A stretch of 56,972 nt of DNA, from the NCBI GenBank assembly GCA_022072025.1, contig JAJVIP010000007.1:213281-270252 (forward strand), read 5' to 3'. A program made the translations under genes and the position numbers. Position 1 is the first letter of the stretch, and each line of letters opens with the position of its first letter. Below the pieces are notes generated by a model, which saw only the letters and a list, made by a program, of their open reading frames with translations, did no database searches and had not been told where the DNA came from. This document shows positions 1 through 56,972 of the stretch, in pieces. Source of the stretch: Elusimicrobiota bacterium. Lineage in GTDB: Bacteria > Elusimicrobiota > Elusimicrobia > F11.

Positions 1-200
1 TCGGTACCAACGGCGCTGTTTCCAATCACTTCGAGGCCGCTGCAGTTGATCACGGCTTCAAAGACATGGACGCGCTCGCTCCAGATCCGGATCCAGCCGC
101 CAAATCGCATCTGTGGCTTCGCTTCCGGTTGCCGCTCACAACCACCAGTTCCACCGCGCAGAACGTGACGCTCACGCTTACGGCAGTCGCACCGAACTAA
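1..200 (+). CDS. C-terminal fragment of a probably exported protein
   Basis: The reading frame is open from the window edge to a TAA at 198-200 and gives about 65 residues. The tail is rich in Ala, Thr and Val and ends TLTLTAVAPN, which reads like the last strand of a beta-sandwich in an exported protein. The downstream FN3 protein opens its mature part with a similar run (SLTITLTVLDTTPP), so the two may belong to one family or surface cluster. No domain can be named from this fragment. The call as coding rests on the open frame and codon pattern; the secreted nature is inference. Confidence 0.6.
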   Translation, partial: GTNGAVSNHFEAAAVDHGFKDMDALAPDPDPAAKSHLWLRFRLPLTTTSSTAQNVTLTLTAVAPN

Positions 201-260
201 GGGGAAAAGGAGACAAGGACAACATGAGAATCATGTGAAGAAAGAGGAGATCTTATGACC

Positions 261-290
261 TCGACCTGAGACACAACCATCACAGGTCGA
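261..290. repeat. 8-bp perfect inverted repeat in the leader of the envelope operon
   Basis: TCGACCTG at 261-268 is repeated as its reverse complement CAGGTCGA at 283-290, with a 14-base loop. No T-run follows, so it is not a convincing intrinsic terminator. It could be an operator or an RNA hairpin. The 245-base stretch around it holds no gene of normal size, only three tiny ORFs, each preceded by a purine-rich ribosome-binding-like sequence. Confidence 0.4.
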
Positions 291-413
291 ATTCGACGTC
301 AGGGTGGACTGCGCCTCGCAACATAGGCGGAACCACCGTGAAACGACATTCAATTACGCGGATATGAATCGTTCGCGGTGAATTGATTCGTCATCAGACG
401 TCATAGGAGACAA

Positions 414-446
414 ATGTCTAAACGACAGGAGTGCATTGCCACTTGA
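414..446 (+). other. Possible 10-residue leader ORF coupled to the FN3 protein
   Basis: ATG at 414 follows AGGAGA and opens a 10-codon frame (MSKRQECIAT) whose TGA stop at 444-446 shares its A with the ATG of the FN3 gene at 446. This is the geometry used for translational coupling. The FN3 start itself has only a distant GGAG at 428-431, 14 bases away, so reinitiation from the leader would explain how it is translated. Expression of so short an ORF cannot be shown from sequence. Confidence 0.35.
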
Positions 447-2608
447 TGAAACAGGTGGGCACGAACATTTTAAAACACGTTCGTGAATGGGCGTTGGCCA
501 GCTTGGCCTTTGCCGGGGGTTTCTTTGCCCTGGCGCAGCCGCCTTGCGTTTATGCGGCTCCGTCTGACTCGTTAACGATCACCCTCACCGTCCTTGATAC
601 CACACCGCCCGCGGTTGTTCCGGACCTCCAAGGAGTTCCTGGAGCGGATGGGCAAATGTTGCTTCATTGGTCGGCTCCTGACGAAAACAACAACATCTAC
701 ACAGACAAACATCCCCCCACCAACTACATTGTTCGAATCGCGACTTTCTCAGCAGATAGCGTTGGGAGCACCACAACCTGGTGGAATTCTGCCCAAGATG
801 TAAATGGAGAACCGCCACCTTCCACACCCGGTACTCCTGACTTTATGTTGATTAATGGTCTGGTGGGAGGAACGACATATTATGTCGGTCTCATCAGCGT
901 GGACGATATGGGTTTCTATTCTCCCATCGACACAAAATCCTCCACCTCGGGACAGCAGGTGCGTGTTCTCATTAACGGACTGCCTCCCTTGCCCCCCCCT
1001 CCACCGAGCAATTTCACCGGTGTCGCTTTAACGACGAGCAGTATTCAATGGAGCTGGTCGGCAACTCTTGGCGCAAACTTCTACACGTTGAACGCCTATC
1101 CTTCCAACGTTCTTATCGCTCAAACGGCTTTATTAACTTACACAGAATCTGGATTTACACCCAACTCCCCCATTAGCCGAACCTTACGCGGAGTCAATGC
1201 TTATGGTTTCTCCGACCCCACATCCGCGATCACAACCTATTCATTGGCGGCTGTGCCAGTCAACTTCTCAACCACCAATGTTGGCTTTACGTCTGTTTCA
1301 CTTGCCTGGTCGAGCGGAGGGAATGCGGCGGGAACCCAATACCGGTTGGAAAGATCCTTGGATGGGGTGAGTTATACGGTTCTTACTCTTTTAAGCAATT
1401 TGGCCTATGTCGATACAGGTTTAACCGAACAGACCTCCTATTATTATCGCGTCAGAGCCATGAACGGGGATGGAATCTTAACCAACCCGACAACTCCCAT
1501 CGTGGTATTCACACCGCTCCAAGTCGATTTTGTGGCGCCCCAAACCCCTGGAGGACTGAAAGGATTTTTAGACCCCACAGGCAATGCCTTCACACTCACC
1601 TGGGATCCTGTCCTTTATAACACCAATGGAACGACCCTAACCGACCTGAGGGGTTATCATATTTATCGCCGAGATATCGTGACGGGGTCTGCGACACGTC
1701 TGACGCCGGTCCCGCTGACGACAACGGCCTTTGCCGACACGGTCAATAGAAGGACCTATTATTACACCGTTCGAGCCATTGACTTGACCGGTAACGAGTC
1801 CGACGACTCTTTAATTGCCGATTCAAGCCGCGAAGTGAACATTATTTTCCTTAGCGCTGACGGTATTTCCCATGTGATTCTCCCGGAGAGCATCAATGAT
1901 CTGCTGCGTTCCGCTCACAACAAATATGGCGTCCCCTTAACCATTCAACTGCACGAAGAACCATTGACCTCCGACGGTCTTATTATTCGCACCATTCGTC
2001 TCTCTTTGGTCCGGTCCGACACGAATGAAGTCATCGGGGATCTTTCATTTGCCAAACCTCAAGCCACCGTGGCGGTTGGATACAACGTCGAAAATGGACA
2101 AATCACAGCGGGAGCTCCGAACGCAAATACCCAAAGCGGGTTTAAGGCAAAAGCGATTACGGCCGATCAGTTGGCCATGTATTGGTTCAATGGCGTCACG
2201 TGGATCAGAATTGGCGGGACGCTCGACTTGCCGGCCCAAGCGATCAAAACCAAGTCCTCTTTCCTCGGTCGATATCAACTTCGCGCTTCGGCCAATCCCT
2301 CAACTTTAAGTCTCAGTCAAGGCAATGTGTATCCAAGACTCTTCTCTCCCAACAATGATGGATTAAATGACCGTGTTTATTTTGTTCTGGAGAATCCGAA
2401 CAATGTATCGGTCACTGGAGAAATCTTCGACAAGGCGGGCCGCCACGTTCGAACCCTGCCGCCTCCAGGCAGCGACAGCGGCATCGGCACCACGCTCATT
2501 TGGGATGGAAAAGACGACAAGGGCAATGTGGTTCCTGGCGGCGCCTATATTTACAAGCTTACCGGTGAAGGGCGCACTTTCTCTGGAACCGTGGGGGTGG
2601 CGAGATGA
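446..2608 (+). CDS. Exported FN3-repeat protein with C-terminal FlgD/T9SS-type Ig domain
   Basis: A large exported protein of 720 residues from ATG 446; a GTG at 431 in frame would add five residues. The N-terminus has a basic stretch, a hydrophobic core and a likely cleavage site after VYAA (signal peptide). About four fibronectin type III modules follow over roughly residues 50-475. Next comes a less clear beta domain. A C-terminal FlgD-like Ig domain (about 625-720) begins SPNNDGLNDRVYF and contains GRHVRTL, WDGKDDKGN and PGGAYIYKL. In Bacteroidetes and several candidate phyla this tail acts in sorting or anchoring at the outer membrane. The next gene overlaps by 4 bases (ATGA) and encodes a PorV/PorQ-like barrel, so the two are probably made together. 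Ligand or substrate is unknown. Confidence 0.8.
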   Translation: MKQVGTNILKHVREWALASLAFAGGFFALAQPPCVYAAPSDSLTITLTVLDTTPPAVVPDLQGVPGADGQMLLHWSAPDENNNIYTDKHPPTNYIVRIATFSADSVGSTTTWWNSAQDVNGEPPPSTPGTPDFMLINGLVGGTTYYVGLISVDDMGFYSPIDTKSSTSGQQVRVLINGLPPLPPPPPSNFTGVALTTSSIQWSWSATLGANFYTLNAYPSNVLIAQTALLTYTESGFTPNSPISRTLRGVNAYGFSDPTSAITTYSLAAVPVNFSTTNVGFTSVSLAWSSGGNAAGTQYRLERSLDGVSYTVLTLLSNLAYVDTGLTEQTSYYYRVRAMNGDGILTNPTTPIVVFTPLQVDFVAPQTPGGLKGFLDPTGNAFTLTWDPVLYNTNGTTLTDLRGYHIYRRDIVTGSATRLTPVPLTTTAFADTVNRRTYYYTVRAIDLTGNESDDSLIADSSREVNIIFLSADGISHVILPESINDLLRSAHNKYGVPLTIQLHEEPLTSDGLIIRTIRLSLVRSDTNEVIGDLSFAKPQATVAVGYNVENGQITAGAPNANTQSGFKAKAITADQLAMYWFNGVTWIRIGGTLDLPAQAIKTKSSFLGRYQLRASANPSTLSLSQGNVYPRLFSPNNDGLNDRVYFVLENPNNVSVTGEIFDKAGRHVRTLPPPGSDSGIGTTLIWDGKDDKGNVVPGGAYIYKLTGEGRTFSGTVGVAR

Positions 2609-4881
2609 AGAAACTTCTCGCTCTCTTACTGACCTTCCTTATTATTATCCAGGCTCCGGTGCCGTTGGCGTGGGCCTCCTTTGATGACCAAGGCGGAAGC
2701 GCTCGCGCACCGGGTATGGCCGATGTCTATACCGCTATTTCAGATGACGCGGATTCCATCGCTTACAACCCCGCTGGGCTCATTCAACTGCAGGAAGGCC
2801 AAATCACCAGTCAATATGGACAAGTGGTCAAAGGCTTGGGAGATGGATCTGAGCTTGGCACCACATATTTGGGATACGCGTTACCACTGAACCTCGGTTA
2901 CCGTGCGCTTGGATTTGCCTACCACAATTTCAAGGGAGACAATCTGTTCAATGAGAGAACAATCATGATCAGCTATGGTCACCGCTTGGATCTGGAGCAA
3001 TATGGAATGCGCGGCATTTATTCGATCGGTGGAAACCTGAAACAACTTCACCGCCAATATCAACAAGATCGATTCACTGAAAATGCGCTCAATGATGCCG
3101 GGGTGGGATCCAATCAACAGGACCAGCTCTTCACGAAAGGAACAGCCAAAGACAGTTACGCCGCCGACTTTGGCGCCTTGGCGCAGTTTGGACCGAAATA
3201 CCAATACACGGCAGGCCTCGCGATTATCAATCTCAACCAACCTGATGTTTCAATCGGAGGAGATGGCGACCGCGCTCCACGCGCCTTAAAATATGGGTTG
3301 GCTTACCGGCCCGCTTGGGGAACCATCGCAGTGGAATCACGACAAGTGGAACGGCTTTTGGGTCAAAAAGATCAGGACTTGGCCTTTGGTCTTGAACGGA
3401 ACATTCCTTTCGCCACGATGGGCGCGTTGATCTTAAGAGGCGGTTATGCGAGTGGGTCGCGCGGGTATAAAGCGATGACGATGGGGCTGTCCTATCTGTT
3501 CTCCAGATTCCGTTTGGATTACGCCTTCGGTTTCCCCGTGGGCAATCTTTCAGAAACGACGGGAACACATCGATTGGGTTTTGCCGTTAAACTGGGGAAC
3601 GCTTCACAACAATTCGCCAAGGATTATTCCAACATCGATCTCTTAAAAGCGTTTGCTTATGACAGTTTGAGTGCCCATGTTATTCTCACGCGCTTCAGCC
3701 TGGATCGAAACCTGCCATCGGATCACAAAGATCAGTTGATGATGCTGTTGCTTAGGAAATATTCCCTAGATGATGAAGGGTTCCGCAGCATCCGCAGCGA
3801 TTTGCGGGACTTGATTCGCAAACATTCCGCCGATTTGATGGAATGGCCGCAACTCAAATTCGCTCTCCTGAAAGGGATTCCAGATGACGACAAAGCCATC
3901 GGATTTGAGGCGCTGGAGACATCGGTTCGGAACAATCCCAAATCAACGCTCATGAAACTGGCGGTCATGCCCGTGAATGTTCAGAAACTCGATCGCATAG
4001 CAGCCATAACCGCGATGACCCTGGCAGAATTGGCGGCTCAAACTTATCGACGAAATGAATTGGAGAATTGCATAGATTATGTGCGCCGCTTGGTTGAAAT
4101 GATGCCCACCGATGAAGTGGTTACGCGCGCATATCGAGAACTCTTGGCCCGCCGCGCAAAGATAAATGATGTTATTGCAAGCCCAGAAACCGAATCATTG
4201 AAAGTGATCGAGGAATTGCCAGAAGCGCCAGCCGCGCTTGTGGCGCCGGTGCCGCAACAGGTGACCCCGCCCATCACAACAGAGCAAAAGAAAATGTCCG
4301 ACAAAGACATGGCCATACAAGCCTTTGGCGCCGCTTTGGGGTATTACATGCTGCGAAAATCAGCGGGAGCGCCAGCTGAAGAATTAATCATCTTGCTTAA
4401 TCAAATGAAAGCCTTGTATGGGGAAATTGGAATTGACATGTCCTTGGTCGACATGGAAATCACAAATCTAAAAACGACACTCAAAGATTCCAAGACGACT
4501 CCGGCCACGGAAACCAAACCAAACCTTCAGGAAAAATCATTACGGGTTCAACCTGTAAAAACTGTTCCTGAACCAAAATCGCAAAAGAAAACACCGCCCC
4601 TTGTTGAACAACCCGTCATCAAGAGCGGACCGGTGGTCAAACCGACCCCCGTGGCCAAACCCAGACCTGCGGCCGTTTCACGTCCATCCAGTGGGTTCAA
4701 AATTCCCGTCAATGCGGATCTCAAACGCGCCTGGGAGTATTACGATGAGGTTTCTCAACGTGAAATCACAGACCACGAACGGCTGGAACTCTTGACCGAC
4801 ATGCTTAAACGTTTCGGCGAGCAGGGCGCCAGCCGGATTAACAAGGAATTAGAGAGAATTCGCCGCCGAGTTCAACAATGA
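2605..4881 (+). CDS. PorV/PorQ-like outer-membrane barrel with long C-terminal extension
   Basis: 758 residues. The N-terminus is a clear signal peptide (MKKLLALLLTFLIII, cleavage near WAS). The mature start GGSARAPGMADVYTAISDDADSIAYNPAGL matches the opening of the PorV/PorQ (UPF0164) family of outer-membrane barrels, where an NPAGL turn is typical. Alternating beta-strand sequence runs to about residue 330. The remaining 400 residues are unusual for the family: a helical region of about 200 residues, then a Pro/Lys/Val-rich linker (about 635-700) and a charged helical tail. Known PorV proteins help deliver proteins carrying C-terminal sorting domains to the surface. Overlap with the FN3/FlgD-Ig gene suggests a related role here, which is inference. 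Confidence 0.75.
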   Translation: MKKLLALLLTFLIIIQAPVPLAWASFDDQGGSARAPGMADVYTAISDDADSIAYNPAGLIQLQEGQITSQYGQVVKGLGDGSELGTTYLGYALPLNLGYRALGFAYHNFKGDNLFNERTIMISYGHRLDLEQYGMRGIYSIGGNLKQLHRQYQQDRFTENALNDAGVGSNQQDQLFTKGTAKDSYAADFGALAQFGPKYQYTAGLAIINLNQPDVSIGGDGDRAPRALKYGLAYRPAWGTIAVESRQVERLLGQKDQDLAFGLERNIPFATMGALILRGGYASGSRGYKAMTMGLSYLFSRFRLDYAFGFPVGNLSETTGTHRLGFAVKLGNASQQFAKDYSNIDLLKAFAYDSLSAHVILTRFSLDRNLPSDHKDQLMMLLLRKYSLDDEGFRSIRSDLRDLIRKHSADLMEWPQLKFALLKGIPDDDKAIGFEALETSVRNNPKSTLMKLAVMPVNVQKLDRIAAITAMTLAELAAQTYRRNELENCIDYVRRLVEMMPTDEVVTRAYRELLARRAKINDVIASPETESLKVIEELPEAPAALVAPVPQQVTPPITTEQKKMSDKDMAIQAFGAALGYYMLRKSAGAPAEELIILLNQMKALYGEIGIDMSLVDMEITNLKTTLKDSKTTPATETKPNLQEKSLRVQPVKTVPEPKSQKKTPPLVEQPVIKSGPVVKPTPVAKPRPAAVSRPSSGFKIPVNADLKRAWEYYDEVSQREITDHERLELLTDMLKRFGEQGASRINKELERIRRRVQQ

Positions 4882-4889
4882 TCCCCACA

Positions 4890-4908
4890 CTCCTTAATAA
4901 TAAGGAGG
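4890..4908 (+). repeat. Small hairpin enclosing a strong Shine-Dalgarno-like sequence
   Basis: CTCCTTA at 4890-4896 pairs with TAAGGAG at 4901-4907 around a 4-base loop. The right arm continues into TAAGGAGGTG, a near-perfect anti-16S match. No start codon lies at normal distance: the next gene begins 40 bases downstream at 4949. The hairpin could mask ribosome binding or be a remnant of an earlier start. Confidence 0.4.
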
Positions 4909-4948
4909 TGGAAAAGAACCCGGGGGGCCATTACACTTAAATCACCTT

Positions 4949-6139
4949 ATGGCACTTTCAGAAAAAGATCCCAGACCTGAACCCCAGGATTCCGATCCAA
5001 AGGATCAAATAGCATCAGACGACGTAAGAACGCCTCCAAAACTCGATGCGATTTTGCCGGATGACTTGCCGCCCGCCGCGGCTGAATTGGTGGGGGACAT
5101 CGACAGTTATCAAAAACGCATGGAAAAAGAGTGGGAAACGGCTAAAAACAGTTACGAACAAAAAATCAACCGAATCATGGAAGAATTTATGGTGGCCGGA
5201 CACGGATCCAATCCCACCGCTCCACCCCCGGAAGAACCCATCAAAAAGTCCCGATTCAATAACGACCGATTGAAAAGTTTGATGGGAGAATTGGAACAGG
5301 AGTTGAGGCGCGCGAGTAAGGCCAAGTCCAGTATTCCCTTTCGGGCCGGCCAGCCAGCCGGCGCCTTTCAATTGGGTTGGCAAGGTTCACAAAAAGCTCA
5401 ATGGAAAAAGTGGGGAGGGTTGGCCTTGGGATTGGCAGGAATCGGTCTCGCCACAGGATATTTCCTTACGTCGTTTTTTATTAAGACTTTTAGTCTTCCT
5501 TACCATTACACCTTGGGGCCGATTTTCGTGAAAGACAACGTCGTCATCATGGATTGGTTCAGAAGGTCACTTTATGTGCACAAGCTCTCCTCCGACCTGC
5601 CCATCCAATCGGTTGAATCGCTCTCAAATAGTTTGGCCACTGGCCTGGCTTGGTCAGAAAAAACGCTGTGGTCGCTGGATAGCTTGGATAGAAAAATCAA
5701 CCTTCACACCACAACACCGGAACATCAAATCGTCGCATCGGTGGACAGCCCTGGCACAAAACCCGTGGGTCTTTTTTTTGATGGGACAGATTTATGGTCA
5801 GCGGATCAGGACACGAAGAAACTCTATCGACACAGAGGAAATGACCTTGAAGAAATCCGGGATACGTTTCCGCTTCCTGATGCCAACGTCACGGCATTTT
5901 CTTTTTATAAGAACAGGTTGTGGATTCTGGACGGGAAATCTCGATTGATCAATGTATATCGCCTACAAAAACCACTTTTATCGTTGCGTTCTTTTGACTT
6001 GGACCCGTTTTTAAAAGGATCCCTTCCCACAGGCTTTTCGATTCAAAAGGGGAAGATGTGGGTGGTCACCGAAAATCCCTCTTCTCTGATCCGCATTCCG
6101 CTCTCCCGCCTCAAAAAATCAAAAACCGAAGAGTTTTAG
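4949..6139 (+). CDS. Single-pass membrane protein with propeller-like C-terminal domain, unknown function
   Basis: 396 residues, not assigned to a named family. Residues 1-150 are charged and Pro-rich and probably cytoplasmic, with a likely coiled segment around SYQKRMEKEWETAKNSY. One hydrophobic segment lies at about 153-178 (LALGLAGIGLATGYFLTSFFI). The rest repeats a pattern of beta-strands with LW-x(n)-D motifs (TLWSLDSLD, DLWSADQDT, RLWILDGKS), as in small beta-propellers of the SMP-30/NHL type. The basic side before the membrane segment suggests the propeller faces the periplasm. It lies 67 bases after the barrel gene on the same strand, so joint transcription is likely. No good ribosome binding site precedes the ATG at normal spacing. 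Confidence 0.65.
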   Translation: MALSEKDPRPEPQDSDPKDQIASDDVRTPPKLDAILPDDLPPAAAELVGDIDSYQKRMEKEWETAKNSYEQKINRIMEEFMVAGHGSNPTAPPPEEPIKKSRFNNDRLKSLMGELEQELRRASKAKSSIPFRAGQPAGAFQLGWQGSQKAQWKKWGGLALGLAGIGLATGYFLTSFFIKTFSLPYHYTLGPIFVKDNVVIMDWFRRSLYVHKLSSDLPIQSVESLSNSLATGLAWSEKTLWSLDSLDRKINLHTTTPEHQIVASVDSPGTKPVGLFFDGTDLWSADQDTKKLYRHRGNDLEEIRDTFPLPDANVTAFSFYKNRLWILDGKSRLINVYRLQKPLLSLRSFDLDPFLKGSLPTGFSIQKGKMWVVTENPSSLIRIPLSRLKKSKTEEF

Positions 6140-6158
6140 CAGGAATGCTTCAGTTGAA

Positions 6159-6246
6159 TCGTCGCCCCGGCAATCTTTTGGCCGGGGCCCAGGTTTTCCC
6201 CATGAAGAAAACTTGGATCCCGGCCAGAAAGCATGCCGGGATGACG
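6159..6246. repeat. Dispersed hairpin repeat, family A, copy 1
   Basis: An 88-base imperfect palindrome built on CGTCGCCCCGG...GGCCGGGG and closing with GGATCCCGGCC...GCCGGGATGACG. A second full copy lies at 48508-48596 and a half copy at 54421-54451. This copy sits between two convergent genes. The arms can form one long hairpin or two smaller ones. No T-run follows. It resembles the REP-like intergenic repeats common in candidate-phylum genomes. Confidence 0.75.
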
Positions 6247-6303
6247 GCACTGAAATATTCACTATTGATAGACGATAACGGTCGTTCAACTGAATTCTTC
6301 GGG

Positions 6304-7014
6304 TTAAGGAAGACGGGCTTTCAGCTCATCACACCAATGGAAAAGGCCGTTGCGGAGTTGAACGGCAAAAGAAAACAAATCTTCTCTTAACCGAACCGAT
6401 TTCGTTCGAAGGGACACCCGACTTAAAAGGCCCATACAAATGTCCGCATGTTTCAGCGCGCGAATCACTTTGGCGATATTACCTCGCACCCGCTCTTCTG
6501 AATATCCAATGGTGTGGCCTTGCGCAATGTTGATGGCGATCCAATTGGCGTGAAAACGAAGGGATTCAAATTCAGCTCCGTGTTTTTTTCGGTAAGCGAG
6601 GTCTTTGAATTTAAGATATCGATCAATTTCTTGAGACGTGCAGATCGCGAAACGACAGCAATCACGATAAATAAGAACGGTTGAAAGCGGGGCACCTTCC
6701 CCCCAATAATGAGGATCTTCGTTTGTGGCTGGATGATAATCAGCCTCTGGGCACTGGTCCCCCACAAAAGGCTCCCCATGAATTTGCCCGACAATAGAAG
6801 GGGCGGTGGTGACCCCATACTCATGAATCAAAGGTTCGAAGGCTTTGACTTCATCAGGACCCACGAATTTAATTTTGGCCATGGGTTTCTTGCGGATTTC
6901 TTGGTTTTGGCAGGAAACGCGATAATCATCTTGCGCTTGAAAAAACTTTTCCCAGTCCTCCACGTCCCAGGACTTATTGAAATCAATATTGGTGAAAAAT
7001 TTTTTGTTGTCCAT
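6304..7014 (-). CDS. Hypothetical protein
   Basis: 236 residues, not recognised. The protein looks soluble, with no signal peptide or membrane segment. It has Cys residues spread through the chain, a His-rich patch (DYHPATNEDPHYWGEG) near residue 95, a DCCRFAICTS segment and a basic helical C-terminal third. It follows gltX by 51 bases on the same strand and may be read from that operon. Codon use resembles its neighbours, so it is likely a real gene. A metal or nucleic acid binding role would be a guess. Confidence 0.6.
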   Translation of the reverse strand: MDNKKFFTNIDFNKSWDVEDWEKFFQAQDDYRVSCQNQEIRKKPMAKIKFVGPDEVKAFEPLIHEYGVTTAPSIVGQIHGEPFVGDQCPEADYHPATNEDPHYWGEGAPLSTVLIYRDCCRFAICTSQEIDRYLKFKDLAYRKKHGAEFESLRFHANWIAINIAQGHTIGYSEERVRGNIAKVIRALKHADICMGLLSRVSLRTKSVRLREDLFSFAVQLRNGLFHWCDELKARLP

Positions 7015-7065
7015 CCGTCGGGGCAGTATAGTAAAGAGACCGCTTCTTCCCCAAAAATTGGAGAG

Positions 7066-8553
7066 TTAGAATTTCTCTATCGTTGTGCGAATTCTCGCCA
7101 AGACCCGATCTTTTCCCATCACTTCGAGCATATGGAAAAGACTGGGACCTTTGGTTCGCCCTGAAACCGCCACACGCACGGGATGGAAGACTTGGCCATT
7201 TTTCAGGTTATTTCCAGCGGCATAATCTCGACAAGTTTTTTCTGTATTTTCAGCCGTTAAAGTCGGCAAAGACTCGAATCGCGTGGAGATTCCGGCCAAA
7301 ACTTCCTTCGCTCCTTCCTTTTTAAGCACCTTATCGACTGATTCCGGGTCAAAAATCACATCCTTGGTAAGGAAAAAATCAATCAATCCAGGCGCATCGG
7401 AAAGCAGGACCAACTTCTCTTGCTCAAGCATCAAGGCTTGATGGACATAGGTTTTCAGTTCCTCAGGGGCTCCTTCTGGCACCAAACCCGCTGCCACCAA
7501 AAATGGCCAGGTTCTCTCGAGCAATTGATCCCGCGTTAAATTTCGAATGTAAACCCCATTCATCCACTTGAGTTTTTCCATGTCAAAAACGGCTGGGCTT
7601 TTTTGACATCTCTCCAGTTCAAATTTTTCAATCAACTCTTGGAAGCGATTCGCTGAGTTGAACAATTGCTGAGAATCAGACGTTGACCAGCCCAAAAGCG
7701 CCAGATAGTTCACCATCACCTCAGGAAGATATCCCGCTTTCTGAAACTCCTCAATAGAAGTGGCGCCATGCCTTTTCGAAAGCCGAGACCCATCGGGGCC
7801 ATGAATCATCGAGATATGGGCGAAGATGGGAATCTTGCTCCATCCAAACGCCTCGAAGAGTTGAATCTGACGCGGGGTGTTGGACAAATGATCATCGCCT
7901 CGAATGACATGTGTGATCTCCATGAGATGGTCGTCCACCGCGCCGGCGAACATAAAAGTGGGAACCCCTGAAGATTTCAGCAAAACAAAGTCATCCAATA
8001 ATTCACTTTCGAATTTGAGCGGACCTTTCACCACATCATTAAATTCCACATTTCCATCATGCGGCCGAGCAAACCGATACACATGGGGTTCTCCACCCGA
8101 AATCCTCTCTCCGGCTTTTTGAATAGAAATGCTCCGACAACGTTCGTCGTACTTGGGAGGTCGCTTGGCCAGCATGGCCCGGGTGCGCATATCTTCGAGG
8201 TCCTCTTTTGTGCAGAAACACGGATAGGCTTTCCCCTTGCTGACCAACTCATCTAGACATCGTCGGTAGGTGGACAGGCGGTCCATCTGAAAATAAGGCC
8301 CATGTTTTCCGACCGAACTTTTGGCGTCCACAACGCCGGGGCCTTCATCCCAATCCAAACCCAACCAATGAAGCCCCTCAATAATGGCCCGCATGGATTC
8401 TTCGGTTGAACGGGCTTCATCGGTGTCTTCGATGCGCAATATAAAAGTTCCTTTGTGATGGCGGGCGTAGAGCCAATTGTAGAGGGCTGTTCGAGCGCCG
8501 CCCACGTGCAAAAAACCCGTGGGTGAAGGAGCAAACCGAACTCGGATGTTCAT
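7066..8553 (-). CDS. gltX: Glutamyl-tRNA synthetase
   Basis: Charges tRNA-Glu with glutamate; the product also feeds the C5 heme pathway, which fits hemL and hemB in this window. The class I signature APSPTGFLHVGGARTALYNW (HIGH-type) starts at residue 8. The KMSKS-type loop is GSRLSKRHGA near residue 255. The Zn-type region contains CFCTKEDLE. The length of 495 is normal for bacterial GluRS, with an intact C-terminal anticodon-binding region. The start ATG overlaps the stop of the upstream protease gene by 4 bases. I cannot tell from sequence alone whether it is discriminating for tRNA-Glu or also charges tRNA-Gln. Confidence 0.97.
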   Translation of the reverse strand: MNIRVRFAPSPTGFLHVGGARTALYNWLYARHHKGTFILRIEDTDEARSTEESMRAIIEGLHWLGLDWDEGPGVVDAKSSVGKHGPYFQMDRLSTYRRCLDELVSKGKAYPCFCTKEDLEDMRTRAMLAKRPPKYDERCRSISIQKAGERISGGEPHVYRFARPHDGNVEFNDVVKGPLKFESELLDDFVLLKSSGVPTFMFAGAVDDHLMEITHVIRGDDHLSNTPRQIQLFEAFGWSKIPIFAHISMIHGPDGSRLSKRHGATSIEEFQKAGYLPEVMVNYLALLGWSTSDSQQLFNSANRFQELIEKFELERCQKSPAVFDMEKLKWMNGVYIRNLTRDQLLERTWPFLVAAGLVPEGAPEELKTYVHQALMLEQEKLVLLSDAPGLIDFFLTKDVIFDPESVDKVLKKEGAKEVLAGISTRFESLPTLTAENTEKTCRDYAAGNNLKNGQVFHPVRVAVSGRTKGPSLFHMLEVMGKDRVLARIRTTIEKF

Positions 8554-8987
8554 GGTTTCACACTCTCCAATGGAACAAGAATAACCGTCTTCATAATTTC
8601 ATTAAAACAAATACTGAACCGATGGAAAAAACTTTCACGCCCGAGAATGTTAAAACTGGTGGCTTCCGTATCAGAGAATCCAATGTTGGCCGCGAACTTG
8701 GTTTCCTCAATCTCCACGCCAATTTTCACCACCCCAATACCCACCTGGCCGTCCGCCGTGTTTAATGAAAATTTTTCTCGACCCGCTTTGGGCAGGTGCA
8801 AGGCTGCAGCAATTTCCGGACGAAACACCGATATAGACGCTCCAGAATCAATGAGCGCAAAGGTGTTCACCACATGAGAAGCATGTTTAAGCGTAACGGG
8901 AATAAGTGGATAATATTTCCCATGAAATTTCACATAAGGAAATTGATAACGAATTTCTGAAAGAGAACGGCTATTTTTTCGTGGCAA
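8550..8987 (-). CDS. Retropepsin-like aspartic protease
   Basis: 145 residues with one copy of the retroviral-type aspartic protease fold. The catalytic motif FALIDSGAS is near residue 45, followed by the hydrophobic strand ISVF. The C-terminal ILGRESFFHRFSICFNE matches the conserved ILGR-x(2)-F-F segment of bacterial retropepsin-like proteins. With one catalytic Asp it must dimerise to be active. The gene overlaps the DUF5678 gene upstream by 17 bases and gltX downstream by 4. This protease/DUF5678 pairing recurs in bacterial genomes as I know them; the substrate is unknown. Confidence 0.8.
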   Translation of the reverse strand: MPRKNSRSLSEIRYQFPYVKFHGKYYPLIPVTLKHASHVVNTFALIDSGASISVFRPEIAAALHLPKAGREKFSLNTADGQVGIGVVKIGVEIEETKFAANIGFSDTEATSFNILGRESFFHRFSICFNEIMKTVILVPLESVKP

Positions 8988-9204
8988 CGGGGAGAGGTGA
9001 AACGAGTTCTTCTTTGGAAGGAACGTGTAAGAGGAAGGGAATAGATTTGGATTTTTTGTTTTTGGCCATTTTCAAAGCATCAGCAAGATTCACACAATCG
9101 CTCATCAGCCCTTCTCTGGCGGAAAATACCACCCAATGACCAGAATATTTCTCAAGGTTTTTCGCATTTTCGCAGAGCCATTTGGTTTCTTTATCGAGGA
9201 TCAT
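8971..9204 (-). CDS. DUF5678-like small protein
   Basis: 77 residues. The N-terminal pattern of a charged helix, then W-L-x(2)-N, KYSGHWVVFSAREG and a helix ending ALKMAKNKK, then a final strand IPFLLHVPSKEEL, fits the DUF5678 family. That family is small, soluble and without an assigned function. It starts 5 bases after the hisG stop and overlaps the protease gene by 17 bases, so translation of the two is likely coupled. It may be an inhibitor, adaptor or substrate of the protease, which is inference from linkage only. Confidence 0.65.
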   Translation of the reverse strand: MILDKETKWLCENAKNLEKYSGHWVVFSAREGLMSDCVNLADALKMAKNKKSKSIPFLLHVPSKEELVSPLPVATKK

Positions 9205-9209
9205 AGGGA

Positions 9210-10103
9210 TCAGGCTATCAACTTATTGAGGGGATATTCAATGATTCCTTCGGCTCCGGCCCGTTTGAGTTCCGGAAGAATTCGTTTGACCACCGACTCT
9301 TCCACCACCACTTCAATGGCGATCCATCCAGGAAGGGTTAACTTACTGACAGTGGGACGTTTGAGCGAGGGAAGAATGCCCATAATTTTCTCCAAATTTT
9401 TCTCTTCCAGGTTCATCTTGAGACCCACCATGCCTTCAGCGGCCAAGGCGCCTTTTAACAGAATGGCGATATTTTCGATTTTTTCCCGTTTCCATGGATC
9501 CTTCCATGCTTCCGCATTGGCAATGAACCGGGTGGTAGAGGCCAACAGGTCTTCAACAATGCGAAGTTTGTTGGCTTTAAGCGATCGCCCCGTTTCAGTG
9601 AGTTCAACAATCGCATCCACCAACATACCGGCCTTGGCTTCAGTGGCGCCCCATGAAAACTCCACCGTGGCTTTTATTTTTCGTTCAGACAAATATTTTT
9701 TGGTGAAATTAACGAGTTCTGTCGCGATGGTTTTTCCTTGGAGGTCTTTTACGCTTTGAATTTTTGAGTCGTTGGGAACTGCCAACACCCAGCGAACCGG
9801 GCGGAACCCAGATTTCCCATAAATCAATTCGCATACTTCTTTGACCTTGGAATCGGTTTCTAAAATCCAATCCTGTCCGGTGAGGCCGGCATCAAAAAGA
9901 CCGTCTTGCACATACTTTCCCATTTCTTGGGAACGGACCAACATCACCTCGATTTCCTCATCGTCACAATAAGGGAAATAAGATCGATCTCCCGAACTGA
10001 TGCGGATGCCGGCCTTTTTGAAAAGCTCTGTGGTGGCTTCTTGTAAACTGCCCTTGGGCATGCCAAGTTTAAGAATTCTTTTTTTGGGTTCTTGGGATTT
10101 CAT
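9210..10103 (-). CDS. hisG: ATP phosphoribosyltransferase, long form
   Basis: First step of histidine synthesis: ATP plus PRPP gives phosphoribosyl-ATP. At 297 residues it is the long HisG form, which carries a C-terminal regulatory ACT-like domain and forms a hexamer without HisZ. The N-terminus [21 protein letters not shown] is typical. [12 protein letters not shown] lies near residue 75. The PRPP-binding region lies around residues 165-185 ([19 protein letters not shown]). The C-terminal domain ends in [32 protein letters not shown]. No other his gene is in the window, so it is separated from the rest of the pathway. It starts 7 bases after the pabC stop. Confidence 0.95.
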
Positions 10104-10110
10104 AACTCTC

Positions 10111-10998
10111 TCAAATGGGTCCGCGAACGCGGTTGGATTTACGACGGGCGGAAGTGTAGCAAATCATCAACCTTCGCGTGATGGGCCAGTCTCGTTTGTG
10201 AAAGAGAGTGGATGCGTCATGGGTGGTTTTAACAAGACTCACTGGCATCACTTCCAGAAGCGTACTTGTAAGGAAAATTTCATCGGCCAATGAGATGTCA
10301 GCCGCTGTTAATTTTGTTTCCCGCACATCCATAGTGAGTTCTCGCGCCAAGCGGCACACCTCCGCGCGCGTCACTCCTGGTAGCTGACACCCGTCTAAAG
10401 CCGGAGTAAAAAGTTGCCCCCCTTTCACGAGAAATATATTGCTGATGGTGCCTTCGGTCAGGAACCCCTCATCGGACAGCATCAAGGCTTCATGCGCTTT
10501 GACTTTTTTGGACTCGATTTTGGCCAAGACGCTGTTCAAACAACTGATCGATTTTATGGAGGGAGGTGTTGCCTCTGGCGTGTTTCTACGGACATTCACG
10601 ATCGCCAAGGTCATTCCTTTTTTATACAGCCGTTCTTCATATCCGAGGTAAGGACGTGAAGTGATGACCACAGTGGGCTTCTCGCACAGATCGGGGTCCA
10701 ACCCATGGGGGCCCACCCCCCGCGTAACGGTGAGCCGAACCACCGCTTCTTTATGACGGTTGCGCCGAACGATTGTCTCTAAGATTTCTCTCCATTTTTC
10801 CCTGGAATAAACCTGCTCCAACGAAATTTTTGAGAGAGAATTGAACAAACGATCAAGATGTTCCTTGAGAAATAAAAGGTCGCCGTCCTTCACACGCAAA
10901 GTTTCATAAACCCCATCTCCATACAGGAAACCGTGATCTTGAATAGAAATAAAGGCTCTGTTTTCCGGAATCCATTTTCCGTTCAAATAAACAATCAT
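10111..10998 (-). CDS. pabC: Class IV aminotransferase, probably aminodeoxychorismate lyase
   Basis: A PLP enzyme of fold type IV, 295 residues from ATG 10998. That start has GGAGAA 8 bases upstream; a TTG at 11016 would add six residues read from repeat DNA. The motif [15 protein letters not shown] near residue 25, the PLP lysine in [17 protein letters not shown] and the C-terminal [16 protein letters not shown] are diagnostic of the family. The family also holds branched-chain and D-amino acid transaminases. PabC is preferred because pabB is the next gene upstream; its reaction yields p-aminobenzoate and pyruvate for folate. Its whole 5' spacer is a copy of the spacer before the HAD gene at 22494. 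Confidence 0.75.
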
Positions 10999-11004
10999 AG
11001 CGCT

Positions 11005-11168
11005 GATTCTCCGCAATTGAAGAGTTTGTCATTCTGAACGCAGTGAAGAATCTCTATAGGATTATTAAATATCCTGTGGGGATCCCTCGGTCGCCACGGC
11101 GACCTCAGGATGACATTAAGCTGTGATTTTCGTCGAAAAGAAACAAGAAATTTCGAAATCATCCTATA
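11005..11168. repeat. Dispersed repeat, family B, copy 1 (carries a ribosome binding site)
   Basis: About 160 bases filling the spacer between the pabB stop and the pabC start. The related copy is at 22501-22654. Shared blocks include GATTCTCCGCA at one end, TTGTCATTCTGAACGCAGTG and AAGAATCTCTA, a less conserved central hairpin, GGATGACATTAA and a final ATCAT-TATA. On the minus strand the first block reads TGCGGAGAATC and gives pabC its GGAGAA ribosome binding site, 8 bases from the ATG. Confidence 0.8.
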
Positions 11169-11173
11169 GAAAG

Positions 11174-12478
11174 TTATGTTTTTATTGCTTCCAGGAGCGC
11201 CGCGGCCTTGGCCATGATTTCACGATACTCTCGTTTTGGATGTGAATCCGCCACAATGCCGGCACCCGCTTGGACATAAATTTTTTTGTTTTGGATCAAC
11301 GCTGTTCGAATCAAGATATTGAATACAGCGTCTCCATTGTTGAAAAAGAATCCAGCGCTTCCATAAAACGGCCCCCGCGCCACCCCCTCAATGTCCTCAA
11401 TTAATTCGACCGCTTTAATCTTGGGACATCCCGTCACGGTACCACCTGGAAAAACAGCCTGCAGCGCATCGACGGAAGACCGCCCTCTGGCCAACCGTCC
11501 CTCCACTTGAGAGACGATGTGCATCACGTGAGAATATTTCTCCACTTGATATTGATCCTTAACTTCCACGCTACCTGGCACGCAAACACGTCCCAAGTCA
11601 TTGCGCTCCAAATCAACCAACATGACATGTTCGGCCCTTTCCTTGGGAGACAACAACAATTGTCCCCGCCGTCGTTTGTCCAATCGCGGATTTTTTGAAC
11701 GAGGACGAGTCCCCGCTATGGGCCGAACCGCCACTTTTCTTCCTTGGACTCGAACCAAAAGTTCAGGTGAAGCGCTGACCATACACGCCCCTCCCCACTT
11801 GATCAAACAAGAATAGGGAGAGGGGTTGTTGAGTGAAAGCCTTCGATAATAATCGACCGTGTCTCCTTTAAACGGACCCGAAAATCGGAGACTTAAATTG
11901 GCTTGGTAAATATCACCTCTTGAGATGGCCGCCTTGGCCGAAGCCACCTGCCGCGAAAAAGACGCCAAGCTGGGCACATGCATTTGGCCAACACCATGTT
12001 TGGGAATTTTTCGACTGGGAGCAAAGGGACGTTTCAGAAAGATGGCAACTTTTCTTTTTATATCGGTCGTAACCTGGGACGGCCCTTGTGTAAAGAGAAT
12101 GGTTTGATTGCGTTTGAAATCTATTTGGGCCACGTGGGGATAATCGCCGAAAAATGCGGCGGGAGTCCCCAGGGGATGGGGTTTGAGAGAATGTCGGGCC
12201 AGCCCCGGGTCAAAAGAACGTCCTGCATTAAAACCCAAAAAACCGAAAAACCGAGGCACGCCCAAACCCGGATGAAAACGAGCTGAAATGTCTTTTAGAA
12301 CCCCTCCAACTTTTTTGGAATCACATTTCCAAATTCTCCGAGGCTCTCCCGCAGACATATAAACAACGGAAGAGTGGGGTGTTACGGGACCCAAGAAGAA
12401 ACCATGGATGGGATCAGGGTGAAGAAATCCCCAGAACGCCAAGAGATCCTGAGGAATACCTGCAAACGAAAACTTCAC
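11174..12478 (-). CDS. pabB: Aminodeoxychorismate synthase component I
   Basis: Converts chorismate plus ammonia to 4-amino-4-deoxychorismate, which PabC then cleaves. 434 residues with the chorismate-binding domain over about 170-430. Motifs seen: RPIAGTRPRS, ERAEHVMLVDLERNDLGRV, FPGGTVTGCPKIKAVELI and AGAGIVADSHPKREYREI. The GGTVTGCPK form is closer to PabB than to anthranilate synthase TrpE, and the linked pabC supports this. The N-terminal 160 residues are poorly conserved, as usual. No pabA glutaminase is in the window. It overlaps the CvpA-like gene upstream by 4 bases. Confidence 0.85.
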   Translation of the reverse strand: MKFSFAGIPQDLLAFWGFLHPDPIHGFFLGPVTPHSSVVYMSAGEPRRIWKCDSKKVGGVLKDISARFHPGLGVPRFFGFLGFNAGRSFDPGLARHSLKPHPLGTPAAFFGDYPHVAQIDFKRNQTILFTQGPSQVTTDIKRKVAIFLKRPFAPSRKIPKHGVGQMHVPSLASFSRQVASAKAAISRGDIYQANLSLRFSGPFKGDTVDYYRRLSLNNPSPYSCLIKWGGACMVSASPELLVRVQGRKVAVRPIAGTRPRSKNPRLDKRRRGQLLLSPKERAEHVMLVDLERNDLGRVCVPGSVEVKDQYQVEKYSHVMHIVSQVEGRLARGRSSVDALQAVFPGGTVTGCPKIKAVELIEDIEGVARGPFYGSAGFFFNNGDAVFNILIRTALIQNKKIYVQAGAGIVADSHPKREYREIMAKAAALLEAIKT

Positions 12479-13044
12479 TTCTTAATATTTTTGAGAGTGG
12501 AACCGATTTTCTTCCCGGTTTTTTCCAGAACGGGAGTGACGTCTTTCATGAACTCATCTGTCAGCTGGTCCGTGGTAGATCCTCGGCGAAAACGCGTGTC
12601 ATTAAAAAAATCTTCGATGGCATGATAGAGAGGGCGAACCAATTTAGATCGCTTCCAAACTTTTCCCTTTTCGATTTGGGGAAAATGGGGAATCAAGAAA
12701 AAAAATACAAGTGAGACACAAACAAGCCCTGCCAGAGCCCCCGTGAGCAGCCCCGCCACACTGTCAAACACTCCCAGAAAAACAGCGGATACGAGCCGGC
12801 TGATCACCCAACCCGGAACAAGTGCGATTGTCACCCCACCGACAAATAACAAAACACTTGCCAGTAATTTTGCGCCGGAAAACCCCCCCATCCATTCAGC
12901 TGCCGGTAACGCGTAATATTCCACCAAAAAGGCCCCGAAAAAACCTCCCATCAAGCAAACCCCCATCCAAATGCTGCCCACGCGCGCGCCCAGCGCGATA
13001 AAGACCAGCAGCACCACCACCAGAGTGATGTCCAACCACGTCAT
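12475..13044 (-). CDS. CvpA family membrane protein
   Basis: 189 residues. The N-terminus MTWLDITLVVVLLVFIALGARVG and four hydrophobic segments within about the first 125 residues match the CvpA (colicin V production) family. The last 60 residues are soluble and charged, with no membrane segment. In E. coli CvpA affects colicin secretion and envelope function; its exact role is unsettled. The gene is overlapped by 4 bases at both ends, by DUF1015 upstream and pabB downstream, and so lies fully inside an operon. Confidence 0.8.
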   Translation of the reverse strand: MTWLDITLVVVLLVFIALGARVGSIWMGVCLMGGFFGAFLVEYYALPAAEWMGGFSGAKLLASVLLFVGGVTIALVPGWVISRLVSAVFLGVFDSVAGLLTGALAGLVCVSLVFFFLIPHFPQIEKGKVWKRSKLVRPLYHAIEDFFNDTRFRRGSTTDQLTDEFMKDVTPVLEKTGKKIGSTLKNIKK

Positions 13045-14333
13045 CGGATCAATTGCTCCTTGTGCATTAAGGTAAATCCCGTCGGAACTTTGGGATAAAA
13101 ATAGGTGGTTTTGGGAGGCATCACTTCATTCGCCTCCGCGACCTTCGCCAAGGACTCCACGCCTGGAGAGCCCAACACAAATCCCACCCAAGCGGGATCT
13201 TTATTGACCAAGGTTTCCATGGCGGCCAAATCCCGCGTAAAAACAACTTCTCGCTCTTTTAAAAAATCGGGCTTCACCGCCTCTCCCATGGCCGCATCGT
13301 GAAGCAACACGACATCCAAGGCCCGCAGGGCGGGCGGCCGAGTTCCCAGAATCAGGTCCAATGAAAGACCGGATTTCAGTGTAAGAATTGCCTTGCCGCC
13401 CGCATACACCCATCCTATCTTGCCGGACTTTGAGTCGATTAACTCCTGAATCAAGGATTTCATATTGGGAACACTTCGGACATCAAACATAGACGACAAA
13501 TGATCCCTCCAATCTTGGAGGGAATGTTGAGATTTCACCAATCGATGGGTCGGCAACATGAGGAGCCCCGGCTCTTCCATGGGACACACATAGGTCATGA
13601 CGTACCGCCAAGCTTCATTCAAACCCGCGGAAGATTCCTCCGTGAGTCGCTGCTCGCTATACGCCCAAGCCACCTCATATCGATGGTGCCCATCGGCGAT
13701 GTAAAGATCTTTGGATTTAAGAATGGAACGAAGTTCCTTTTGTAAAACAGGGGCCTCCACTTTCCACAAACGATGGAATAAACTTCTGCTTTCTCGACCC
13801 TGAACCAAAGGTTTTTCCTTAATAACTTTCTTGACCCATTTTCCCCAAGCTTTTTTCTTATCAAAAAAGAGGCCAAAGATGGGACTCACATCCGTTCGAA
13901 GCGCCGTGATTAAATTGAGGCGCTCCTCTTTGGCTTTGGGTAAGGTCTTTTCATGGGGGTGAATGGCGCCTTTCCCTGGCGTTTCCAACTGCAGGGAGGT
14001 GAGCACCCCATATCTTTTAAGCGGTTTGGACGGCGCAAAAGAATCCTTGATCTGAAAAGTGGTTTCTAAAAGATACAAGGAGGGAACCCGGTCTTCTTGG
14101 AGAGTTCCTTCGGCAATCCAACGATGAAGAAGCGCGGCGGCTCCCTTGAATTTTTCAGATTCAGACCCCTTCGGCAATTCGAGCCGAACCACATTGTTGG
14201 GATTCTTTCGTTCAATGGAGTCCCGCTCTTGAGGAGAAATCACATCATACGGTGGACAAATAAAAGACGAGATATCGGCACCTTTTTTTTCGGATTTTAA
14301 ACGGAGGGCCCTAAAGGGAGCAATTTCAACCAT
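13041..14333 (-). CDS. DUF1015 family protein
   Basis: 430 residues. The opening VEIAPFRALRL, then FICPPYDVISPQERDSIERKNPNNVVRLELP, is the characteristic DUF1015 start. YIADGHHRYEVAWAYSEQR lies near residue 215 and FYPKVPTGFTLMHK at the C-terminus; all are family landmarks. The conserved DGHHR suggests a metal or phosphate site, but the biochemical function is not known to me. In many genomes it sits near serine or amino acid genes. Here it overlaps the ornithine cyclodeaminase-like gene by 8 bases and the CvpA-like gene by 4. Confidence 0.9.
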   Translation of the reverse strand: MVEIAPFRALRLKSEKKGADISSFICPPYDVISPQERDSIERKNPNNVVRLELPKGSESEKFKGAAALLHRWIAEGTLQEDRVPSLYLLETTFQIKDSFAPSKPLKRYGVLTSLQLETPGKGAIHPHEKTLPKAKEERLNLITALRTDVSPIFGLFFDKKKAWGKWVKKVIKEKPLVQGRESRSLFHRLWKVEAPVLQKELRSILKSKDLYIADGHHRYEVAWAYSEQRLTEESSAGLNEAWRYVMTYVCPMEEPGLLMLPTHRLVKSQHSLQDWRDHLSSMFDVRSVPNMKSLIQELIDSKSGKIGWVYAGGKAILTLKSGLSLDLILGTRPPALRALDVVLLHDAAMGEAVKPDFLKEREVVFTRDLAAMETLVNKDPAWVGFVLGSPGVESLAKVAEANEVMPPKTTYFYPKVPTGFTLMHKEQLIR

Positions 14334-15345
14334 GAATCTTCAACACCTGACCTTTGTTAAGTTTTACGGCTTTATCAAAAATAATTTTGGACACAGCCAC
14401 GTCTTGAATGGCCAGCCCTGTGGAATCGAAAACGGTAATGTCTTGGTCCTTCAAGCGCCCTTGTTTTTGACCCGTCACAATTTCACCCAGTTGGGCCGCT
14501 AAATCTTTTTTGAGAAATTGACCGGCGGCGACTGGAACATTGATTTCGCCCGCATGAGAGGCTTGGTGCCACTCATCTACCACAACACGGGCGGACTTGA
14601 CCAGCGCAAATTCCAATTCTTGTTTGCCCGGCGCATCGGCCCCGATCGCATTGATGTGTGTGCCCGGCTTGACCCATGCCGCTTTCACCAACGGTTCACG
14701 TACAGGAGTTGTGGTCACAAGGATGTCAACTTGGCAAGCCTCCTCAACAGACCCGACTGAAATAATTTCAGGGCCTGGTGAGCCGTCATCCCCGCCGATT
14801 TTTTTCTTTACTTCCAAACAAAAAGTCTCAGATTCTTGTTTCGTTTTCCCCCACACCAACACTCGCTGAACCGGGAAGAATTTTCTCAACGCCGCAAACT
14901 GGGTTTCAGCTTGGCGACCGCAACCAATCAGACCCACCGTCGAAGAGGACGCCCGCGCCAAATATCTGGCGGCAATTCCACCCGCCGCCCCGGTTCGCAT
15001 AGCGGTTAAATGCCCGGCTCCAAAAAGGCCCAAGGGCAACCCTGTTCGAGGGTCCACAAACACCATAATTCCCGCCACCGCCGGCAACCCCTGGCTTGGA
15101 TTGGAGGGGTTTGAATTCACAATCTTGACTCCGGCCGCGGCCATGTCGCCCTTGAGATAGGCCGGCATGGCCCGAAGGTCTCCTCCGTAGGGATCAAACT
15201 CCAAATATATTTTCGTGGGCATTTGGGTTTGTTTTTCTCCGTGTAATCGAAAAGCCGCTTCAACCCCATGAAGAGCTTCGTCCATCGTCAGCAGAGAACG
15301 AACATCGTCCTCGGACAACCAAAGCAGCTCGGATCCAATCTTCAC
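14326..15345 (-). CDS. Ornithine cyclodeaminase / mu-crystallin family protein
   Basis: 339 residues. The family start LLWLSEDDVRSLLTMDEALHGVEAAFRLH is followed by KIVNSNPSNPSQGLPAVAGIMVFVDPRTG and the NAD(P) Rossmann motif VGLIGCGRQAETQF near residue 140. Later GADAPGKQELEF and VFDSTGLAIQDVAVS are conserved. The family includes ornithine cyclodeaminase, archaeal-type alanine dehydrogenase and ketimine reductases; sequence alone does not say which. It overlaps hemL by 4 bases and DUF1015 by 8. A role in amino acid breakdown or recycling is likely. Confidence 0.88.
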   Translation of the reverse strand: MKIGSELLWLSEDDVRSLLTMDEALHGVEAAFRLHGEKQTQMPTKIYLEFDPYGGDLRAMPAYLKGDMAAAGVKIVNSNPSNPSQGLPAVAGIMVFVDPRTGLPLGLFGAGHLTAMRTGAAGGIAARYLARASSSTVGLIGCGRQAETQFAALRKFFPVQRVLVWGKTKQESETFCLEVKKKIGGDDGSPGPEIISVGSVEEACQVDILVTTTPVREPLVKAAWVKPGTHINAIGADAPGKQELEFALVKSARVVVDEWHQASHAGEINVPVAAGQFLKKDLAAQLGEIVTGQKQGRLKDQDITVFDSTGLAIQDVAVSKIIFDKAVKLNKGQVLKIHG

Positions 15346-16637
15346 AAAGCCCTCGCCACTTTTGAAAAAGCTTCACTAAAAATTTTCTTTGCCTGATCCA
15401 TCACCTTCGCGTCATGCTCCGTTGAAACAAACGCGGCTTCAAACTGAGAAGGCGGCATGGAAACGCCTTGCTCCAAAAGCGAATTGAAAAAAGTGGCATA
15501 GGCTTTCGTGTCGGATTCCATGGCGGATAGATATGAATCCACCACTCCAGAGGTAAAAAAAACCGTAAACATCGAGCCCACCTGGTTCACTTGAATAGGA
15601 ATTTTTTTCTTTTTCCCCTCATTTCTTAAAAAAACCGCAAGGTCACTGGTTATTTTCTCAAGTGTCTTATAGGGCTTTAAGGACTTTAAACTTTTCAACG
15701 TGGCCAAACCCGCCGACATGGCGATGGGATTTCCAGATAACGTTCCGGCCTGATACACCGGCCCCATCGGAGCAATTTGTTCCATCAATTCTCGCCGGCC
15801 CCCGAAAGCGCCCACGGGAAACCCTCCGCCAATGATTTTTCCCAAACAAGTGAGATCGGGTTTCATGTTGAAGAGTCCTTGAGCGCCCGACCATCCCAAA
15901 CGAAACCCCGTCATCACTTCATCAAAGATCAGCAAAGATCCATATTCCTTTGTCAATTTTGAGAGAGCGTTCAAAAATTCTTTTGAAGGTTCGACCACGC
16001 CCATATTTCCGCACACCGGTTCGAGAATCACCGCCGCAATATTGATTCCTTGCGTGGTAAACAAAACATCCAAAGCCTCGACATCATTATAGGGCAAAAC
16101 CCAGGTGTTTTTGGCCAGGAAATCCGGGACACCTTGACTGGACGGCACTCCAAACGTGGTGGCCCCAGAACCAGCAGAAACCAACAAGCCATCCGAATGA
16201 CCGTGATAGCTTCCCTCAAATTTAAGTATCCGTGCGCGCTTGGTCACTGCCCGCGCCAAACGCAAAGCTGACATGGTGGCTTCGGTTCCCGAACTGGTAA
16301 ACCGCAACAACTCAATCGACGGCAGGGCCTCTTTAATCTGTTGCGCCAATTCGACTTCCACTTCACACGGAGCCCCATAGGAAGTGCCCCGGTCCAACTG
16401 TTCTTTGACCGCCTTAATGACCCGATCGGGGTTGTGTCCCAAAATCATAGGCCCCCAAGAACCAACGAAATCGATAAATCGGTTTCCATCTACATCTTCG
16501 ACATAAGCGCCCTTGGCGCACTGAATAAACCGCGGATGCCCTCCCACCGCTTTAAAAGACCGAACGGGAGAATTCACACCTCCGACCAGGTGTTTTTGAG
16601 CGTTTTGGAAAAGAAGTTCAGATTTTGATGTGCCCAT
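15342..16637 (-). CDS. hemL: Glutamate-1-semialdehyde 2,1-aminomutase
   Basis: A PLP enzyme of the C5 heme pathway, making 5-aminolevulinate, the substrate of HemB encoded about 4 kb away. 431 residues with GGVNSPVRSFKAVGGHP at the start, FEGSYHGHSDGLLVSAGSG near residue 145, LIFDEVMTGFRLG near 240 and the PLP lysine in CLGKIIGGGFPVGAFGG near 270. All active-site motifs are intact. It starts 11 bases after the lepB stop. HemA is not in the window. Confidence 0.96.
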   Translation of the reverse strand: MGTSKSELLFQNAQKHLVGGVNSPVRSFKAVGGHPRFIQCAKGAYVEDVDGNRFIDFVGSWGPMILGHNPDRVIKAVKEQLDRGTSYGAPCEVEVELAQQIKEALPSIELLRFTSSGTEATMSALRLARAVTKRARILKFEGSYHGHSDGLLVSAGSGATTFGVPSSQGVPDFLAKNTWVLPYNDVEALDVLFTTQGINIAAVILEPVCGNMGVVEPSKEFLNALSKLTKEYGSLLIFDEVMTGFRLGWSGAQGLFNMKPDLTCLGKIIGGGFPVGAFGGRRELMEQIAPMGPVYQAGTLSGNPIAMSAGLATLKSLKSLKPYKTLEKITSDLAVFLRNEGKKKKIPIQVNQVGSMFTVFFTSGVVDSYLSAMESDTKAYATFFNSLLEQGVSMPPSQFEAAFVSTEHDAKVMDQAKKIFSEAFSKVARAL

Positions 16638-16648
16638 GTAGAATTCTC

Positions 16649-17155
16649 TTAATTTTTAGTTTGAACGAAACCTTTAATATTGGCCAATGGCAAAAAAGGG
16701 ACGGGCTCTCCAGAGGGAGACCTCCAATCTCGTGAATCTCCTGAAACGTCGCGGTTGTCGCCCATTACAAATACGGTCTCAGATGGAATGGTGAGGGGAG
16801 CCATATTATCGCCATTAAATATGGTATCGGGATTTAAAAATTGAACATAGGGTTCGTCAATCATTTTTCCATTCAAATAAACCTTTTTGTCACGGATTTC
16901 GACCGTATCTCCTTCAACAGCCACCACCCGTTTCACCAATCCTTTTTTCGGATCGATGGGAGAATCAAACATGACCACATCACCTCTCATTGGCTTTTTA
17001 TAAAGCAGAGCCAATTTATTGACCATGATGTGCATGTCCTTGGGGAATTGTGGCTCCATCGATTCCGACGCCAAATAAATTCCTTCAAAACACATGGCCC
17101 GAAAAACAAAGGCTCCCGCGGCTCCCAACAGAGCAAGAAATAGAAGTCGCTTCAT
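16649..17155 (-). CDS. lepB: Signal peptidase I
   Basis: Cleaves signal peptides of exported proteins at the outer face of the inner membrane. 168 residues from ATG 17155, chosen because MKRLLFLALLGAAGAFVFRAM gives the usual N-terminal anchor and the ATG overlaps the upstream stop by 4 bases. A longer frame to 17251 only adds residues antisense-like to the neighbour. The catalytic Ser is in SESMEP and the general-base Lys in KGLVKRVVAVEGD. Box E is FVMGDNRDVSGDSRDW. It is short, with one anchor. It lies directly after a secreted glycosidase-like gene. Confidence 0.93.
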   Translation of the reverse strand: MKRLLFLALLGAAGAFVFRAMCFEGIYLASESMEPQFPKDMHIMVNKLALLYKKPMRGDVVMFDSPIDPKKGLVKRVVAVEGDTVEIRDKKVYLNGKMIDEPYVQFLNPDTIFNGDNMAPLTIPSETVFVMGDNRDVSGDSRDWRSPSGEPVPFLPLANIKGFVQTKN

Positions 17156-19122
17156 GGGTTCCACATATTTTTTAAGGTGTGGTAGGCCGGGCGAAGTTCT
17201 CGACAGAACGGACTGTCGTGTCCGCTTCCTTGCGAGACAAGACCATACCACTCTTCATAACTCCACCCATCCAAAAAAGGGAATCCAAATTGGGGGACCG
17301 TTTCCTGGACGTTGGGTTGCAAATTTTTATACGTCGCAGAGCGAGACGCATACCAATCCGCCTTGGCTTTTTGGACCTTCTCAGGCAAATCTGAGTTGGC
17401 TTTCCACCACTCGTCCATGAATTCAAACAGAACTCCCCCAAGCGCATTCCCCACCCCACGCCCGGCCATATTGGCCGCCATATCTTCCCAATTGTTGGCC
17501 AAATACATGGACTGATAAGCTTCGGCTTGCTTTTGCGTATATCCGTCAGCATAAGCAGAAACGCCATATTCGGTGATCAACAACGGTCGATCGAGTAATT
17601 CCTGAACATCCATAAACATATGCCGCCCGAACCCTTGTTCTCCTCTGTAGGCGTTCGCCCCCATGACATCCAAGGCTGGACAATATTGATGGATTAAATC
17701 CATATGCAGCAAATCCCCATTGGAAATGGCCACAGGACGAGAGGGATCCAGCTTGTGAATCAATTCCGCCGCCCGATTAACAAATTTGAAAAAGGTCTCC
17801 GGATCTTTATTCGAATTGTTCGCCACGCCATACACGTTTTCATTCCCGAGAACCCACATGAGAATATAGGGTTCGTCTTTATATTCATTCACCATTTTTT
17901 CGAGACCGGCCAACATGGTCTCCTGTTGTTTGGGGTTCGAATAATCCGTCCCCTCCGCCCACGTGGCGCCACTGCCCACCGCATACCCTCCCAACAAATC
18001 ACCACACAGGATATAGAAGCCATAATCTTTGTGGAGTTTTCTAAAAAATTCCTTGTCGTAGAGATGGTGATAGGCGCGCAGGGTGTTGATGCCCAACGAC
18101 TTTAGGATGCGGCCGTCCCCAACAATGGCTTCTCCCATATCGCGCTTACAATTTCCGTTTCTGTCCAGATAACTTTCCTCAAATCCATCGTGACGTTTGT
18201 TTTCATTGGTATCCACCCATTGCCAATCTTTCGATACATTCCATGTTCCTCTGTCGGGGCTTTTCCCAACCGGAGTGACAGAATAAGTCACCGCCCGTAT
18301 GGGGAATGGTTTGCCAGAGACAAAAAATTGCCAATGACGATTGGAATATTGCTTTAGTTGGAAGGTGGGACCGCCGATCGTCTTTAACACCTCCATTTTT
18401 GACAGGTCTTCAACTTTGATTTTTTCCTTTTTCTTCGTTGCGACCAATTTTCCGGGATTGATGTTAAAAACATCGTTTTTGGGATTGGCATCGAACCGAC
18501 CCTTAATGGAGATACGCGCTCCCTCTAGCTTCATTTTCAACTTTGGATGACGACGCAACAATTGTTCAACACGGTCCAAGGAGGCCGGTCCCACATACCA
18601 CGGGGTATCATAATAAGTCCAAGACACCGTTCTAGGGAAATGAATCGCCAAAGCGTAGAAGGCTTTGACGGCTTGCTCCAAGGCCCCGGCCCGCTCCAGC
18701 ATCATCGCGGTATAAAATTGTTTCACACCCGGATCCTCATTTGTGGTGGACCACTTATAAAAATTCTTAGCGGCTTCATTTCCGTCCACGAATTTCCAAT
18801 GACTGCCTTCGAGCGCTTTCTGTTTTGTGAGCAATCGATAGACCGGGTCTTTGGTGGCCTTTTCGTAGGGGAAAATTCCTTGACCCGCCGCCTGGCCCAG
18901 GCCCACCTTGTCTTTGATGACGTATTTGTAATTTTCAGTTCCCAAGCCTTCGAAAACCCCATAATTTTCATAGGGGATCGGCCCTGATTGCCCTGGGAAG
19001 GCCATCTTCAGTTTGTCATCGCTCGGGACCGCCTCCGCTCTCGTGGTGGGACGCGCCCATCCGAGGCGTGGCATTCCAAAGGTCAGTAGGAGCATCAAAA
19101 TTAAAATAACGCGGCTGTTCAT
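17152..19122 (-). CDS. Secreted GH2-like TIM-barrel protein
   Basis: 656 residues with an N-terminal signal peptide (MNSRVILILMLLLTFGMPRLGWA). Residues 60-200 hold an all-alpha helper region. The rest resembles the catalytic barrel of glycoside hydrolase family 2. It has a putative acid/base in MWVLGNENVYG, a nucleophile in LLITEYGVSAYADG, and a barrel start IRAVTYSVTPVG. An insertion DTNENKRHDGFEESYLDRNGNCKRD looks like a Ca-binding dockerin or EF-hand-like loop. The substrate is unknown. The gene sits between an MBL-fold lipoprotein gene and lepB, an odd place for a glycosidase. Confidence 0.72.
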   Translation of the reverse strand: MNSRVILILMLLLTFGMPRLGWARPTTRAEAVPSDDKLKMAFPGQSGPIPYENYGVFEGLGTENYKYVIKDKVGLGQAAGQGIFPYEKATKDPVYRLLTKQKALEGSHWKFVDGNEAAKNFYKWSTTNEDPGVKQFYTAMMLERAGALEQAVKAFYALAIHFPRTVSWTYYDTPWYVGPASLDRVEQLLRRHPKLKMKLEGARISIKGRFDANPKNDVFNINPGKLVATKKKEKIKVEDLSKMEVLKTIGGPTFQLKQYSNRHWQFFVSGKPFPIRAVTYSVTPVGKSPDRGTWNVSKDWQWVDTNENKRHDGFEESYLDRNGNCKRDMGEAIVGDGRILKSLGINTLRAYHHLYDKEFFRKLHKDYGFYILCGDLLGGYAVGSGATWAEGTDYSNPKQQETMLAGLEKMVNEYKDEPYILMWVLGNENVYGVANNSNKDPETFFKFVNRAAELIHKLDPSRPVAISNGDLLHMDLIHQYCPALDVMGANAYRGEQGFGRHMFMDVQELLDRPLLITEYGVSAYADGYTQKQAEAYQSMYLANNWEDMAANMAGRGVGNALGGVLFEFMDEWWKANSDLPEKVQKAKADWYASRSATYKNLQPNVQETVPQFGFPFLDGWSYEEWYGLVSQGSGHDSPFCRELRPAYHTLKNMWNP

Positions 19123-19133
19123 AGAGGGTCCTT

Positions 19134-19910
19134 TTAGTTTTTTGAGATGGATTTGAGAATGTACAAGATGGGTTGATCCTGAAGCTCCATTTTTTTTATT
19201 CGCACATGTGATTCGTTCAGGATTCTAACTTGGTCCGGTGAAAATAGGGAGGTAAATTTTTCCACGGGATCAAAAGGAAAAAACCGAACTTTTCCGTAAT
19301 GCATCGGAAAAACCACCTTGGGGTTTATAAGCTCGACCATTTTTTTTGCCCGGACCGCGTCCAACGTCACTTTCCCACCCACAGGAATAAAAAGAATATC
19401 AACCTGTCCAGCCTGTGCCAACAAGCCTTCCGGCAACTCGTCGGTTCCAATATCTCCCAAGTGAAGACAACGCAGCCCTCCCATAGAAAACGAATAAAGA
19501 ATATTAAGGCCATGAATAGTCCCGAACTCCGAATCGTGAAAAGAAGGGAACCCATTCACCTGGATTTCTCCCGCGACACTCACCGTCCCGGTGCTCTGGA
19601 CCATGTCCAATTGTTTCAGCCGAGATTTAACAGCCCGCCGATAATTGTGATCAAAATGGTTGTGCGTAATGAGCAAAGCATCGGCCAGTAAATCAAGCCG
19701 ATCGTATCCCACGCTTTCGTCAAAAGGATCCAAAACGATCATTCGTTTGGTACTGTCTTTAAGAGTAAAGCAAGAGTGTCCATGCCAAGTAACATCAACT
19801 CCCCAAGCAGTGTCTCCAGAACCGGGGAATTTTTTCTTGACCGCACATCCGGTGAGGATCAACCCTGAAATAATCAAGAACCCAAGCAGAACCCCCTTTC
19901 TCTTTAGCAT
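19134..19910 (-). CDS. MBL-fold metal-dependent hydrolase, lipoprotein
   Basis: 258 residues from ATG 19910, preceded by AGAGGA at 6 bases. A longer frame to 20129 has no comparable start. The N-terminus MLKRKGVLLGFLIISGLILTGC is a lipoprotein signal with lipobox LTGC. Metal-binding motifs of the metallo-beta-lactamase fold are present: WHGHSCF, LITHNHFDHN (HxHxDH), HLGDIG and FPMHYG. The pattern is closest to the UlaG-like COG2220 group. The enzyme is probably periplasmic and membrane-tethered. Substrate unknown. It lies 86 bases after hemB on the same strand. Confidence 0.85.
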   Translation of the reverse strand: MLKRKGVLLGFLIISGLILTGCAVKKKFPGSGDTAWGVDVTWHGHSCFTLKDSTKRMIVLDPFDESVGYDRLDLLADALLITHNHFDHNYRRAVKSRLKQLDMVQSTGTVSVAGEIQVNGFPSFHDSEFGTIHGLNILYSFSMGGLRCLHLGDIGTDELPEGLLAQAGQVDILFIPVGGKVTLDAVRAKKMVELINPKVVFPMHYGKVRFFPFDPVEKFTSLFSPDQVRILNESHVRIKKMELQDQPILYILKSISKN

Positions 19911-19996
19911 CTTGAGTCCTCTTTGATTCGTCATCCCGGCCCTTTTGTTAAAAGGTGCGGAGGATAAGGAGAGCATAAGCCGCGACGGCATATTCT

Positions 19997-20998
19997 TTAG
20001 CTTTTCTGAGAACGGAGTTGCCTGGCTACTTCCAGCGCGTGATAGGAGATGATGAGATCCGCACCCGCTCGACGAATGGACAGGAGTATTTCCATGGCCG
20101 CCTGTGATTTTTCTGAACCTTGCAGCCACCCCAACTTTTCCGCGGCTTTAACCATCGCATATTCCCCGGAAACGTTATACGCCACCAGTGGAATTTTCAA
20201 TTCGGGCCGAACGGCATGAATGACGTCCAAGTAAGAAAGGGCGGGTTTGACCATCACCATATCGGCCCCTTCCAAAACATCCATTTGAATTTCGCGAATC
20301 GCTTCTCGAATGTTGGAAGGATCCATTTGATATGACCGTCGATCCCCAAATTGGGGCGCGGACGCCGCGGCGTCGCGAAAAGGTCCATAAAACACACTGG
20401 CGTATTTAGCGGAATAAGCCAGAATTCCGGTTTGTGTGTGGCCGTTTTGGTCCAAAGCCAAGCGAATGGCACGAACAGCCCCGTCCATCATTCCAGAAGG
20501 CGCGACAAAATCAGCGCCCGCATGGGCCTGCGCGACCGCGGTTATGCCAAGCAATTTTAGAGTGGTGTCATTGTCAATGACCCTCTCTCTCTTTTTATTT
20601 TTTTTGACGACTCCGCAATGACCATGACTGGTGTATTCACAAAAGCACAGATCGGTCATAACCACCAACTGAGGAAAATGTTTTTTGAGTTCCCGAACCG
20701 CTTGTTGAACAATGCCATTGGGAGACCATGCCTGCGACCCGCGGGCATCTTTTTTGGCGGGCAAACCAAACAGTAGAACCGCCTTTAGGCCGAGCGACTC
20801 CAATTGCGCGGCCTCCTTCACAAGCTCATCAACGGAAAGTTGATATTGCCCCGGCATGGAAGGAATGGGACGCCGAACTTTTTCCCCATGCACGACAAAA
20901 TAAGGAACGATCAGGTTTTGAGGTCCAAGATGTGTCTCCCGGATTAAAGTTCTCAAAAAAGGAGTGGAGCGAAGTCGACGGGGACGTGTTTTAAGCAT
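19997..20998 (-). CDS. hemB: Porphobilinogen synthase (delta-aminolevulinate dehydratase)
   Basis: Joins two 5-aminolevulinate molecules to porphobilinogen. 333 residues. The zinc site DLCFCEYTSHGHCG carries the three Cys of the zinc-dependent type. The two Schiff-base lysines are in YSAKYASVFYGPFRDA and ADMVMVKPALSYLD. The C-terminal YNVSGEYAMVKAA is conserved. It overlaps the upstream membrane protein gene by 8 bases. With hemL in the same strand run it gives two consecutive enzymes of heme synthesis. Confidence 0.97.
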   Translation of the reverse strand: MLKTRPRRLRSTPFLRTLIRETHLGPQNLIVPYFVVHGEKVRRPIPSMPGQYQLSVDELVKEAAQLESLGLKAVLLFGLPAKKDARGSQAWSPNGIVQQAVRELKKHFPQLVVMTDLCFCEYTSHGHCGVVKKNKKRERVIDNDTTLKLLGITAVAQAHAGADFVAPSGMMDGAVRAIRLALDQNGHTQTGILAYSAKYASVFYGPFRDAAASAPQFGDRRSYQMDPSNIREAIREIQMDVLEGADMVMVKPALSYLDVIHAVRPELKIPLVAYNVSGEYAMVKAAEKLGWLQGSEKSQAAMEILLSIRRAGADLIISYHALEVARQLRSQKS

Positions 20999-21803
20999 GT
21001 TCTGTGATTTGGACGGTTCGCCTCAAGGGCAACGAAAGAGATTTGGTCTCTAGGAGACCCGCCGCCAAGGCCCCAATGTAATAGATCCACCACTGATTCG
21101 GGATATGCGCGAATAAATACAGAAGACCCACCGACAACATCGAAAGAGAAAAAGCGATACAGGCTCCGCCCATGTAATAGAGTTTCTTGGGCATGTTGTC
21201 ATACAGCATCTTTTTCTCAATGGGGTAATTGTATCCATGCCACAGAACCAAAACCCCAGCGCCAAAAACCATCAACACGGGATCCACCAATCTTAAAAGG
21301 AAAAGAACCGGCATCAACGAACTCGGTTTCCCGTGGGCTTCATTGAACCAAACACCATCATAGGCCGGCCATTGACCCACCATAAATATGAATTCACTGC
21401 CGCCAATGGCCTTGATATTCACAATGACAAAAAGAGTCCCAAAAAGAAGCCCCATCCCAAAAAGAAGTCGTACGAGCATTTTGGGCACGTTGGCGCTTCC
21501 CAGCACCAAACTCATCATGGCCACTGTCACGGCGGGACTGAAAAAACCCATCATCACAAACTCTCGAATACAATTCACAATCAAAGGAGCCGGGTGGGGA
21601 CCCAGTAAAATCTGGAAGGGACGCGTGGCCAAATAAGCTCCCAATATTAAAAAGCCCCAATAGGCTCCATCATAGGTCAGTTTTCCGGTGACCAATGTCC
21701 GCAGAGGGCCAATATGTTTCACATACCGCGCCAACATAAAATACACCACCCCCGCCAAAACAGGAACAGCGACATTGAAAAATATTTGAAAAAATTCCGA
21801 CAT
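20991..21803 (-). CDS. Polytopic membrane protein, unknown
   Basis: 270 residues from ATG 21803, one base after the HAD stop, with a GAGAGGGG ribosome binding site. About seven hydrophobic segments; the first is FFQIFFNVAVPVLAGVVYFML. The loop DYGVWF-like segment (AYDGVWFNEAHGKP) is unusual. I do not recognise a family. The overlap with hemB (8 bases) ties its expression to heme synthesis. A role in heme or cofactor handling is possible but only by linkage. Confidence 0.7.
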   Translation of the reverse strand: MSEFFQIFFNVAVPVLAGVVYFMLARYVKHIGPLRTLVTGKLTYDGAYWGFLILGAYLATRPFQILLGPHPAPLIVNCIREFVMMGFFSPAVTVAMMSLVLGSANVPKMLVRLLFGMGLLFGTLFVIVNIKAIGGSEFIFMVGQWPAYDGVWFNEAHGKPSSLMPVLFLLRLVDPVLMVFGAGVLVLWHGYNYPIEKKMLYDNMPKKLYYMGGACIAFSLSMLSVGLLYLFAHIPNQWWIYYIGALAAGLLETKSLSLPLRRTVQITEHA

Positions 21804-21804
21804 C

Positions 21805-22494
21805 TCAAGCCCCTCTCTCGTTGAGACGTTTAACGATATCCACCAACTGATGGATATCGGCCAATTCAAAATCAGCTCCCGCATCCTGGGTGTTGAAATC
21901 ATCTCCATAACGGGCAAACGCCGTTTTCATTCCCAGAGCTTTGGCCCCCACCATGTCCCGCTCCGCCCAATCTCCCACCATAATAGCGTCTTCTGCCTTC
22001 ACATTTAAGCGACTGAGGGCCAATTGAAACGGAGCCGGATCGGGTTTTCGTTTGCCGGTATCTTCATTGGCCACGACCGCGTCGAAAAATGAGTCGAGCC
22101 CCAACGAAATGAGACGAGTCCAAGCCGACATTCGCGGAGCGTCTGACACCAATCCCAATTTAAGACCCATGCGAATCAGTTGCATCACCGTTTGACGCAC
22201 ATGGGGATAGAGCACCATGTTCCCTTCTTTGGCCCGACGATATCCCACCACACCCGCCGCCAGAATACGGTAATCAATTTGCCCATATTTCTCAACCAAC
22301 ATCTTGTCAAAAATTCGCTGATCTTCGATGCCTTCCCGGTCATACATATTGAACACCTGCTTGATGGCCTCGTCTTTGCTGACAGGAAGCCCCGCATCAA
22401 TCATGGCTTCCACAGCCCCCGATACCGCCGCGCGTTTCACCCGCATGAAGTTGACCAGAGTGTTGTCCAAATCGAAAATAACAGCCTTAATCAT
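21805..22494 (-). CDS. HAD family hydrolase
   Basis: 229 residues from ATG 22494. GGAGAA lies 8 bases upstream, inside a family B repeat; a frame to 22512 would start within the repeat. HAD motifs: DLDNT (I), LVSDAPR (II), KRKPDP with Lys (III) and VGDWAERDMVGAKALG (IV). A helical cap lies between motifs I and II, as in subfamily IA phosphatases such as phosphoglycolate phosphatase and haloacid dehalogenases. Substrate cannot be told. The gene lies between mtnP and a membrane protein gene in the same operon. Confidence 0.88.
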   Translation of the reverse strand: MIKAVIFDLDNTLVNFMRVKRAAVSGAVEAMIDAGLPVSKDEAIKQVFNMYDREGIEDQRIFDKMLVEKYGQIDYRILAAGVVGYRRAKEGNMVLYPHVRQTVMQLIRMGLKLGLVSDAPRMSAWTRLISLGLDSFFDAVVANEDTGKRKPDPAPFQLALSRLNVKAEDAIMVGDWAERDMVGAKALGMKTAFARYGDDFNTQDAGADFELADIHQLVDIVKRLNERGA

Positions 22495-22500
22495 AACGTG

Positions 22501-22654
22501 GATTCTCCGCAACTGAAGAGTTTGTCATTCTGAACGCAGTGAAGAATCTCTACAGGAAATTTAAATATTCTGTAGAGATCCCTCGCTTCGCTCGGGATGA
22601 CATTAAACTGTGTTTTCTTTGACAAAAAACAAGAAACTGTAATGTCATCATATA
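22501..22654. repeat. Dispersed repeat, family B, copy 2 (carries a ribosome binding site)
   Basis: Related over its full length to 11005-11168, and like that copy it fills the spacer between two co-directional genes. Its central hairpin is clearer here: TCTACAG...CTGTAGA around an AT-rich loop, plus CCTCGCTTCGCTCGGG. On the minus strand its end supplies GGAGAATC, 8 bases before the HAD start codon, the same spacing as at pabC. Confidence 0.8.
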
Positions 22655-22665
22655 ACCCCTTCTCA

Positions 22666-23535
22666 TTAAACATACTTTCCAATCAGGGGAGCCAACCGCC
22701 TTTTCAAAGCGGGTTTTATGTAATCCGGTTGGGTAAAAATGGCATGTTTGAGCGCACCGGCGGCATCATTGGGAATCTCTTTAAGCCGAGGGAGCAGGTG
22801 GGCCAGAATTTTTTTTGCGTTTTCAGCGTTGGCCATCAAGTGGCCAATGACCATTTCAACAGAAACATGTTCATCTTCCTTCCAACAGTCATAATCCGTC
22901 ACCATGGCGAGCAGCGCATAACTCATCTCGGCCTCACGGGCCAACTTGGCCTCGGGGATGGCCGTCATGCCAACCACGTCGCAATTTAATTTCTGATGAA
23001 GATGAGACTCCGCTTGCGTGGAAAAGGCCGGACCCTCCATGCACAGGTAAGAACCTTTGTCATGAACGGGTAATTTCAAGGCCCGAATAGATTCAACCAA
23101 GGCCTTGGATAAATTTTTAGAAAAAGGATGGGCAAATGAAATATGCGCCACAATTCCTTTTCCGAAGAAGGTGGATTCCCTTCCCTTGGTTCGGTCCACA
23201 ATTTGGTCTGGAACCACAAATTCTCGAGGAGCCAAATCTTGCTTAAGAGAACCGCATGCCGAGATGGCAACCACCTGTTCAACTCCCAGCATCTTCAATG
23301 CAAAAAAATTGGCCCGTTGAGGGATTTCCGAAGGAAGATATCGATGGCCTTTTCCGTGCCGCGGCAGAAAAGCGCACAGCACGTCCTGATAAAGACCAAT
23401 CGTGATGGGATCCGATGGCTTCCCAAACGGAGTGGAGGGGAAAAAAGTACGCAACACCTTTAATCCCTCAATCTGGTAAATGCCGCTGCCGCCAATCACC
23501 GCCACACGAACCGGCCGCCACTTCTTTCTCAACAC
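22666..23535 (-). CDS. mtnP: S-methyl-5'-thioadenosine phosphorylase
   Basis: Splits methylthioadenosine to adenine and methylthioribose-1-phosphate in methionine salvage. 289 residues starting at GTG 23535, with GGAGG 10 bases upstream. VAVIGGSGIYQIEGL is the phosphate-binding start. FLPRHGKGHRYLPSEIPQRANFFALK, YLCMEGPAFSTQAE and GMTAIPEAKLAREAEM follow in order, and VTDYDCWKEDEHVSVE is near the C-terminus. These fit the PNP/MTAP class, MTAP subgroup. Related enzymes act on inosine or guanosine. It is followed by the repeat spacer and the HAD gene. Confidence 0.93.
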   Translation of the reverse strand: MLRKKWRPVRVAVIGGSGIYQIEGLKVLRTFFPSTPFGKPSDPITIGLYQDVLCAFLPRHGKGHRYLPSEIPQRANFFALKMLGVEQVVAISACGSLKQDLAPREFVVPDQIVDRTKGRESTFFGKGIVAHISFAHPFSKNLSKALVESIRALKLPVHDKGSYLCMEGPAFSTQAESHLHQKLNCDVVGMTAIPEAKLAREAEMSYALLAMVTDYDCWKEDEHVSVEMVIGHLMANAENAKKILAHLLPRLKEIPNDAAGALKHAIFTQPDYIKPALKRRLAPLIGKYV

Positions 23536-23592
23536 AAGGGTGAAACCTCCTCCAACTTTTTCAGTCGGAGATGGATCATATCACTTGAAGGG

Positions 23593-23871
23593 TTATGGCT
23601 CTGTGGCATGAACCACTTTTGCCCCTGAGTTCAAATGTTTAACGGTCTCATCGCCCAACCCCAGCGTATTGGCAATTTTATTCTCTATGGACCCCGAGGG
23701 TTGCTCGCCTTTGAAATCAAGCGAACGGACCGAGTCCGTGGGTGGCGGAGATTTATCTGGTCTTCATTCGTTCCTGAAGGATGACCCCATGGCCAAAGCC
23801 TTCTTTGTATACAGGGGTTCAAAACGAATGAACGAAGAAAAATTGGATTGAAAATCGTGCTGTTTTTTCTT
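23593..23871 (-). pseudogene. Possible stop-interrupted small ORF in a 383-base spacer
   Basis: The spacer 23536-23918 has no normal gene. On the minus strand one frame stays open from 23871 to a TAA at 23593 apart from a single TGA at 23764-23766. The translation reads like protein on both sides of the TGA: FEPLYTKKALAMGSSFRNE before it, and SLDFKGEQPSGSIENKIA with GLGDETVKHLNSGAKVVHATEP after it. There is no good start or ribosome binding site. It could be a decayed gene or a conserved repeat that happens to be open. A 60-codon frame on the plus strand (23669-23851) covers the same DNA. Confidence 0.3.
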
Positions 23872-23918
23872 CTATGGAATGAACTGCGCGCCCACTTGAT
23901 ACAGGCCTAACCCAATGA

Positions 23919-25289
23919 TTACGCGGCTTTTTTCTGTTCGCGTTTTCTGGGGATAAGGAATGAAAAGGTGGCCCCTTTTCCTTTTTCGCTTTGCACCATG
24001 ATTTGACCACCGTGCATGTTGACAATTCCTCGCGCGATCGCGAGCCCCAACCCGGCCCCGCCGGCGGACCGACGGGTCGAGGCATCGGCCTGATAAAACA
24101 TATCAAAAACCTTTTCTTGCTCTTGGGGTGCCAGACCAGGGCCAGTATCGCGAATGGAAATCAACAAAAAGTCTCCTTTTTCTTCACCGGAAATATCAAT
24201 TTCTCCACCCCGATCCGTAAATTTGATGGCGTTTGAGACGATATTGTCCACCACTTGCTGAAGGCGGCTGGGATCCCCCCAGATTTTGGGCAAAGTGGGC
24301 AATGAATGGAGCCGGAGCTGGATGGATTTATTGGCGGCGGCGGCTTTGAGTCCTTCATGGCTGGTGACCAGAATATCATGGAGTGAACATTCCCCCATTT
24401 CCAGATTAAGCCGTCCTGATTCGATGCGGGAAACATCCAACAAATCTGAAATGATGAGGTTCAAGCGGGTGGCTGATTGTTTGGCGATCCCCAAAAATTT
24501 TCTTTGTTGTTCGCTGATGGGTCCCGCTTCTTCATCAAGAAGAACACTTAAAAACCCACTGAGAGACGTTAATGGGGTTCGCAGTTCATGACTCACGATA
24601 GAAAGAAATTCGTCTTTGGCGCGATTGGCATTGGTGAGCTCCTCGACCCTTTTTTGAAGTTCGGCATAAAGTGTCTTGAGTTCCCGGACTCGTGCAATAA
24701 GGCGTTCGTTGGTCTCGCTCAATTCATGCGTCGTGGCCTCGACTTCCGCTTTCAATCGGCGTTCCCGGCTGAGGTTCTCCTCTTGATCCCGACTGTAATT
24801 TAAGGCGATGGCCACCAATCGCCCCAACGATTCCAAGGGCTGGACAAATTCTCTATCGCGAGATTCTTTTTTGGTCACCGCCAATGAAAATAAGCCCATC
24901 ACGTCCTCTCTGCTCTTGATGGGGATATGCAACAGCCCATCGAACCGCATATGAATATCCTCTACCATGGGGGTCAGACGACACAGATCAAATTCAGAAG
25001 AACCCGTCACCATTGCACGTTTGAGAGCCACTTGATGTTCAGGATCTTTTTCAGAGAAGAAAAGATCCATCATCCCGCGTTCACAAATTTTCAGGATTCC
25101 ATCACCTTGTTTTTTCCATATACAACAAGCCCGATCTCCCAAATAGGCCCGAACCACATCCAACGTTCCTGAAGATATCGAAATTTCATCGGGACCTTGC
25201 ATTTCCCAGGCCTGCATGAACGCTGACAGCACATCTGCCACCGCATTCCCTCGCCATTTTTTCCCAATCATGTCCATCATCTTCTTCAT
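23919..25289 (-). CDS. Soluble GAF-domain sensor histidine kinase
   Basis: 456 residues, with no membrane segment, so cytoplasmic. A GAF-like sensor domain spans about residues 15-165. A coiled coil follows over about 170-225. The HisKA phosphoacceptor is at H234 in FLSIVSHELRTPLT. The HATPase domain has an N box (VDNIVSNAIKFT), G1 (RDTGPGLA) and G2 (GGAGLGLAIARGIV). No receiver domain is attached and no response regulator is adjacent. The start ATG overlaps the stop of the DnaA-like ATPase by 4 bases, so the two are almost certainly co-translated. The ligand of the GAF domain is unknown. Confidence 0.9.
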   Translation of the reverse strand: MKKMMDMIGKKWRGNAVADVLSAFMQAWEMQGPDEISISSGTLDVVRAYLGDRACCIWKKQGDGILKICERGMMDLFFSEKDPEHQVALKRAMVTGSSEFDLCRLTPMVEDIHMRFDGLLHIPIKSREDVMGLFSLAVTKKESRDREFVQPLESLGRLVAIALNYSRDQEENLSRERRLKAEVEATTHELSETNERLIARVRELKTLYAELQKRVEELTNANRAKDEFLSIVSHELRTPLTSLSGFLSVLLDEEAGPISEQQRKFLGIAKQSATRLNLIISDLLDVSRIESGRLNLEMGECSLHDILVTSHEGLKAAAANKSIQLRLHSLPTLPKIWGDPSRLQQVVDNIVSNAIKFTDRGGEIDISGEEKGDFLLISIRDTGPGLAPQEQEKVFDMFYQADASTRRSAGGAGLGLAIARGIVNMHGGQIMVQSEKGKGATFSFLIPRKREQKKAA

Positions 25290-26911
25290 CGGGTTCGCAC
25301 CAATGCTATATCCAATGACAAATTGAGATATCGGTAATCTTTCGAAATTTCCGTCCAGTGGATCAATTGAACTGAAATACCTTGCACATCTAATGTCACA
25401 TTCAACTGATCAGCAAAATCCTGCTGAGATACCATGTTGCCCAACGGAGGCCCAATCACAATGGCCACCGGAACCTTGTTGGCTTTGCATACATCTACAA
25501 AAGCCGTGACATTCACCTTGCCTTTATAGGTGTAGGGTTGATTGTGCATGCTCTTCAGTCGGAATTTAAGTTTGTGTTTTTTAATGACATCTTGGAACTT
25601 GGCTATGACCGTGTTGAGTTCTTTTTCTGCTCCTTCAGGGTAGAAAAAAACCGTGCATATTTCTTTGACTCCAGCCATGGCTTCCGCATCTTGTGAATCC
25701 AAATCATTGTTCTCAGTTGGCATCTCCACGGGCATAGGAGAGGGCACGGCATTGCCACTCACCACAGTGGAGGGTGGGGGTACCGCCGCATGTGAGGCAG
25801 TCGGAACCGGCATAGGCGCCACGGGAGGCGGTGGGGCAGTAGGAGGTGGCGAAGGTGGGAGAACAGGAGGCGGCGGAGAAGGTTGTGGCGGCGGTGCGAT
25901 TTTCTTTTCAAAAACAGGAGAAAGAGGAATAACCGGAAGAGGAGGCGCTGGAATTTTAGGGGCCGTTTTTGGGATCGTCAAATCTTGATCTTCAATGGTG
26001 TCCAAAAGCAAATTAAATGGAAGGTTCGCCTCTTTTTTCTCCACAACTGGAGGAGGCGGTGGAACGGGAGTTGCTTTTTCTATAACAGGGGAAGGAGGTG
26101 GTGCCGGTGGAGGGGGCGGAGGCATGACCGCTACCGGGGCAGAAGCCTCCATTTCCATTGGTGTTCCTTCAGGTAATATTTCCTTTACAACTGATTTCAC
26201 CAGGTCCATATTCAACGTCTGTCGAGAAAGTGTTACATAGGCATGAATTCGTTTCAGGAATCCTTCCAGTTCCCGGACGTTTGTTTTCAAATTCCTCGCC
26301 ACAAAGGCATTCATTTCCTCTGTCATTTGAACCCCGGGATTAAGTGACTGTTTCTTCTTCAAAATTTCAATCCGAGTGGCTTCATCGGGAATTTTAATGT
26401 CGGTCGATAATCCCCATTCCAGACGACTACGAATATTTTTATTGAGGGTCGTTAATTGATTTGGAGGGCGATCGGCGGCCAAAATGACCTGGCAATTGGC
26501 ATGGTGAAGATTGTTAAAAATGTGAAACAACTCTTCTTGGGATATCTTGGATTCCGTCATGTATTGAACATCATCAATGATCAATAAATCGAGTGTGCTG
26601 TATTGACGTCGAACATCCAACATACGGTCCTCTGAAATAGCCGTCAAAATTTCATTCATGAACCGCTCAGCTGAAATGTATTTCACTTGGAATTTTGGAT
26701 TGGTCAACAACAGCTGGTGAGCCACCGCTTGCATCATGTGAGTTTTTCCAACACCCGGAGGACCGTAGACAAAGAGGGGGTTGTAGGTTTCTCCAGGCGC
26801 TTTTATCACTTCAAGGCAGGCCGCCACGGCCACATGATTGTGGACTCCCACAACCAACTGGTCAAATGAGTAAAGGGGTTTTAAACCTGAGGCGGCATCA
26901 ATCTTTGCCAT
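25286..26911 (-). CDS. DnaA-type AAA+ ATPase lacking the DNA-binding domain, with proline-rich linker and new C-terminal domain
   Basis: 541 residues. Residues 1-248 match DnaA domain III: Walker A GPPGVGKT (50-57), Walker B LLIIDD (109-114), sensor I VILAADRPP, DnaA-type arginine finger IRSRLEWGLSTDI (160-172), and sensor II NVRELEGFLKRI around R213. DnaA domains I and IV are absent, so the origin-binding helix-turn-helix is missing and this is not the replication initiator. Residues 250-425 are low-complexity and Pro/Ala/Val-rich. Residues 426-541 form a domain beginning VFFYPEGAEKE that I do not recognise; its counterpart ends the neighbouring protein. The start ATG overlaps that gene's stop by one base. 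A regulatory ATP switch is the likely role (inference). Confidence 0.85.
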   Translation of the reverse strand: MAKIDAASGLKPLYSFDQLVVGVHNHVAVAACLEVIKAPGETYNPLFVYGPPGVGKTHMMQAVAHQLLLTNPKFQVKYISAERFMNEILTAISEDRMLDVRRQYSTLDLLIIDDVQYMTESKISQEELFHIFNNLHHANCQVILAADRPPNQLTTLNKNIRSRLEWGLSTDIKIPDEATRIEILKKKQSLNPGVQMTEEMNAFVARNLKTNVRELEGFLKRIHAYVTLSRQTLNMDLVKSVVKEILPEGTPMEMEASAPVAVMPPPPPPAPPPSPVIEKATPVPPPPPVVEKKEANLPFNLLLDTIEDQDLTIPKTAPKIPAPPLPVIPLSPVFEKKIAPPPQPSPPPPVLPPSPPPTAPPPPVAPMPVPTASHAAVPPPSTVVSGNAVPSPMPVEMPTENNDLDSQDAEAMAGVKEICTVFFYPEGAEKELNTVIAKFQDVIKKHKLKFRLKSMHNQPYTYKGKVNVTAFVDVCKANKVPVAIVIGPPLGNMVSQQDFADQLNVTLDVQGISVQLIHWTEISKDYRYLNLSLDIALVRTR

Positions 26912-28128
26912 CAGCGGCCTCTCTCTAGTTCAATCAAAATATCCATATAAAGGGCTCGCATAGAAAGTTGTTCCATCGTAACAAGACGGCTTTTTAAATT
27001 TCCAGGGGCCGTTTCTAGAGTCAATCCCCTAAAGAGGTTCAAATCTTTTTTGAAGGACAAAACAAACAGGATGTCCGCCCCCGATAATGTCGCGGATTTT
27101 TTCCAGGCGTTCAAATCCAAACTTTTCAAATCCCATGCGCTAATAAACACAAATTCAAACATCATGTTCGACTTGGATTTTTTTCCCATCTCACTCAACT
27201 TGTCCGAGAATTGTTTGGCTTGTCGTTCCTGGCCCTCAGGGAAAAAACAGGCAATCTGAATCAATCCGGTAGGTTTAAGTTCTGCCTGATTCAGGTTCAG
27301 CGGATCTTCCGGCTTATTCTCCGATTCAATGGCAGGAACAGGTTTGATCGTAAGGGTTTGGGGAATGGGAATGGGTGATTCTGCAGATTCCTCAGCCGGA
27401 ACCGAATTCGGAGAGACCTCCAATGACTGTGGAGAATTATTATTAGCAGAAAAAGGGTCGGCAGGCTCAGGCTCTTTGAATAAAATGGGAGGCATCTGCG
27501 TGGCCGGGGGTTCCGGCGGAGTGGGCCAATCTTCCACAGGCGCAGGGGTCGCAGGCAAGGCCGCAGACACGGACCGGGGAGAGGGCGGCGGGGACAAGGG
27601 AATATCAGGAATCATAAATGGATCAAGATCTCTTGGTGGTGGCTCGGGTGATAGGGGATGAGCAGGCGCATTTGAAATTGGTGGTGTATCCGCTACTGGT
27701 AACTGAGGAGGGATGGAAGTGACTGGGGGTTTGGGTGGTGGGGGCACCGGAGATGGTGAGGAAGGAGAATTGGGAAAAGCAGCTCGGTTGCTTAGAAAGG
27801 GAGTATCGAGAGAAAAAGGTTCGCCTTCCAGCGCGGGTTTTTCATATTTGGAAGTTGGCGGTGACGGAGGCGCGCTGGGCCAACCTAAAACATTGCCTTT
27901 CCAAAAATCTGCATCTGAGGGACTTCCGTTTGATGGGGGTGAATTCGAAACTGATGGGTTGGACTGACCTTCAGGGACAGCAGAAGAGGGCACAGATGGA
28001 TTTTGAGGGGACGGAGGAGGCGTGGCGCGGCCCAATCCTTCCAATACAGATCGAAGTTCCTCTATCATCCCATCCACCCCCGCCTTTTTTGAAGGGTTTG
28101 GTTGTTGATCTTGTTCTTGATTTTCCAT
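26911..28128 (-). CDS. Proline-rich protein with the same C-terminal domain as the DnaA-like ATPase
   Basis: 405 residues, first gene of the three-gene set. A short charged N-terminal helix (GMIEELRSVLEGLGR) is followed by about 250 residues rich in Pro and Ser with no globular signature. The last 115 residues form a folded domain beginning IQIACFFPEGQERQAKQFSDKL and ending MDILIELERGR. The F-x-PEG-x-E start, the alternating strands and helices, and the YxDI/LDI-x-L-x-R-x-R end correspond to the ATPase's C-terminal domain. No signal peptide or membrane segment. Likely a partner or scaffold for the ATPase, by inference. No obvious ribosome binding site precedes ATG 28128. Confidence 0.75.
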   Translation of the reverse strand: MENQEQDQQPNPSKKAGVDGMIEELRSVLEGLGRATPPPSPQNPSVPSSAVPEGQSNPSVSNSPPSNGSPSDADFWKGNVLGWPSAPPSPPTSKYEKPALEGEPFSLDTPFLSNRAAFPNSPSSPSPVPPPPKPPVTSIPPQLPVADTPPISNAPAHPLSPEPPPRDLDPFMIPDIPLSPPPSPRSVSAALPATPAPVEDWPTPPEPPATQMPPILFKEPEPADPFSANNNSPQSLEVSPNSVPAEESAESPIPIPQTLTIKPVPAIESENKPEDPLNLNQAELKPTGLIQIACFFPEGQERQAKQFSDKLSEMGKKSKSNMMFEFVFISAWDLKSLDLNAWKKSATLSGADILFVLSFKKDLNLFRGLTLETAPGNLKSRLVTMEQLSMRALYMDILIELERGR

Positions 28129-28270
28129 GGATTCTAGCGCTGTTTTCCTTCACATAATATGGCTTGGAAGGAGCCATTCTTGCAAGGTCTATCTCTAGGA
28201 AAAAATTCAAAATTCGTGACGAGTTGGCGAAGTTAATAACCGACTCCACTGGTTGAACAAAACGAGGAAT

Positions 28271-28723
28271 TTACGAATTGGATTCGATTTTTCGCACCTT
28301 TTTGAGCCGGCGGGCGTGACGTTGGTCTTTATCAAAAGGTGTTTTTAGCCAGGCCTTAACCATCAATTTAAGTTGAGAAATCGGCACGAATCGACTGGGC
28401 AGGCAAAGCACATTGGCCCAATTGTGTTGAGCGGCCAATTTGGCCACGTCCACCGACCACGGGGTCGCGGCTCGAATGCCCTTAACTTTGTTGGCAGCGA
28501 TACACATGCCAAGGCCCGAACCGCAAGCCAAAATCCCGCGGTCACTAAGGCCCTTGGAAACCGCCTTGGCCACTTTTTCGGCATAGTCTGGGTAATCAGT
28601 AGAATCTTCGGAATAGGTTCCCATATCCACAACGGTATGTCCGAGTTGAGACAAACTTTTAACCATGGCTTCCTTCACCTTAAAACCGGCGTGGTCAGCC
28701 CCGATGGCAATTTTCAATTTCAT
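28271..28723 (-). CDS. rpiB: Ribose-5-phosphate isomerase B (RpiB/LacAB family)
   Basis: Interconverts ribose-5-phosphate and ribulose-5-phosphate, linking with Rpe of this window. 150 residues from ATG 28723; a longer frame to 28786 lies inside tpiA. IAIGADHAGFKVKEAMVKSL opens the protein. The catalytic Cys is in ILACGSGLGMCIAANKVKGIRAA and the proton-relay region in STDYPDYAEKVAKAV. The tail KDQRHARRLKKVRKIE is normal for the family. It starts 16 bases after the tpiA stop. Confidence 0.93.
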   Translation of the reverse strand: MKLKIAIGADHAGFKVKEAMVKSLSQLGHTVVDMGTYSEDSTDYPDYAEKVAKAVSKGLSDRGILACGSGLGMCIAANKVKGIRAATPWSVDVAKLAAQHNWANVLCLPSRFVPISQLKLMVKAWLKTPFDKDQRHARRLKKVRKIESNS

Positions 28724-28739
28724 GATTAAATTCTCACCA

Positions 28740-29534
28740 TCAACGAGAAGAAACATTTTGGTTTTGATAGTTAACAATCGCTGCAAAAGAATCGGGTTTT
28801 AAACTGGCCCCTCCAACCAACCCTCCATCCACATCTTCACAAGCCATGAGATCCGCCATATTATCGGGTTTCACCGATCCCCCATAAAGAATACGAATGG
28901 CCAGAGAGGTTAAGGAACCATATTGATCCTTCAAAATATCCCGAATGGCCAAATGCACTTCTTGTGCTTGAGCGGGAGTGGCGGTTCGACCCGTTCCAAT
29001 GGCCCAAATGGGTTCATAAGCCAACACAATTTTTTTCATGTCGGCCGAAGGAATATCTGCGAATGCGGCTTTTACTTGACGTGAGACCACAGACAAAGTG
29101 GCGTTGGACTCTCGTTCGGCCAAAGTCTCCCCGACACAAACGATGGGAATTAAATTGTTTTTTAGGGCGGTGATAATTTTCTTATTAACAGCCGCATCGG
29201 TTTCGCCAAATATCTGACGGCGTTCCGAATGTCCAATAATTACATGGGTGCATCCCATTGCACCGAGCATTCCAGGAGAAATTTCACCGGTAAAAGCGCC
29301 CTCTAAATTTTCGTTAAGATTTTGGGCCCCCAAAGACACATTGGAACCTCTGGTGAGCGCGGCCACGTGAGACAAGGCCGTAAATGGGGGGCAGATCACC
29401 ACGTCGATCTCTCGGTTTCCTGAAACCAGAGGAAGAAAATTTTTGATGAAAGTCTCCGCCTCAACATGGGTTTTATACATTTTCCAATTGGCGGCGATGA
29501 GGGGACGACGTTGCGATCTGGTGTTTTGAGACAT
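28740..29534 (-). CDS. tpiA: Triosephosphate isomerase
   Basis: Glycolytic interconversion of dihydroxyacetone phosphate and glyceraldehyde-3-phosphate. 264 residues from ATG 29534, which has AGGAG 8 bases upstream. The active-site Lys is in AANWKM, the electrophile His in VIIGHSERR, and the catalytic Glu in VLAYEPIWAIGTG. Phosphate loops are YGGSVKPDN and GGLVGGASL. All are intact. It starts 20 bases after the secretin-like gene and so shares its transcript. Confidence 0.97.
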   Translation of the reverse strand: MSQNTRSQRRPLIAANWKMYKTHVEAETFIKNFLPLVSGNREIDVVICPPFTALSHVAALTRGSNVSLGAQNLNENLEGAFTGEISPGMLGAMGCTHVIIGHSERRQIFGETDAAVNKKIITALKNNLIPIVCVGETLAERESNATLSVVSRQVKAAFADIPSADMKKIVLAYEPIWAIGTGRTATPAQAQEVHLAIRDILKDQYGSLTSLAIRILYGGSVKPDNMADLMACEDVDGGLVGGASLKPDSFAAIVNYQNQNVSSR

Positions 29535-29554
29535 GAAAGATTCTCCTTTAATTT

Positions 29555-30298
29555 TTACTCCCGAGGGGGGATCACACGTGGTGTGACGAAAATGATTATA
29601 GTTGTTCGGCGAAAATTTGTCCTGCGCCATCGAAAAAAAGCTCCCAAGATCGGAATTTTTCTTAAGAAGGGAACCCCCTGAACCGCCTCCGTCCTTTGTG
29701 TTTGAACCAACCCGGCCACAGTCATGCTGGCCCCAGAGTCCAGTGTCACATGGGACGTAACATCTCGAGCCAGAAGAGCGGGCACCGAATTCCCCGATAA
29801 TGACACGCCCGCCGAAACATCCGGGGCGGACACTCCTGCCTTCATATGCATTTGAATGCGTCCGTCCGCCAATAAAAGCGGGCGAACCTCCAATCGAACC
29901 CCATAGGGCTTAAATTCCACATGGGTGGTCCCGAGGGAAGAACTGGTGATGTAGGGAATTTCGCCACCCGCATGGAACGTGGCTGTGGTTCCTGAATCTG
30001 TCACCAAGTTGGGGTTGGCCAAAAGTTCGGCCGCTCCTTCTTCGATGAGGTATCGCAAATCCATTTGAAGCGGAGATAATCGTTGAAAGGATCCCAATGA
30101 AACCACTCCATTTGGGCTGATCTCAGAAAATTCCAAAGATTCTTTCCAATCGAACCCCAAGTTCTCAGCTTTGGAGTTGTCCACCTCATTGACTTCGACT
30201 TGAACTTCAATGGGAATTCGCAGCGAAGCAGGGGCCCCCATCACCACATGGGGAAAAAGGGTGAAGAAAAATACCACCCATCCGACATCCCCTTTCAT
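29555..30298 (-). CDS. Minimal secretin-like protein
   Basis: 247 residues with a signal peptide (VGWVVFFFTLFPHVVMGAPA). The chain goes almost at once into the secretin core: a short IPIEVQVEVNEVDNSKAENLGFDW segment, ANPNLVTDSGTTATFHAGGEIPY, then VEFKPYGVRLEVRP and the C-terminal GVPFLRKIPILGAFFRWRRT plus TTIIIFVTPRVI. It resembles RcpA/CpaC-type secretins of Tad systems, but those are usually 400-500 residues with N-terminal ring domains. Here these are missing. It overlaps the Flp-type pilin gene by 4 bases. Either a reduced channel or a secretin-fold accessory protein. Confidence 0.8.
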   Translation of the reverse strand: MKGDVGWVVFFFTLFPHVVMGAPASLRIPIEVQVEVNEVDNSKAENLGFDWKESLEFSEISPNGVVSLGSFQRLSPLQMDLRYLIEEGAAELLANPNLVTDSGTTATFHAGGEIPYITSSSLGTTHVEFKPYGVRLEVRPLLLADGRIQMHMKAGVSAPDVSAGVSLSGNSVPALLARDVTSHVTLDSGASMTVAGLVQTQRTEAVQGVPFLRKIPILGAFFRWRRTNFRRTTIIIFVTPRVIPPRE

Positions 30299-30483
30299 GG
30301 CTCAGCGATTCCCTGGTCCACTCCTTGGATGAGGGCTTCTCCTGCCTTCTTATAGGCTTGCGCCATGTCGTTTCTGAAACTTCGGAAAATGGCCACCGTC
30401 GCCAATGCCATCAAGGCCGTGATAAGAATATATTCAACCACGGCATTCCCGCTGCGTGAATTTCTTTGTTTGGAATGAAACAT
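30295..30483 (-). CDS. Flp-type (type IVb) pilin
   Basis: 62 residues. The short basic leader ends in SG, followed by NAVVEY, which fits the Flp prepilin rule of cleavage after Gly with Glu at +5 and Tyr at +6. A hydrophobic helix (ILITALMALATVAIF) follows, then a charged amphipathic tail. AGGAG lies 8 bases before the ATG. The 4-base overlap with the secretin-like gene makes a two-gene Tad-like unit. No prepilin peptidase, ATPase or platform gene is in the window. Confidence 0.75.
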   Translation of the reverse strand: MFHSKQRNSRSGNAVVEYILITALMALATVAIFRSFRNDMAQAYKKAGEALIQGVDQGIAEP

Positions 30484-30569
30484 GTTTTCGCTCCTAAGGA
30501 CCGGAGGGGAAAACGATAAGGAAGGGGACTTATGGCTTTGAGGTCAAATTTACCGTCGAGGGGCGGGAA

Positions 30570-31694
30570 TCATACCAAACGACGCAAGCGACTGGGAACA
30601 GAAGCCAGCAGAGGAGGCTTGTCCGCTCCCTTGGATTGAAGCAACACCCAGAAGGTTTCTCCCATCGCATCTGGATGAAGGATTTGTTGTACCACACCCG
30701 CTCGTTTTTGTTGCTGGGAAACCGCACCTTCCGTCAAAAATTGTTCAATCGCCTTTTGTCCCACATGCGCAAGAAAAATCCCTTGAGAACAAAAAAGAAA
30801 GGGGTCAAACCCCCAGGTCTTACCCGCTTCCACCAGTTGCGTGAAATCCACATGGGCCGTGATGTCTTGTTGACCCATCCTCTCGTAAGGCGATTTACTG
30901 GCTTGATGTTTGTGGTAACACATCAACGTCCCTTTGGACCGGCTGGGACTCAAGAATGATTCTTGGGGATGACCATAATCAACGGTTAAGATATACCCCC
31001 GCGACAATCGCTCTGACCACTCTTTAAAAACGGTCGACATTTGAGGCCGCACTTCGATTTCATGCCCATCCTGCAGATGATCCGACAGAAAGGGCGTGGC
31101 AATACTGGGATTCATTTCCAATTCCACCCAAGAATCGTTTTGCCGGTCCAGGAATATTTCTTTCCAACTCCCCTCCCGCCACCTCAAGCGATGAAAAGGC
31201 AAAGCATCAAAAAACTCGTTGGAAAAAATACACCCTTCCAAGGTTCCCATCCATCCGATGTCATCAATCGAAGAAACAACTTGGCATCTCGGAAACCGCG
31301 ACAACCTCTTGACAAGATGATCTCTGGCGGGTCGACTTCGTTCTACCGCCCATACTTTAAGTCCTCCGGTTTTGGAATTTGTCTGGGACGATTTGTTATC
31401 CAGCGCCATTAAGACTTTCTCGAGAAACTCGCCATTGCCTGCTCCCATTTCTATCAAAGAAAATTGGTCAGACCCCAGCGTCTCTTTAAGTTGAAGAATA
31501 GCTTCAGAAAAAATCTGAGGAAATAAATCAGACACTTGGAGTGACGTAAAATAATCTCCCGCTCGCCCCCGAACTGGAGTTTCCTGGTTGTAATACCCGT
31601 AACGGGGGTGATAGAGAGCCAAGTCCATAAACCGATAAAAATTCAACGGCCCTGTTCTGGTCCATTCTTGGAGGATTAATTCTTCGCAGGTCAC
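30570..31694 (-). CDS. MidA/NDUFAF7 family SAM-dependent methyltransferase
   Basis: 374 residues starting at GTG 31694, which overlaps the queG stop (GTGA). The family opening FMDLALYHPRYGYYN and RGRAGDYFTSLQVSDLFPQIFSEAI is followed by the SAM-binding strand SLIEMGAGNGEFLEKVL near residue 100. VLTVDYG-type and NEFFDALPFHR motifs follow. The human relative NDUFAF7 methylates an arginine in complex I; the bacterial target is unknown. The C-terminal region is less conserved. An 86-base spacer without features separates it from the pilin gene. Confidence 0.85.
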   Translation of the reverse strand: MTCEELILQEWTRTGPLNFYRFMDLALYHPRYGYYNQETPVRGRAGDYFTSLQVSDLFPQIFSEAILQLKETLGSDQFSLIEMGAGNGEFLEKVLMALDNKSSQTNSKTGGLKVWAVERSRPARDHLVKRLSRFPRCQVVSSIDDIGWMGTLEGCIFSNEFFDALPFHRLRWREGSWKEIFLDRQNDSWVELEMNPSIATPFLSDHLQDGHEIEVRPQMSTVFKEWSERLSRGYILTVDYGHPQESFLSPSRSKGTLMCYHKHQASKSPYERMGQQDITAHVDFTQLVEAGKTWGFDPFLFCSQGIFLAHVGQKAIEQFLTEGAVSQQQKRAGVVQQILHPDAMGETFWVLLQSKGADKPPLLASVPSRLRRLV

Positions 31695-32803
31695 GCCAGT
31701 CGCTCCAAAGCCCAGGCGGCATGTTCAGCAATCAGTTGCTCAGAGTCCATCGCCAATTTTCTAAGCGCCGGAATCAAACTCCGATCGCCGGAATTGCCCG
31801 CCACCACACAAGCATTTCGAATCAATCCGCGCCGCTTCGGACGCGACAAAGGCGTGACACTCAGCCTATTTTTAAATTTGGTCTCGTTATCCATTTCAAA
31901 AATTTCTTTAAGAGAAATCCAAGGCCCCACTCCTTGATCCGCTTTGAACTCGGGCCAACGTGTTTCAAAAGCGGCGGCATTGAAAGGACAGACTTCTTGG
32001 CAAATGTCACATCCAAAAATCCAATCGCCCATCTTGGAACGCAGATCAAGAGGAATCGCTCCTTTGTTCTCAATAGTAAGGTAGGAGATACATTTTTCAG
32101 CGCGCAACCGGTAAGGACCTTCAAAAGCATCCGTGGGACAAGCAACCAAACATTTCTTGCAAGAACCGCATCCCCCCAAAGGAGTTTTGGTGGCCTCAAT
32201 GAGTGATGGATCCAATGTCAACAAAATCTCCGCCAAAAAAATCCACGATCCAACGTGAAATTGTAACGATGGAGAACGCGGCATGATCAAAAGGGTGTTT
32301 TTTCCCACAAAGCCCAATCCGGCTTGTTGCGCCAACGAGCGTTCCAACAAGGGTTTCGTATCAACCGCGACAAAAGCGCCATCTGCCTTTCCCAAGATCT
32401 CCTGAATATCAATGAGCAACAACTGCAACCTTTCAGTGATGATTGAGTGATAGTCGAGACCCCACGCATAGCGTGCCACCCGCCCAAAACCAGGGCCTGG
32501 TTTTTCTGGAAAAGGTCCCTGGAAATAACTGACGCCAAGAGAGAGGACCGATTTGGCTTTGGGAAAAGCGGATGGAGGATCGAGACGCTTCTTGGGATCA
32601 CGGGCCATATAGCCCATTTCTCCGGCCGCCCCGGAAGAGATCCAGGAAAGATAAGCGCTCTGGTCACGAAGAGGAATGGACAGAGGTGTCAAGGCGCAAT
32701 GGTCAAAACCCCGGTCCCAGGCGATGGATTTTATTTTTTCTAGCGCTGGTAGAATTCGATCAAGCGATCGGGATAATTGGTGGCGATCGCATCCACCTGC
32801 CAA
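31691..32803 (-). CDS. queG: Epoxyqueuosine reductase
   Basis: Last step of queuosine synthesis on tRNA. Two ferredoxin-type 4Fe-4S motifs, CGSCKKCLVACP and CDICQEVCPFN, and the cobalamin-binding N-terminal domain with VDTKPLLERSLAQQAGLGFVGKNTLLI are diagnostic. HEAT-type helices end the protein. The start is unclear. The reading frame opens at TTG 32845 and has a further TTG at 32803, both inside the upstream GDPD gene. No ATG, GTG or TTG lies near the expected start (about 32755, where ATT is the first plausible codon). The coordinate given uses TTG 32803. Confidence 0.9.
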   Translation of the reverse strand: MAGGCDRHQLSRSLDRILPALEKIKSIAWDRGFDHCALTPLSIPLRDQSAYLSWISSGAAGEMGYMARDPKKRLDPPSAFPKAKSVLSLGVSYFQGPFPEKPGPGFGRVARYAWGLDYHSIITERLQLLLIDIQEILGKADGAFVAVDTKPLLERSLAQQAGLGFVGKNTLLIMPRSPSLQFHVGSWIFLAEILLTLDPSLIEATKTPLGGCGSCKKCLVACPTDAFEGPYRLRAEKCISYLTIENKGAIPLDLRSKMGDWIFGCDICQEVCPFNAAAFETRWPEFKADQGVGPWISLKEIFEMDNETKFKNRLSVTPLSRPKRRGLIRNACVVAGNSGDRSLIPALRKLAMDSEQLIAEHAAWALERLA

Positions 32804-33573
32804 ACAACCAACTTGCGAAACTCGTCCAATCGATCGGCCGTCCAAGCCATGACAGCCATATTGTTGTCATGCGCTTCTTGGACTAAATCTCCGGTGACAC
32901 GGTCTTTGCGAGGGAGCAAATGATTCACATGAAGCCTTTTCGCTCGGTCAAGCGCATCATAGAGCAAGTCCGAGTAGAGAAAACCTGTGCTCATGGTGGG
33001 TTGAAGTCGGTGAACCAAGGCCAAGATGGGTTCATCAAATGAAATGAGAACAGAACGGGAGGCCACCTTATATTCCTTGAGTTCTTTCATGACAGCGTGA
33101 ATTAAGGACTCCCGACGACGTTCGTCTCCATCCACTTTCAGCTCGACGAAAAACGAGATGAGATCTCCAGCTTTATTTTTTTTATTGTGGGCCCATTTGA
33201 GAAGAGTTGATAAACGCGGAATCCGTTCTCCGGCAAACCGCAAATCAAACCAACTTCCGGCGTCAAGTTCACCCAAATCATCGGCGGTTAAATCGGTGAG
33301 ATTAAGAGGTTTGTTGGAGGTCCGGTCCAAATTTCCATCATGAACGACAACGGGTATGCCGTCTTTTGTGAGGCGAACATCAAACTCGAGCATATCGGCG
33401 CCCAGGTTGATGGCTTGTTCAAATGAGGTCATGGTGTTTTCGGGAGCATGACCCATGGCTCCTCGATGACCGACAACCCAAGGCGTTTTACCCTTGGATT
33501 TCTGACGTACGGTGAAATTTTTCACGGATGACGCCCCTCCGGTTTTGGGCTTAGTTAATGATGCTGATGGCAC
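32740..33573 (-). CDS. Glycerophosphodiester phosphodiesterase
   Basis: 277 residues from GTG 33573, with AGGAGG 4 bases upstream. The catalytic start is WVVGHRGAMGHAPENTMTSFEQAI, followed by MLEFDVRLTKDGIPVVVHDGNLDRTSN, which holds the metal ligands and second His. VELKVDGDERR and a C-terminal barrel strand (MAVMAWTADRLDEF) complete the GDPD fold. It releases glycerol-3-phosphate from lipid headgroups. There is no signal peptide, so it is probably cytoplasmic. Its end overlaps the queG reading frame. Confidence 0.92.
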   Translation of the reverse strand: MPSASLTKPKTGGASSVKNFTVRQKSKGKTPWVVGHRGAMGHAPENTMTSFEQAINLGADMLEFDVRLTKDGIPVVVHDGNLDRTSNKPLNLTDLTADDLGELDAGSWFDLRFAGERIPRLSTLLKWAHNKKNKAGDLISFFVELKVDGDERRRESLIHAVMKELKEYKVASRSVLISFDEPILALVHRLQPTMSTGFLYSDLLYDALDRAKRLHVNHLLPRKDRVTGDLVQEAHDNNMAVMAWTADRLDEFRKLVVWQVDAIATNYPDRLIEFYQR

Positions 33574-33613
33574 GTGGCCTCCTGTGTAAGAGGGGCGGAG
33601 TTTACAACATTTA

Positions 33614-35080
33614 TTAACGAGAAGATTTTTTGTGGGGATGGATCAGACTTTCGCCGGCTTTTTGAAGAATCTTGAGTTGTTCTTCGGAACTCGCCTCAAG
33701 ATACAGCCGCACAATGGGTTCCGTTCCGGAAAACCGAACCCCCAGCCAACTGCCGCCATGAAACACAAATTTGAAACCGTCCAAGTCGACAATGCGCTGA
33801 ACGTGGAGTCCATCAATCTGGACAGGGGGTTTTGTGGCGAATTGATCGCGGAGAGCTGATACGATTTCAGGTGTGGCATGAATGTTGATCCGACGCGATA
33901 GGAATACGCCGATTTCATTATAGAGATCTTTTAATTGTTCCTTGATGGTTTGCCCGGTTTCAGCCGTCATTTCTGCCACCAGCAAACAGGCCAAAATTCC
34001 ATCCTTTTCCGGCACATGCCCGCGCATCGTAAATCCGCCCGATTCCTCTGCACCCATCACAAATTCTCCCTCCGTTGAGGGAAGGATTGAATCGGCCTCT
34101 TTCATCACTTCGCCAATGTGCTTGAACCCCACGGGAGTTTCCTTGACGGTAAGACCATATTTCCGCGCCACCGCATTGATGGCATGGGTGGTCATAACGC
34201 TTTTGGCCACCACCCCTTCCCAGCCCCTGGAAAGATGCAGATAACGCGTGAGCAGTGAAAGAATTTCGTTGGCAGATATCACGGTTCCATCGGAATCAAC
34301 GACCCCGAATCGATCAGCATCGCCGTCGGTGGCCAACCCCAAATGGGCTTTTGATTTTTTGACCAAACCAATCATGGTGCTTAAACCCTCGGTTGAGGGA
34401 TCCGGACCGCGACCTTCAAAATAAACATCACGTGATTCATTAATCACTTGAACATCGCAACCCATGTCACGCAAAATTTCAGCCACATAGCCGCGTCCCG
34501 TTCCATGAAACACGTCCACCACCACTTTAAGTTTCTTCTTTTTAAAGGCTTCTGTGTCCAACAGTGATTTGAGGTGCGCGATATAGGACGGTCGAAAATC
34601 TTCCCGGTGAATAAGTTTTTCTGTGAGGTGTCCATCTTCAGACTTTGAAGTAACGGCCACTTCAGATTCTTTGATCACCTGACAGAGACCTTCGATGGCA
34701 TGAGTGGTTTCAGGTAAAGCCGGTCCGCCCCAGGCGGTGGAAAATTTTAATCCGTTGTAGTTAAACGGATTGTGGCTTGCGGTGATGTTGAGCCCCGCTC
34801 CGGATTGAGACCGAATGATTTCATAAGCCACCACCGGCGTGGGCACGTCGCGGTTTGAAAAACGGACCTCCAAACCATTGTTCGCCAAAATTCGAGCCAT
34901 CTCCTCTGCATATTTCTCAGAAAGGAAACGGGTGTCATACCCCACCACGACGGGTTTGTTGTGATTTTTCTCTTTGAATATTTGTTCCGAAATGGCCTGG
35001 GTACAAATGCGCAAGTTTTCGAAGGTAAACCCTTCTGCGATGATGTCTCTCCAACCGGACGTTCCAAATTTAATTGACAT
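33614..35080 (-). CDS. Phosphoglucomutase/phosphomannomutase family enzyme
   Basis: 488 residues of the alpha-D-phosphohexomutase superfamily. FGTSGWRDIIAEGFT opens the protein. The phosphoserine is in NITASHNPFNYNGLKF, the metal loop is ATDGDADRFG, sugar binding is GAEESGGFTMRGH, and the phosphate loop is RFSGTEPIVRLYLEA. All four sites are intact. Which hexose phosphate is used cannot be told; the SGWR start is common in a subgroup annotated as phosphoglucomutase. It faces comEC across a 53-base divergent spacer. Confidence 0.93.
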   Translation of the reverse strand: MSIKFGTSGWRDIIAEGFTFENLRICTQAISEQIFKEKNHNKPVVVGYDTRFLSEKYAEEMARILANNGLEVRFSNRDVPTPVVAYEIIRSQSGAGLNITASHNPFNYNGLKFSTAWGGPALPETTHAIEGLCQVIKESEVAVTSKSEDGHLTEKLIHREDFRPSYIAHLKSLLDTEAFKKKKLKVVVDVFHGTGRGYVAEILRDMGCDVQVINESRDVYFEGRGPDPSTEGLSTMIGLVKKSKAHLGLATDGDADRFGVVDSDGTVISANEILSLLTRYLHLSRGWEGVVAKSVMTTHAINAVARKYGLTVKETPVGFKHIGEVMKEADSILPSTEGEFVMGAEESGGFTMRGHVPEKDGILACLLVAEMTAETGQTIKEQLKDLYNEIGVFLSRRINIHATPEIVSALRDQFATKPPVQIDGLHVQRIVDLDGFKFVFHGGSWLGVRFSGTEPIVRLYLEASSEEQLKILQKAGESLIHPHKKSSR

Positions 35081-35133
35081 AGGATCAGCCTTCTAGAACA
35101 GCTGCCAATAAAAGTCAATTCAATATATTTGGT

Positions 35134-37296
35134 ATGTTGCCGACTCCCTCCGGCCTTCCTCCGGGCCTCTTTGCTCCTCAACCCGTCATGCGCCATTATT
35201 TGTCCCAGTGCCGAAAAGAATTGAGCGAATGGAAGAACCTCTATTTTTTTCGCAGGCCTTTGCTGATGTGTCTGGCTGTGTATTGCCTCTCATTGTTTGT
35301 GTTGAAGGGAACCATCGGACCCCAAAAAAAACCAAGCGTTCCCCCGCCAGATCCTTCGTCAAAAATATCGTCAACAATCATCAAAAAAGAAATATCGGAT
35401 TGGGACGGAGAATGGATTGCTGTCACTGGAATCGTATCGGCCCATCCCGATCCGCGCCCAAGCGGATGCGTGTACCGAATTGACATTGAGTCAGTCGAAC
35501 AATTCATTGATTCACGCAAAGGAACTTCTATCGAGGGCTTTTTGTCCCTCCATATTTTAAAAATCCAGGCTGCCCAAGCCGCGCCCGGAGACCGCATCCG
35601 GGCCAGAGGACGCATTCAGAAACCGCGATCACAAACCATCCCGGGGGTTTTTGATTACCAAGAATATTTAGCGAACCATGGGATCCCTGCTCTGATGTAT
35701 ACGAGCACCAAGTCTTTTGAAAATTTCGGGTTTTCAGGGCGATATCGCCTCACGCGGTGGGGGTGGATTCTCAATCAAAAAGCCACGAAAATATTTCGAT
35801 CCCATCTCACCGACGAACAGGCCACCGTTTTGGCCGGATTGGTGGTGGGGAATCGCCCCCGGTTCAATCCGGAGATCAAACGAATATTTATTGAATCAGG
35901 AACCATGCATGTGTTGGTGGCTTCAGGATCCAATGTGGCCTATGTGATCGCGATTTGGTTTTTGTTTATGAGACTTTGGAGGCTCCCTCAACGATTGGCG
36001 TTGGTGTCCGCTTTGCCCGCCCTTTGGTTGTATGTGGTGGTGGCCGGCGCGGATGCGCCCATCGTGAGAGCTGGCTTGATGGGAACCACGGGTATTGTTT
36101 CGCTGCTTTTAAAACGAGAGGACCGTCCCACCCATGCGCTGGGCCTCACCGCCTTCATTCTTCTGATCCTCCAACCCCGAATGCTCTTTGATATTGGATT
36201 TCAAATGTCCTTTGTAACGGTGTTCGGTCTTATCTATTTTTTAAGCCCTCTGGAGACGCTGTTGGACAACGTGCCTGTCTATTTTCGATGGCCCCTCAGA
36301 ATATTGACGGCCACCTTGACCGCCCAACTTTGGTTGGCGCCCATCACACTGCAGGCCTTTTCAAGGATTTTTCCCATTGGCCTCGTTTCCAATTTACTGG
36401 TTGTTCCACTTTCAGGGCTGGGACTTACCATCGGACTCCTTTTGTCTTTCTCGAACGGAATACCCTGGATCGGAGAAATGATGGGGGGCTTCGCGCAAAT
36501 TTACTTGATTGTTCTTATTCAAATCACCCGTTTTTTTGCTGATCATGGCGGCGGTTGCCTTTGGTGGCCGCCTTTTTCACTCTTAAGCACAGTGGGGTAT
36601 TATGGCGTGCTCCTTGCGGTGGTTTATTTGCATCGCTCCTGCGTGGCTCGGTGCATTTTTCTCATGGGGCTTTTTTCCATTTTGGGGGGCTCAATCCTCT
36701 CTCGTCAGCCAAGACCCCTCGCCAAAGATTCATGGATATTCACGTGGGTGGACGGCGGGACAGATTTGTCCACTCTGATCGAAACCTCTCAAGGGAAAAA
36801 AATTCTTATCCAGCCTGAATCAAACAACAACCCAAATATTGCGGAACGGACTCTTATGCCGTTTTTTACCCATCAAGGCGTTCGCTCCCTGGACCTGCTT
36901 GTGAATCTCCAATCCAACCAAACCCAGGCCCCTGCTAAATCACCATTGGAGAAATGGCTTCATATCAGCACCGTTGTCAATTGTCAGGCTCCGTTGTTAT
37001 GGGTTCGAAACAACGAAAAAGTTTTCCTTTTCATCAAGACGCTCAAACTTAAATCTCAAGACATTTTACTTTCATCGAACATCCAGAATGTGGGAGTTAT
37101 CCAAGGTCATTTCCCAAGAAATTGGAAATGGCGGCAGGAACTTATTGAGCGGATGAGGCCCCAACGAATTGTGGAAACCAACTTCGTCACTCCCACTCGA
37201 CCCACTCATCCCCCCTGGGAAAACGCCCCCCTTCTCATCCCTCAAAATCAAGGATGGCAGCGTTGGGAATGGACCTCTTCAAGAGAAGAATTTTAA
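35134..37296 (+). CDS. comEC: ComEC/Rec2-type DNA uptake channel with degenerate C-terminal MBL domain
   Basis: 720 residues, or 702 if ATG 35188 is used; neither start has a clear ribosome binding site. The N-terminal membrane segment at about 45-60 and the OB-like domain (about 75-185) precede the Competence domain with GLVVGNRPRFNPEIKRIFIESGTMHVLVASGSNV and many membrane helices to about residue 535. In other ComEC proteins the C-terminal MBL domain has an HxHxDH metal site in the strand after SLDLLV. Here that strand reads LDLLVNLQSNQTQAP, with no His. The channel is likely kept while nuclease activity is lost. Its stop overlaps the rsmG stop from the other strand by 4 bases. Confidence 0.88.
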   Translation: MLPTPSGLPPGLFAPQPVMRHYLSQCRKELSEWKNLYFFRRPLLMCLAVYCLSLFVLKGTIGPQKKPSVPPPDPSSKISSTIIKKEISDWDGEWIAVTGIVSAHPDPRPSGCVYRIDIESVEQFIDSRKGTSIEGFLSLHILKIQAAQAAPGDRIRARGRIQKPRSQTIPGVFDYQEYLANHGIPALMYTSTKSFENFGFSGRYRLTRWGWILNQKATKIFRSHLTDEQATVLAGLVVGNRPRFNPEIKRIFIESGTMHVLVASGSNVAYVIAIWFLFMRLWRLPQRLALVSALPALWLYVVVAGADAPIVRAGLMGTTGIVSLLLKREDRPTHALGLTAFILLILQPRMLFDIGFQMSFVTVFGLIYFLSPLETLLDNVPVYFRWPLRILTATLTAQLWLAPITLQAFSRIFPIGLVSNLLVVPLSGLGLTIGLLLSFSNGIPWIGEMMGGFAQIYLIVLIQITRFFADHGGGCLWWPPFSLLSTVGYYGVLLAVVYLHRSCVARCIFLMGLFSILGGSILSRQPRPLAKDSWIFTWVDGGTDLSTLIETSQGKKILIQPESNNNPNIAERTLMPFFTHQGVRSLDLLVNLQSNQTQAPAKSPLEKWLHISTVVNCQAPLLWVRNNEKVFLFIKTLKLKSQDILLSSNIQNVGVIQGHFPRNWKWRQELIERMRPQRIVETNFVTPTRPTHPPWENAPLLIPQNQGWQRWEWTSSREEF

Positions 37297-38030
37297 AGAG
37301 GGCGCTTGGAGGCCACGCCGGTTCGGCGCGGATAATGTTTGGAGGTGGGTCGAACTTTTTTTATCACCACCAGAGACCGCGACCCCCCCAACTCTGGAAT
37401 CTCGTAGTGGCGTACTTCAGAGATTTCGCCTCCCAACTGTTCAAGCGCCACGTTCACGCGGGACGCTTCATCAGCGGCGGTCCGCCCCCGATGTGCGATC
37501 AACAGGCCCCCCATTTTCAAGAAGGGAAGTCCATATTCGATCAAGGTGGACAAACTCGATAATGCTCGGGCAAAGGCAAAATCATATTTCTCGCGATGGG
37601 CTTTGTCGTGGGCCAGTTCTTCGGATCTTTTCTGATGAACTTCCACCCGGTTTAGCTCCAACGAGCCGACCACCGCGCGGAGGAAATCACACTTCTTTCC
37701 AATGGATTCAACCAGCGCCATACGCCAATCTGGATTAATCACTTTGAGGGGCAACCCAGGAAAACCGGCTCCTGTTCCAATGTCGATGGCATGGGCATGT
37801 TTGATTTCAAACACCTGATCAATCACCATCGGAGCCAAAGAATCGGCGAAATGCCCCAACGCGATGTGTTTGGGTTCCCTTAATGCCGTTAAATTGATTC
37901 GTTCATTCCAGAGCGCCAACTCCCGCAAATACATACGAAAGTTTTCTTCTCCATCGGGTGGCATCACCACTTCCCATCGCGCCATCGCTTTTTTTAACGG
38001 CAAAAACCAATCTTCTTCCAATTCACTCAT
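37293..38030 (-). CDS. rsmG: 16S rRNA (guanine527-N7)-methyltransferase
   Basis: 245 residues. The SAM site AHAIDIGTGAGFPGLPLKV is near residue 90, followed by ALVESIGKKCDFLRAVVGSL and the RALSSLSTLIEYGLPFLK segment typical of RsmG. LWNERINLTALREP is the family's N-terminal landmark. It starts 8 bases after the mnmG stop, with AGGATGG as ribosome binding site. The mnmG-rsmG order is a classic bacterial arrangement. Confidence 0.95.
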   Translation of the reverse strand: MSELEEDWFLPLKKAMARWEVVMPPDGEENFRMYLRELALWNERINLTALREPKHIALGHFADSLAPMVIDQVFEIKHAHAIDIGTGAGFPGLPLKVINPDWRMALVESIGKKCDFLRAVVGSLELNRVEVHQKRSEELAHDKAHREKYDFAFARALSSLSTLIEYGLPFLKMGGLLIAHRGRTAADEASRVNVALEQLGGEISEVRHYEIPELGGSRSLVVIKKVRPTSKHYPRRTGVASKRPL

Positions 38031-38038
38031 GGTCCATC

Positions 38039-39889
38039 CTATGATTGTGCCTCTTGGTTAACGTTTGTTGTTTGTCGCTTCAAATAAATCCTCAAAATGC
38101 TGATGTCCGCCGGGGTCACCCCTGAAATTCTAGAAGCTTGGCCAAGCGACAGCGGCCGCGTGCGACTTAATTTTTCTCTGGATTCCAACAACAACCCCGG
38201 TATGGTACGAAAATCAAAATTCTCTGGGATCTTTTTCGATTCTAATGTTTGAAAACGGGAAATTTCAGCTTTCTGACGCGCGAGGTATCCATTGTACTTA
38301 TGTTGGACCCACACTTGATAAGCGGTGTGATGATTCGACCAAGGTCCCTTCCCCAAATCAAAAGTCCTCAAAGGATCGGGTTCATTCAAAGGGGCAGAAT
38401 CGTCTTCACTATATCCTGGAAAGGGTTGCATGGGAGAACCCAAACTTTCTGGTTCCGACAAAGCGCTGGATACCCGGGCCCGGTAATGCTCAAAAGAAGC
38501 AAAATCTTGTTCTTGAATGAGACCCACCTGGAACCCTTTTTCGAGCAATCTTAAATCCGCATTGTCCCACCGCAAATGCATGCGATATTCAGCTCGACTG
38601 GTGAGAAGCCGATAGGGTTCATCAACCCCTTTGGTCACCAGATCATCAATCATGACGCCAATGTAAGCGTCATCACGATGAAGAATCAAAGGATCCCGGT
38701 CTTGAACGGCCAAAGCGGCATTGATTCCCGCCACCAACCCCTGTCCAGCGGCCTCTTCATATCCGGTGGTTCCATTGATCTGACCCGCGAAATAAAGTCC
38801 AGGCACCGCTTTGGTCTCAAGGGTGGGTTTAAGTTGAGTGGGAGGACAATAATCATATTCAACAGCATATCCATAGCGAATAAACTGGGCCTCTTCCAGG
38901 CCGGGAATGGTGTGGACCATCCTCTCTTGCACGTCGCCTGGCAAACTGGTGAAAAGGCCGTTGATGTAAACCTCGTCGGTGAAATAACCCTCGGGTTCGA
39001 TAAAAATATGGTGGCGTCCATGATGGGGAAATTTCACGATCTTGTCTTCGATCGACGGGCAATAACGCACACCGGTGGTTGAAATTTTTCCGGAGTAAAT
39101 GGGAGAACGGTCCAAGTTGTTGCGGATGACGTCGTGAGTTTGAGGTTGGGTATAAGTCAACCAACAAGGAATTTGTTTTTGGGGAAGGGCTCGTGTGAAA
39201 TGAGACATCGGTACTGGCCGTGTGTCTCCGGCTTGAATTTCGCACTTTGAGTAATCAATGGTTCGTCCGTTCAAACGCATGGGCGTTCCCGTCTTAAGGC
39301 GCCCCACTTCGAAACCGAGTTTGCGAAGAGCGTCGGACAAATGGGACGCGGGTGGCTCTCCTCGCCGCCCTCCCTCGACATGGTCCAAACCGCAATGAAG
39401 TAATCCTTTCAGAAAGGTTCCTGTTCCAATGACAACCGCCCGCGATCCGTATCGGGTGCCAGATTTCCCCATCACACCTGAAACGCGGCCTTGGTCTGTG
39501 GTGATATCCACCACTTCATCTTGGATCACGGTTAAATGGGCTTCGGCCTGAACGGTGGCTGTCATGACATCCCGATAGAGGACTCGGTCACATTGGGCAC
39601 GCGGACTCCACACCGCCGGCCCTTTGCTGCGATTGAGCATGCGGAACTGCATCCCCGCCTTATCGGTGGCTTTGGCCATTTCGCCGCCCAAGGCGTCGAT
39701 TTCCCGCACCACTTGGCCTTTGGCAATGCCGCCCACCGCCGGGTTACATGACATCTGCCCAATTTTGGTGGGATCCATGGTGATCATGGCCACGCGCAAA
39801 CCCAAACGCGCCGGCGCCAAGGCTGCCTCAACCGAGGCATGTCCCGCTCCGACGACAATCACGTCAAATGACGAAGAAATATTTTTCAT
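38039..39889 (-). CDS. mnmG: tRNA uridine-5-carboxymethylaminomethyl modification enzyme
   Basis: With MnmE it modifies the wobble uridine of certain tRNAs. 616 residues. FAD-binding start [22 protein letters not shown], then [26 protein letters not shown] with the first catalytic Cys, then [18 protein letters not shown] with the second. [27 protein letters not shown] and the C-terminal [17 protein letters not shown] are as expected. MnmE is not in the window. No strong ribosome binding site is visible before ATG 39889. Confidence 0.97.
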
Positions 39890-40029
39890 AAAGAGGCGGA
39901 TTCTATCCTAAAAAACCGCTCTTGGTGCTTTCATTAGAAACAGTCTTTTGAAACTTGTACGATTCGATTCTTCACGTTGGAACCAAATCCTTTCAACCTG
40001 TGTTTTCTTCAGCCTAGGAGGCTCAATTT

Positions 40030-40950
40030 ATGGAAAGAAACGTCGTTATTATTGGAGGCGGACCCGCCGGATACACGGCCGCTATTTACACCGGCCGCGC
40101 GAATTTAAAACCGTTGGTATTGGCGGGTTATTCCGCGGGCGGACAACTCATGACCACAACGGATGTGGAGAATTTCCCCGGCTTTCCTGAAGGCGTGATG
40201 GGTCCAGATCTCATGGAGAATATGCGCAAACAGGCCGAACGGTTCGGCGCAGAAATTTTATTCAAGGACGTCACTAAAGTGGACCTTTCGAAACACCCCT
40301 TCAAAGTGACTTACGAAGACATCACCGTTGAGGCCAAAGCCCTCATCATCTCCACAGGAGCCGGCCCCAAAAAATTGGGCATCCCTTCGGAACAAACGCT
40401 GTGGGGTAAAGGCGTCACCAGTTGCGCTACCTGCGACGGCGCTTTTTACAAAGGGAAAGAAGTGGCCGTCATCGGCGGCGGAGACTCCGCCATGGAAGAA
40501 GCCAATTTTCTCACCCGGTTCGCCAACAAGGTAACCGTTGTCCACCGCCGAGAAGAGTTCCGCGCCTCCAAAATTATGGAAGACCGGGCCCGCAACAACC
40601 CCAAGATATCTTGGGCTCTCAATAAAACCATCGAGGAAGTGATCGGTCCCAATAAAGTGACAGGCCTCAAACTTAAAGACACCAAAACGGGATCTTTTTC
40701 CGAACTCAAAGTGGATGGTTTGTTCCTTGCCATCGGGCACATCCCGAACTCAAGCCTGTTTAAAGGCGTTATCAAAATGGATGAGGAAGGTTATATTCTC
40801 GTTGATTCCAAAACCCAAACGAACATTCCCGGCGTCTTCGCTTGTGGTGACGTTGTGGACCGCACCTTCCGCCAAGCCGTCACCGCCGCCGGCAGCGGCT
40901 GCGCCTCCGCCATCAGCGCCGAACGATACTTGGAATCCCTGGGTCATTAA
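40030..40950 (+). CDS. trxB: Thioredoxin reductase
   Basis: NADPH-dependent flavoenzyme that reduces thioredoxin. 306 residues, with AGGAGG 9 bases before ATG 40030. FAD site [21 protein letters not shown] at the start, redox-active CATCDG near residue 135, NADPH site [17 protein letters not shown] near 150, and [25 protein letters not shown] near the end. Length and domain order are normal. It is transcribed away from mnmG across a 140-base spacer and is followed by a long repeat-rich spacer. Confidence 0.97.
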
Positions 40951-40960
40951 AATCTTCTTT

Positions 40961-41122
40961 AGGATTTCGTGCTTCGTCATTAGTCATTCGTCATTTAAAT
41001 CCTAATCAATTGTTTGAAGTTTGGTCATTCGAACCTTTGAGTATTCATTAGGATTTAGTGCTTAGGATTTAGAAATTAGGATTTTAATGACCAAGCACGA
41101 ATGACGAAGCTCTAAATCCTAA
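40961..41122. repeat. Clustered TTAGGATTT repeats with long imperfect inverted arms
   Basis: The block begins just after trxB and holds several TTAGGATTT / AAATCCTAA units in both orientations. Between them are variants of TGCTTCGTCATT and its complement (AATGACGAAGC, CACGAATGAC). The outer arms are imperfect inverted copies, so a long hairpin of about 160 bases can form. A short related fragment (TTTAGGATTTAGAAATTAGGATT) is at 42437-42459. This part of the 592-base gap 40951-41542 has no coding frame. Confidence 0.75.
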
Positions 41123-41228
41123 TGAAATTACAATTTCCCAATTCTTCATATGTGATCTAAGTTACATCACAACTCCACTTCATTTCTCGCTACGAATCTC
41201 AATCACAAACTTGTCATTTGAAATTCAC

Positions 41229-41257
41229 TTGACTTCTCCGACGGTGGGGTTTACTCT
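41229..41257 (+). promoter_or_regulatory. Sigma70-type promoter for the leader RNA and Fe-S carrier genes
   Basis: TTGACT at 41229-41234 and TACTCT at 41252-41257 are spaced by 17 bases, the optimal distance. The -35 matches consensus at five of six positions; the -10 is weaker. Transcription would start near 41264. A structured region and an intrinsic terminator follow before the first gene at 41543. Confidence 0.5.
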
Positions 41258-41263
41258 GGGCCT

Positions 41264-41433
41264 AGCAGTAAAACAGAATGGTTCTTTAAAATAAATGAAA
41301 AATTTTGGGAGGAATGTTGGGCGAGGTCACCCTCACCGAGCGTGGGTCACCAACAATTAAAATCCCCCACATCCTCCCATCTTTAAAACACAGCCCCCGT
41401 CCGCCAGGTTCTTTGGCAGACGGGGGCTTTTTT
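41264..41433 (+). ncRNA. Candidate structured leader RNA or small RNA ending in an intrinsic terminator
   Basis: No coding frame. TGGGAGGAATGTTGGG (41306-41321) pairs with CCCCCACATCCTCCCA (41364-41379) over about 14 pairs with small bulges. Inside, GTTGG/CCAAC and ACCC-CAC/GTGGGT give further helices around a GAGC-containing loop. A terminator hairpin follows directly. With the promoter upstream this forms either a self-contained sRNA or a terminator-type regulatory leader for the Fe-S carrier genes. I see no match to riboswitch classes I know, and the free ends do not pair as in 6S RNA. Class unknown. Confidence 0.45.
41393..41433 (+). terminator. Strong Rho-independent terminator upstream of the Fe-S carrier gene
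   Basis: GCCCCCGTC (41393-41401) pairs with GACGGGGGC (41419-41427), extended by GCCA/TGGC inside after one mismatch. Six T residues follow (41428-41433). It lies about 110 bases before the start of the first Fe-S carrier gene and 440 bases after trxB. It therefore either ends a small RNA or acts as an attenuator. Confidence 0.85.
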
Positions 41434-41542
41434 ATGAAGAACCCCGGGGCCTTGGGTCCAAGGGGTCTTGATCATAGACGGGGAACCAGCAGAAAAATAG
41501 GGTAGAATCAACCCTGATTTTCCGACGATGGAGGAGGAACCC

Positions 41543-41869
41543 ATGAGTGTCACATTAACAGACAGAGCCGTATCCAAAATTAAAGAATTTTATAGCCAAG
41601 ACCCCGCGCTGGCAGGCAAGTCCCTGCGCGTGTTCGTCGAAGCGGGAGGTTGTTCCGGTTATTCCTATGGCTTCAAATTTGATGATTCCAAATTCGATGA
41701 CACTGAACTTCCTTACGATGGATTCAAATTGGTGATTGATCCCAACGCTGGAAAACTCATTCAAGGGTCCACGATTGATTACAAAGAAGATTTCGGATCC
41801 GAAGGTTTCGCCATCCAAAATCCCAACGCCAAAAAGTCTTGCGGTTGCGGCAACTCCTTCGAGGTTTGA
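41543..41869 (+). CDS. A-type iron-sulfur cluster carrier (IscA/ErpA family)
   Basis: 108 residues from ATG 41543, which has GGAGGAGG upstream; an in-frame ATG at 41528 lies before that site and is not needed. MSVTLTDRAVSKIKEFY is the usual start. The three cluster-binding Cys are in EAGGCSGYSYGFKF and SCGCGNSFEV. The chain is complete. It holds and passes Fe-S clusters to target enzymes; several in this window need one (QueG, RlmN). A second A-type carrier follows at once in the +1 frame. Confidence 0.93.
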   Translation: MSVTLTDRAVSKIKEFYSQDPALAGKSLRVFVEAGGCSGYSYGFKFDDSKFDDTELPYDGFKLVIDPNAGKLIQGSTIDYKEDFGSEGFAIQNPNAKKSCGCGNSFEV

Positions 41870-41879
41870 TACGCAATAC

Positions 41880-42203
41880 CTGACCTTAACCGAACGAGCC
41901 GCCAACAAGGCCAAACAATTGCTGGAAAAAACAGGCAAACCCGGCGCGGCGCTGCGGCTGCGCGTGATCTCCGGCGGATGCTCCGGCATGGAATACAAAA
42001 TTGAGCCCGATTGGGATCCGCCCACCCCCAAAGACACTGTGGTTGAAAGCCAAGGCATCAAGGTTTATTTGGATTCCAAAGGTTTGCTCTATATGGCGGG
42101 TTCTGAAATGGACTACGTTTCCTCGCTGATGGGCGCTGGATTTAAAATCAAAAACCCCCAAGCCGTCGCAGAATGTTCTTGCGGTCAATCTTTTACCGTC
42201 TAA
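41880..42203 (+). CDS. Second A-type iron-sulfur cluster carrier, start codon unclear
   Basis: About 107 residues. The domain is complete: TLTERAANKAKQLLEKTG, then VISGGCSGMEYKIEP, SEMDYVSSLMGAGFKIKNPQA and AECSCGQSFTV, with the three ligand Cys. No ATG, GTG or TTG lies at the expected start. The first codon matching the family's N-terminus is CTG at 41880, 10 bases after the stop of the first carrier. Alternatives are a +1 slip at GTT-TGA (41864-41869) giving a fused two-domain protein, or a sequencing error. The frame stays open back to 41736 inside the first gene. Confidence 0.8.
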   Translation: MTLTERAANKAKQLLEKTGKPGAALRLRVISGGCSGMEYKIEPDWDPPTPKDTVVESQGIKVYLDSKGLLYMAGSEMDYVSSLMGAGFKIKNPQAVAECSCGQSFTV

Positions 42204-42442
42204 TGGAAAAAATTACCTTGGATTTAAATGACCTGGCTTCAGGCAAAGTGGAATTGGCCAGCTTTCAACAAAAAGTGACCACGCTCGATGTGACCCTCTA
42301 CAAAGACAAACATGTTCAACTGGTGGGTTGCGCTCCAACGTGGGCGCATTTGCTTGTGGCGGGAAAACTATTTCCGGTGGTGGGCGCCCTCGACTTCTTA
42401 ATTGATGATGGAAAAGAGGGAAAGCCGGTCCAGATTCTTTAG
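42203..42442 (+). CDS. Small hypothetical protein
   Basis: 79 residues from ATG 42203, which shares its A with the stop of the second Fe-S carrier (TAATG), so translation is coupled. A 30-base longer frame starts inside the carrier gene. I do not recognise the family. The sequence alternates strand and helix, with a conserved-looking core VQLVGCAPTWAHLLVAGKLF and an acidic FLIDDGKEGKPVQIL tail. One Cys is present. It converges with rpe, with a TTAGGATTT repeat fragment between them. Confidence 0.65.
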   Translation: MEKITLDLNDLASGKVELASFQQKVTTLDVTLYKDKHVQLVGCAPTWAHLLVAGKLFPVVGALDFLIDDGKEGKPVQIL

Positions 42443-42464
42443 GATTTAGAAATTAGGATTTTTA

Positions 42465-43112
42465 TTAGAGGCTTTTGAGTGCTTGAACCGCTTTCACCGG
42501 GTCGGGGGAATTAAAAACTGAATTTCCTGCCACAAGAACCTGAGCGCCTGCTTCTATACATTGCGCGCCTGTTACCGCATCAATTCCACCATCGACTTCA
42601 ATTTTGCAGGACACATGGGTCAATTTTATGGCGGCGGCAATCTCGCGAATCTTGGGAATCATCTCCGCCATAAAGGATTGCCCGCCAAATCCAGGTTCGA
42701 CCGTCATAATTAAAACAACATTCAAGTCCCCCAGATAGGGAATGACTGCCGAGGCGGGCGTCCCGGGTTTAATGGAGATGCCCGGTTTGACGCCGAGCCG
42801 TTTTATTTCGCTGATCACCGCACCGGGGTTTTCTACCGCTTCAATGTGAAACGTCAATCCCCACGCCCCCGCTTTGGCAAATGGTTCAGCATATTTGAGT
42901 GGATCTGTGATCATCAAATGAACATCCAAAGGAAGGTGGGTGTGTTTTTTTAATGATTTGACAACCACCGGTCCGATCGTGAGATTGGGGACAAAGTGCC
43001 CATCCATCACATCCACATGTAACCAATCAGCGCCGGCAGACTCCATCAATTTGGCTTCCTCCGCCAACCGAGCAAAATCCGCTGATAAAATGGAAGGCGC
43101 CACCAAGCTCAT
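42465..43112 (-). CDS. rpe: Ribulose-phosphate 3-epimerase
   Basis: Interconverts ribulose-5-phosphate and xylulose-5-phosphate. 215 residues. APSILSADFARLAEEAKLME at the start, DWLHVDVMDGHFVPNLTIGP with metal and catalytic Asp, LDVHLMITDP, VLIMTVEPGFGGQSF, and CKIEVDGGID with the second Asp. All active-site motifs are intact. It is the last gene of the long ATP synthase operon, and its start overlaps the PASTA gene's stop by 4 bases. Confidence 0.96.
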   Translation of the reverse strand: MSLVAPSILSADFARLAEEAKLMESAGADWLHVDVMDGHFVPNLTIGPVVVKSLKKHTHLPLDVHLMITDPLKYAEPFAKAGAWGLTFHIEAVENPGAVISEIKRLGVKPGISIKPGTPASAVIPYLGDLNVVLIMTVEPGFGGQSFMAEMIPKIREIAAAIKLTHVSCKIEVDGGIDAVTGAQCIEAGAQVLVAGNSVFNSPDPVKAVQALKSL

Positions 43113-44065
43113 GGCTCGACCACCCGCTCTTCTTTCAAAACGTCGTCCACGTACACGCGAAAACGGGTTGGTACTGTGACGGCCACCGGCACCTCAATCA
43201 GCGTCCCCCCCTTATGCCTTCCTTCATAAATTTGTGATTCACCTTTGTCATTTCGCGCCATGATCTTGACTGTGACCTCCACCGGATCTCCCGGAACAGA
43301 GAATGTAAACCGAGGAGCGGCCCCCGACACAGAAACGATGGTGACCATCACGTCTTGATCTTCCATCAACGGTTGGCCAGGGGTGGGAACCTGCTTGACC
43401 ACCGTTCCCGTCAATCCCACCGCTTTGGGGTCCTCTTTAATTTTAACCTTCGCATTGACCCCGGTGGCCCATTGAGTGACTTCTTCCATGCTTTTTCCAA
43501 TGAAATCGGGCAAGAGCGGAAGCCCGACCGGGGGAGATCCCTTCGAAACTTCCACATCCACAAACGCACCTCGTGTTACCACAGTTCCTGAACTGGGGGC
43601 CTGCGACAAAACTTGGCTTTTGGGAAAATCCATGGAGTAGACCTCAGTCACTGCGCCCATTTGAATTCCCTCCACCGCCAGCAGACTTTGAGCTTCAGCA
43701 AGAGCTCGACCCAAAATATCGGGGACAAAAACCACTTTTCCGCCTTTGGAGACAACCACACGAATTGATCGGCCGGACCGGACCTGCATTCCCGAGGGCG
43801 GTTGTTGACGAAGGATGGTGCCGGCCGGCAAGCTGTCATCAAAATCCGTCCCATCCTGTTGGAGAGAAAGACCCATGGGCGATACAAGGGCCAACGCGTC
43901 CGATAAACTTTTTCCTTCAACCTTTGGAACCACCACCTCGGGCCGAGAATGCAAAAGGGCGGTCATGATTCGATTGATAGAAAAAGACAACACCCCCATC
44001 ACAATCAATACTCCCAGGCAAGCTATCACCCAAGGTCGTTTTAAATAGGAAAGATATTTTTTCAT
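43109..44065 (-). CDS. Membrane-anchored protein with three PASTA domains, no kinase
   Basis: 318 residues from ATG 44065, which overlaps the rlmN stop by 4 bases. One N-terminal membrane segment (VIACLGVLIVMGVLSFSI) follows a basic patch, so the rest is outside the inner membrane. Three PASTA modules cover about 40-108, 109-177 and 180-247; each has the S-x(2)-A start and the PGTxV-type end (VSKG, SKGS, VSVSG). A final beta domain of 65 residues follows. PASTA repeats usually sit on Ser/Thr kinases or penicillin-binding proteins and sense peptidoglycan. Here the kinase part is absent. Confidence 0.88.
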   Translation of the reverse strand: MKKYLSYLKRPWVIACLGVLIVMGVLSFSINRIMTALLHSRPEVVVPKVEGKSLSDALALVSPMGLSLQQDGTDFDDSLPAGTILRQQPPSGMQVRSGRSIRVVVSKGGKVVFVPDILGRALAEAQSLLAVEGIQMGAVTEVYSMDFPKSQVLSQAPSSGTVVTRGAFVDVEVSKGSPPVGLPLLPDFIGKSMEEVTQWATGVNAKVKIKEDPKAVGLTGTVVKQVPTPGQPLMEDQDVMVTIVSVSGAAPRFTFSVPGDPVEVTVKIMARNDKGESQIYEGRHKGGTLIEVPVAVTVPTRFRVYVDDVLKEERVVEP

Positions 44066-45111
44066 CTGGCTTCTCCCAATTGTCCACACCCGGCGCCGAT
44101 ATCCACACCCTGCGGCTTGCGCAAGCGAACCGGCACCCGCCGCGCAGTCAAAATTTCTTTGAAGGTCTCTATCCTTTCCTCCGTGGGCCTTTTATACGAA
44201 AGACCCGGGACCGGATTATAGGCAATCAAATTCACCCAATAATCACCATGTTCAGCCGGACCGCGAACCAAATTGGCCAAACGCTTCGCATCCTGGTCAG
44301 AATCATTGACCCCTTGGAGCACAATATACTCGAAAGTCACTCGCGACTTGGTTTGCATGGAGTAGAATTTTGCGGCGGTCATAAGTTCGCGAATCGTCCA
44401 CTTCGAAGACTTGGGAAGAAGTTTTTTTCTCAGCTCATCATTGGAGGCGTGAAGCGAAATAGCCAAATTCACCTTGGGCGCCTCCTTGGCCAACATTTCA
44501 ATTTGAGGAACCAGTCCGCAGGTTGACACTGTGACATGACGCGCGCCAAAATGAAGCGCCAACGGAGACCGAATCAGTTGAAGCGCCATCACCAGATTCC
44601 GGTAATTGGCCAAAGGTTCCCCCATTCCCATAAACAGGATGCTGTCGAGCGGTTGACCTGACGCATCTTCCACAATCATTATTTGGTCCAAAATTTCGGT
44701 GGGTGTCAGATTTCTTTCATAGGGGACTTTCCCAGAGGCACAAAATACGCATCCCCAAGCGCATCCCACTTGGGTTGAGACACACAAGGACCGGCGCTCC
44801 TCAAAAGGCAAATAGACGCAGGACACTTTTTTGTCGTCTTTGGTATTAAAGAAATAACGGGTGGTTCCATCTTCTTGAGAGGTCACGGCATGGTCCAACT
44901 CCAAAGACCGAATATGATAACCGGTTTCCATTTTGCTTCGGAAGGGCCCTGGTAAATTGGACATCTTTTTAAATTCGCTGACCCGCTTTTTAAAAATCCA
45001 CTCGGCCAATTGTCCCGCTCGAAAGGGTTTTTCCCCTTTCTCCACCACCAAGGTCGGCCATTCCTCCATTGGAATATCGAGCAACGCTTTCTTTTCAAAA
45101 TTTTTATCCAA
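44062..45111 (-). CDS. rlmN: 23S rRNA/tRNA (adenine-C2)-methyltransferase
   Basis: A radical SAM enzyme that methylates A2503 of 23S rRNA and A37 of some tRNAs. 349 residues from TTG 45111, which has GGGAG 6 bases upstream and overlaps the fmt stop; a longer frame to 45192 lies inside fmt. The cluster motif is CAWGCVFC (CX3CX2C). GMGEPLANYRNLVMAL, VTVSTCGLVPQIEMLAK and LAISLHASNDELRKKL follow. The acceptor Cys is in GAGCGQL near the end. It sits between fmt and the PASTA gene. Confidence 0.93.
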   Translation of the reverse strand: MDKNFEKKALLDIPMEEWPTLVVEKGEKPFRAGQLAEWIFKKRVSEFKKMSNLPGPFRSKMETGYHIRSLELDHAVTSQEDGTTRYFFNTKDDKKVSCVYLPFEERRSLCVSTQVGCAWGCVFCASGKVPYERNLTPTEILDQIMIVEDASGQPLDSILFMGMGEPLANYRNLVMALQLIRSPLALHFGARHVTVSTCGLVPQIEMLAKEAPKVNLAISLHASNDELRKKLLPKSSKWTIRELMTAAKFYSMQTKSRVTFEYIVLQGVNDSDQDAKRLANLVRGPAEHGDYWVNLIAYNPVPGLSYKRPTEERIETFKEILTARRVPVRLRKPQGVDIGAGCGQLGEAR

Positions 45112-46048
45112 GTTTGTCTCCCAAACGAAGTCCCGCTCCTTGCCAGAAGGACCAAGCGGACATGGTCTTTTTCCCGGCGGGCCGAACCTCAAGAAGCAAC
45201 ACCTGCCCCTCTCCCGTTTGCACGACTAGGCCTTGGTCCTTGACGGCGTCCGTAATGACTCCAGAAGGTCCGGTTGATTTCTCGTTCAGGACTCTGGATT
45301 TCAATATTTTAAGTTGCTTGCGTTCGCCCGTCCGTGGAGAAATGAAAGTGTAAGCCACAGGCCACTCGCAAAGACCACGAACCAAGTTGACTATTTTTTG
45401 GGACGGTTGTTGCCAGTCTATGGCTCCCATTTCCTTCTTGAGAAGAGGGGCAACACTTACTTTTCCGGTTTGGGGCGTTCGTATCCAATTCCCTTTTTCC
45501 GCGTCTTCAATCACTTGCTTGAGCACGCGAAGGCCCAGCGGAACAAGTTTGGCCTGAAGCAAGGTGGCGTTATCATCGGGAGATATGGAAACAGCGCCTT
45601 GATGAAACAGGGGTCCCGAATCCAACCCTTCTTCAATCCAAAACGCGGAAACGCCCGTTTCATTTTCACCATTGATCAAAGCCCACTGCATGGGCGCGGC
45701 GCCGCGATATTGAGGCAACAATGAAAAGTGAATATTCACGCATCCCGCTTTGGGGATTGAAAAAACGGATCGAGGAAGGATGCGGCCATAGGCCACCACA
45801 ATTCCGATATCGGCTTGGGTATCACTTAAGGACTGAATTATTTTCGAATCCCAAGGTCCCGCTGGCTGAAAAACAGGAATGCCTTTTTTGTCCGCGAAAA
45901 CTTTTGTGGGAGGCGGTGTCAATTCGTATCCACGGCCCACCGGTTCATCGGGACGGCAAACCACCCCGACGACGTTGCTATGCTGGGACAACCAATGAAG
46001 GAAAGGAACCGCGATTTCAGGCGTGCCGAAAAATAAGACCTTTACCAC
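45104..46048 (-). CDS. fmt: Methionyl-tRNA formyltransferase
   Basis: Formylates initiator Met-tRNA using 10-formyl-tetrahydrofolate. 314 residues. VLFFGTPEIAVPFLHWL opens the Rossmann domain. The catalytic block is VNIHFSLLPQYRGAAPMQWALINGE near residue 110 with Asn, His and the SLLP loop, followed by GVSAFWIEEGLDSGP. The C-terminal beta-barrel domain is present. It overlaps def by 7 bases; the def-fmt pair is common in bacteria and joins addition and removal of the formyl group. Confidence 0.96.
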   Translation of the reverse strand: MVKVLFFGTPEIAVPFLHWLSQHSNVVGVVCRPDEPVGRGYELTPPPTKVFADKKGIPVFQPAGPWDSKIIQSLSDTQADIGIVVAYGRILPRSVFSIPKAGCVNIHFSLLPQYRGAAPMQWALINGENETGVSAFWIEEGLDSGPLFHQGAVSISPDDNATLLQAKLVPLGLRVLKQVIEDAEKGNWIRTPQTGKVSVAPLLKKEMGAIDWQQPSQKIVNLVRGLCEWPVAYTFISPRTGERKQLKILKSRVLNEKSTGPSGVITDAVKDQGLVVQTGEGQVLLLEVRPAGKKTMSAWSFWQGAGLRLGDKLG

Positions 46049-46554
46049 AACCCTTCTTTTTTGAGCTTGCGGATGGCCAACGCCATTTGAAATTTTCGTT
46101 TGATCCGCGCGCGGTTGATGATAAGTTTTCCGTCCAAATGATCAATCTCATGCTGAAGACACCTCGCCAAGAGCCCGTCCCCGGTGATGGTGATCGGAAG
46201 CCCTTTTTCGTTCAAAGCCGATACCGTGACTTTTTCGGAGCGTTTGATGAGAGCGCCACCCACATGAGGGAGCGAAAGACACCCTTCATCACTGTCCACC
46301 TTTCCTTCACGTTTCACAATTTTGGGGTTGATCATCACAAACTGATTTCGTTTTTTATCAGGCGTCACGTTCACCACCGCCAAGCGCAGCGAGACCCCCA
46401 CCTGCGGCGCCGCCAAACCGATTCCCTGCGCGGCGTACATGGTGGCATACATATCTTGAATGAGTTGTTGAAGCTCGGGGCCCAAATCCTGCACCGGAGA
46501 AGCCACTTTTCTTAACACCGGTTCTCCATGTTTCGTGATGCGCAAGATCGCCAT
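46042..46554 (-). CDS. def: Peptide deformylase
   Basis: Removes the formyl group from nascent proteins. 170 residues. Motif 1 GIGLAAPQVGV, motif 2 EGCLSLP with the metal Cys, and motif 3 QHEIDHLDG with two metal His and the catalytic Glu are all intact. The start ATG shares a base with the atpC stop, so it is read from the ATP synthase transcript. The arrangement atpC-def-fmt is unusual but tight. Confidence 0.96.
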   Translation of the reverse strand: MAILRITKHGEPVLRKVASPVQDLGPELQQLIQDMYATMYAAQGIGLAAPQVGVSLRLAVVNVTPDKKRNQFVMINPKIVKREGKVDSDEGCLSLPHVGGALIKRSEKVTVSALNEKGLPITITGDGLLARCLQHEIDHLDGKLIINRARIKRKFQMALAIRKLKKEGLW

Positions 46555-46991
46555 TATCGAACCCCTTCAGGCTTCTGCTTGCGCCATTGTTTTTCGCCGA
46601 TTTTAATTCGAAGAACGGCGCGACTTAACGCCGCCTCCACTTTGGCCAATTCTTCGCCCGTCATATCGGCTTGCGGTTCTTTTAATTTGGCTTTCGCCCG
46701 TTCGGCCGCCAATCGAGCCCGTTCGACATCGATCTGATCAGAGAATTCGGCGGTTTCGGCGAAAATATAGACCCGACTTCCTTCCTTGACTTCCAAGAAA
46801 CCGCCCGTGACAGCAATGTATTGAGAATTGTTTCCTTTTTTCAGACGAAGAATGCCGTAGGACAACTGGGTCAAAAGTGGCGCGTGGCGCGGCAAAATGC
46901 CGATTTCGCCTTGAGGAGTTGGCGCTGCGATAAAGTCGACATCATCGCTAAAAGCCAACCGCTCTGGAGTTGCGAGCTCAACGTGAATCAA
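46554..46991 (-). CDS. atpC: ATP synthase F1 epsilon subunit
   Basis: 145 residues, a regulatory stalk subunit. The N-terminal beta-sandwich MIHVELATPERLAFSDDVDFIAAPTPQGEIGILPRHAPLL and GGFLEVKEGSRVYIFAETAE are typical. The C-terminal helical hairpin is present and charged. It directly follows atpD with no gap. Confidence 0.95.
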   Translation of the reverse strand: MIHVELATPERLAFSDDVDFIAAPTPQGEIGILPRHAPLLTQLSYGILRLKKGNNSQYIAVTGGFLEVKEGSRVYIFAETAEFSDQIDVERARLAAERAKAKLKEPQADMTGEELAKVEAALSRAVLRIKIGEKQWRKQKPEGVR

Positions 46992-48596
<1,605 letters not shown>

Positions 48597-48631
48597 ACTT
48601 TCCAAATGTCGCATCACTTATGTCGCTTGTA

Positions 48632-49504
48632 TTAATTCTGCAATGCTTCCGCGCCGCTCACGATCTCCGCCAATTCTTTGGTGATTCCCGCTTGGCGCAC
48701 TTTGTTCATGGTGAGCGTTAACGAAGAAATTAAATCACGCGCATTGTTGGTGGCATTTTCCATGGCGGTCATGCGCGCGGCCAATTCGGCGGCTTGAGAC
48801 TCGAGCAAAATTCGAAAAATCTGCGCTTTGAGATAACGCGGCAACAATTCCTCAAGAATTTCTTGGCGGTTGGGTTCGTAAATGAAATCTTGGTGGGGTT
48901 TCGCCGCAGGCAAAGCGGACATGGGAAGCAAAGGTTTCACCACCAACTGTTGCTGAAGCCGAGACTTAAATTCGTTGTAGATAAAAACGATTCCGCGCGT
49001 ATCCGTATTTAGAAAAGTGTCGATCAATTCCGAGCCAATGATTTCCGCCTGCGTGTATTGAAGCTGCTGAAAAATTCCCACATATTCTTTTTCAATGTTT
49101 TTCGAGAATCGCCGGAAGAAATCTCTCCCTTTCTTTCCCACCAGCCACAGTCGAAGGTTCAAATCCTGATGTTCGCGAAGGTATTGCGTGGCTTTTCGTA
49201 TCAAATTGGCATTGAACCCGCCGCACAAGCCGCGGTCGGAGGTGACGAGCACCACGTCCAAACGGCGGCTGTCCCTTTGTTGCAGGAGCGGATGAAGTTC
49301 GAGGGCCGTCTCCTTATTTTCCTGAATCAGATAGGAAATTTCTTGAAGCAAAAGCTCCAATTTATCCACAAAGGGCCGGGCCGAGAGAATACGTTCTTGG
49401 GCGCGGCTCAGCCTTGCCGCCGACACCATTTTCATCGCTTTGGTGATCTGCTGCGTGGATTTGACCGACTTAACTTTTTGCCGGAGTTCTCTAAGAGAAG
49501 CCAT
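48632..49504 (-). CDS. atpG: ATP synthase F1 gamma subunit
   Basis: Central rotor shaft, 290 residues. The N-terminal helix RELRQKVKSVKSTQQITKAMKMVSAARLSRAQ and the C-terminal helix with MTAMENATNNARDLISSLTLTMNKVRQAGITKELAEIVSGAEAL are the conserved coiled pair. VLVTSDRGLCGGFNANL is also typical. It starts 12 bases after atpA. Confidence 0.97.
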   Translation of the reverse strand: MASLRELRQKVKSVKSTQQITKAMKMVSAARLSRAQERILSARPFVDKLELLLQEISYLIQENKETALELHPLLQQRDSRRLDVVLVTSDRGLCGGFNANLIRKATQYLREHQDLNLRLWLVGKKGRDFFRRFSKNIEKEYVGIFQQLQYTQAEIIGSELIDTFLNTDTRGIVFIYNEFKSRLQQQLVVKPLLPMSALPAAKPHQDFIYEPNRQEILEELLPRYLKAQIFRILLESQAAELAARMTAMENATNNARDLISSLTLTMNKVRQAGITKELAEIVSGAEALQN

Positions 49505-49516
49505 GGGTTTGAGATC

Positions 49517-51034
49517 CTACTTCTCTGAAAACCCTTTCTTAAAGTCGTTGATCAGTTGTCCCAGCTTCTCCATAAAGGCGTCCGACATTTTGTCACCCTT
49601 CTTAATTTCCGAAAACACATCGGGGGCCTTGGATTCCAGACTGGCCAAAAGTTTCGATTCGAATTCGCGCACCCGGTTGACCGGAACATCATCCAAAAAG
49701 CCTTTCACGCCGGCAAAAATAACCACCACCTGTTTGGCGACGTCCATCGGAACATATTGCCCTTGTTTTAAAAGCTCCACCATGCGCTGCCCACGGGAAA
49801 GTTTGGCCAAGGACGTTTTGTCGAGCTCGGAGGCGAATTGAGCGAAGGCGGCGAGTTCGTTGTACTGCGCCAAATCAAGCCGGAGAGCGCCGGCAATCTG
49901 ACGCATGGCTTTTATTTGAGCGCTGCCGCCGACCCGAGAAACCGATAGACCCACGTTGACGGCAGGACGAACACCTGAATAAAAAAGGCTGCTTTCCAGG
50001 TAAATTTGCCCGTCCGTGATGGAGATCACGTTCGTTGGAATATAGGCCGACACGTCGCTGGCTTGCGTCTCAATAATAGGAAGCGCGGTAATGGACCCGC
50101 CCCCATGCTCTTTTGACAGTTTGCAAGCGCGCTCGAGCAAACGCGAATGGAGGTAGAACACATCTCCCGGATAGGCTTCGCGGCCGGGAGGTCGGCGAAG
50201 CAAAAGCGACATTTGCCGGTAGGCCTGAGCATGTTTGGTCAGATCGTCATAGACGCAAAGGACATGTTGGCCATTCCAGGAAAATTCTTCGCCCATCGTC
50301 ACACCGGAATATGGCGCCAAATATTGAAGCGGGGCTTGTTCGGCCGCGCTGGAGGCCACCACAATGGTGTAATCCATCGCTCCCGCATCGGTGAGAGTTT
50401 GGACCACCGAGGCAACCGTGGATTGTTTTTGTCCCACTGCCACATAAATACAAATGGGGCGGTCTTTGGTATTTTTTTGGTTGATGATGGTGTCGACCGC
50501 AATGGCCGTTTTTCCGGTTTGGCGATCGCCAATAATCAATTCACGTTGTCCTCGTCCGATCGGAATCATGGCATCGATGGCTTTGATCCCGGTTTGAAGT
50601 GGTTCTCGCACCGATTGGCGGTCCACCACCCCCGAAGCGATCACTTCCACAGGCCTGGTTTTTTTCGTTTTGATGGGGCCTTTGCCATCAATGGGCTGAC
50701 CCAGCGGGTTCACCACACGACCAATGAGTTCCGGGCCCACCGGCACTTCCATGATGCGGCCGGTTCGTTTGACCTGGTCGCCTTCTTTGATGTGGGAATC
50801 TCGCCCCAGAATGGCCACGCCCACCGAGTCGTTTTCCAAATTTAAAACCATGCCATAGGTGTCTTGAGGAAACTGCAAGAGCTCTCCGTTCAAGGCTGAT
50901 TCAAGCCCATACACGCTGGCGATTCCATCTCCAATCTGGAGCACCGTTCCCACTTCTTGTATTTCGGACTTGATATTAATCTCCGCGATCTGCTTTTTAA
51001 TCGCGCTGGTAATTTCTTCTGGTTTTATGGCCAT
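49517..51034 (-). CDS. atpA: ATP synthase F1 alpha subunit
   Basis: Non-catalytic nucleotide-binding subunit, 505 residues. The beta-barrel domain has [27 protein letters not shown]. Walker A is GDRQTGKT near residue 170. The conserved [21 protein letters not shown] is near 360. Length is normal. It starts 11 bases after the atpH stop. Confidence 0.98.
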
Positions 51035-51045
51035 AAAATATCCTT

Positions 51046-51582
51046 TTAGTTCGCGCTGTGTATCAGCGCCTGTCGAAAGTTTTCAATTCGCCCTTTGATG
51101 CTCGCGTCCAACACTTTGTCGCCCATTTTGACCCACACACCGCCAATCAGGTCTTTTGTGACCTCAAACTGGCCCAACACCTTTCCGCCCAGCCTGGACG
51201 CCAAGCTGGCCTCCACTTCTTTTTTCTGCGCGGGGTTCAGGGGAATGGCCGTTTTGATGAGCGCGCGGTGCAAGCCTTTTTCCGCATCTCCCAAACCAAG
51301 CAATTGCTCATGAATGACGGGGAGCAAATCCAACCGTTTGCGTTCAGCGAGAAGCTCCGTAAAACGCAACGTCAACTTATTTGAAGTCACCGCTCGAATC
51401 AGACGTTGTTTTAACTCCACTTTCACCAACGGATTTAAGAGCAATCGCTTGAAATCAGCGGAAGAACCATAGGCTTGCGATAAATTCCCCAAAGCTTGAA
51501 GCACATCCTCAAGCTCACTTGTTTCAACCGCCACCTGATAAACCGCCTTGGCGTAACGCCGGGCCACTGTCACATTTCTCAT
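51046..51582 (-). CDS. atpH: ATP synthase F1 delta subunit
   Basis: Stator subunit, 178 residues from ATG 51582, with AGGAG 8 bases upstream and a one-base overlap with the atpF stop. [29 protein letters not shown] at the start and the C-terminal [25 protein letters not shown]-type block ([17 protein letters not shown]) fit the family. Sequence is divergent elsewhere, as usual for delta. Confidence 0.93.
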
Positions 51583-52079
51583 CAATTGGCTCCTGTGACG
51601 CTTTTTAAAGCGTCCTTAAGAACATCTTCTTGCACACGCGCATCCAAAGACCGGTTGACGATTTTCTCCGCGATCGCCATTGAAAGCCCCGCCACTTCTT
51701 TTTGGAGTTCCCCTTTCAGCCGTTCCGTTTCACCCGCCAAATCACGGCGCCCTTTTTCAAGGGTCCGCTCCGATTCCTCTTTGGCGGCGGTTAAAAGATC
51801 CGCGCGCGCTCTCGCCGCTTCATTCCTGGCCTGGTTCACCATCTCTTGGATGGTGCGCTGAGCTTCCGTCAATTGTGATTCATACTTTAAGCGAAGCGCT
51901 TCTGCTTCAGCTTGGGCTTTTTCCGCCCGCTCCAAATCACCCCTTATTTTCCCTTCGCGTTGATTGATTCCTTCAAGAATGGGCTTCCAAGCCGCTTTCT
52001 TAAGGATCAGAACCAACAGAGCGAAAGTGACGATCGTGGTAATGATCAGACCCAAGTCTGGATTTAAAAGTTTATCCAT
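51582..52079 (-). CDS. atpF: ATP synthase F0 b subunit
   Basis: Stator stalk, 165 residues. One N-terminal membrane helix (LIITTIVTFALLVLILKK) followed by WKPILEGINQREGKIRGDLERAEKAQAEAE and a long right-handed coiled coil to the end. One b gene only; no b' copy is seen. A 59-base spacer separates it from atpE. Confidence 0.94.
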   Translation of the reverse strand: MDKLLNPDLGLIITTIVTFALLVLILKKAAWKPILEGINQREGKIRGDLERAEKAQAEAEALRLKYESQLTEAQRTIQEMVNQARNEAARARADLLTAAKEESERTLEKGRRDLAGETERLKGELQKEVAGLSMAIAEKIVNRSLDARVQEDVLKDALKSVTGAN

Positions 52080-52138
52080 AAATTAATTTATCCCCTCACC
52101 CCAATCCTCTCCCTTATAAGGAAAAGGAGAGAAAATCC

Positions 52139-52435
52139 TTAGTGGGCTTGCGTGGTGGCGGTTGGCGCTGCGTCTGGTTGAGCGACCCCTTCAGGCCCCT
52201 TCTTGAGCGCCAACAACAAGCAAATCACGAGCGCGAAGAGACCCAGGCCTTCGATGAGAGCGGCTGGAATAATCATCGACGTCCTCAAATCGCCGGCGGC
52301 TTCCGGCTGACGTGCCGTTCCATCCAATGCAGCGCTGGCCAAACGAGAAATACCCGAGGCGGCGGAAAACAAGCAGAGACCCGCGCCAAAACCTGCAGCC
52401 AAGTAACCAAGACCAAGAAACAATGTTTGATTCAT
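52139..52435 (-). CDS. atpE: ATP synthase F0 c subunit
   Basis: 98 residues, two membrane helices joined by the polar loop DGTARQPEAAGDLR. The ion-binding carboxylate is Glu in PAALIEGLGLFALVICLLL. The residues after it are Gly-Leu rather than the Ser-Thr of known sodium-binding rings, and the first helix (FSAASGISRLASAALDG) lacks the Gln of that site. This points to proton use. The C-terminal tail of about 20 residues (GPEGVAQPDAAPTATTQAH) is longer than usual. Confidence 0.95.
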   Translation of the reverse strand: MNQTLFLGLGYLAAGFGAGLCLFSAASGISRLASAALDGTARQPEAAGDLRTSMIIPAALIEGLGLFALVICLLLALKKGPEGVAQPDAAPTATTQAH

Positions 52436-52482
52436 TTTTTAGACTCCTATCTGTTTGATTTTTGAGTTGAGTTAAGACCCCG

Positions 52483-53229
52483 TTAATGGGGATGAAGCGT
52501 CGCTCCCACAAAAATGGCCGTGAGGAACGTGAAAATATAAGCCTGAAGAAAACACACGAACGTTTCGAGCACCGACAATCCCACCGCGATGGGAATCGAT
52601 CCCACCGAAACCAGAATTGATCCGAGTAGAAAACTCAGACATAAAAAGGCCAGCAACACGATGTGGCCCGCGAGCATGTTCGCGAACAAACGAATGCAGA
52701 GCGCGAAAGCGCGAGTGAACAAACCCACGATTTCAAGAGGCAACATTAAGGGAACAAGCCAACCCGGCAAACCATGGGGAATAAAATTTTTAAAGTGGTG
52801 AACAAATCCGTGCTCACGGATTCCAGCAATATTAATGAGAAGGAAGGAACAGATGGCAAGGCCCGCGGTGACCGAAATATTGCCTGTGGCGGCCGCCGCG
52901 CCAGGAATCATCCCAATGAGATTCACAAAGAGAATGAAAAAGAAAAGGGTGAGAAAATAAGGGAGGTAGACAAGGCCTTCTTTGCCGGTGTTGGGAACAA
53001 CCACTTCATCGCGAATGAACACAACAAAAATTTCAAGCAACGCGCGAGGACCCGAGGGTACGCGGGGCCAAGCATGGGCGAGAAGCGGCAAGGTTAGGAT
53101 CAGGGCGCCGCAGGCGATCCACATCATCAATACGTGTTTGGTTAACGCAAATGTGATGCCCCCCGCCGTAAACAGCGTGGAAATGCGATGGTCCAAGACG
53201 TGATGTTCCAGAACGTGAAGAAAATCCAT
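52483..53229 (-). CDS. atpB: ATP synthase F0 a subunit
   Basis: Stator channel subunit, 248 residues with five to six membrane helices. The essential Arg is in FTRAFALCIRLFANMLAGHIVLLAFL. NLIGMIPGAAAATGNISVTAGLAICSF is the conserved middle block. ATG 53229 shares its first base with the stop of the AtpI-like gene (TAATG). Confidence 0.95.
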   Translation of the reverse strand: MDFLHVLEHHVLDHRISTLFTAGGITFALTKHVLMMWIACGALILTLPLLAHAWPRVPSGPRALLEIFVVFIRDEVVVPNTGKEGLVYLPYFLTLFFFILFVNLIGMIPGAAAATGNISVTAGLAICSFLLINIAGIREHGFVHHFKNFIPHGLPGWLVPLMLPLEIVGLFTRAFALCIRLFANMLAGHIVLLAFLCLSFLLGSILVSVGSIPIAVGLSVLETFVCFLQAYIFTFLTAIFVGATLHPH

Positions 53230-53510
53230 TATTTTTTCGGGGTTAGAAAAAGCCTGACCTCAACTATTAAAAATAACATCGTGGCAATCGCGAGACTGAT
53301 CAACGTCGCCACCAAATCCAAACTTGTGAACTGATAAACCACAAACGCGATGAATCCAAAAAACACGAAGCGCGCCAACGTGCTCACGCCCCACACTGTA
53401 TAAAAAAACTTTTTATTCCAAGCCCATTTGAGCAGCGCCACCGACACAGACGCTTGAAAAAACGCCAGAACCAGCCCGACGATGATTCCCTTTTGTATCG
53501 TTTGATTCAC
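53229..53510 (-). CDS. AtpI-like small membrane protein
   Basis: 93 residues starting at GTG 53510, which overlaps the AtpZ stop (GTGA). About three to four membrane helices. There is no strong motif, but the position between atpZ and atpB is where AtpI, an assembly factor for the c ring, is found. The name rests mostly on position and topology. Confidence 0.65.
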   Translation of the reverse strand: MNQTIQKGIIVGLVLAFFQASVSVALLKWAWNKKFFYTVWGVSTLARFVFFGFIAFVVYQFTSLDLVATLISLAIATMLFLIVEVRLFLTPKK

Positions 53511-53677
53511 GGCTTGGAGATAAATTTCCGGAGAAAACTATAAAGACCAACAACAATGCCCACGCCCGCCCCTCCCAACATGAACCACGGTGAAGTGCCC
53601 AACCGCTTGTCCAACGCAAGCCCGACAAAAATAAAAATCAACAACGTCACAGCCAATTGCATCCCTTCGGAGGCCAT
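53507..53677 (-). CDS. AtpZ-like small membrane protein
   Basis: 56 residues from ATG 53677, first gene of the ATP synthase operon. MQLAVTLLIFIFVGLALDKRLGTSPWFMLGGAGVGIVVGLYSF fits the AtpZ family: two helices around a D-x-R-x-G-T-x-PW loop. The same frame continues upstream through a basic stretch encoded by two A8 runs and a C5 run to an AGGAG at about 53750. A longer form could exist, but no normal start codon is found there. AtpZ proteins occur with AtpI ahead of bacterial atp genes. Confidence 0.75.
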   Translation of the reverse strand: MASEGMQLAVTLLIFIFVGLALDKRLGTSPWFMLGGAGVGIVVGLYSFLRKFISKP

Positions 53678-53777
53678 GGCCCAACTATCGGATCTTGTTA
53701 TTTTTTTTGGGGGACTTTTTTTTGGCTGTGTGGGTTCTACAACAAACTCCTGGTGGTGAAACGCCCAAACGCGGCGG

Positions 53778-53808
53778 ATTGTAACAAAAATGGTTAAATC
53801 GCTGTCAA
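53778..53808 (-). promoter_or_regulatory. Sigma70-type promoter of the ATP synthase operon
   Basis: Read on the minus strand, TTGACA (53808-53803) is followed 19 bases later by TACAAT (53783-53778), preceded by TGT as an extended -10. It points into atpZ and the ten-gene F-type ATPase set. The -35 box ends one base before the start codon of the divergent HEAT lipoprotein gene. Confidence 0.7.
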
Positions 53809-54366
53809 ATGAGACCTTCCGCGCTCTTTTTACCGTTTATCGTTCTGTTATCGGCCTGTTCTGTTTTCAAATCGATGGATGAACGTTTGATCTCACCCGA
53901 CGATAAAATTAGAAATCAAGCGCTCCAAAAATTGGCCACTCTCACCGAAGAAAAGAAAATCGCCCTGCTTAATCCGCTCATCCTCGCCTTGAACAACCCC
54001 GAAAGCCTCATTGCAAACCGGGCCGCTGAAGCCCTGGTCATTATGGGCCGGCCGGCGATCTCTGAGGTTCGTAGAAATATTTCAAGCAGCGACGTGTATG
54101 TTCGTATCAGCGCCATCGCCATCTTAAGCCGCATGGGACCTCAAGCTCAGGACGCCGTGCCCGATTTGATCGCTTGCCTGAAAGACCCCCACCCCTTGGT
54201 CCGGGACGAAGCTGTTTTTGCCTTGGGTCAGATGGGAATGGCCGCTCAAGCGGCGGGGCCCGATTTGCTCGAGGCCTACAAAACAGCCGACGCGGAGGCG
54301 CAATCCACCATCGCTGAAGCTCTTAAAAAAATCGGCATCCCGCCGCCCCTCCCAAAATCTTCCTAA
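53809..54366 (+). CDS. HEAT-repeat lipoprotein
   Basis: 185 residues. The signal MRPSALFLPFIVLLSAC has a lipobox (LLSAC). The mature protein is a string of about four HEAT-type helix pairs; ANRAAEALVIMG, VRISAIAILSRMG and VRDEAVFALGQMG repeat the same pattern about every 35 residues. It is likely a periplasmic protein-protein interaction lipoprotein. There is no ribosome binding site before ATG 53809, and the atp promoter lies immediately upstream on the other strand. Partner unknown. Confidence 0.75.
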   Translation: MRPSALFLPFIVLLSACSVFKSMDERLISPDDKIRNQALQKLATLTEEKKIALLNPLILALNNPESLIANRAAEALVIMGRPAISEVRRNISSSDVYVRISAIAILSRMGPQAQDAVPDLIACLKDPHPLVRDEAVFALGQMGMAAQAAGPDLLEAYKTADAEAQSTIAEALKKIGIPPPLPKSS

Positions 54367-54420
54367 CCGAAATGATTCAGGCGAATCGTACCTAAAGGCG
54401 TGAAACGTGCACAACACGCT

Positions 54421-54451
54421 GTCGCCCCGGCGATCTTTTGGCCGGGGCGAC
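54421..54451. repeat. Dispersed hairpin repeat, family A, half copy
   Basis: GTCGCCCCGGC and GCCGGGGCGAC form a perfect 11-bp inverted repeat around a GATCTTTTG loop. It matches the left half of the copies at 6159 and 48508. It lies between two convergent genes, where a hairpin could end transcription from either side. Confidence 0.75.
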
Positions 54452-54516
54452 GATTTGTGTCTAATGAATTTTTCTTAACTAAACCGCATTGGGGCTAATT
54501 AATCCGCTTCACCGGA

Positions 54517-56972
54517 TTACGCTGCCAAGGCAGAGGCTTTGAGGGATTTGAAGAATTGATCCAAAGTTTGAGGTTTGGAGGGATTGTCAAGAAACCATTG
54601 GACCAAAGTTTCTCGTAAGAAAATTTTGAGTGGTATGCTTTCCATGTTGTAAAGGCGACCCTTCCATTGAACAGCTTCGCCCACAGTCCAGTGGGCGTCA
54701 CGAATAGAAAGAACAATTTCAAGGTCCCCGCCGGCAAATGCTTTTTTAAAAGACTCCAGAGATTGACTCGGACTCATCAATGCGGTTTGAATGACACTGG
54801 AAAGTGAAAGATCTCCGCCATTGTCTAGCAATTGACGTTGGTCGATCAGTAAATGATCTCCCACCTGGGCCGTCAACTCTTCCGGGCCCACCATTACCAA
54901 GGCCTGTTTTTTTCTCTGTTCTTCTTTCATTTTCTCATGGGCTTGAATGGTTTTCTCAACATCCGTTCGATTGTTCACCTGAACAATCATTAATTGTTGG
55001 GAGGGTTTTGGACTGGCGAGCTGCCGCTCAAAGGACAAAGCGCCCCAATCTTCAAGTCCATGAGGTTCTATCTCCGGCCATGAGGATTGCGAAAAAACCG
55101 GCCCCCTCCGCCATAGACGGCTCCATTGGTTGAAGATTCGTAAGAGTCCGGGGCCATATAAAATCACAACTCCCACCAACAACAATTCAATAGGCAAGTC
55201 ACCCATCACAGGAAAAAAGAAAAATCCGCTCGAGGGAGCCACATCCACCTCGTTTGCATCACCGGAAGGAGGGGGCAAGGGACGTTGAATTTTTGTTTTC
55301 ATCGCAGTCAAGAACACCAGCAAATTTTCCAGAAGACGAAGACTGTTGTGAGGGAGAGGTGGTTGGGCCAAACCCAGAGCATTTTCACCCCTCATCGGAA
55401 TAATTGGCAACTCCATGGGTGTTGATAAAGTGGGGAGGGTCCATTGTCGAACCGTTCTGTCCATTCCGCCAGATAAAATGTGTTTTCCCTCAGGATCAAA
55501 AATAGCGGACCAAACCGTCGCTCTATGTCCTTCAAAGGTTGCCAAAGACTTAGAAACGATACCCCTTGCATCTGGTTGTGCCAAGGCATCCCACAGCTTT
55601 AGCCTTCCGTCTTCACTTCCTGAAACAAGAATATCCCCATGGGGGTGAAAGGCAACAGAGTTAACATTATTCAAGTGCTCATGAAAGGACACCAGAGGCT
55701 GAGTAACCTCAACCTTCGCGGGTTTAGCATCCCACATCATGATGGTCTTATCAATGCTTCCCGAGGCGATGCGATCCCCCTTTGGATTAAAGACAACGGA
55801 ATTAATTTTATCGGAGTGCCCTATAAACTTGGCCAAGGGTTCAGAAACAACACTTTTAGCATCGAGTGATGCCGATGCATTCCACAGCTTGAGGGTGCCA
55901 TCTTCACTTCCTGAAACGATACGGTCTCCATTCGGGCTGAATGCAACAGCCGTAATATCTGCTTGGCTTTCAAAGGACACCAGGAAATCCGAAACATCGC
56001 CATTTACGGATGTGGCATTGATGTCCCAAAGTTTGAGGGACCAATCGAGGCTTCCCGACACCAGGCGGTCCCCTTTGGGACTAAAGGCAACAGACATGAC
56101 CGCATAAGTATGTCCTTTAAAGGTTTTGAGAGAATCATGAACCACATTCTGAGCATCGGGTGTTGCCGTCACATCCCACAGTTTGAGAGTGCTGTCGTCA
56201 CTGCCCGACAAGATGCGATCCCCTGTGGGACTAAAAGCGACCGAGTTAACATCTCCCTTATGACTGACAAATTCTTTCACTTTGATCAGGTTTCCATCAG
56301 AACGTTGAAACATCACAATTCTGCCGGGAATTTCCTGCCGTGTATTATTACGAGCTGTCCAAATTTGCGCGGTACCGACCGCCAAGTATTCTCCATTGGG
56401 ACTGACAGCCACAGACAAAACTGGTGCGCCAATATCATCTTCTACAGACTGAATGGCATTTGACCCCATTGCGGAGAGTTTATCCACATCGAGCGGATAG
56501 TAGACCCGCTTGCTGGCAACCACCCCTTTTGAAACCGATGTTGCAACCGCGCCGGCCGCGGCTTCGCCTGTTTGCTGCAACCTGTCAAGAGCCTGATTCA
56601 GAAGGGTAATTAATTTATCGAGAAAGGAATCGGGTGGACTGACGGTCGGAGCGGAAGGGCCTGCGGACGAGGGTGAAGCGCTTCGCGCGTTCGGTTGAAA
56701 ATCGCCTCTAATCTCTGCACCTGGCGAATCCACTGATTGCGATGTTAATTCAAGGATTTGGAGTTTTTTCTCCAAGTAAACCATCACCCACATTTTTTCT
56801 CCATCAACAATGACGGTTGGGGCGCTCTGGATTTCCCATTTCTTCCTCTTGCTCCTCTTGTCCAACCCAGGGATTAGGGTCCCATCTATGATGTAGGGTT
56901 TGGCGTTAGACAGTTCGCCGGTTTGAACGTTTCGATCCAATTCGAGGATTTGGTTTTTGTTGTCCAGGGAAA
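54517..56972 (-). CDS. Large WD40-repeat membrane protein, 5' end beyond the window
   Basis: 818 residues are visible and the frame is open to the window edge; a TTG at 56940 is not a convincing start. Residues about 1-150 are a soluble, Pro/Ser-rich region. Seven WD40 repeats follow over about 175-525, with copies such as VNSVAFSPTGDRILSGSDDSTLKLWD, making one complete propeller. A single hydrophobic segment (LPIELLLVGVVILYGPGLL) lies near 620. The last 180 residues form a soluble domain of unknown type, with an Ile/Val-rich MIVQVNNRTDVEKTIQ segment. The WD40 repeats are strongly alike, which suggests recent duplication or gene conversion. Confidence 0.8.
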   Translation of the reverse strand, partial: SLDNKNQILELDRNVQTGELSNAKPYIIDGTLIPGLDKRSKRKKWEIQSAPTVIVDGEKMWVMVYLEKKLQILELTSQSVDSPGAEIRGDFQPNARSASPSSAGPSAPTVSPPDSFLDKLITLLNQALDRLQQTGEAAAGAVATSVSKGVVASKRVYYPLDVDKLSAMGSNAIQSVEDDIGAPVLSVAVSPNGEYLAVGTAQIWTARNNTRQEIPGRIVMFQRSDGNLIKVKEFVSHKGDVNSVAFSPTGDRILSGSDDSTLKLWDVTATPDAQNVVHDSLKTFKGHTYAVMSVAFSPKGDRLVSGSLDWSLKLWDINATSVNGDVSDFLVSFESQADITAVAFSPNGDRIVSGSEDGTLKLWNASASLDAKSVVSEPLAKFIGHSDKINSVVFNPKGDRIASGSIDKTIMMWDAKPAKVEVTQPLVSFHEHLNNVNSVAFHPHGDILVSGSEDGRLKLWDALAQPDARGIVSKSLATFEGHRATVWSAIFDPEGKHILSGGMDRTVRQWTLPTLSTPMELPIIPMRGENALGLAQPPLPHNSLRLLENLLVFLTAMKTKIQRPLPPPSGDANEVDVAPSSGFFFFPVMGDLPIELLLVGVVILYGPGLLRIFNQWSRLWRRGPVFSQSSWPEIEPHGLEDWGALSFERQLASPKPSQQLMIVQVNNRTDVEKTIQAHEKMKEEQRKKQALVMVGPEELTAQVGDHLLIDQRQLLDNGGDLSLSSVIQTALMSPSQSLESFKKAFAGGDLEIVLSIRDAHWTVGEAVQWKGRLYNMESIPLKIFLRETLVQWFLDNPSKPQTLDQFFKSLKASALAA

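Follow-up and report, generated by a model that had tools for sequence, protein, structure and literature searches.

The three-gene locus examined here is best read as a signaling scaffold built around a DnaA paralog that probably does not bind DNA, which is coupled to a phosphorelay and controls the retraction of type IV pili, a reading to which we give a probability slightly below 0.6. DnaA starts DNA replication in bacteria, and the motor PilT drives the retraction of type IV pili. Collectively, our observations suggest that a switch from replication has been put to new use in the control of surface pili.

The locus lies on the minus strand of a 56,972-nucleotide stretch of contig JAJVIP010000007.1 from an Elusimicrobiota bacterium (hereafter, the window). 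It comprises genes for a partner protein, an AAA+ ATPase, and a histidine kinase (Table 1). The overlaps of 1 base (partner/ATPase) and 4 bases (ATPase/kinase) described in an earlier, sequence-only reading of the locus were confirmed by the open reading frames (ORFs).

Table 1. Features of the three-gene locus and its flanks in the window (CTD, C-terminal domain; ranges in the first column are residues).
Feature	Position	Strand	Basis or remark
Partner protein, 405 aa	26911..28128	-	ORF; N-terminal helix motif, Pro-rich linker, and MID-like CTD (predicted fold); CTD profile match 4e-23
Partner helix motif [IV][IL]xELxx[VL][LF]xxL, 21-34	28027..28068	-	Pattern match
Partner CTD, 290-401	26926..27261	-	Homologous to ATPase CTD by hhalign
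DnaA-derived AAA+ ATPase, 541 aa	25286..26911	-	ORF; Bac_DnaA and TIGR00362 matches
AAA+ domain, DnaA domain III type, 10-248	26168..26884	-	Arginine finger and sensor II present
Walker A GPPGVGKT, 50-57	26741..26764	-	Sequence
ATPase Pro-rich linker, 249-419	25655..26167	-	31.6% Pro over 171 aa
ATPase CTD, 420-537	25301..25654	-	Predicted Rossmann-like, MID-like fold
GAF histidine kinase, 456 aa	23919..25289	-	ORF; no TM-like segment
GAF domain, 37-163	24801..25181	-	PF01590 4.2e-4, PF13185 1.9e-4; weak, just under Pfam cut-offs
HisKA dimerization/phosphoacceptor domain	24414..24620	-	8.2e-21
HATPase_c domain	23943..24278	-	5e-31
rpiB	28271-28786	-	Conserved surroundings, outside module
tpiA	28740-29630	-	Conserved surroundings, outside module
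Purine nucleoside/MTA phosphorylase-like gene	22666..23535	-	Conserved surroundings, outside module

Distribution of the module in the phylum

The CTD profile was matched in 201 of the 285 genomes searched in the phylum and in 66 of 91 genera, nearly always once per genome. This defines a single-copy marker protein for most of the genera and makes the locus a module of the whole phylum, not a local curiosity.

The gene order in relatives is pilT, one or more partners, ATPase, GAF histidine kinase, and response regulator. Among 37 ATPase loci, whose neighboring ORFs were called with a simple script that took wrong frames in the high-GC loci L050, L053, L117, and L118 and missed some neighbors there, a partner-type protein was encoded directly upstream in 17, and the next gene downstream encoded a GAF kinase in 21, with a single-domain, CheY-like response regulator after the kinase in 8 (one family). 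The full trio was adjacent in 9 of these loci, with the kinase or partner missing elsewhere, and the kinase and partner were lost independently in several lineages. Thus, when the neighborhood survey that the sequence-only reading had proposed was carried out, conservation of the locus across the phylum was borne out, whereas strict adjacency of the three genes was the exception.

Conserved metabolic neighbors of the module comprise tpiA, rpiB, deoC, the phosphorylase, and microcompartment genes. BMC and EutN microcompartment shell genes immediately precede pilT or the module at L055 (4184-4498) and L048 (3019-3303), and similar shell sequences were seen by eye at L060, L062, and L066. Just upstream of tpiA in the window is a short gene (29555-30298) that consists mainly of a secretin domain (PF00263).

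A DnaA-derived ATPase core

The description of the middle gene as a DnaA domain III that lacks domains I and IV held up. Bac_DnaA matches residues 10-171 of the window ATPase (2.5e-55), and the TIGR00362 model of DnaA aligns over its positions 101-340 only, at a score under the cut-off for full-length DnaA (288.6 versus 343.9 bits). Walker A/B, sensor I, the arginine finger, and sensor II are all present. Domain I is absent, just nine residues preceding the AAA+ domain, and domain IV (Bac_DnaA_C, PF08299) had no match at the locus, the PF08299 matches of this genome lying elsewhere. A separate canonical DnaA of 466 aa with domain IV is encoded in the same genome (G000), and a separate DnaA with domain IV was identified in 32 of 34 genomes. 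Contig C15 of G000 also carries two ORFs of ~370 aa with a Bac_DnaA_C-like domain (67984-68166 and 75907-76089), ~8 kb apart; ORFs of ~335 aa that resemble them occur in many relatives and are possibly transposase-like proteins.

To compare individual residues, the module AAA+ domains were mapped onto DnaA of B. subtilis, with 7 divergent ATPases set apart from the other 30. Residue roles were taken from published work, in which K222 is an essential lysine that contacts single-stranded DNA (ssDNA) and I190 is an ssDNA residue (PMC6669920, PMC10721633). Conserved in 30 of 30 module ATPases are Walker A/B (Walker A being counted in the 29 with sequence there, 29/29), sensor I, the R264 finger, sensor II, R202, H231, L269, and G317. 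The filament residues R206 and F218 are mostly kept and are S and Y, respectively, in the window copy. K222 is replaced in all 30 (by Ser in the window), and a basic residue in the K222 loop was present in 29 of 29 DnaAs of the phylum versus 1 of 30 module ATPases, the sole case being the window ATPase, in which position 223 is Lys. I190 is retained in 28 of 30 and is Leu in the window. As judged from these alignments, the AAA+ core descends from DnaA and has kept the residues that serve to bind and hydrolyze ATP and to make contact between protomers, and the module ATPase is probably a DnaA-derived ATP switch that does not bind DNA.

Phylogenetic reconstruction placed the module AAA+ domains in a clade (support 0.76) apart from that of the phylum's DnaAs (0.97), which suggests that the module ATPases arose through one old duplication of DnaA. 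The 7 divergent ATPases, including those of a small-genome family, retain the P-loop but have for the most part lost the arginine finger and sensor II. Because the protein is nevertheless kept, ATP switching cannot be a requirement in every lineage. At seven loci (L070, L071, L074, L069, L073, L068, and L075), the retained ATPase has a degenerate arginine finger, sensor I, and/or sensor II; that of the small-genome family has expanded to about 1000 aa.

Domains common to the ATPase and its partner

The proline-rich stretch behind the AAA+ domain, previously put at about 175 residues, is close to that length (Table 1), and the partner, which had no match in Pfam or NCBIfam, has a comparable region (residues 35-289, 27.8% Pro). 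The helix motif that precedes it was found in 13 of 23 listed partner-type proteins (two of which are truncated or frameshifted) and in 0 of 37 ATPase N-terminal regions, against a background of 0.007 per 100 aa, with a pattern that was set post hoc by relaxing a stricter first version that matched nothing.

What the sequence-only reading had overlooked is that the C-terminal domains of the partner and the ATPase are related. Both contain an FFPEG/FYPEG motif, and when the two window CTDs were compared as single sequences, the similarity was no more than suggestive (z = 4.6). When profiles of 37 ATPase CTDs and 20 partner CTDs were compared in hhalign, the probability was 99.5. One borderline sequence on the partner side (L037) is similar to the ATPase CTD; without it, the probability was 99.0, with a shuffled-column null of at most 1.4. 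On this profile evidence, the two CTDs are homologous.

A second domain of ~75 residues (NTD) forms the common start of the ATPase in most relatives and of the partner in some, although it was not found in the copies of the window family f1 (no match in G000 or G003). The ATPase of L042 carries two NTDs, and in two relatives the NTD is fused to a GGDEF domain (477 aa; L077 4551-5984 and L119 147-1580), with one of these fusions encoded just ahead of pilT and the module. Neither CTD nor NTD matches Pfam, the CTD is likewise absent from NCBIfam, and a PDB sequence search with the CTD returned chance-level matches only. The search of the ATPase C-terminus, which had been proposed as a check, yielded no known domain for DNA binding or replication. 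The CTD and NTD are two conserved domains that are missing from Pfam.

The genome of the window encodes a further CTD protein of 253 aa without an ATPase (L037 6137-6898; G000:C10:68160-68516). It adjoins a Ser/Thr kinase with TPR repeats, an ECF-type sigma factor, and a CsgG/FlgO-like protein, a context in which the CTD is used in another signaling setting.

AlphaFold2 modeled the window ATPase CTD as alternating strands and helices with four strands (pLDDT 89.2, pTM 0.82), and in a relative's partner-type protein (NTD, linker, and CTD) both domains were modeled at pLDDT >90, the predicted NTD topology being strand-strand-helix-strand-helix. Foldseek searches with these two independent models were both headed by Argonaute/PIWI MID domains (4p1z for the ATPase CTD, E 3e-5, TM 0.68/0.74, with 0.74 to the target; 3lud first for the partner model). 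The NTD had no distinctive Foldseek match, the search of the NTD + CTD model being dominated by the CTD. Lumazine synthase folds follow close behind, almost as good by E-value, and no sequence match of the CTD to MID or Argonaute was detected in Pfam or among PDB sequences; we therefore treat this as a resemblance of fold and not as membership, the CTD being predicted to adopt a Rossmann-like fold similar to that of Argonaute MID. By eye, the conserved CTD residues (FYPEG, GPPP, YRYLN..D) differ from the Y-K-Q-K of the MID 5'-phosphate pocket. The module proteins also differ from Argonaute/PIWI in that PIWI, PAZ, and N domains are absent.

The histidine kinase

The window kinase has the H, N, and D/G boxes (motifs FLSIVSHELRTPL, NIVSNAIKF, DTGPGL, and GAGLGLAI), and kinases of relatives give strong GAF matches. 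The earlier statement that the kinase has no membrane segments applies to the window's family but not to most relatives, in which such segments are present.

Comparison with DnaA and Hda

The module ATPase shares with DnaA (TIGR00362; B. subtilis DnaA, 8btg) domain III, the initiator-specific helix, the arginine finger, sensors I and II, and most filament-interface residues. It differs in lacking domains I and IV, in the replacement of K222, in its proline-rich linker and MID-like CTD (in relatives also the NTD), and in being a second gene alongside canonical DnaA. Members of the DnaA family that lack domain IV, among them Hda, have regulatory roles, and the module could by analogy regulate replication, with the paralog inserting into or capping DnaA filaments, or stimulating hydrolysis of DnaA-bound ATP, under control of the kinase. 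The DnaA origin of the core, the lack of domain IV, and the conserved arginine finger and filament-interface residues are in keeping with such a role. However, the ATPase is closer to DnaA and scores well under the Hda cut-off (TIGR03420; 107.9 versus 194.8), a simple pattern found no clamp-binding-like motif in its first 60 residues, its extra domains are common to a non-ATPase partner and a GGDEF protein, and the loci of relatives adjoin pilT and not replication genes. We consider a replication regulator of this kind quite improbable.

Association with pilT and c-di-GMP enzymes

We identified pilT in 23 neighborhoods, on the same strand as the module in all 23 and at a median gap of 18 bp from the nearest module gene. 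As an internal control, tpiA and rpiB, which are equally conserved without an obvious link, lie ~2 kb from the module, which suggests that pilT is part of the array and not just of a conserved stretch. By coordinates, pilT is also near the ATPase in G207, G263, and G127. It is absent from the slot between rpiB and the partner in the window, and is not adjacent in L045, L047, L051, L052, or the small-genome family f2.

In the window genome, the PilT that best matches the profile of syntenic pilT is encoded on another contig, beside a gene for a GAF-HD-GYP protein with an intact HHE..DG.GYP motif, and this pair is present in all three genomes of the window family (L116 6742-9247; L121 7118-9670; L122 2646-5167). 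We infer that this pilT is the relocated syntenic copy, in a part of the PilT tree that is weakly supported. Every genome encodes several PilT-family genes, which makes proximity to pilT less specific than it sounds. In G000, six PilT-family proteins score above the family cut-off, and lower-scoring relatives among secretion ATPases are encoded as well.

Gene order, the NTD-GGDEF fusion, and the neighborhood point to a putative role of the module in pilus function. The suggested tie to the cell cycle is not supported by these data, and the genomic evidence points instead to type IV pili, with pilT in an operon-like array, and to c-di-GMP, through the NTD-GGDEF fusion and the pairing of pilT with a GAF-HD-GYP gene; a role in cell polarity is possible. 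The broader proposal of a signaling or spatial-control module on a shared scaffold fares better in part, in that the ATPase and partner resemble scaffold paralogs with which the kinase travels, joined in one family by the response regulator.

A neighboring pilT would also fit a competence module, in which ssDNA from PilT-driven uptake is handled by the DnaA-like ATPase and nearby factors. Retention of I190 in most module ATPases and the presence of recJ directly downstream, in place of the kinase, in L041 and L046 are consistent with this, but recJ is absent beside most loci, the basic residue of the ssDNA loop is lost in 29 of 30 ATPases, no DNA-binding domain was found, and a kinase with regulators does not fit pure DNA handling, all of which renders DNA uptake very doubtful. 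Equally doubtful is a conserved chromosomal stretch of genes without joint function, with which the conserved metabolic neighbors and the independent losses of kinase and partner would agree, but not the spacing of pilT, the paralogous domains within the set, or the NTD-GGDEF fusion beside pilT.

A proposed mechanism and its implications

For the favored reading of a pilus-controlling scaffold, we envision that ATP-bound ATPases would assemble side by side as DnaA does, without DNA. Flexible linkers would then present rows of CTDs and NTDs for co-assembly with the partner and docking of regulators. The GAF kinase may sense a cytoplasmic or membrane signal and feed it into the phosphorelay, ATP turnover could serve as the on/off switch of assembly, and the output would be control of pilus retraction through PilT, of the c-di-GMP enzymes associated with the system, or of both. 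In a bolder form, which we regard as unlikely, DnaA-type filaments or clusters that depend on ATP and are free of DNA would form a cytoskeleton-like scaffold at pilus machines, with the MID-fold domain reading a nucleotide (possibly c-di-GMP) or a protein.

The module resembles pilT operons and regulatory modules of type IV pili in bringing together pilT, a GAF kinase, a CheY-like regulator, and c-di-GMP enzymes. To our knowledge, no type IV pilus system with a DnaA-type ATPase or with the CTD or NTD is known, and a literature search returned no description of DnaA with PilT, of a DnaA paralog with twitching, of MID with DnaA, or of a DnaA-like protein with Hda.

If the favored reading is correct, the universal replication initiator would have been duplicated before or near the root of the phylum and reused outside of replication, and, in the bolder form, would now serve throughout the phylum as a polymer that controls pili. 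In these mostly uncultured bacteria, the module offers a testable link between an ATP-switched polymer, a phosphorelay, c-di-GMP enzymes, and pilus retraction.

What the first reader, a model, noticed from the sequence alone, without database searches (positions are those of the whole stretch)
41229..41542. Terminator-type leader or small RNA upstream of the Fe-S carrier genes
A 17-spaced promoter, a nested multi-helix region (41306-41379) and a strong intrinsic terminator (41393-41433) lie in order in front of the Fe-S carrier operon. The arrangement fits a riboswitch or attenuator that gates Fe-S carrier expression, or a self-contained sRNA. It matches no RNA class I recognise.
Basis: partly seen in the sequence, partly recalled or inferred. 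Interest (0 to 1): 0.58.

Follow-up and report, generated by a model that had tools for sequence, protein, structure and literature searches.

The report
A new stand-alone small RNA gene
The finding is real, but it is a free-standing small RNA gene kept next to a thioredoxin reductase gene in one little-known bacterial family, not a switch for the iron-sulfur genes that happen to follow it here; its job is still unknown.

Summary
The observed parts are real: -35 TTGACT 41229-41234 with a weak -10, a stable 72-74 nt hairpin (41306-41379) and an intrinsic terminator (41393-41433). Two relatives of the same bacterial family, in other genera, carry the RNA (83-87% identity where it aligns; 34-35 of 36 core bases identical between any two, while trxB fourfold sites are about 49% identical). 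All three copies have promoter, boxA-like leader motif, hairpin and a 3' terminator-type hairpin, just downstream of trxB and upstream of convergent rpe.

The Fe-S link fails. In G002 (99% complete) convergent rpe follows directly; in G001 DUF4160/DUF2442 genes follow. No IscA-type relative was found in the three other family genomes. It is best read as a self-contained sRNA of about 170-215 nt, not a riboswitch or attenuator.

No Rfam family matches. A covariance model finds it in 3 of 340 genomes of the phylum, all in this family. It is not recognisable as 6S or SRP RNA. Invariance on both strands of the hairpin suggests recognition by a protein (inferred). Covariation support is thin: 1 compensatory pair among 3 sequences. 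A new, lineage-restricted sRNA of a known general kind, function unknown.

The parts
40030..40950 (+). trxB (thioredoxin-disulfide reductase), the constant upstream neighbour
   Evidence: TIGR01292 422 bits over cut-off 343; trxB precedes the RNA in G000 and G002, and in G001, whose contig begins inside the trxB end
41206..41228 (+). conserved upstream promoter region, TTGTCA..GAAATTC.C type
   Evidence: TTGTCA-N4-GAAATTC-N-CTTGACTT in all three copies; exact GAAATTCNCTTGACTT occurs only at the RNA in G000, G001 and G002
41229..41257 (+). sigma70-type promoter: -35 TTGACT, 17-nt spacer, weak -10 TACTCT
   Evidence: same layout in G001 and G002
41264..41433 (+). inferred sRNA transcript, about 170 nt (start inferred from the -10, end from the terminator)
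   Evidence: inference; corresponding stretches 219 nt in G002 and 215 nt in G001
41281..41291 (+). boxA-like leader motif GTTCTTTAAAA
   Evidence: matches boxA consensus GYTCTTTAANA quoted in PMC5725501; the rRNA leader of the same genome has GCTCTTTGACA; G001 GTTCTTTGAAA, G002 GATCTTTAAAA
41307..41378 (+). conserved irregular hairpin: P1 (GGGAGGA.UG..GGG / CCC..CA.UCCUCCC) and P2 (GGU.C.ACCC 41325-41332 with GGGU.C.ACC 41344-41351; loop 41333-41343), with an A-rich 3' internal loop
   Evidence: alifold consensus -27.9 kcal/mol against -13.5 for column shuffles, 0 of 300 as low; pair counts
41319..41354 (+). near-invariant 36-nt core GGGCGAGGTCACCCNNACCGAGCGTGGGTCACCAAC
   Evidence: 34-35 of 36 identical between any two of the three copies
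41393..41433 (+). intrinsic terminator of the sRNA
   Evidence: a strong 3' hairpin also in G002 (followed by T7) and G001 (poor T tract)
41543..42442 (+). variable cargo, not part of the RNA unit: two A-type Fe-S carrier genes (IscA/ErpA-like) and a 79-aa ORF
   Evidence: PF01521/TIGR00049 on both; no match in G001, G002, G003
42465..43112 (-). rpe (ribulose-phosphate epimerase, name recalled from the sequence), the constant convergent gene beyond the cargo
   Evidence: ORF; same orientation downstream of the RNA in G002 and about 5.5 kb on in G001

Best explanation
This is a stand-alone small RNA gene. RNA polymerase starts at a sigma70-type promoter (41229-41257), passes a boxA-like motif, transcribes a 72-nt irregular hairpin and stops at the intrinsic terminator near 41433, giving an RNA of about 170 nt. 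The hairpin is the working part and acts in trans. Because both strands of the inner helix and its loops are nearly invariant, the most likely mode is recognition of the hairpin by a protein; base pairing with target mRNAs comes second. Shown here: conservation of the unit, its promoter layout and its 3' hairpin in three genera; independence from the downstream genes; no match in the rest of the phylum's held genomes. Inferred: that it is transcribed, its ends, use of the boxA-like motif, and the protein-binding mode.
For: Homologs at E 4e-25 and 3e-20 in two other genera of the family; core 34-35 of 36 identical against 49% (G000-G002) at trxB fourfold sites. Promoter with the same 17-nt spacing and a terminator-type hairpin in each copy. 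Fold z -3.2 to -3.95 in each of the three; consensus fold beats 300 of 300 column shuffles. Three different downstream contexts with trxB upstream and convergent rpe beyond. No IscA relative in 3 of 4 family genomes. Reading frames through the core are broken by 1-2 nt indels right after it, against a peptide.
Against: No expression data. The -10 is weak in all three (TACTCT, TACCTT, TACTAC). Only three sequences: 1 of 22 pairs has a compensatory change, which 176 of 500 shuffles reach. The best fold of the G000 sequence alone is a three-way shape 4.8 kcal/mol better than the consensus rod. The G001 3' hairpin lacks a good T tract. Nothing directly shows a protein partner.
Confidence: 0.72

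Rival explanations
1. Cis-acting riboswitch or attenuator gating the Fe-S carrier genes.
For: Structured region then terminator about 110 nt before the Fe-S start codon; no separate promoter listed between them on the + strand.
Against: The same unit exists with no Fe-S genes behind it: convergent rpe in G002, DUF4160/DUF2442 in G001. No IscA relative in G001, G002 or G003. The terminator stem shares no pairing with the hairpin in the best folds.
Confidence: 0.06
2. Trans-acting antisense sRNA that pairs with mRNAs, for instance through its C-rich strand (CCCCAC.NCCUCCC, complementary to Shine-Dalgarno sequences) or the A-rich loop.
For: CCUCCC strand conserved in all three. Own promoter and terminator, the usual make-up of such sRNAs (general knowledge).
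Against: The C-rich strand is paired in P1 in all three folds. The most conserved part is paired on both sides, not an open seed. No target search could be run on the genome.
Confidence: 0.3
3. A strongly diverged 6S RNA (RNA-polymerase regulator) of this lineage.
For: Size near 170-215 nt; no 6S found in the own genome and none over cut-off in 147 class genomes, so the class has an unseen one or none.
Against: The Rfam 6S model gives nothing at the RNA even at E 10. The 5' and 3' ends do not pair into the closing stem of 6S, and the 3' end is a terminator hairpin.
Confidence: 0.05
4. A conserved DNA element, such as a protein binding site with near-direct repeats GCGAGGTCACC/GCGTGGGTCACC or an integration site, rather than an RNA.
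For: Cargo differs beyond it in three genomes; in G000 a perfect 23-bp direct repeat encloses RNA plus cargo.
Against: Placement between a conserved promoter and a terminator-type hairpin; good RNA folds in all three.
Confidence: 0.08
5. Only the terminator of trxB or of the converging rpe transcript.
For: The terminator stem can work from both strands; G002 has converging genes there.
Against: Does not explain the conserved promoter, leader motif and core, which lie about 40-165 nt before the terminator and are better conserved than it.
Confidence: 0.04

Closest known systems
Bacterial intergenic stand-alone sRNAs (own promoter, intrinsic terminator)
   Same: Layout, size, independence of neighbours
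   Different: No sequence or model match to a described family; found only in one family of a poorly studied phylum
boxA antitermination leaders (rRNA; suhB leader in E. coli, PMC5725501)
   Same: Leader motif GTTCTTTAAAA fits the published GYTCTTTAANA; own rRNA leader has GCTCTTTGACA
   Different: Precedes a short RNA with its own terminator, not a long rRNA operon or an mRNA; G002 deviates at one consensus base; NusB/NusE binding untested
6S RNA (RF00013)
   Same: Length
   Different: No model hit; ends do not pair; terminator hairpin at 3' end
Alphaproteobacterial ar14 sRNA (RF02344)
   Same: The only plus-strand entry of the lax Rfam list; a CCUCCC stretch and the terminator fall in register
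   Different: 15.9 bits against a gathering score of 58.8, E 0.87, with many stem pairs broken: chance level

Membership tests
Cis-regulatory riboswitch/attenuator of Fe-S genes | Lies upstream of the regulated gene in relatives too | tested here: not met
   Convergent rpe in G002, DUF4160/DUF2442 in G001, no IscA relative in G001-G003
Cis-regulatory riboswitch/attenuator of Fe-S genes | Member of a described riboswitch or leader family | tested here: not met
   0 of 4227 Rfam families at gathering score; nothing relevant at E up to 10
Stand-alone intergenic sRNA | Own promoter and intrinsic terminator conserved with the RNA | tested here: met
   TTGACT-N17-TAC in 3 of 3; 3' hairpin in 3 of 3, with a good T tract in 2 of 3. 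Sequence evidence only
Stand-alone intergenic sRNA | Short transcript detected | not testable with these tools
   No expression data at hand
Stand-alone intergenic sRNA | Structure supported by compensatory changes | tested here: inconclusive
   1 of 22 pairs changed on both sides; 176 of 500 shuffles reach that
6S RNA (RF00013) | Match to the covariance model | tested here: not met
6S RNA (RF00013) | 5' and 3' ends pair into a closing stem around a central bubble | tested here: not met
   folds
Bacterial small SRP RNA (RF00169) | Model match and GGAA-capped domain IV helix (motif recalled) | tested here: not met
   no hit at the RNA nor in the own genome; no GGAA loop in the consensus hairpin
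boxA (NusB/NusE) site | Match to consensus in the transcribed leader | tested here: inconclusive
   G000 matches GYTCTTTAANA; G001 has G at the eighth base, as the own rRNA does; G002 one mismatch. The looser GNTCTTTRAM occurs 5 times on the + strand and 0 on the - strand of the 57-kb window
boxA (NusB/NusE) site | Binding of NusB/NusE, antitermination | not testable with these tools
   none

The most novel reading that the evidence does not exclude
A lineage-specific sRNA that carries a functional boxA, so that its synthesis is coupled to the Nus factors used for rRNA, or so that it draws NusB/S10 off rRNA transcription, with the invariant hairpin binding a partner protein: an RNA reporter or decoy of ribosomal RNA synthesis.
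Probability: 0.08. Interest if true: 0.65.

Novelty: new member of a known kind. Interest (0 to 1): 0.36.

Why it matters
If it is expressed, this is a new RNA family in a phylum for which my searches found no sRNA paper, with a hairpin under unusually strong sequence constraint. It also warns that a gene next to a structured RNA need not be its target: here the Fe-S genes are variable cargo, and the constant neighbours are trxB and rpe.

Tried and rejected
Known RNA classes: none at gathering threshold in the window; lax search of the locus gave only chance-level matches, four of five on the minus strand of the terminator. 6S: absent from the own genome; 0 of 147 class genomes over cut-off, two weak sub-threshold hits. 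Small SRP RNA: none in the own genome.

Wider homologs: covariance model R1 over all 235 class genomes searched gave 14 genomes at E <= 0.5, 3 strong (G000, G001, G002); the other 11 genomes scored at most 22.8 bits. Of 13 weak match rows I read three (L043, L047, L056); none has the core. Over 340 phylum genomes, 5 at E <= 0.05, the same 3 strong. Viral contigs: exact core pattern, 0. Plasmids: 0. The trxB-downstream approach over 41 genomes (30 loci kept and scanned) gave only G000 and G002; the contig of G003 ends about 100 bases after trxB, so absence there says nothing.

rRNA mimicry (an apparent likeness to 5S rRNA, recalled): local alignment to the own rRNA operon is within shuffles, 49 of 200 and 194 of 200 as high. 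Coding: frames through the core are broken by indels between relatives. An earlier hairpin structure without the GGG/CCC pairs was evaluated and was less stable than the best fold. A broad TTCTTTRAAAA scan of the own genome was no more frequent than its reversed control, 26 against 35, so it is uninformative.

Full report
What is there. The sequence shows, in order on the plus strand, TTGACT (41229-41234), 17 bases, TACTCT (41252-41257), a leader with GTTCTTTAAAA (41281-41291), a 72-74 nt foldable stretch (41306-41379) and a GC-rich hairpin followed by six T (41393-41433). The -10 is weak, and the consensus scan did not list this promoter. The foldable stretch is more stable than every one of 200 shuffles (z -3.95), and the whole inferred RNA likewise (z -5.1; that figure includes the terminator).

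Homologs. A nucleotide search of 60 relatives found two strong matches beyond the own genome: G002 (83% over 107 query bases, E 4e-25) and G001 (87% over 83, E 3e-20), each in another genus of the same family. 22 of 60 genomes had some match at E <= 0.1; the rest are short matches at E >= 2.7e-4, which I take as chance. G001 shows two copies, but its contig is a perfect palindrome in all the parts compared (7111 of 7111 and 18890 of 18890 positions), an assembly artefact, so I count one. A covariance model from the three found nothing else convincing in 235 class genomes or 340 phylum genomes. The fourth family member, G003, has its trxB contig end about 100 bases after the gene and gives no match elsewhere.

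Conservation. The 36-nt core is 34-35 of 36 identical between any two copies, while trxB fourfold sites between G000 and G002 are 49% identical. Flanking promoter, leader motif and P1 are conserved; the bases between them mostly are not. The three 3' hairpins differ in sequence (G001 and G002 resemble each other) but each is strong; G002 ends in seven T, G001 has only a poor T tract. Frames through the core are interrupted by indels right after it, and the core keeps its third-codon positions as strictly as the others, so it is not a peptide gene.

Fold. The alifold consensus is one irregular hairpin: an outer P1 with an inner GGG/CCC extension, an A-rich 3' internal loop, and an inner P2 whose arms GGUCACCC and GGGUCACC pair around a C.C mismatch. 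It beats 300 of 300 column shuffles, but with nearly identical rows this mostly restates single-sequence stability. Only one of 22 pairs shows a compensatory change (A-U to C-G in G001), which 176 of 500 shuffles reach. G000 alone prefers a three-way shape by 4.8 kcal/mol. P1 is therefore well supported; the inner architecture is likely but not proved.

Context. trxB lies upstream in all three, and rpe and a PASTA-type gene converge from beyond. Between RNA and rpe the cargo differs: none in G002; two A-type Fe-S carrier genes and a 79-aa ORF in G000; DUF4160, DUF2442, a pentapeptide-repeat-like protein and more in G001. A search with the first Fe-S protein finds both window genes (the second at 37% identity) and nothing in G001 (71% complete), G002 (99%) or G003 (85%). 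A more diverged carrier could be missed, but the RNA cannot depend on these genes.

Leader motif. GTTCTTTAAAA matches the boxA consensus GYTCTTTAANA given in passages I read of PMC5725501. The rRNA leader of the same genome carries GCTCTTTGACA about 95 bases after its own TTGACT. G001 has GTTCTTTGAAA; G002 GATCTTTAAAA deviates at one base. It sits 22-34 bases after the -10. The motif is conserved between poorly alignable flanks, so it is under constraint; that Nus factors bind it is a guess.

How it most likely works. I commit to a free-standing sRNA acting in trans through the hairpin (0.72 for the whole statement; within it protein recognition is somewhat more likely than antisense pairing, because the invariant bases are paired on both sides). 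Transcription, ends, partner and targets are all inferred.

Where it comes from. One genome of the same class is a single contig of 1,643,562 bases (list), which I recall as the size of Elusimicrobium minutum; together with the many 1.4-1.6 Mb relatives this points to Elusimicrobiota. This is recall, not a test.

Literature. Full-text searches for Elusimicrobia with noncoding RNA and riboswitch and Elusimicrobiota with small RNA and intergenic found 0 papers. A broader search listed bacterial RNA-discovery papers, none of the eight shown naming Elusimicrobia (listing only). For boxA with sRNA terms 4 papers were listed; I read passages of one.

Verdict. Observation confirmed; the Fe-S interpretation rejected; the sRNA interpretation supported. 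A new lineage-restricted sRNA family of a known general kind, of moderate interest.

Noticed in passing
window 41063-41085 and 42440-42462: Perfect 23-bp direct repeat enclosing the RNA, both Fe-S genes and the 79-aa ORF; 0 expected by chance. AGGATTTAG motifs also sit inside the 23S rRNA gene of the same genome (L125 5256-5319), so it may be a dispersed AT-rich repeat.
   Followed up: partly
window 40951-41160: Spacer between trxB and the RNA promoter with an inverted pair of CTAAATCCTAAT and other repeated AT-rich words.
   Followed up: partly
window 41543-42203: Two adjacent A-type Fe-S carrier genes with no relative found in the three other family genomes, hence likely gained here (or lost there).
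   Followed up: partly
L125 3494-6599: 23S rRNA gene of 3106 bases against a 2925-position model; probable insertion carrying the AT-rich repeat.
   Followed up: no
G001 contig C42 (L034, L035, L122, L123): 57,110-base contig, a perfect inverted palindrome wherever compared; assembly artefact.
   Followed up: yes
L120 (G016:C95:133-201) and class-wide: No 6S RNA over Rfam cut-off in 147 genomes of the class; a partial 34-bit hit in G016 may be a real diverged copy.
   Followed up: no
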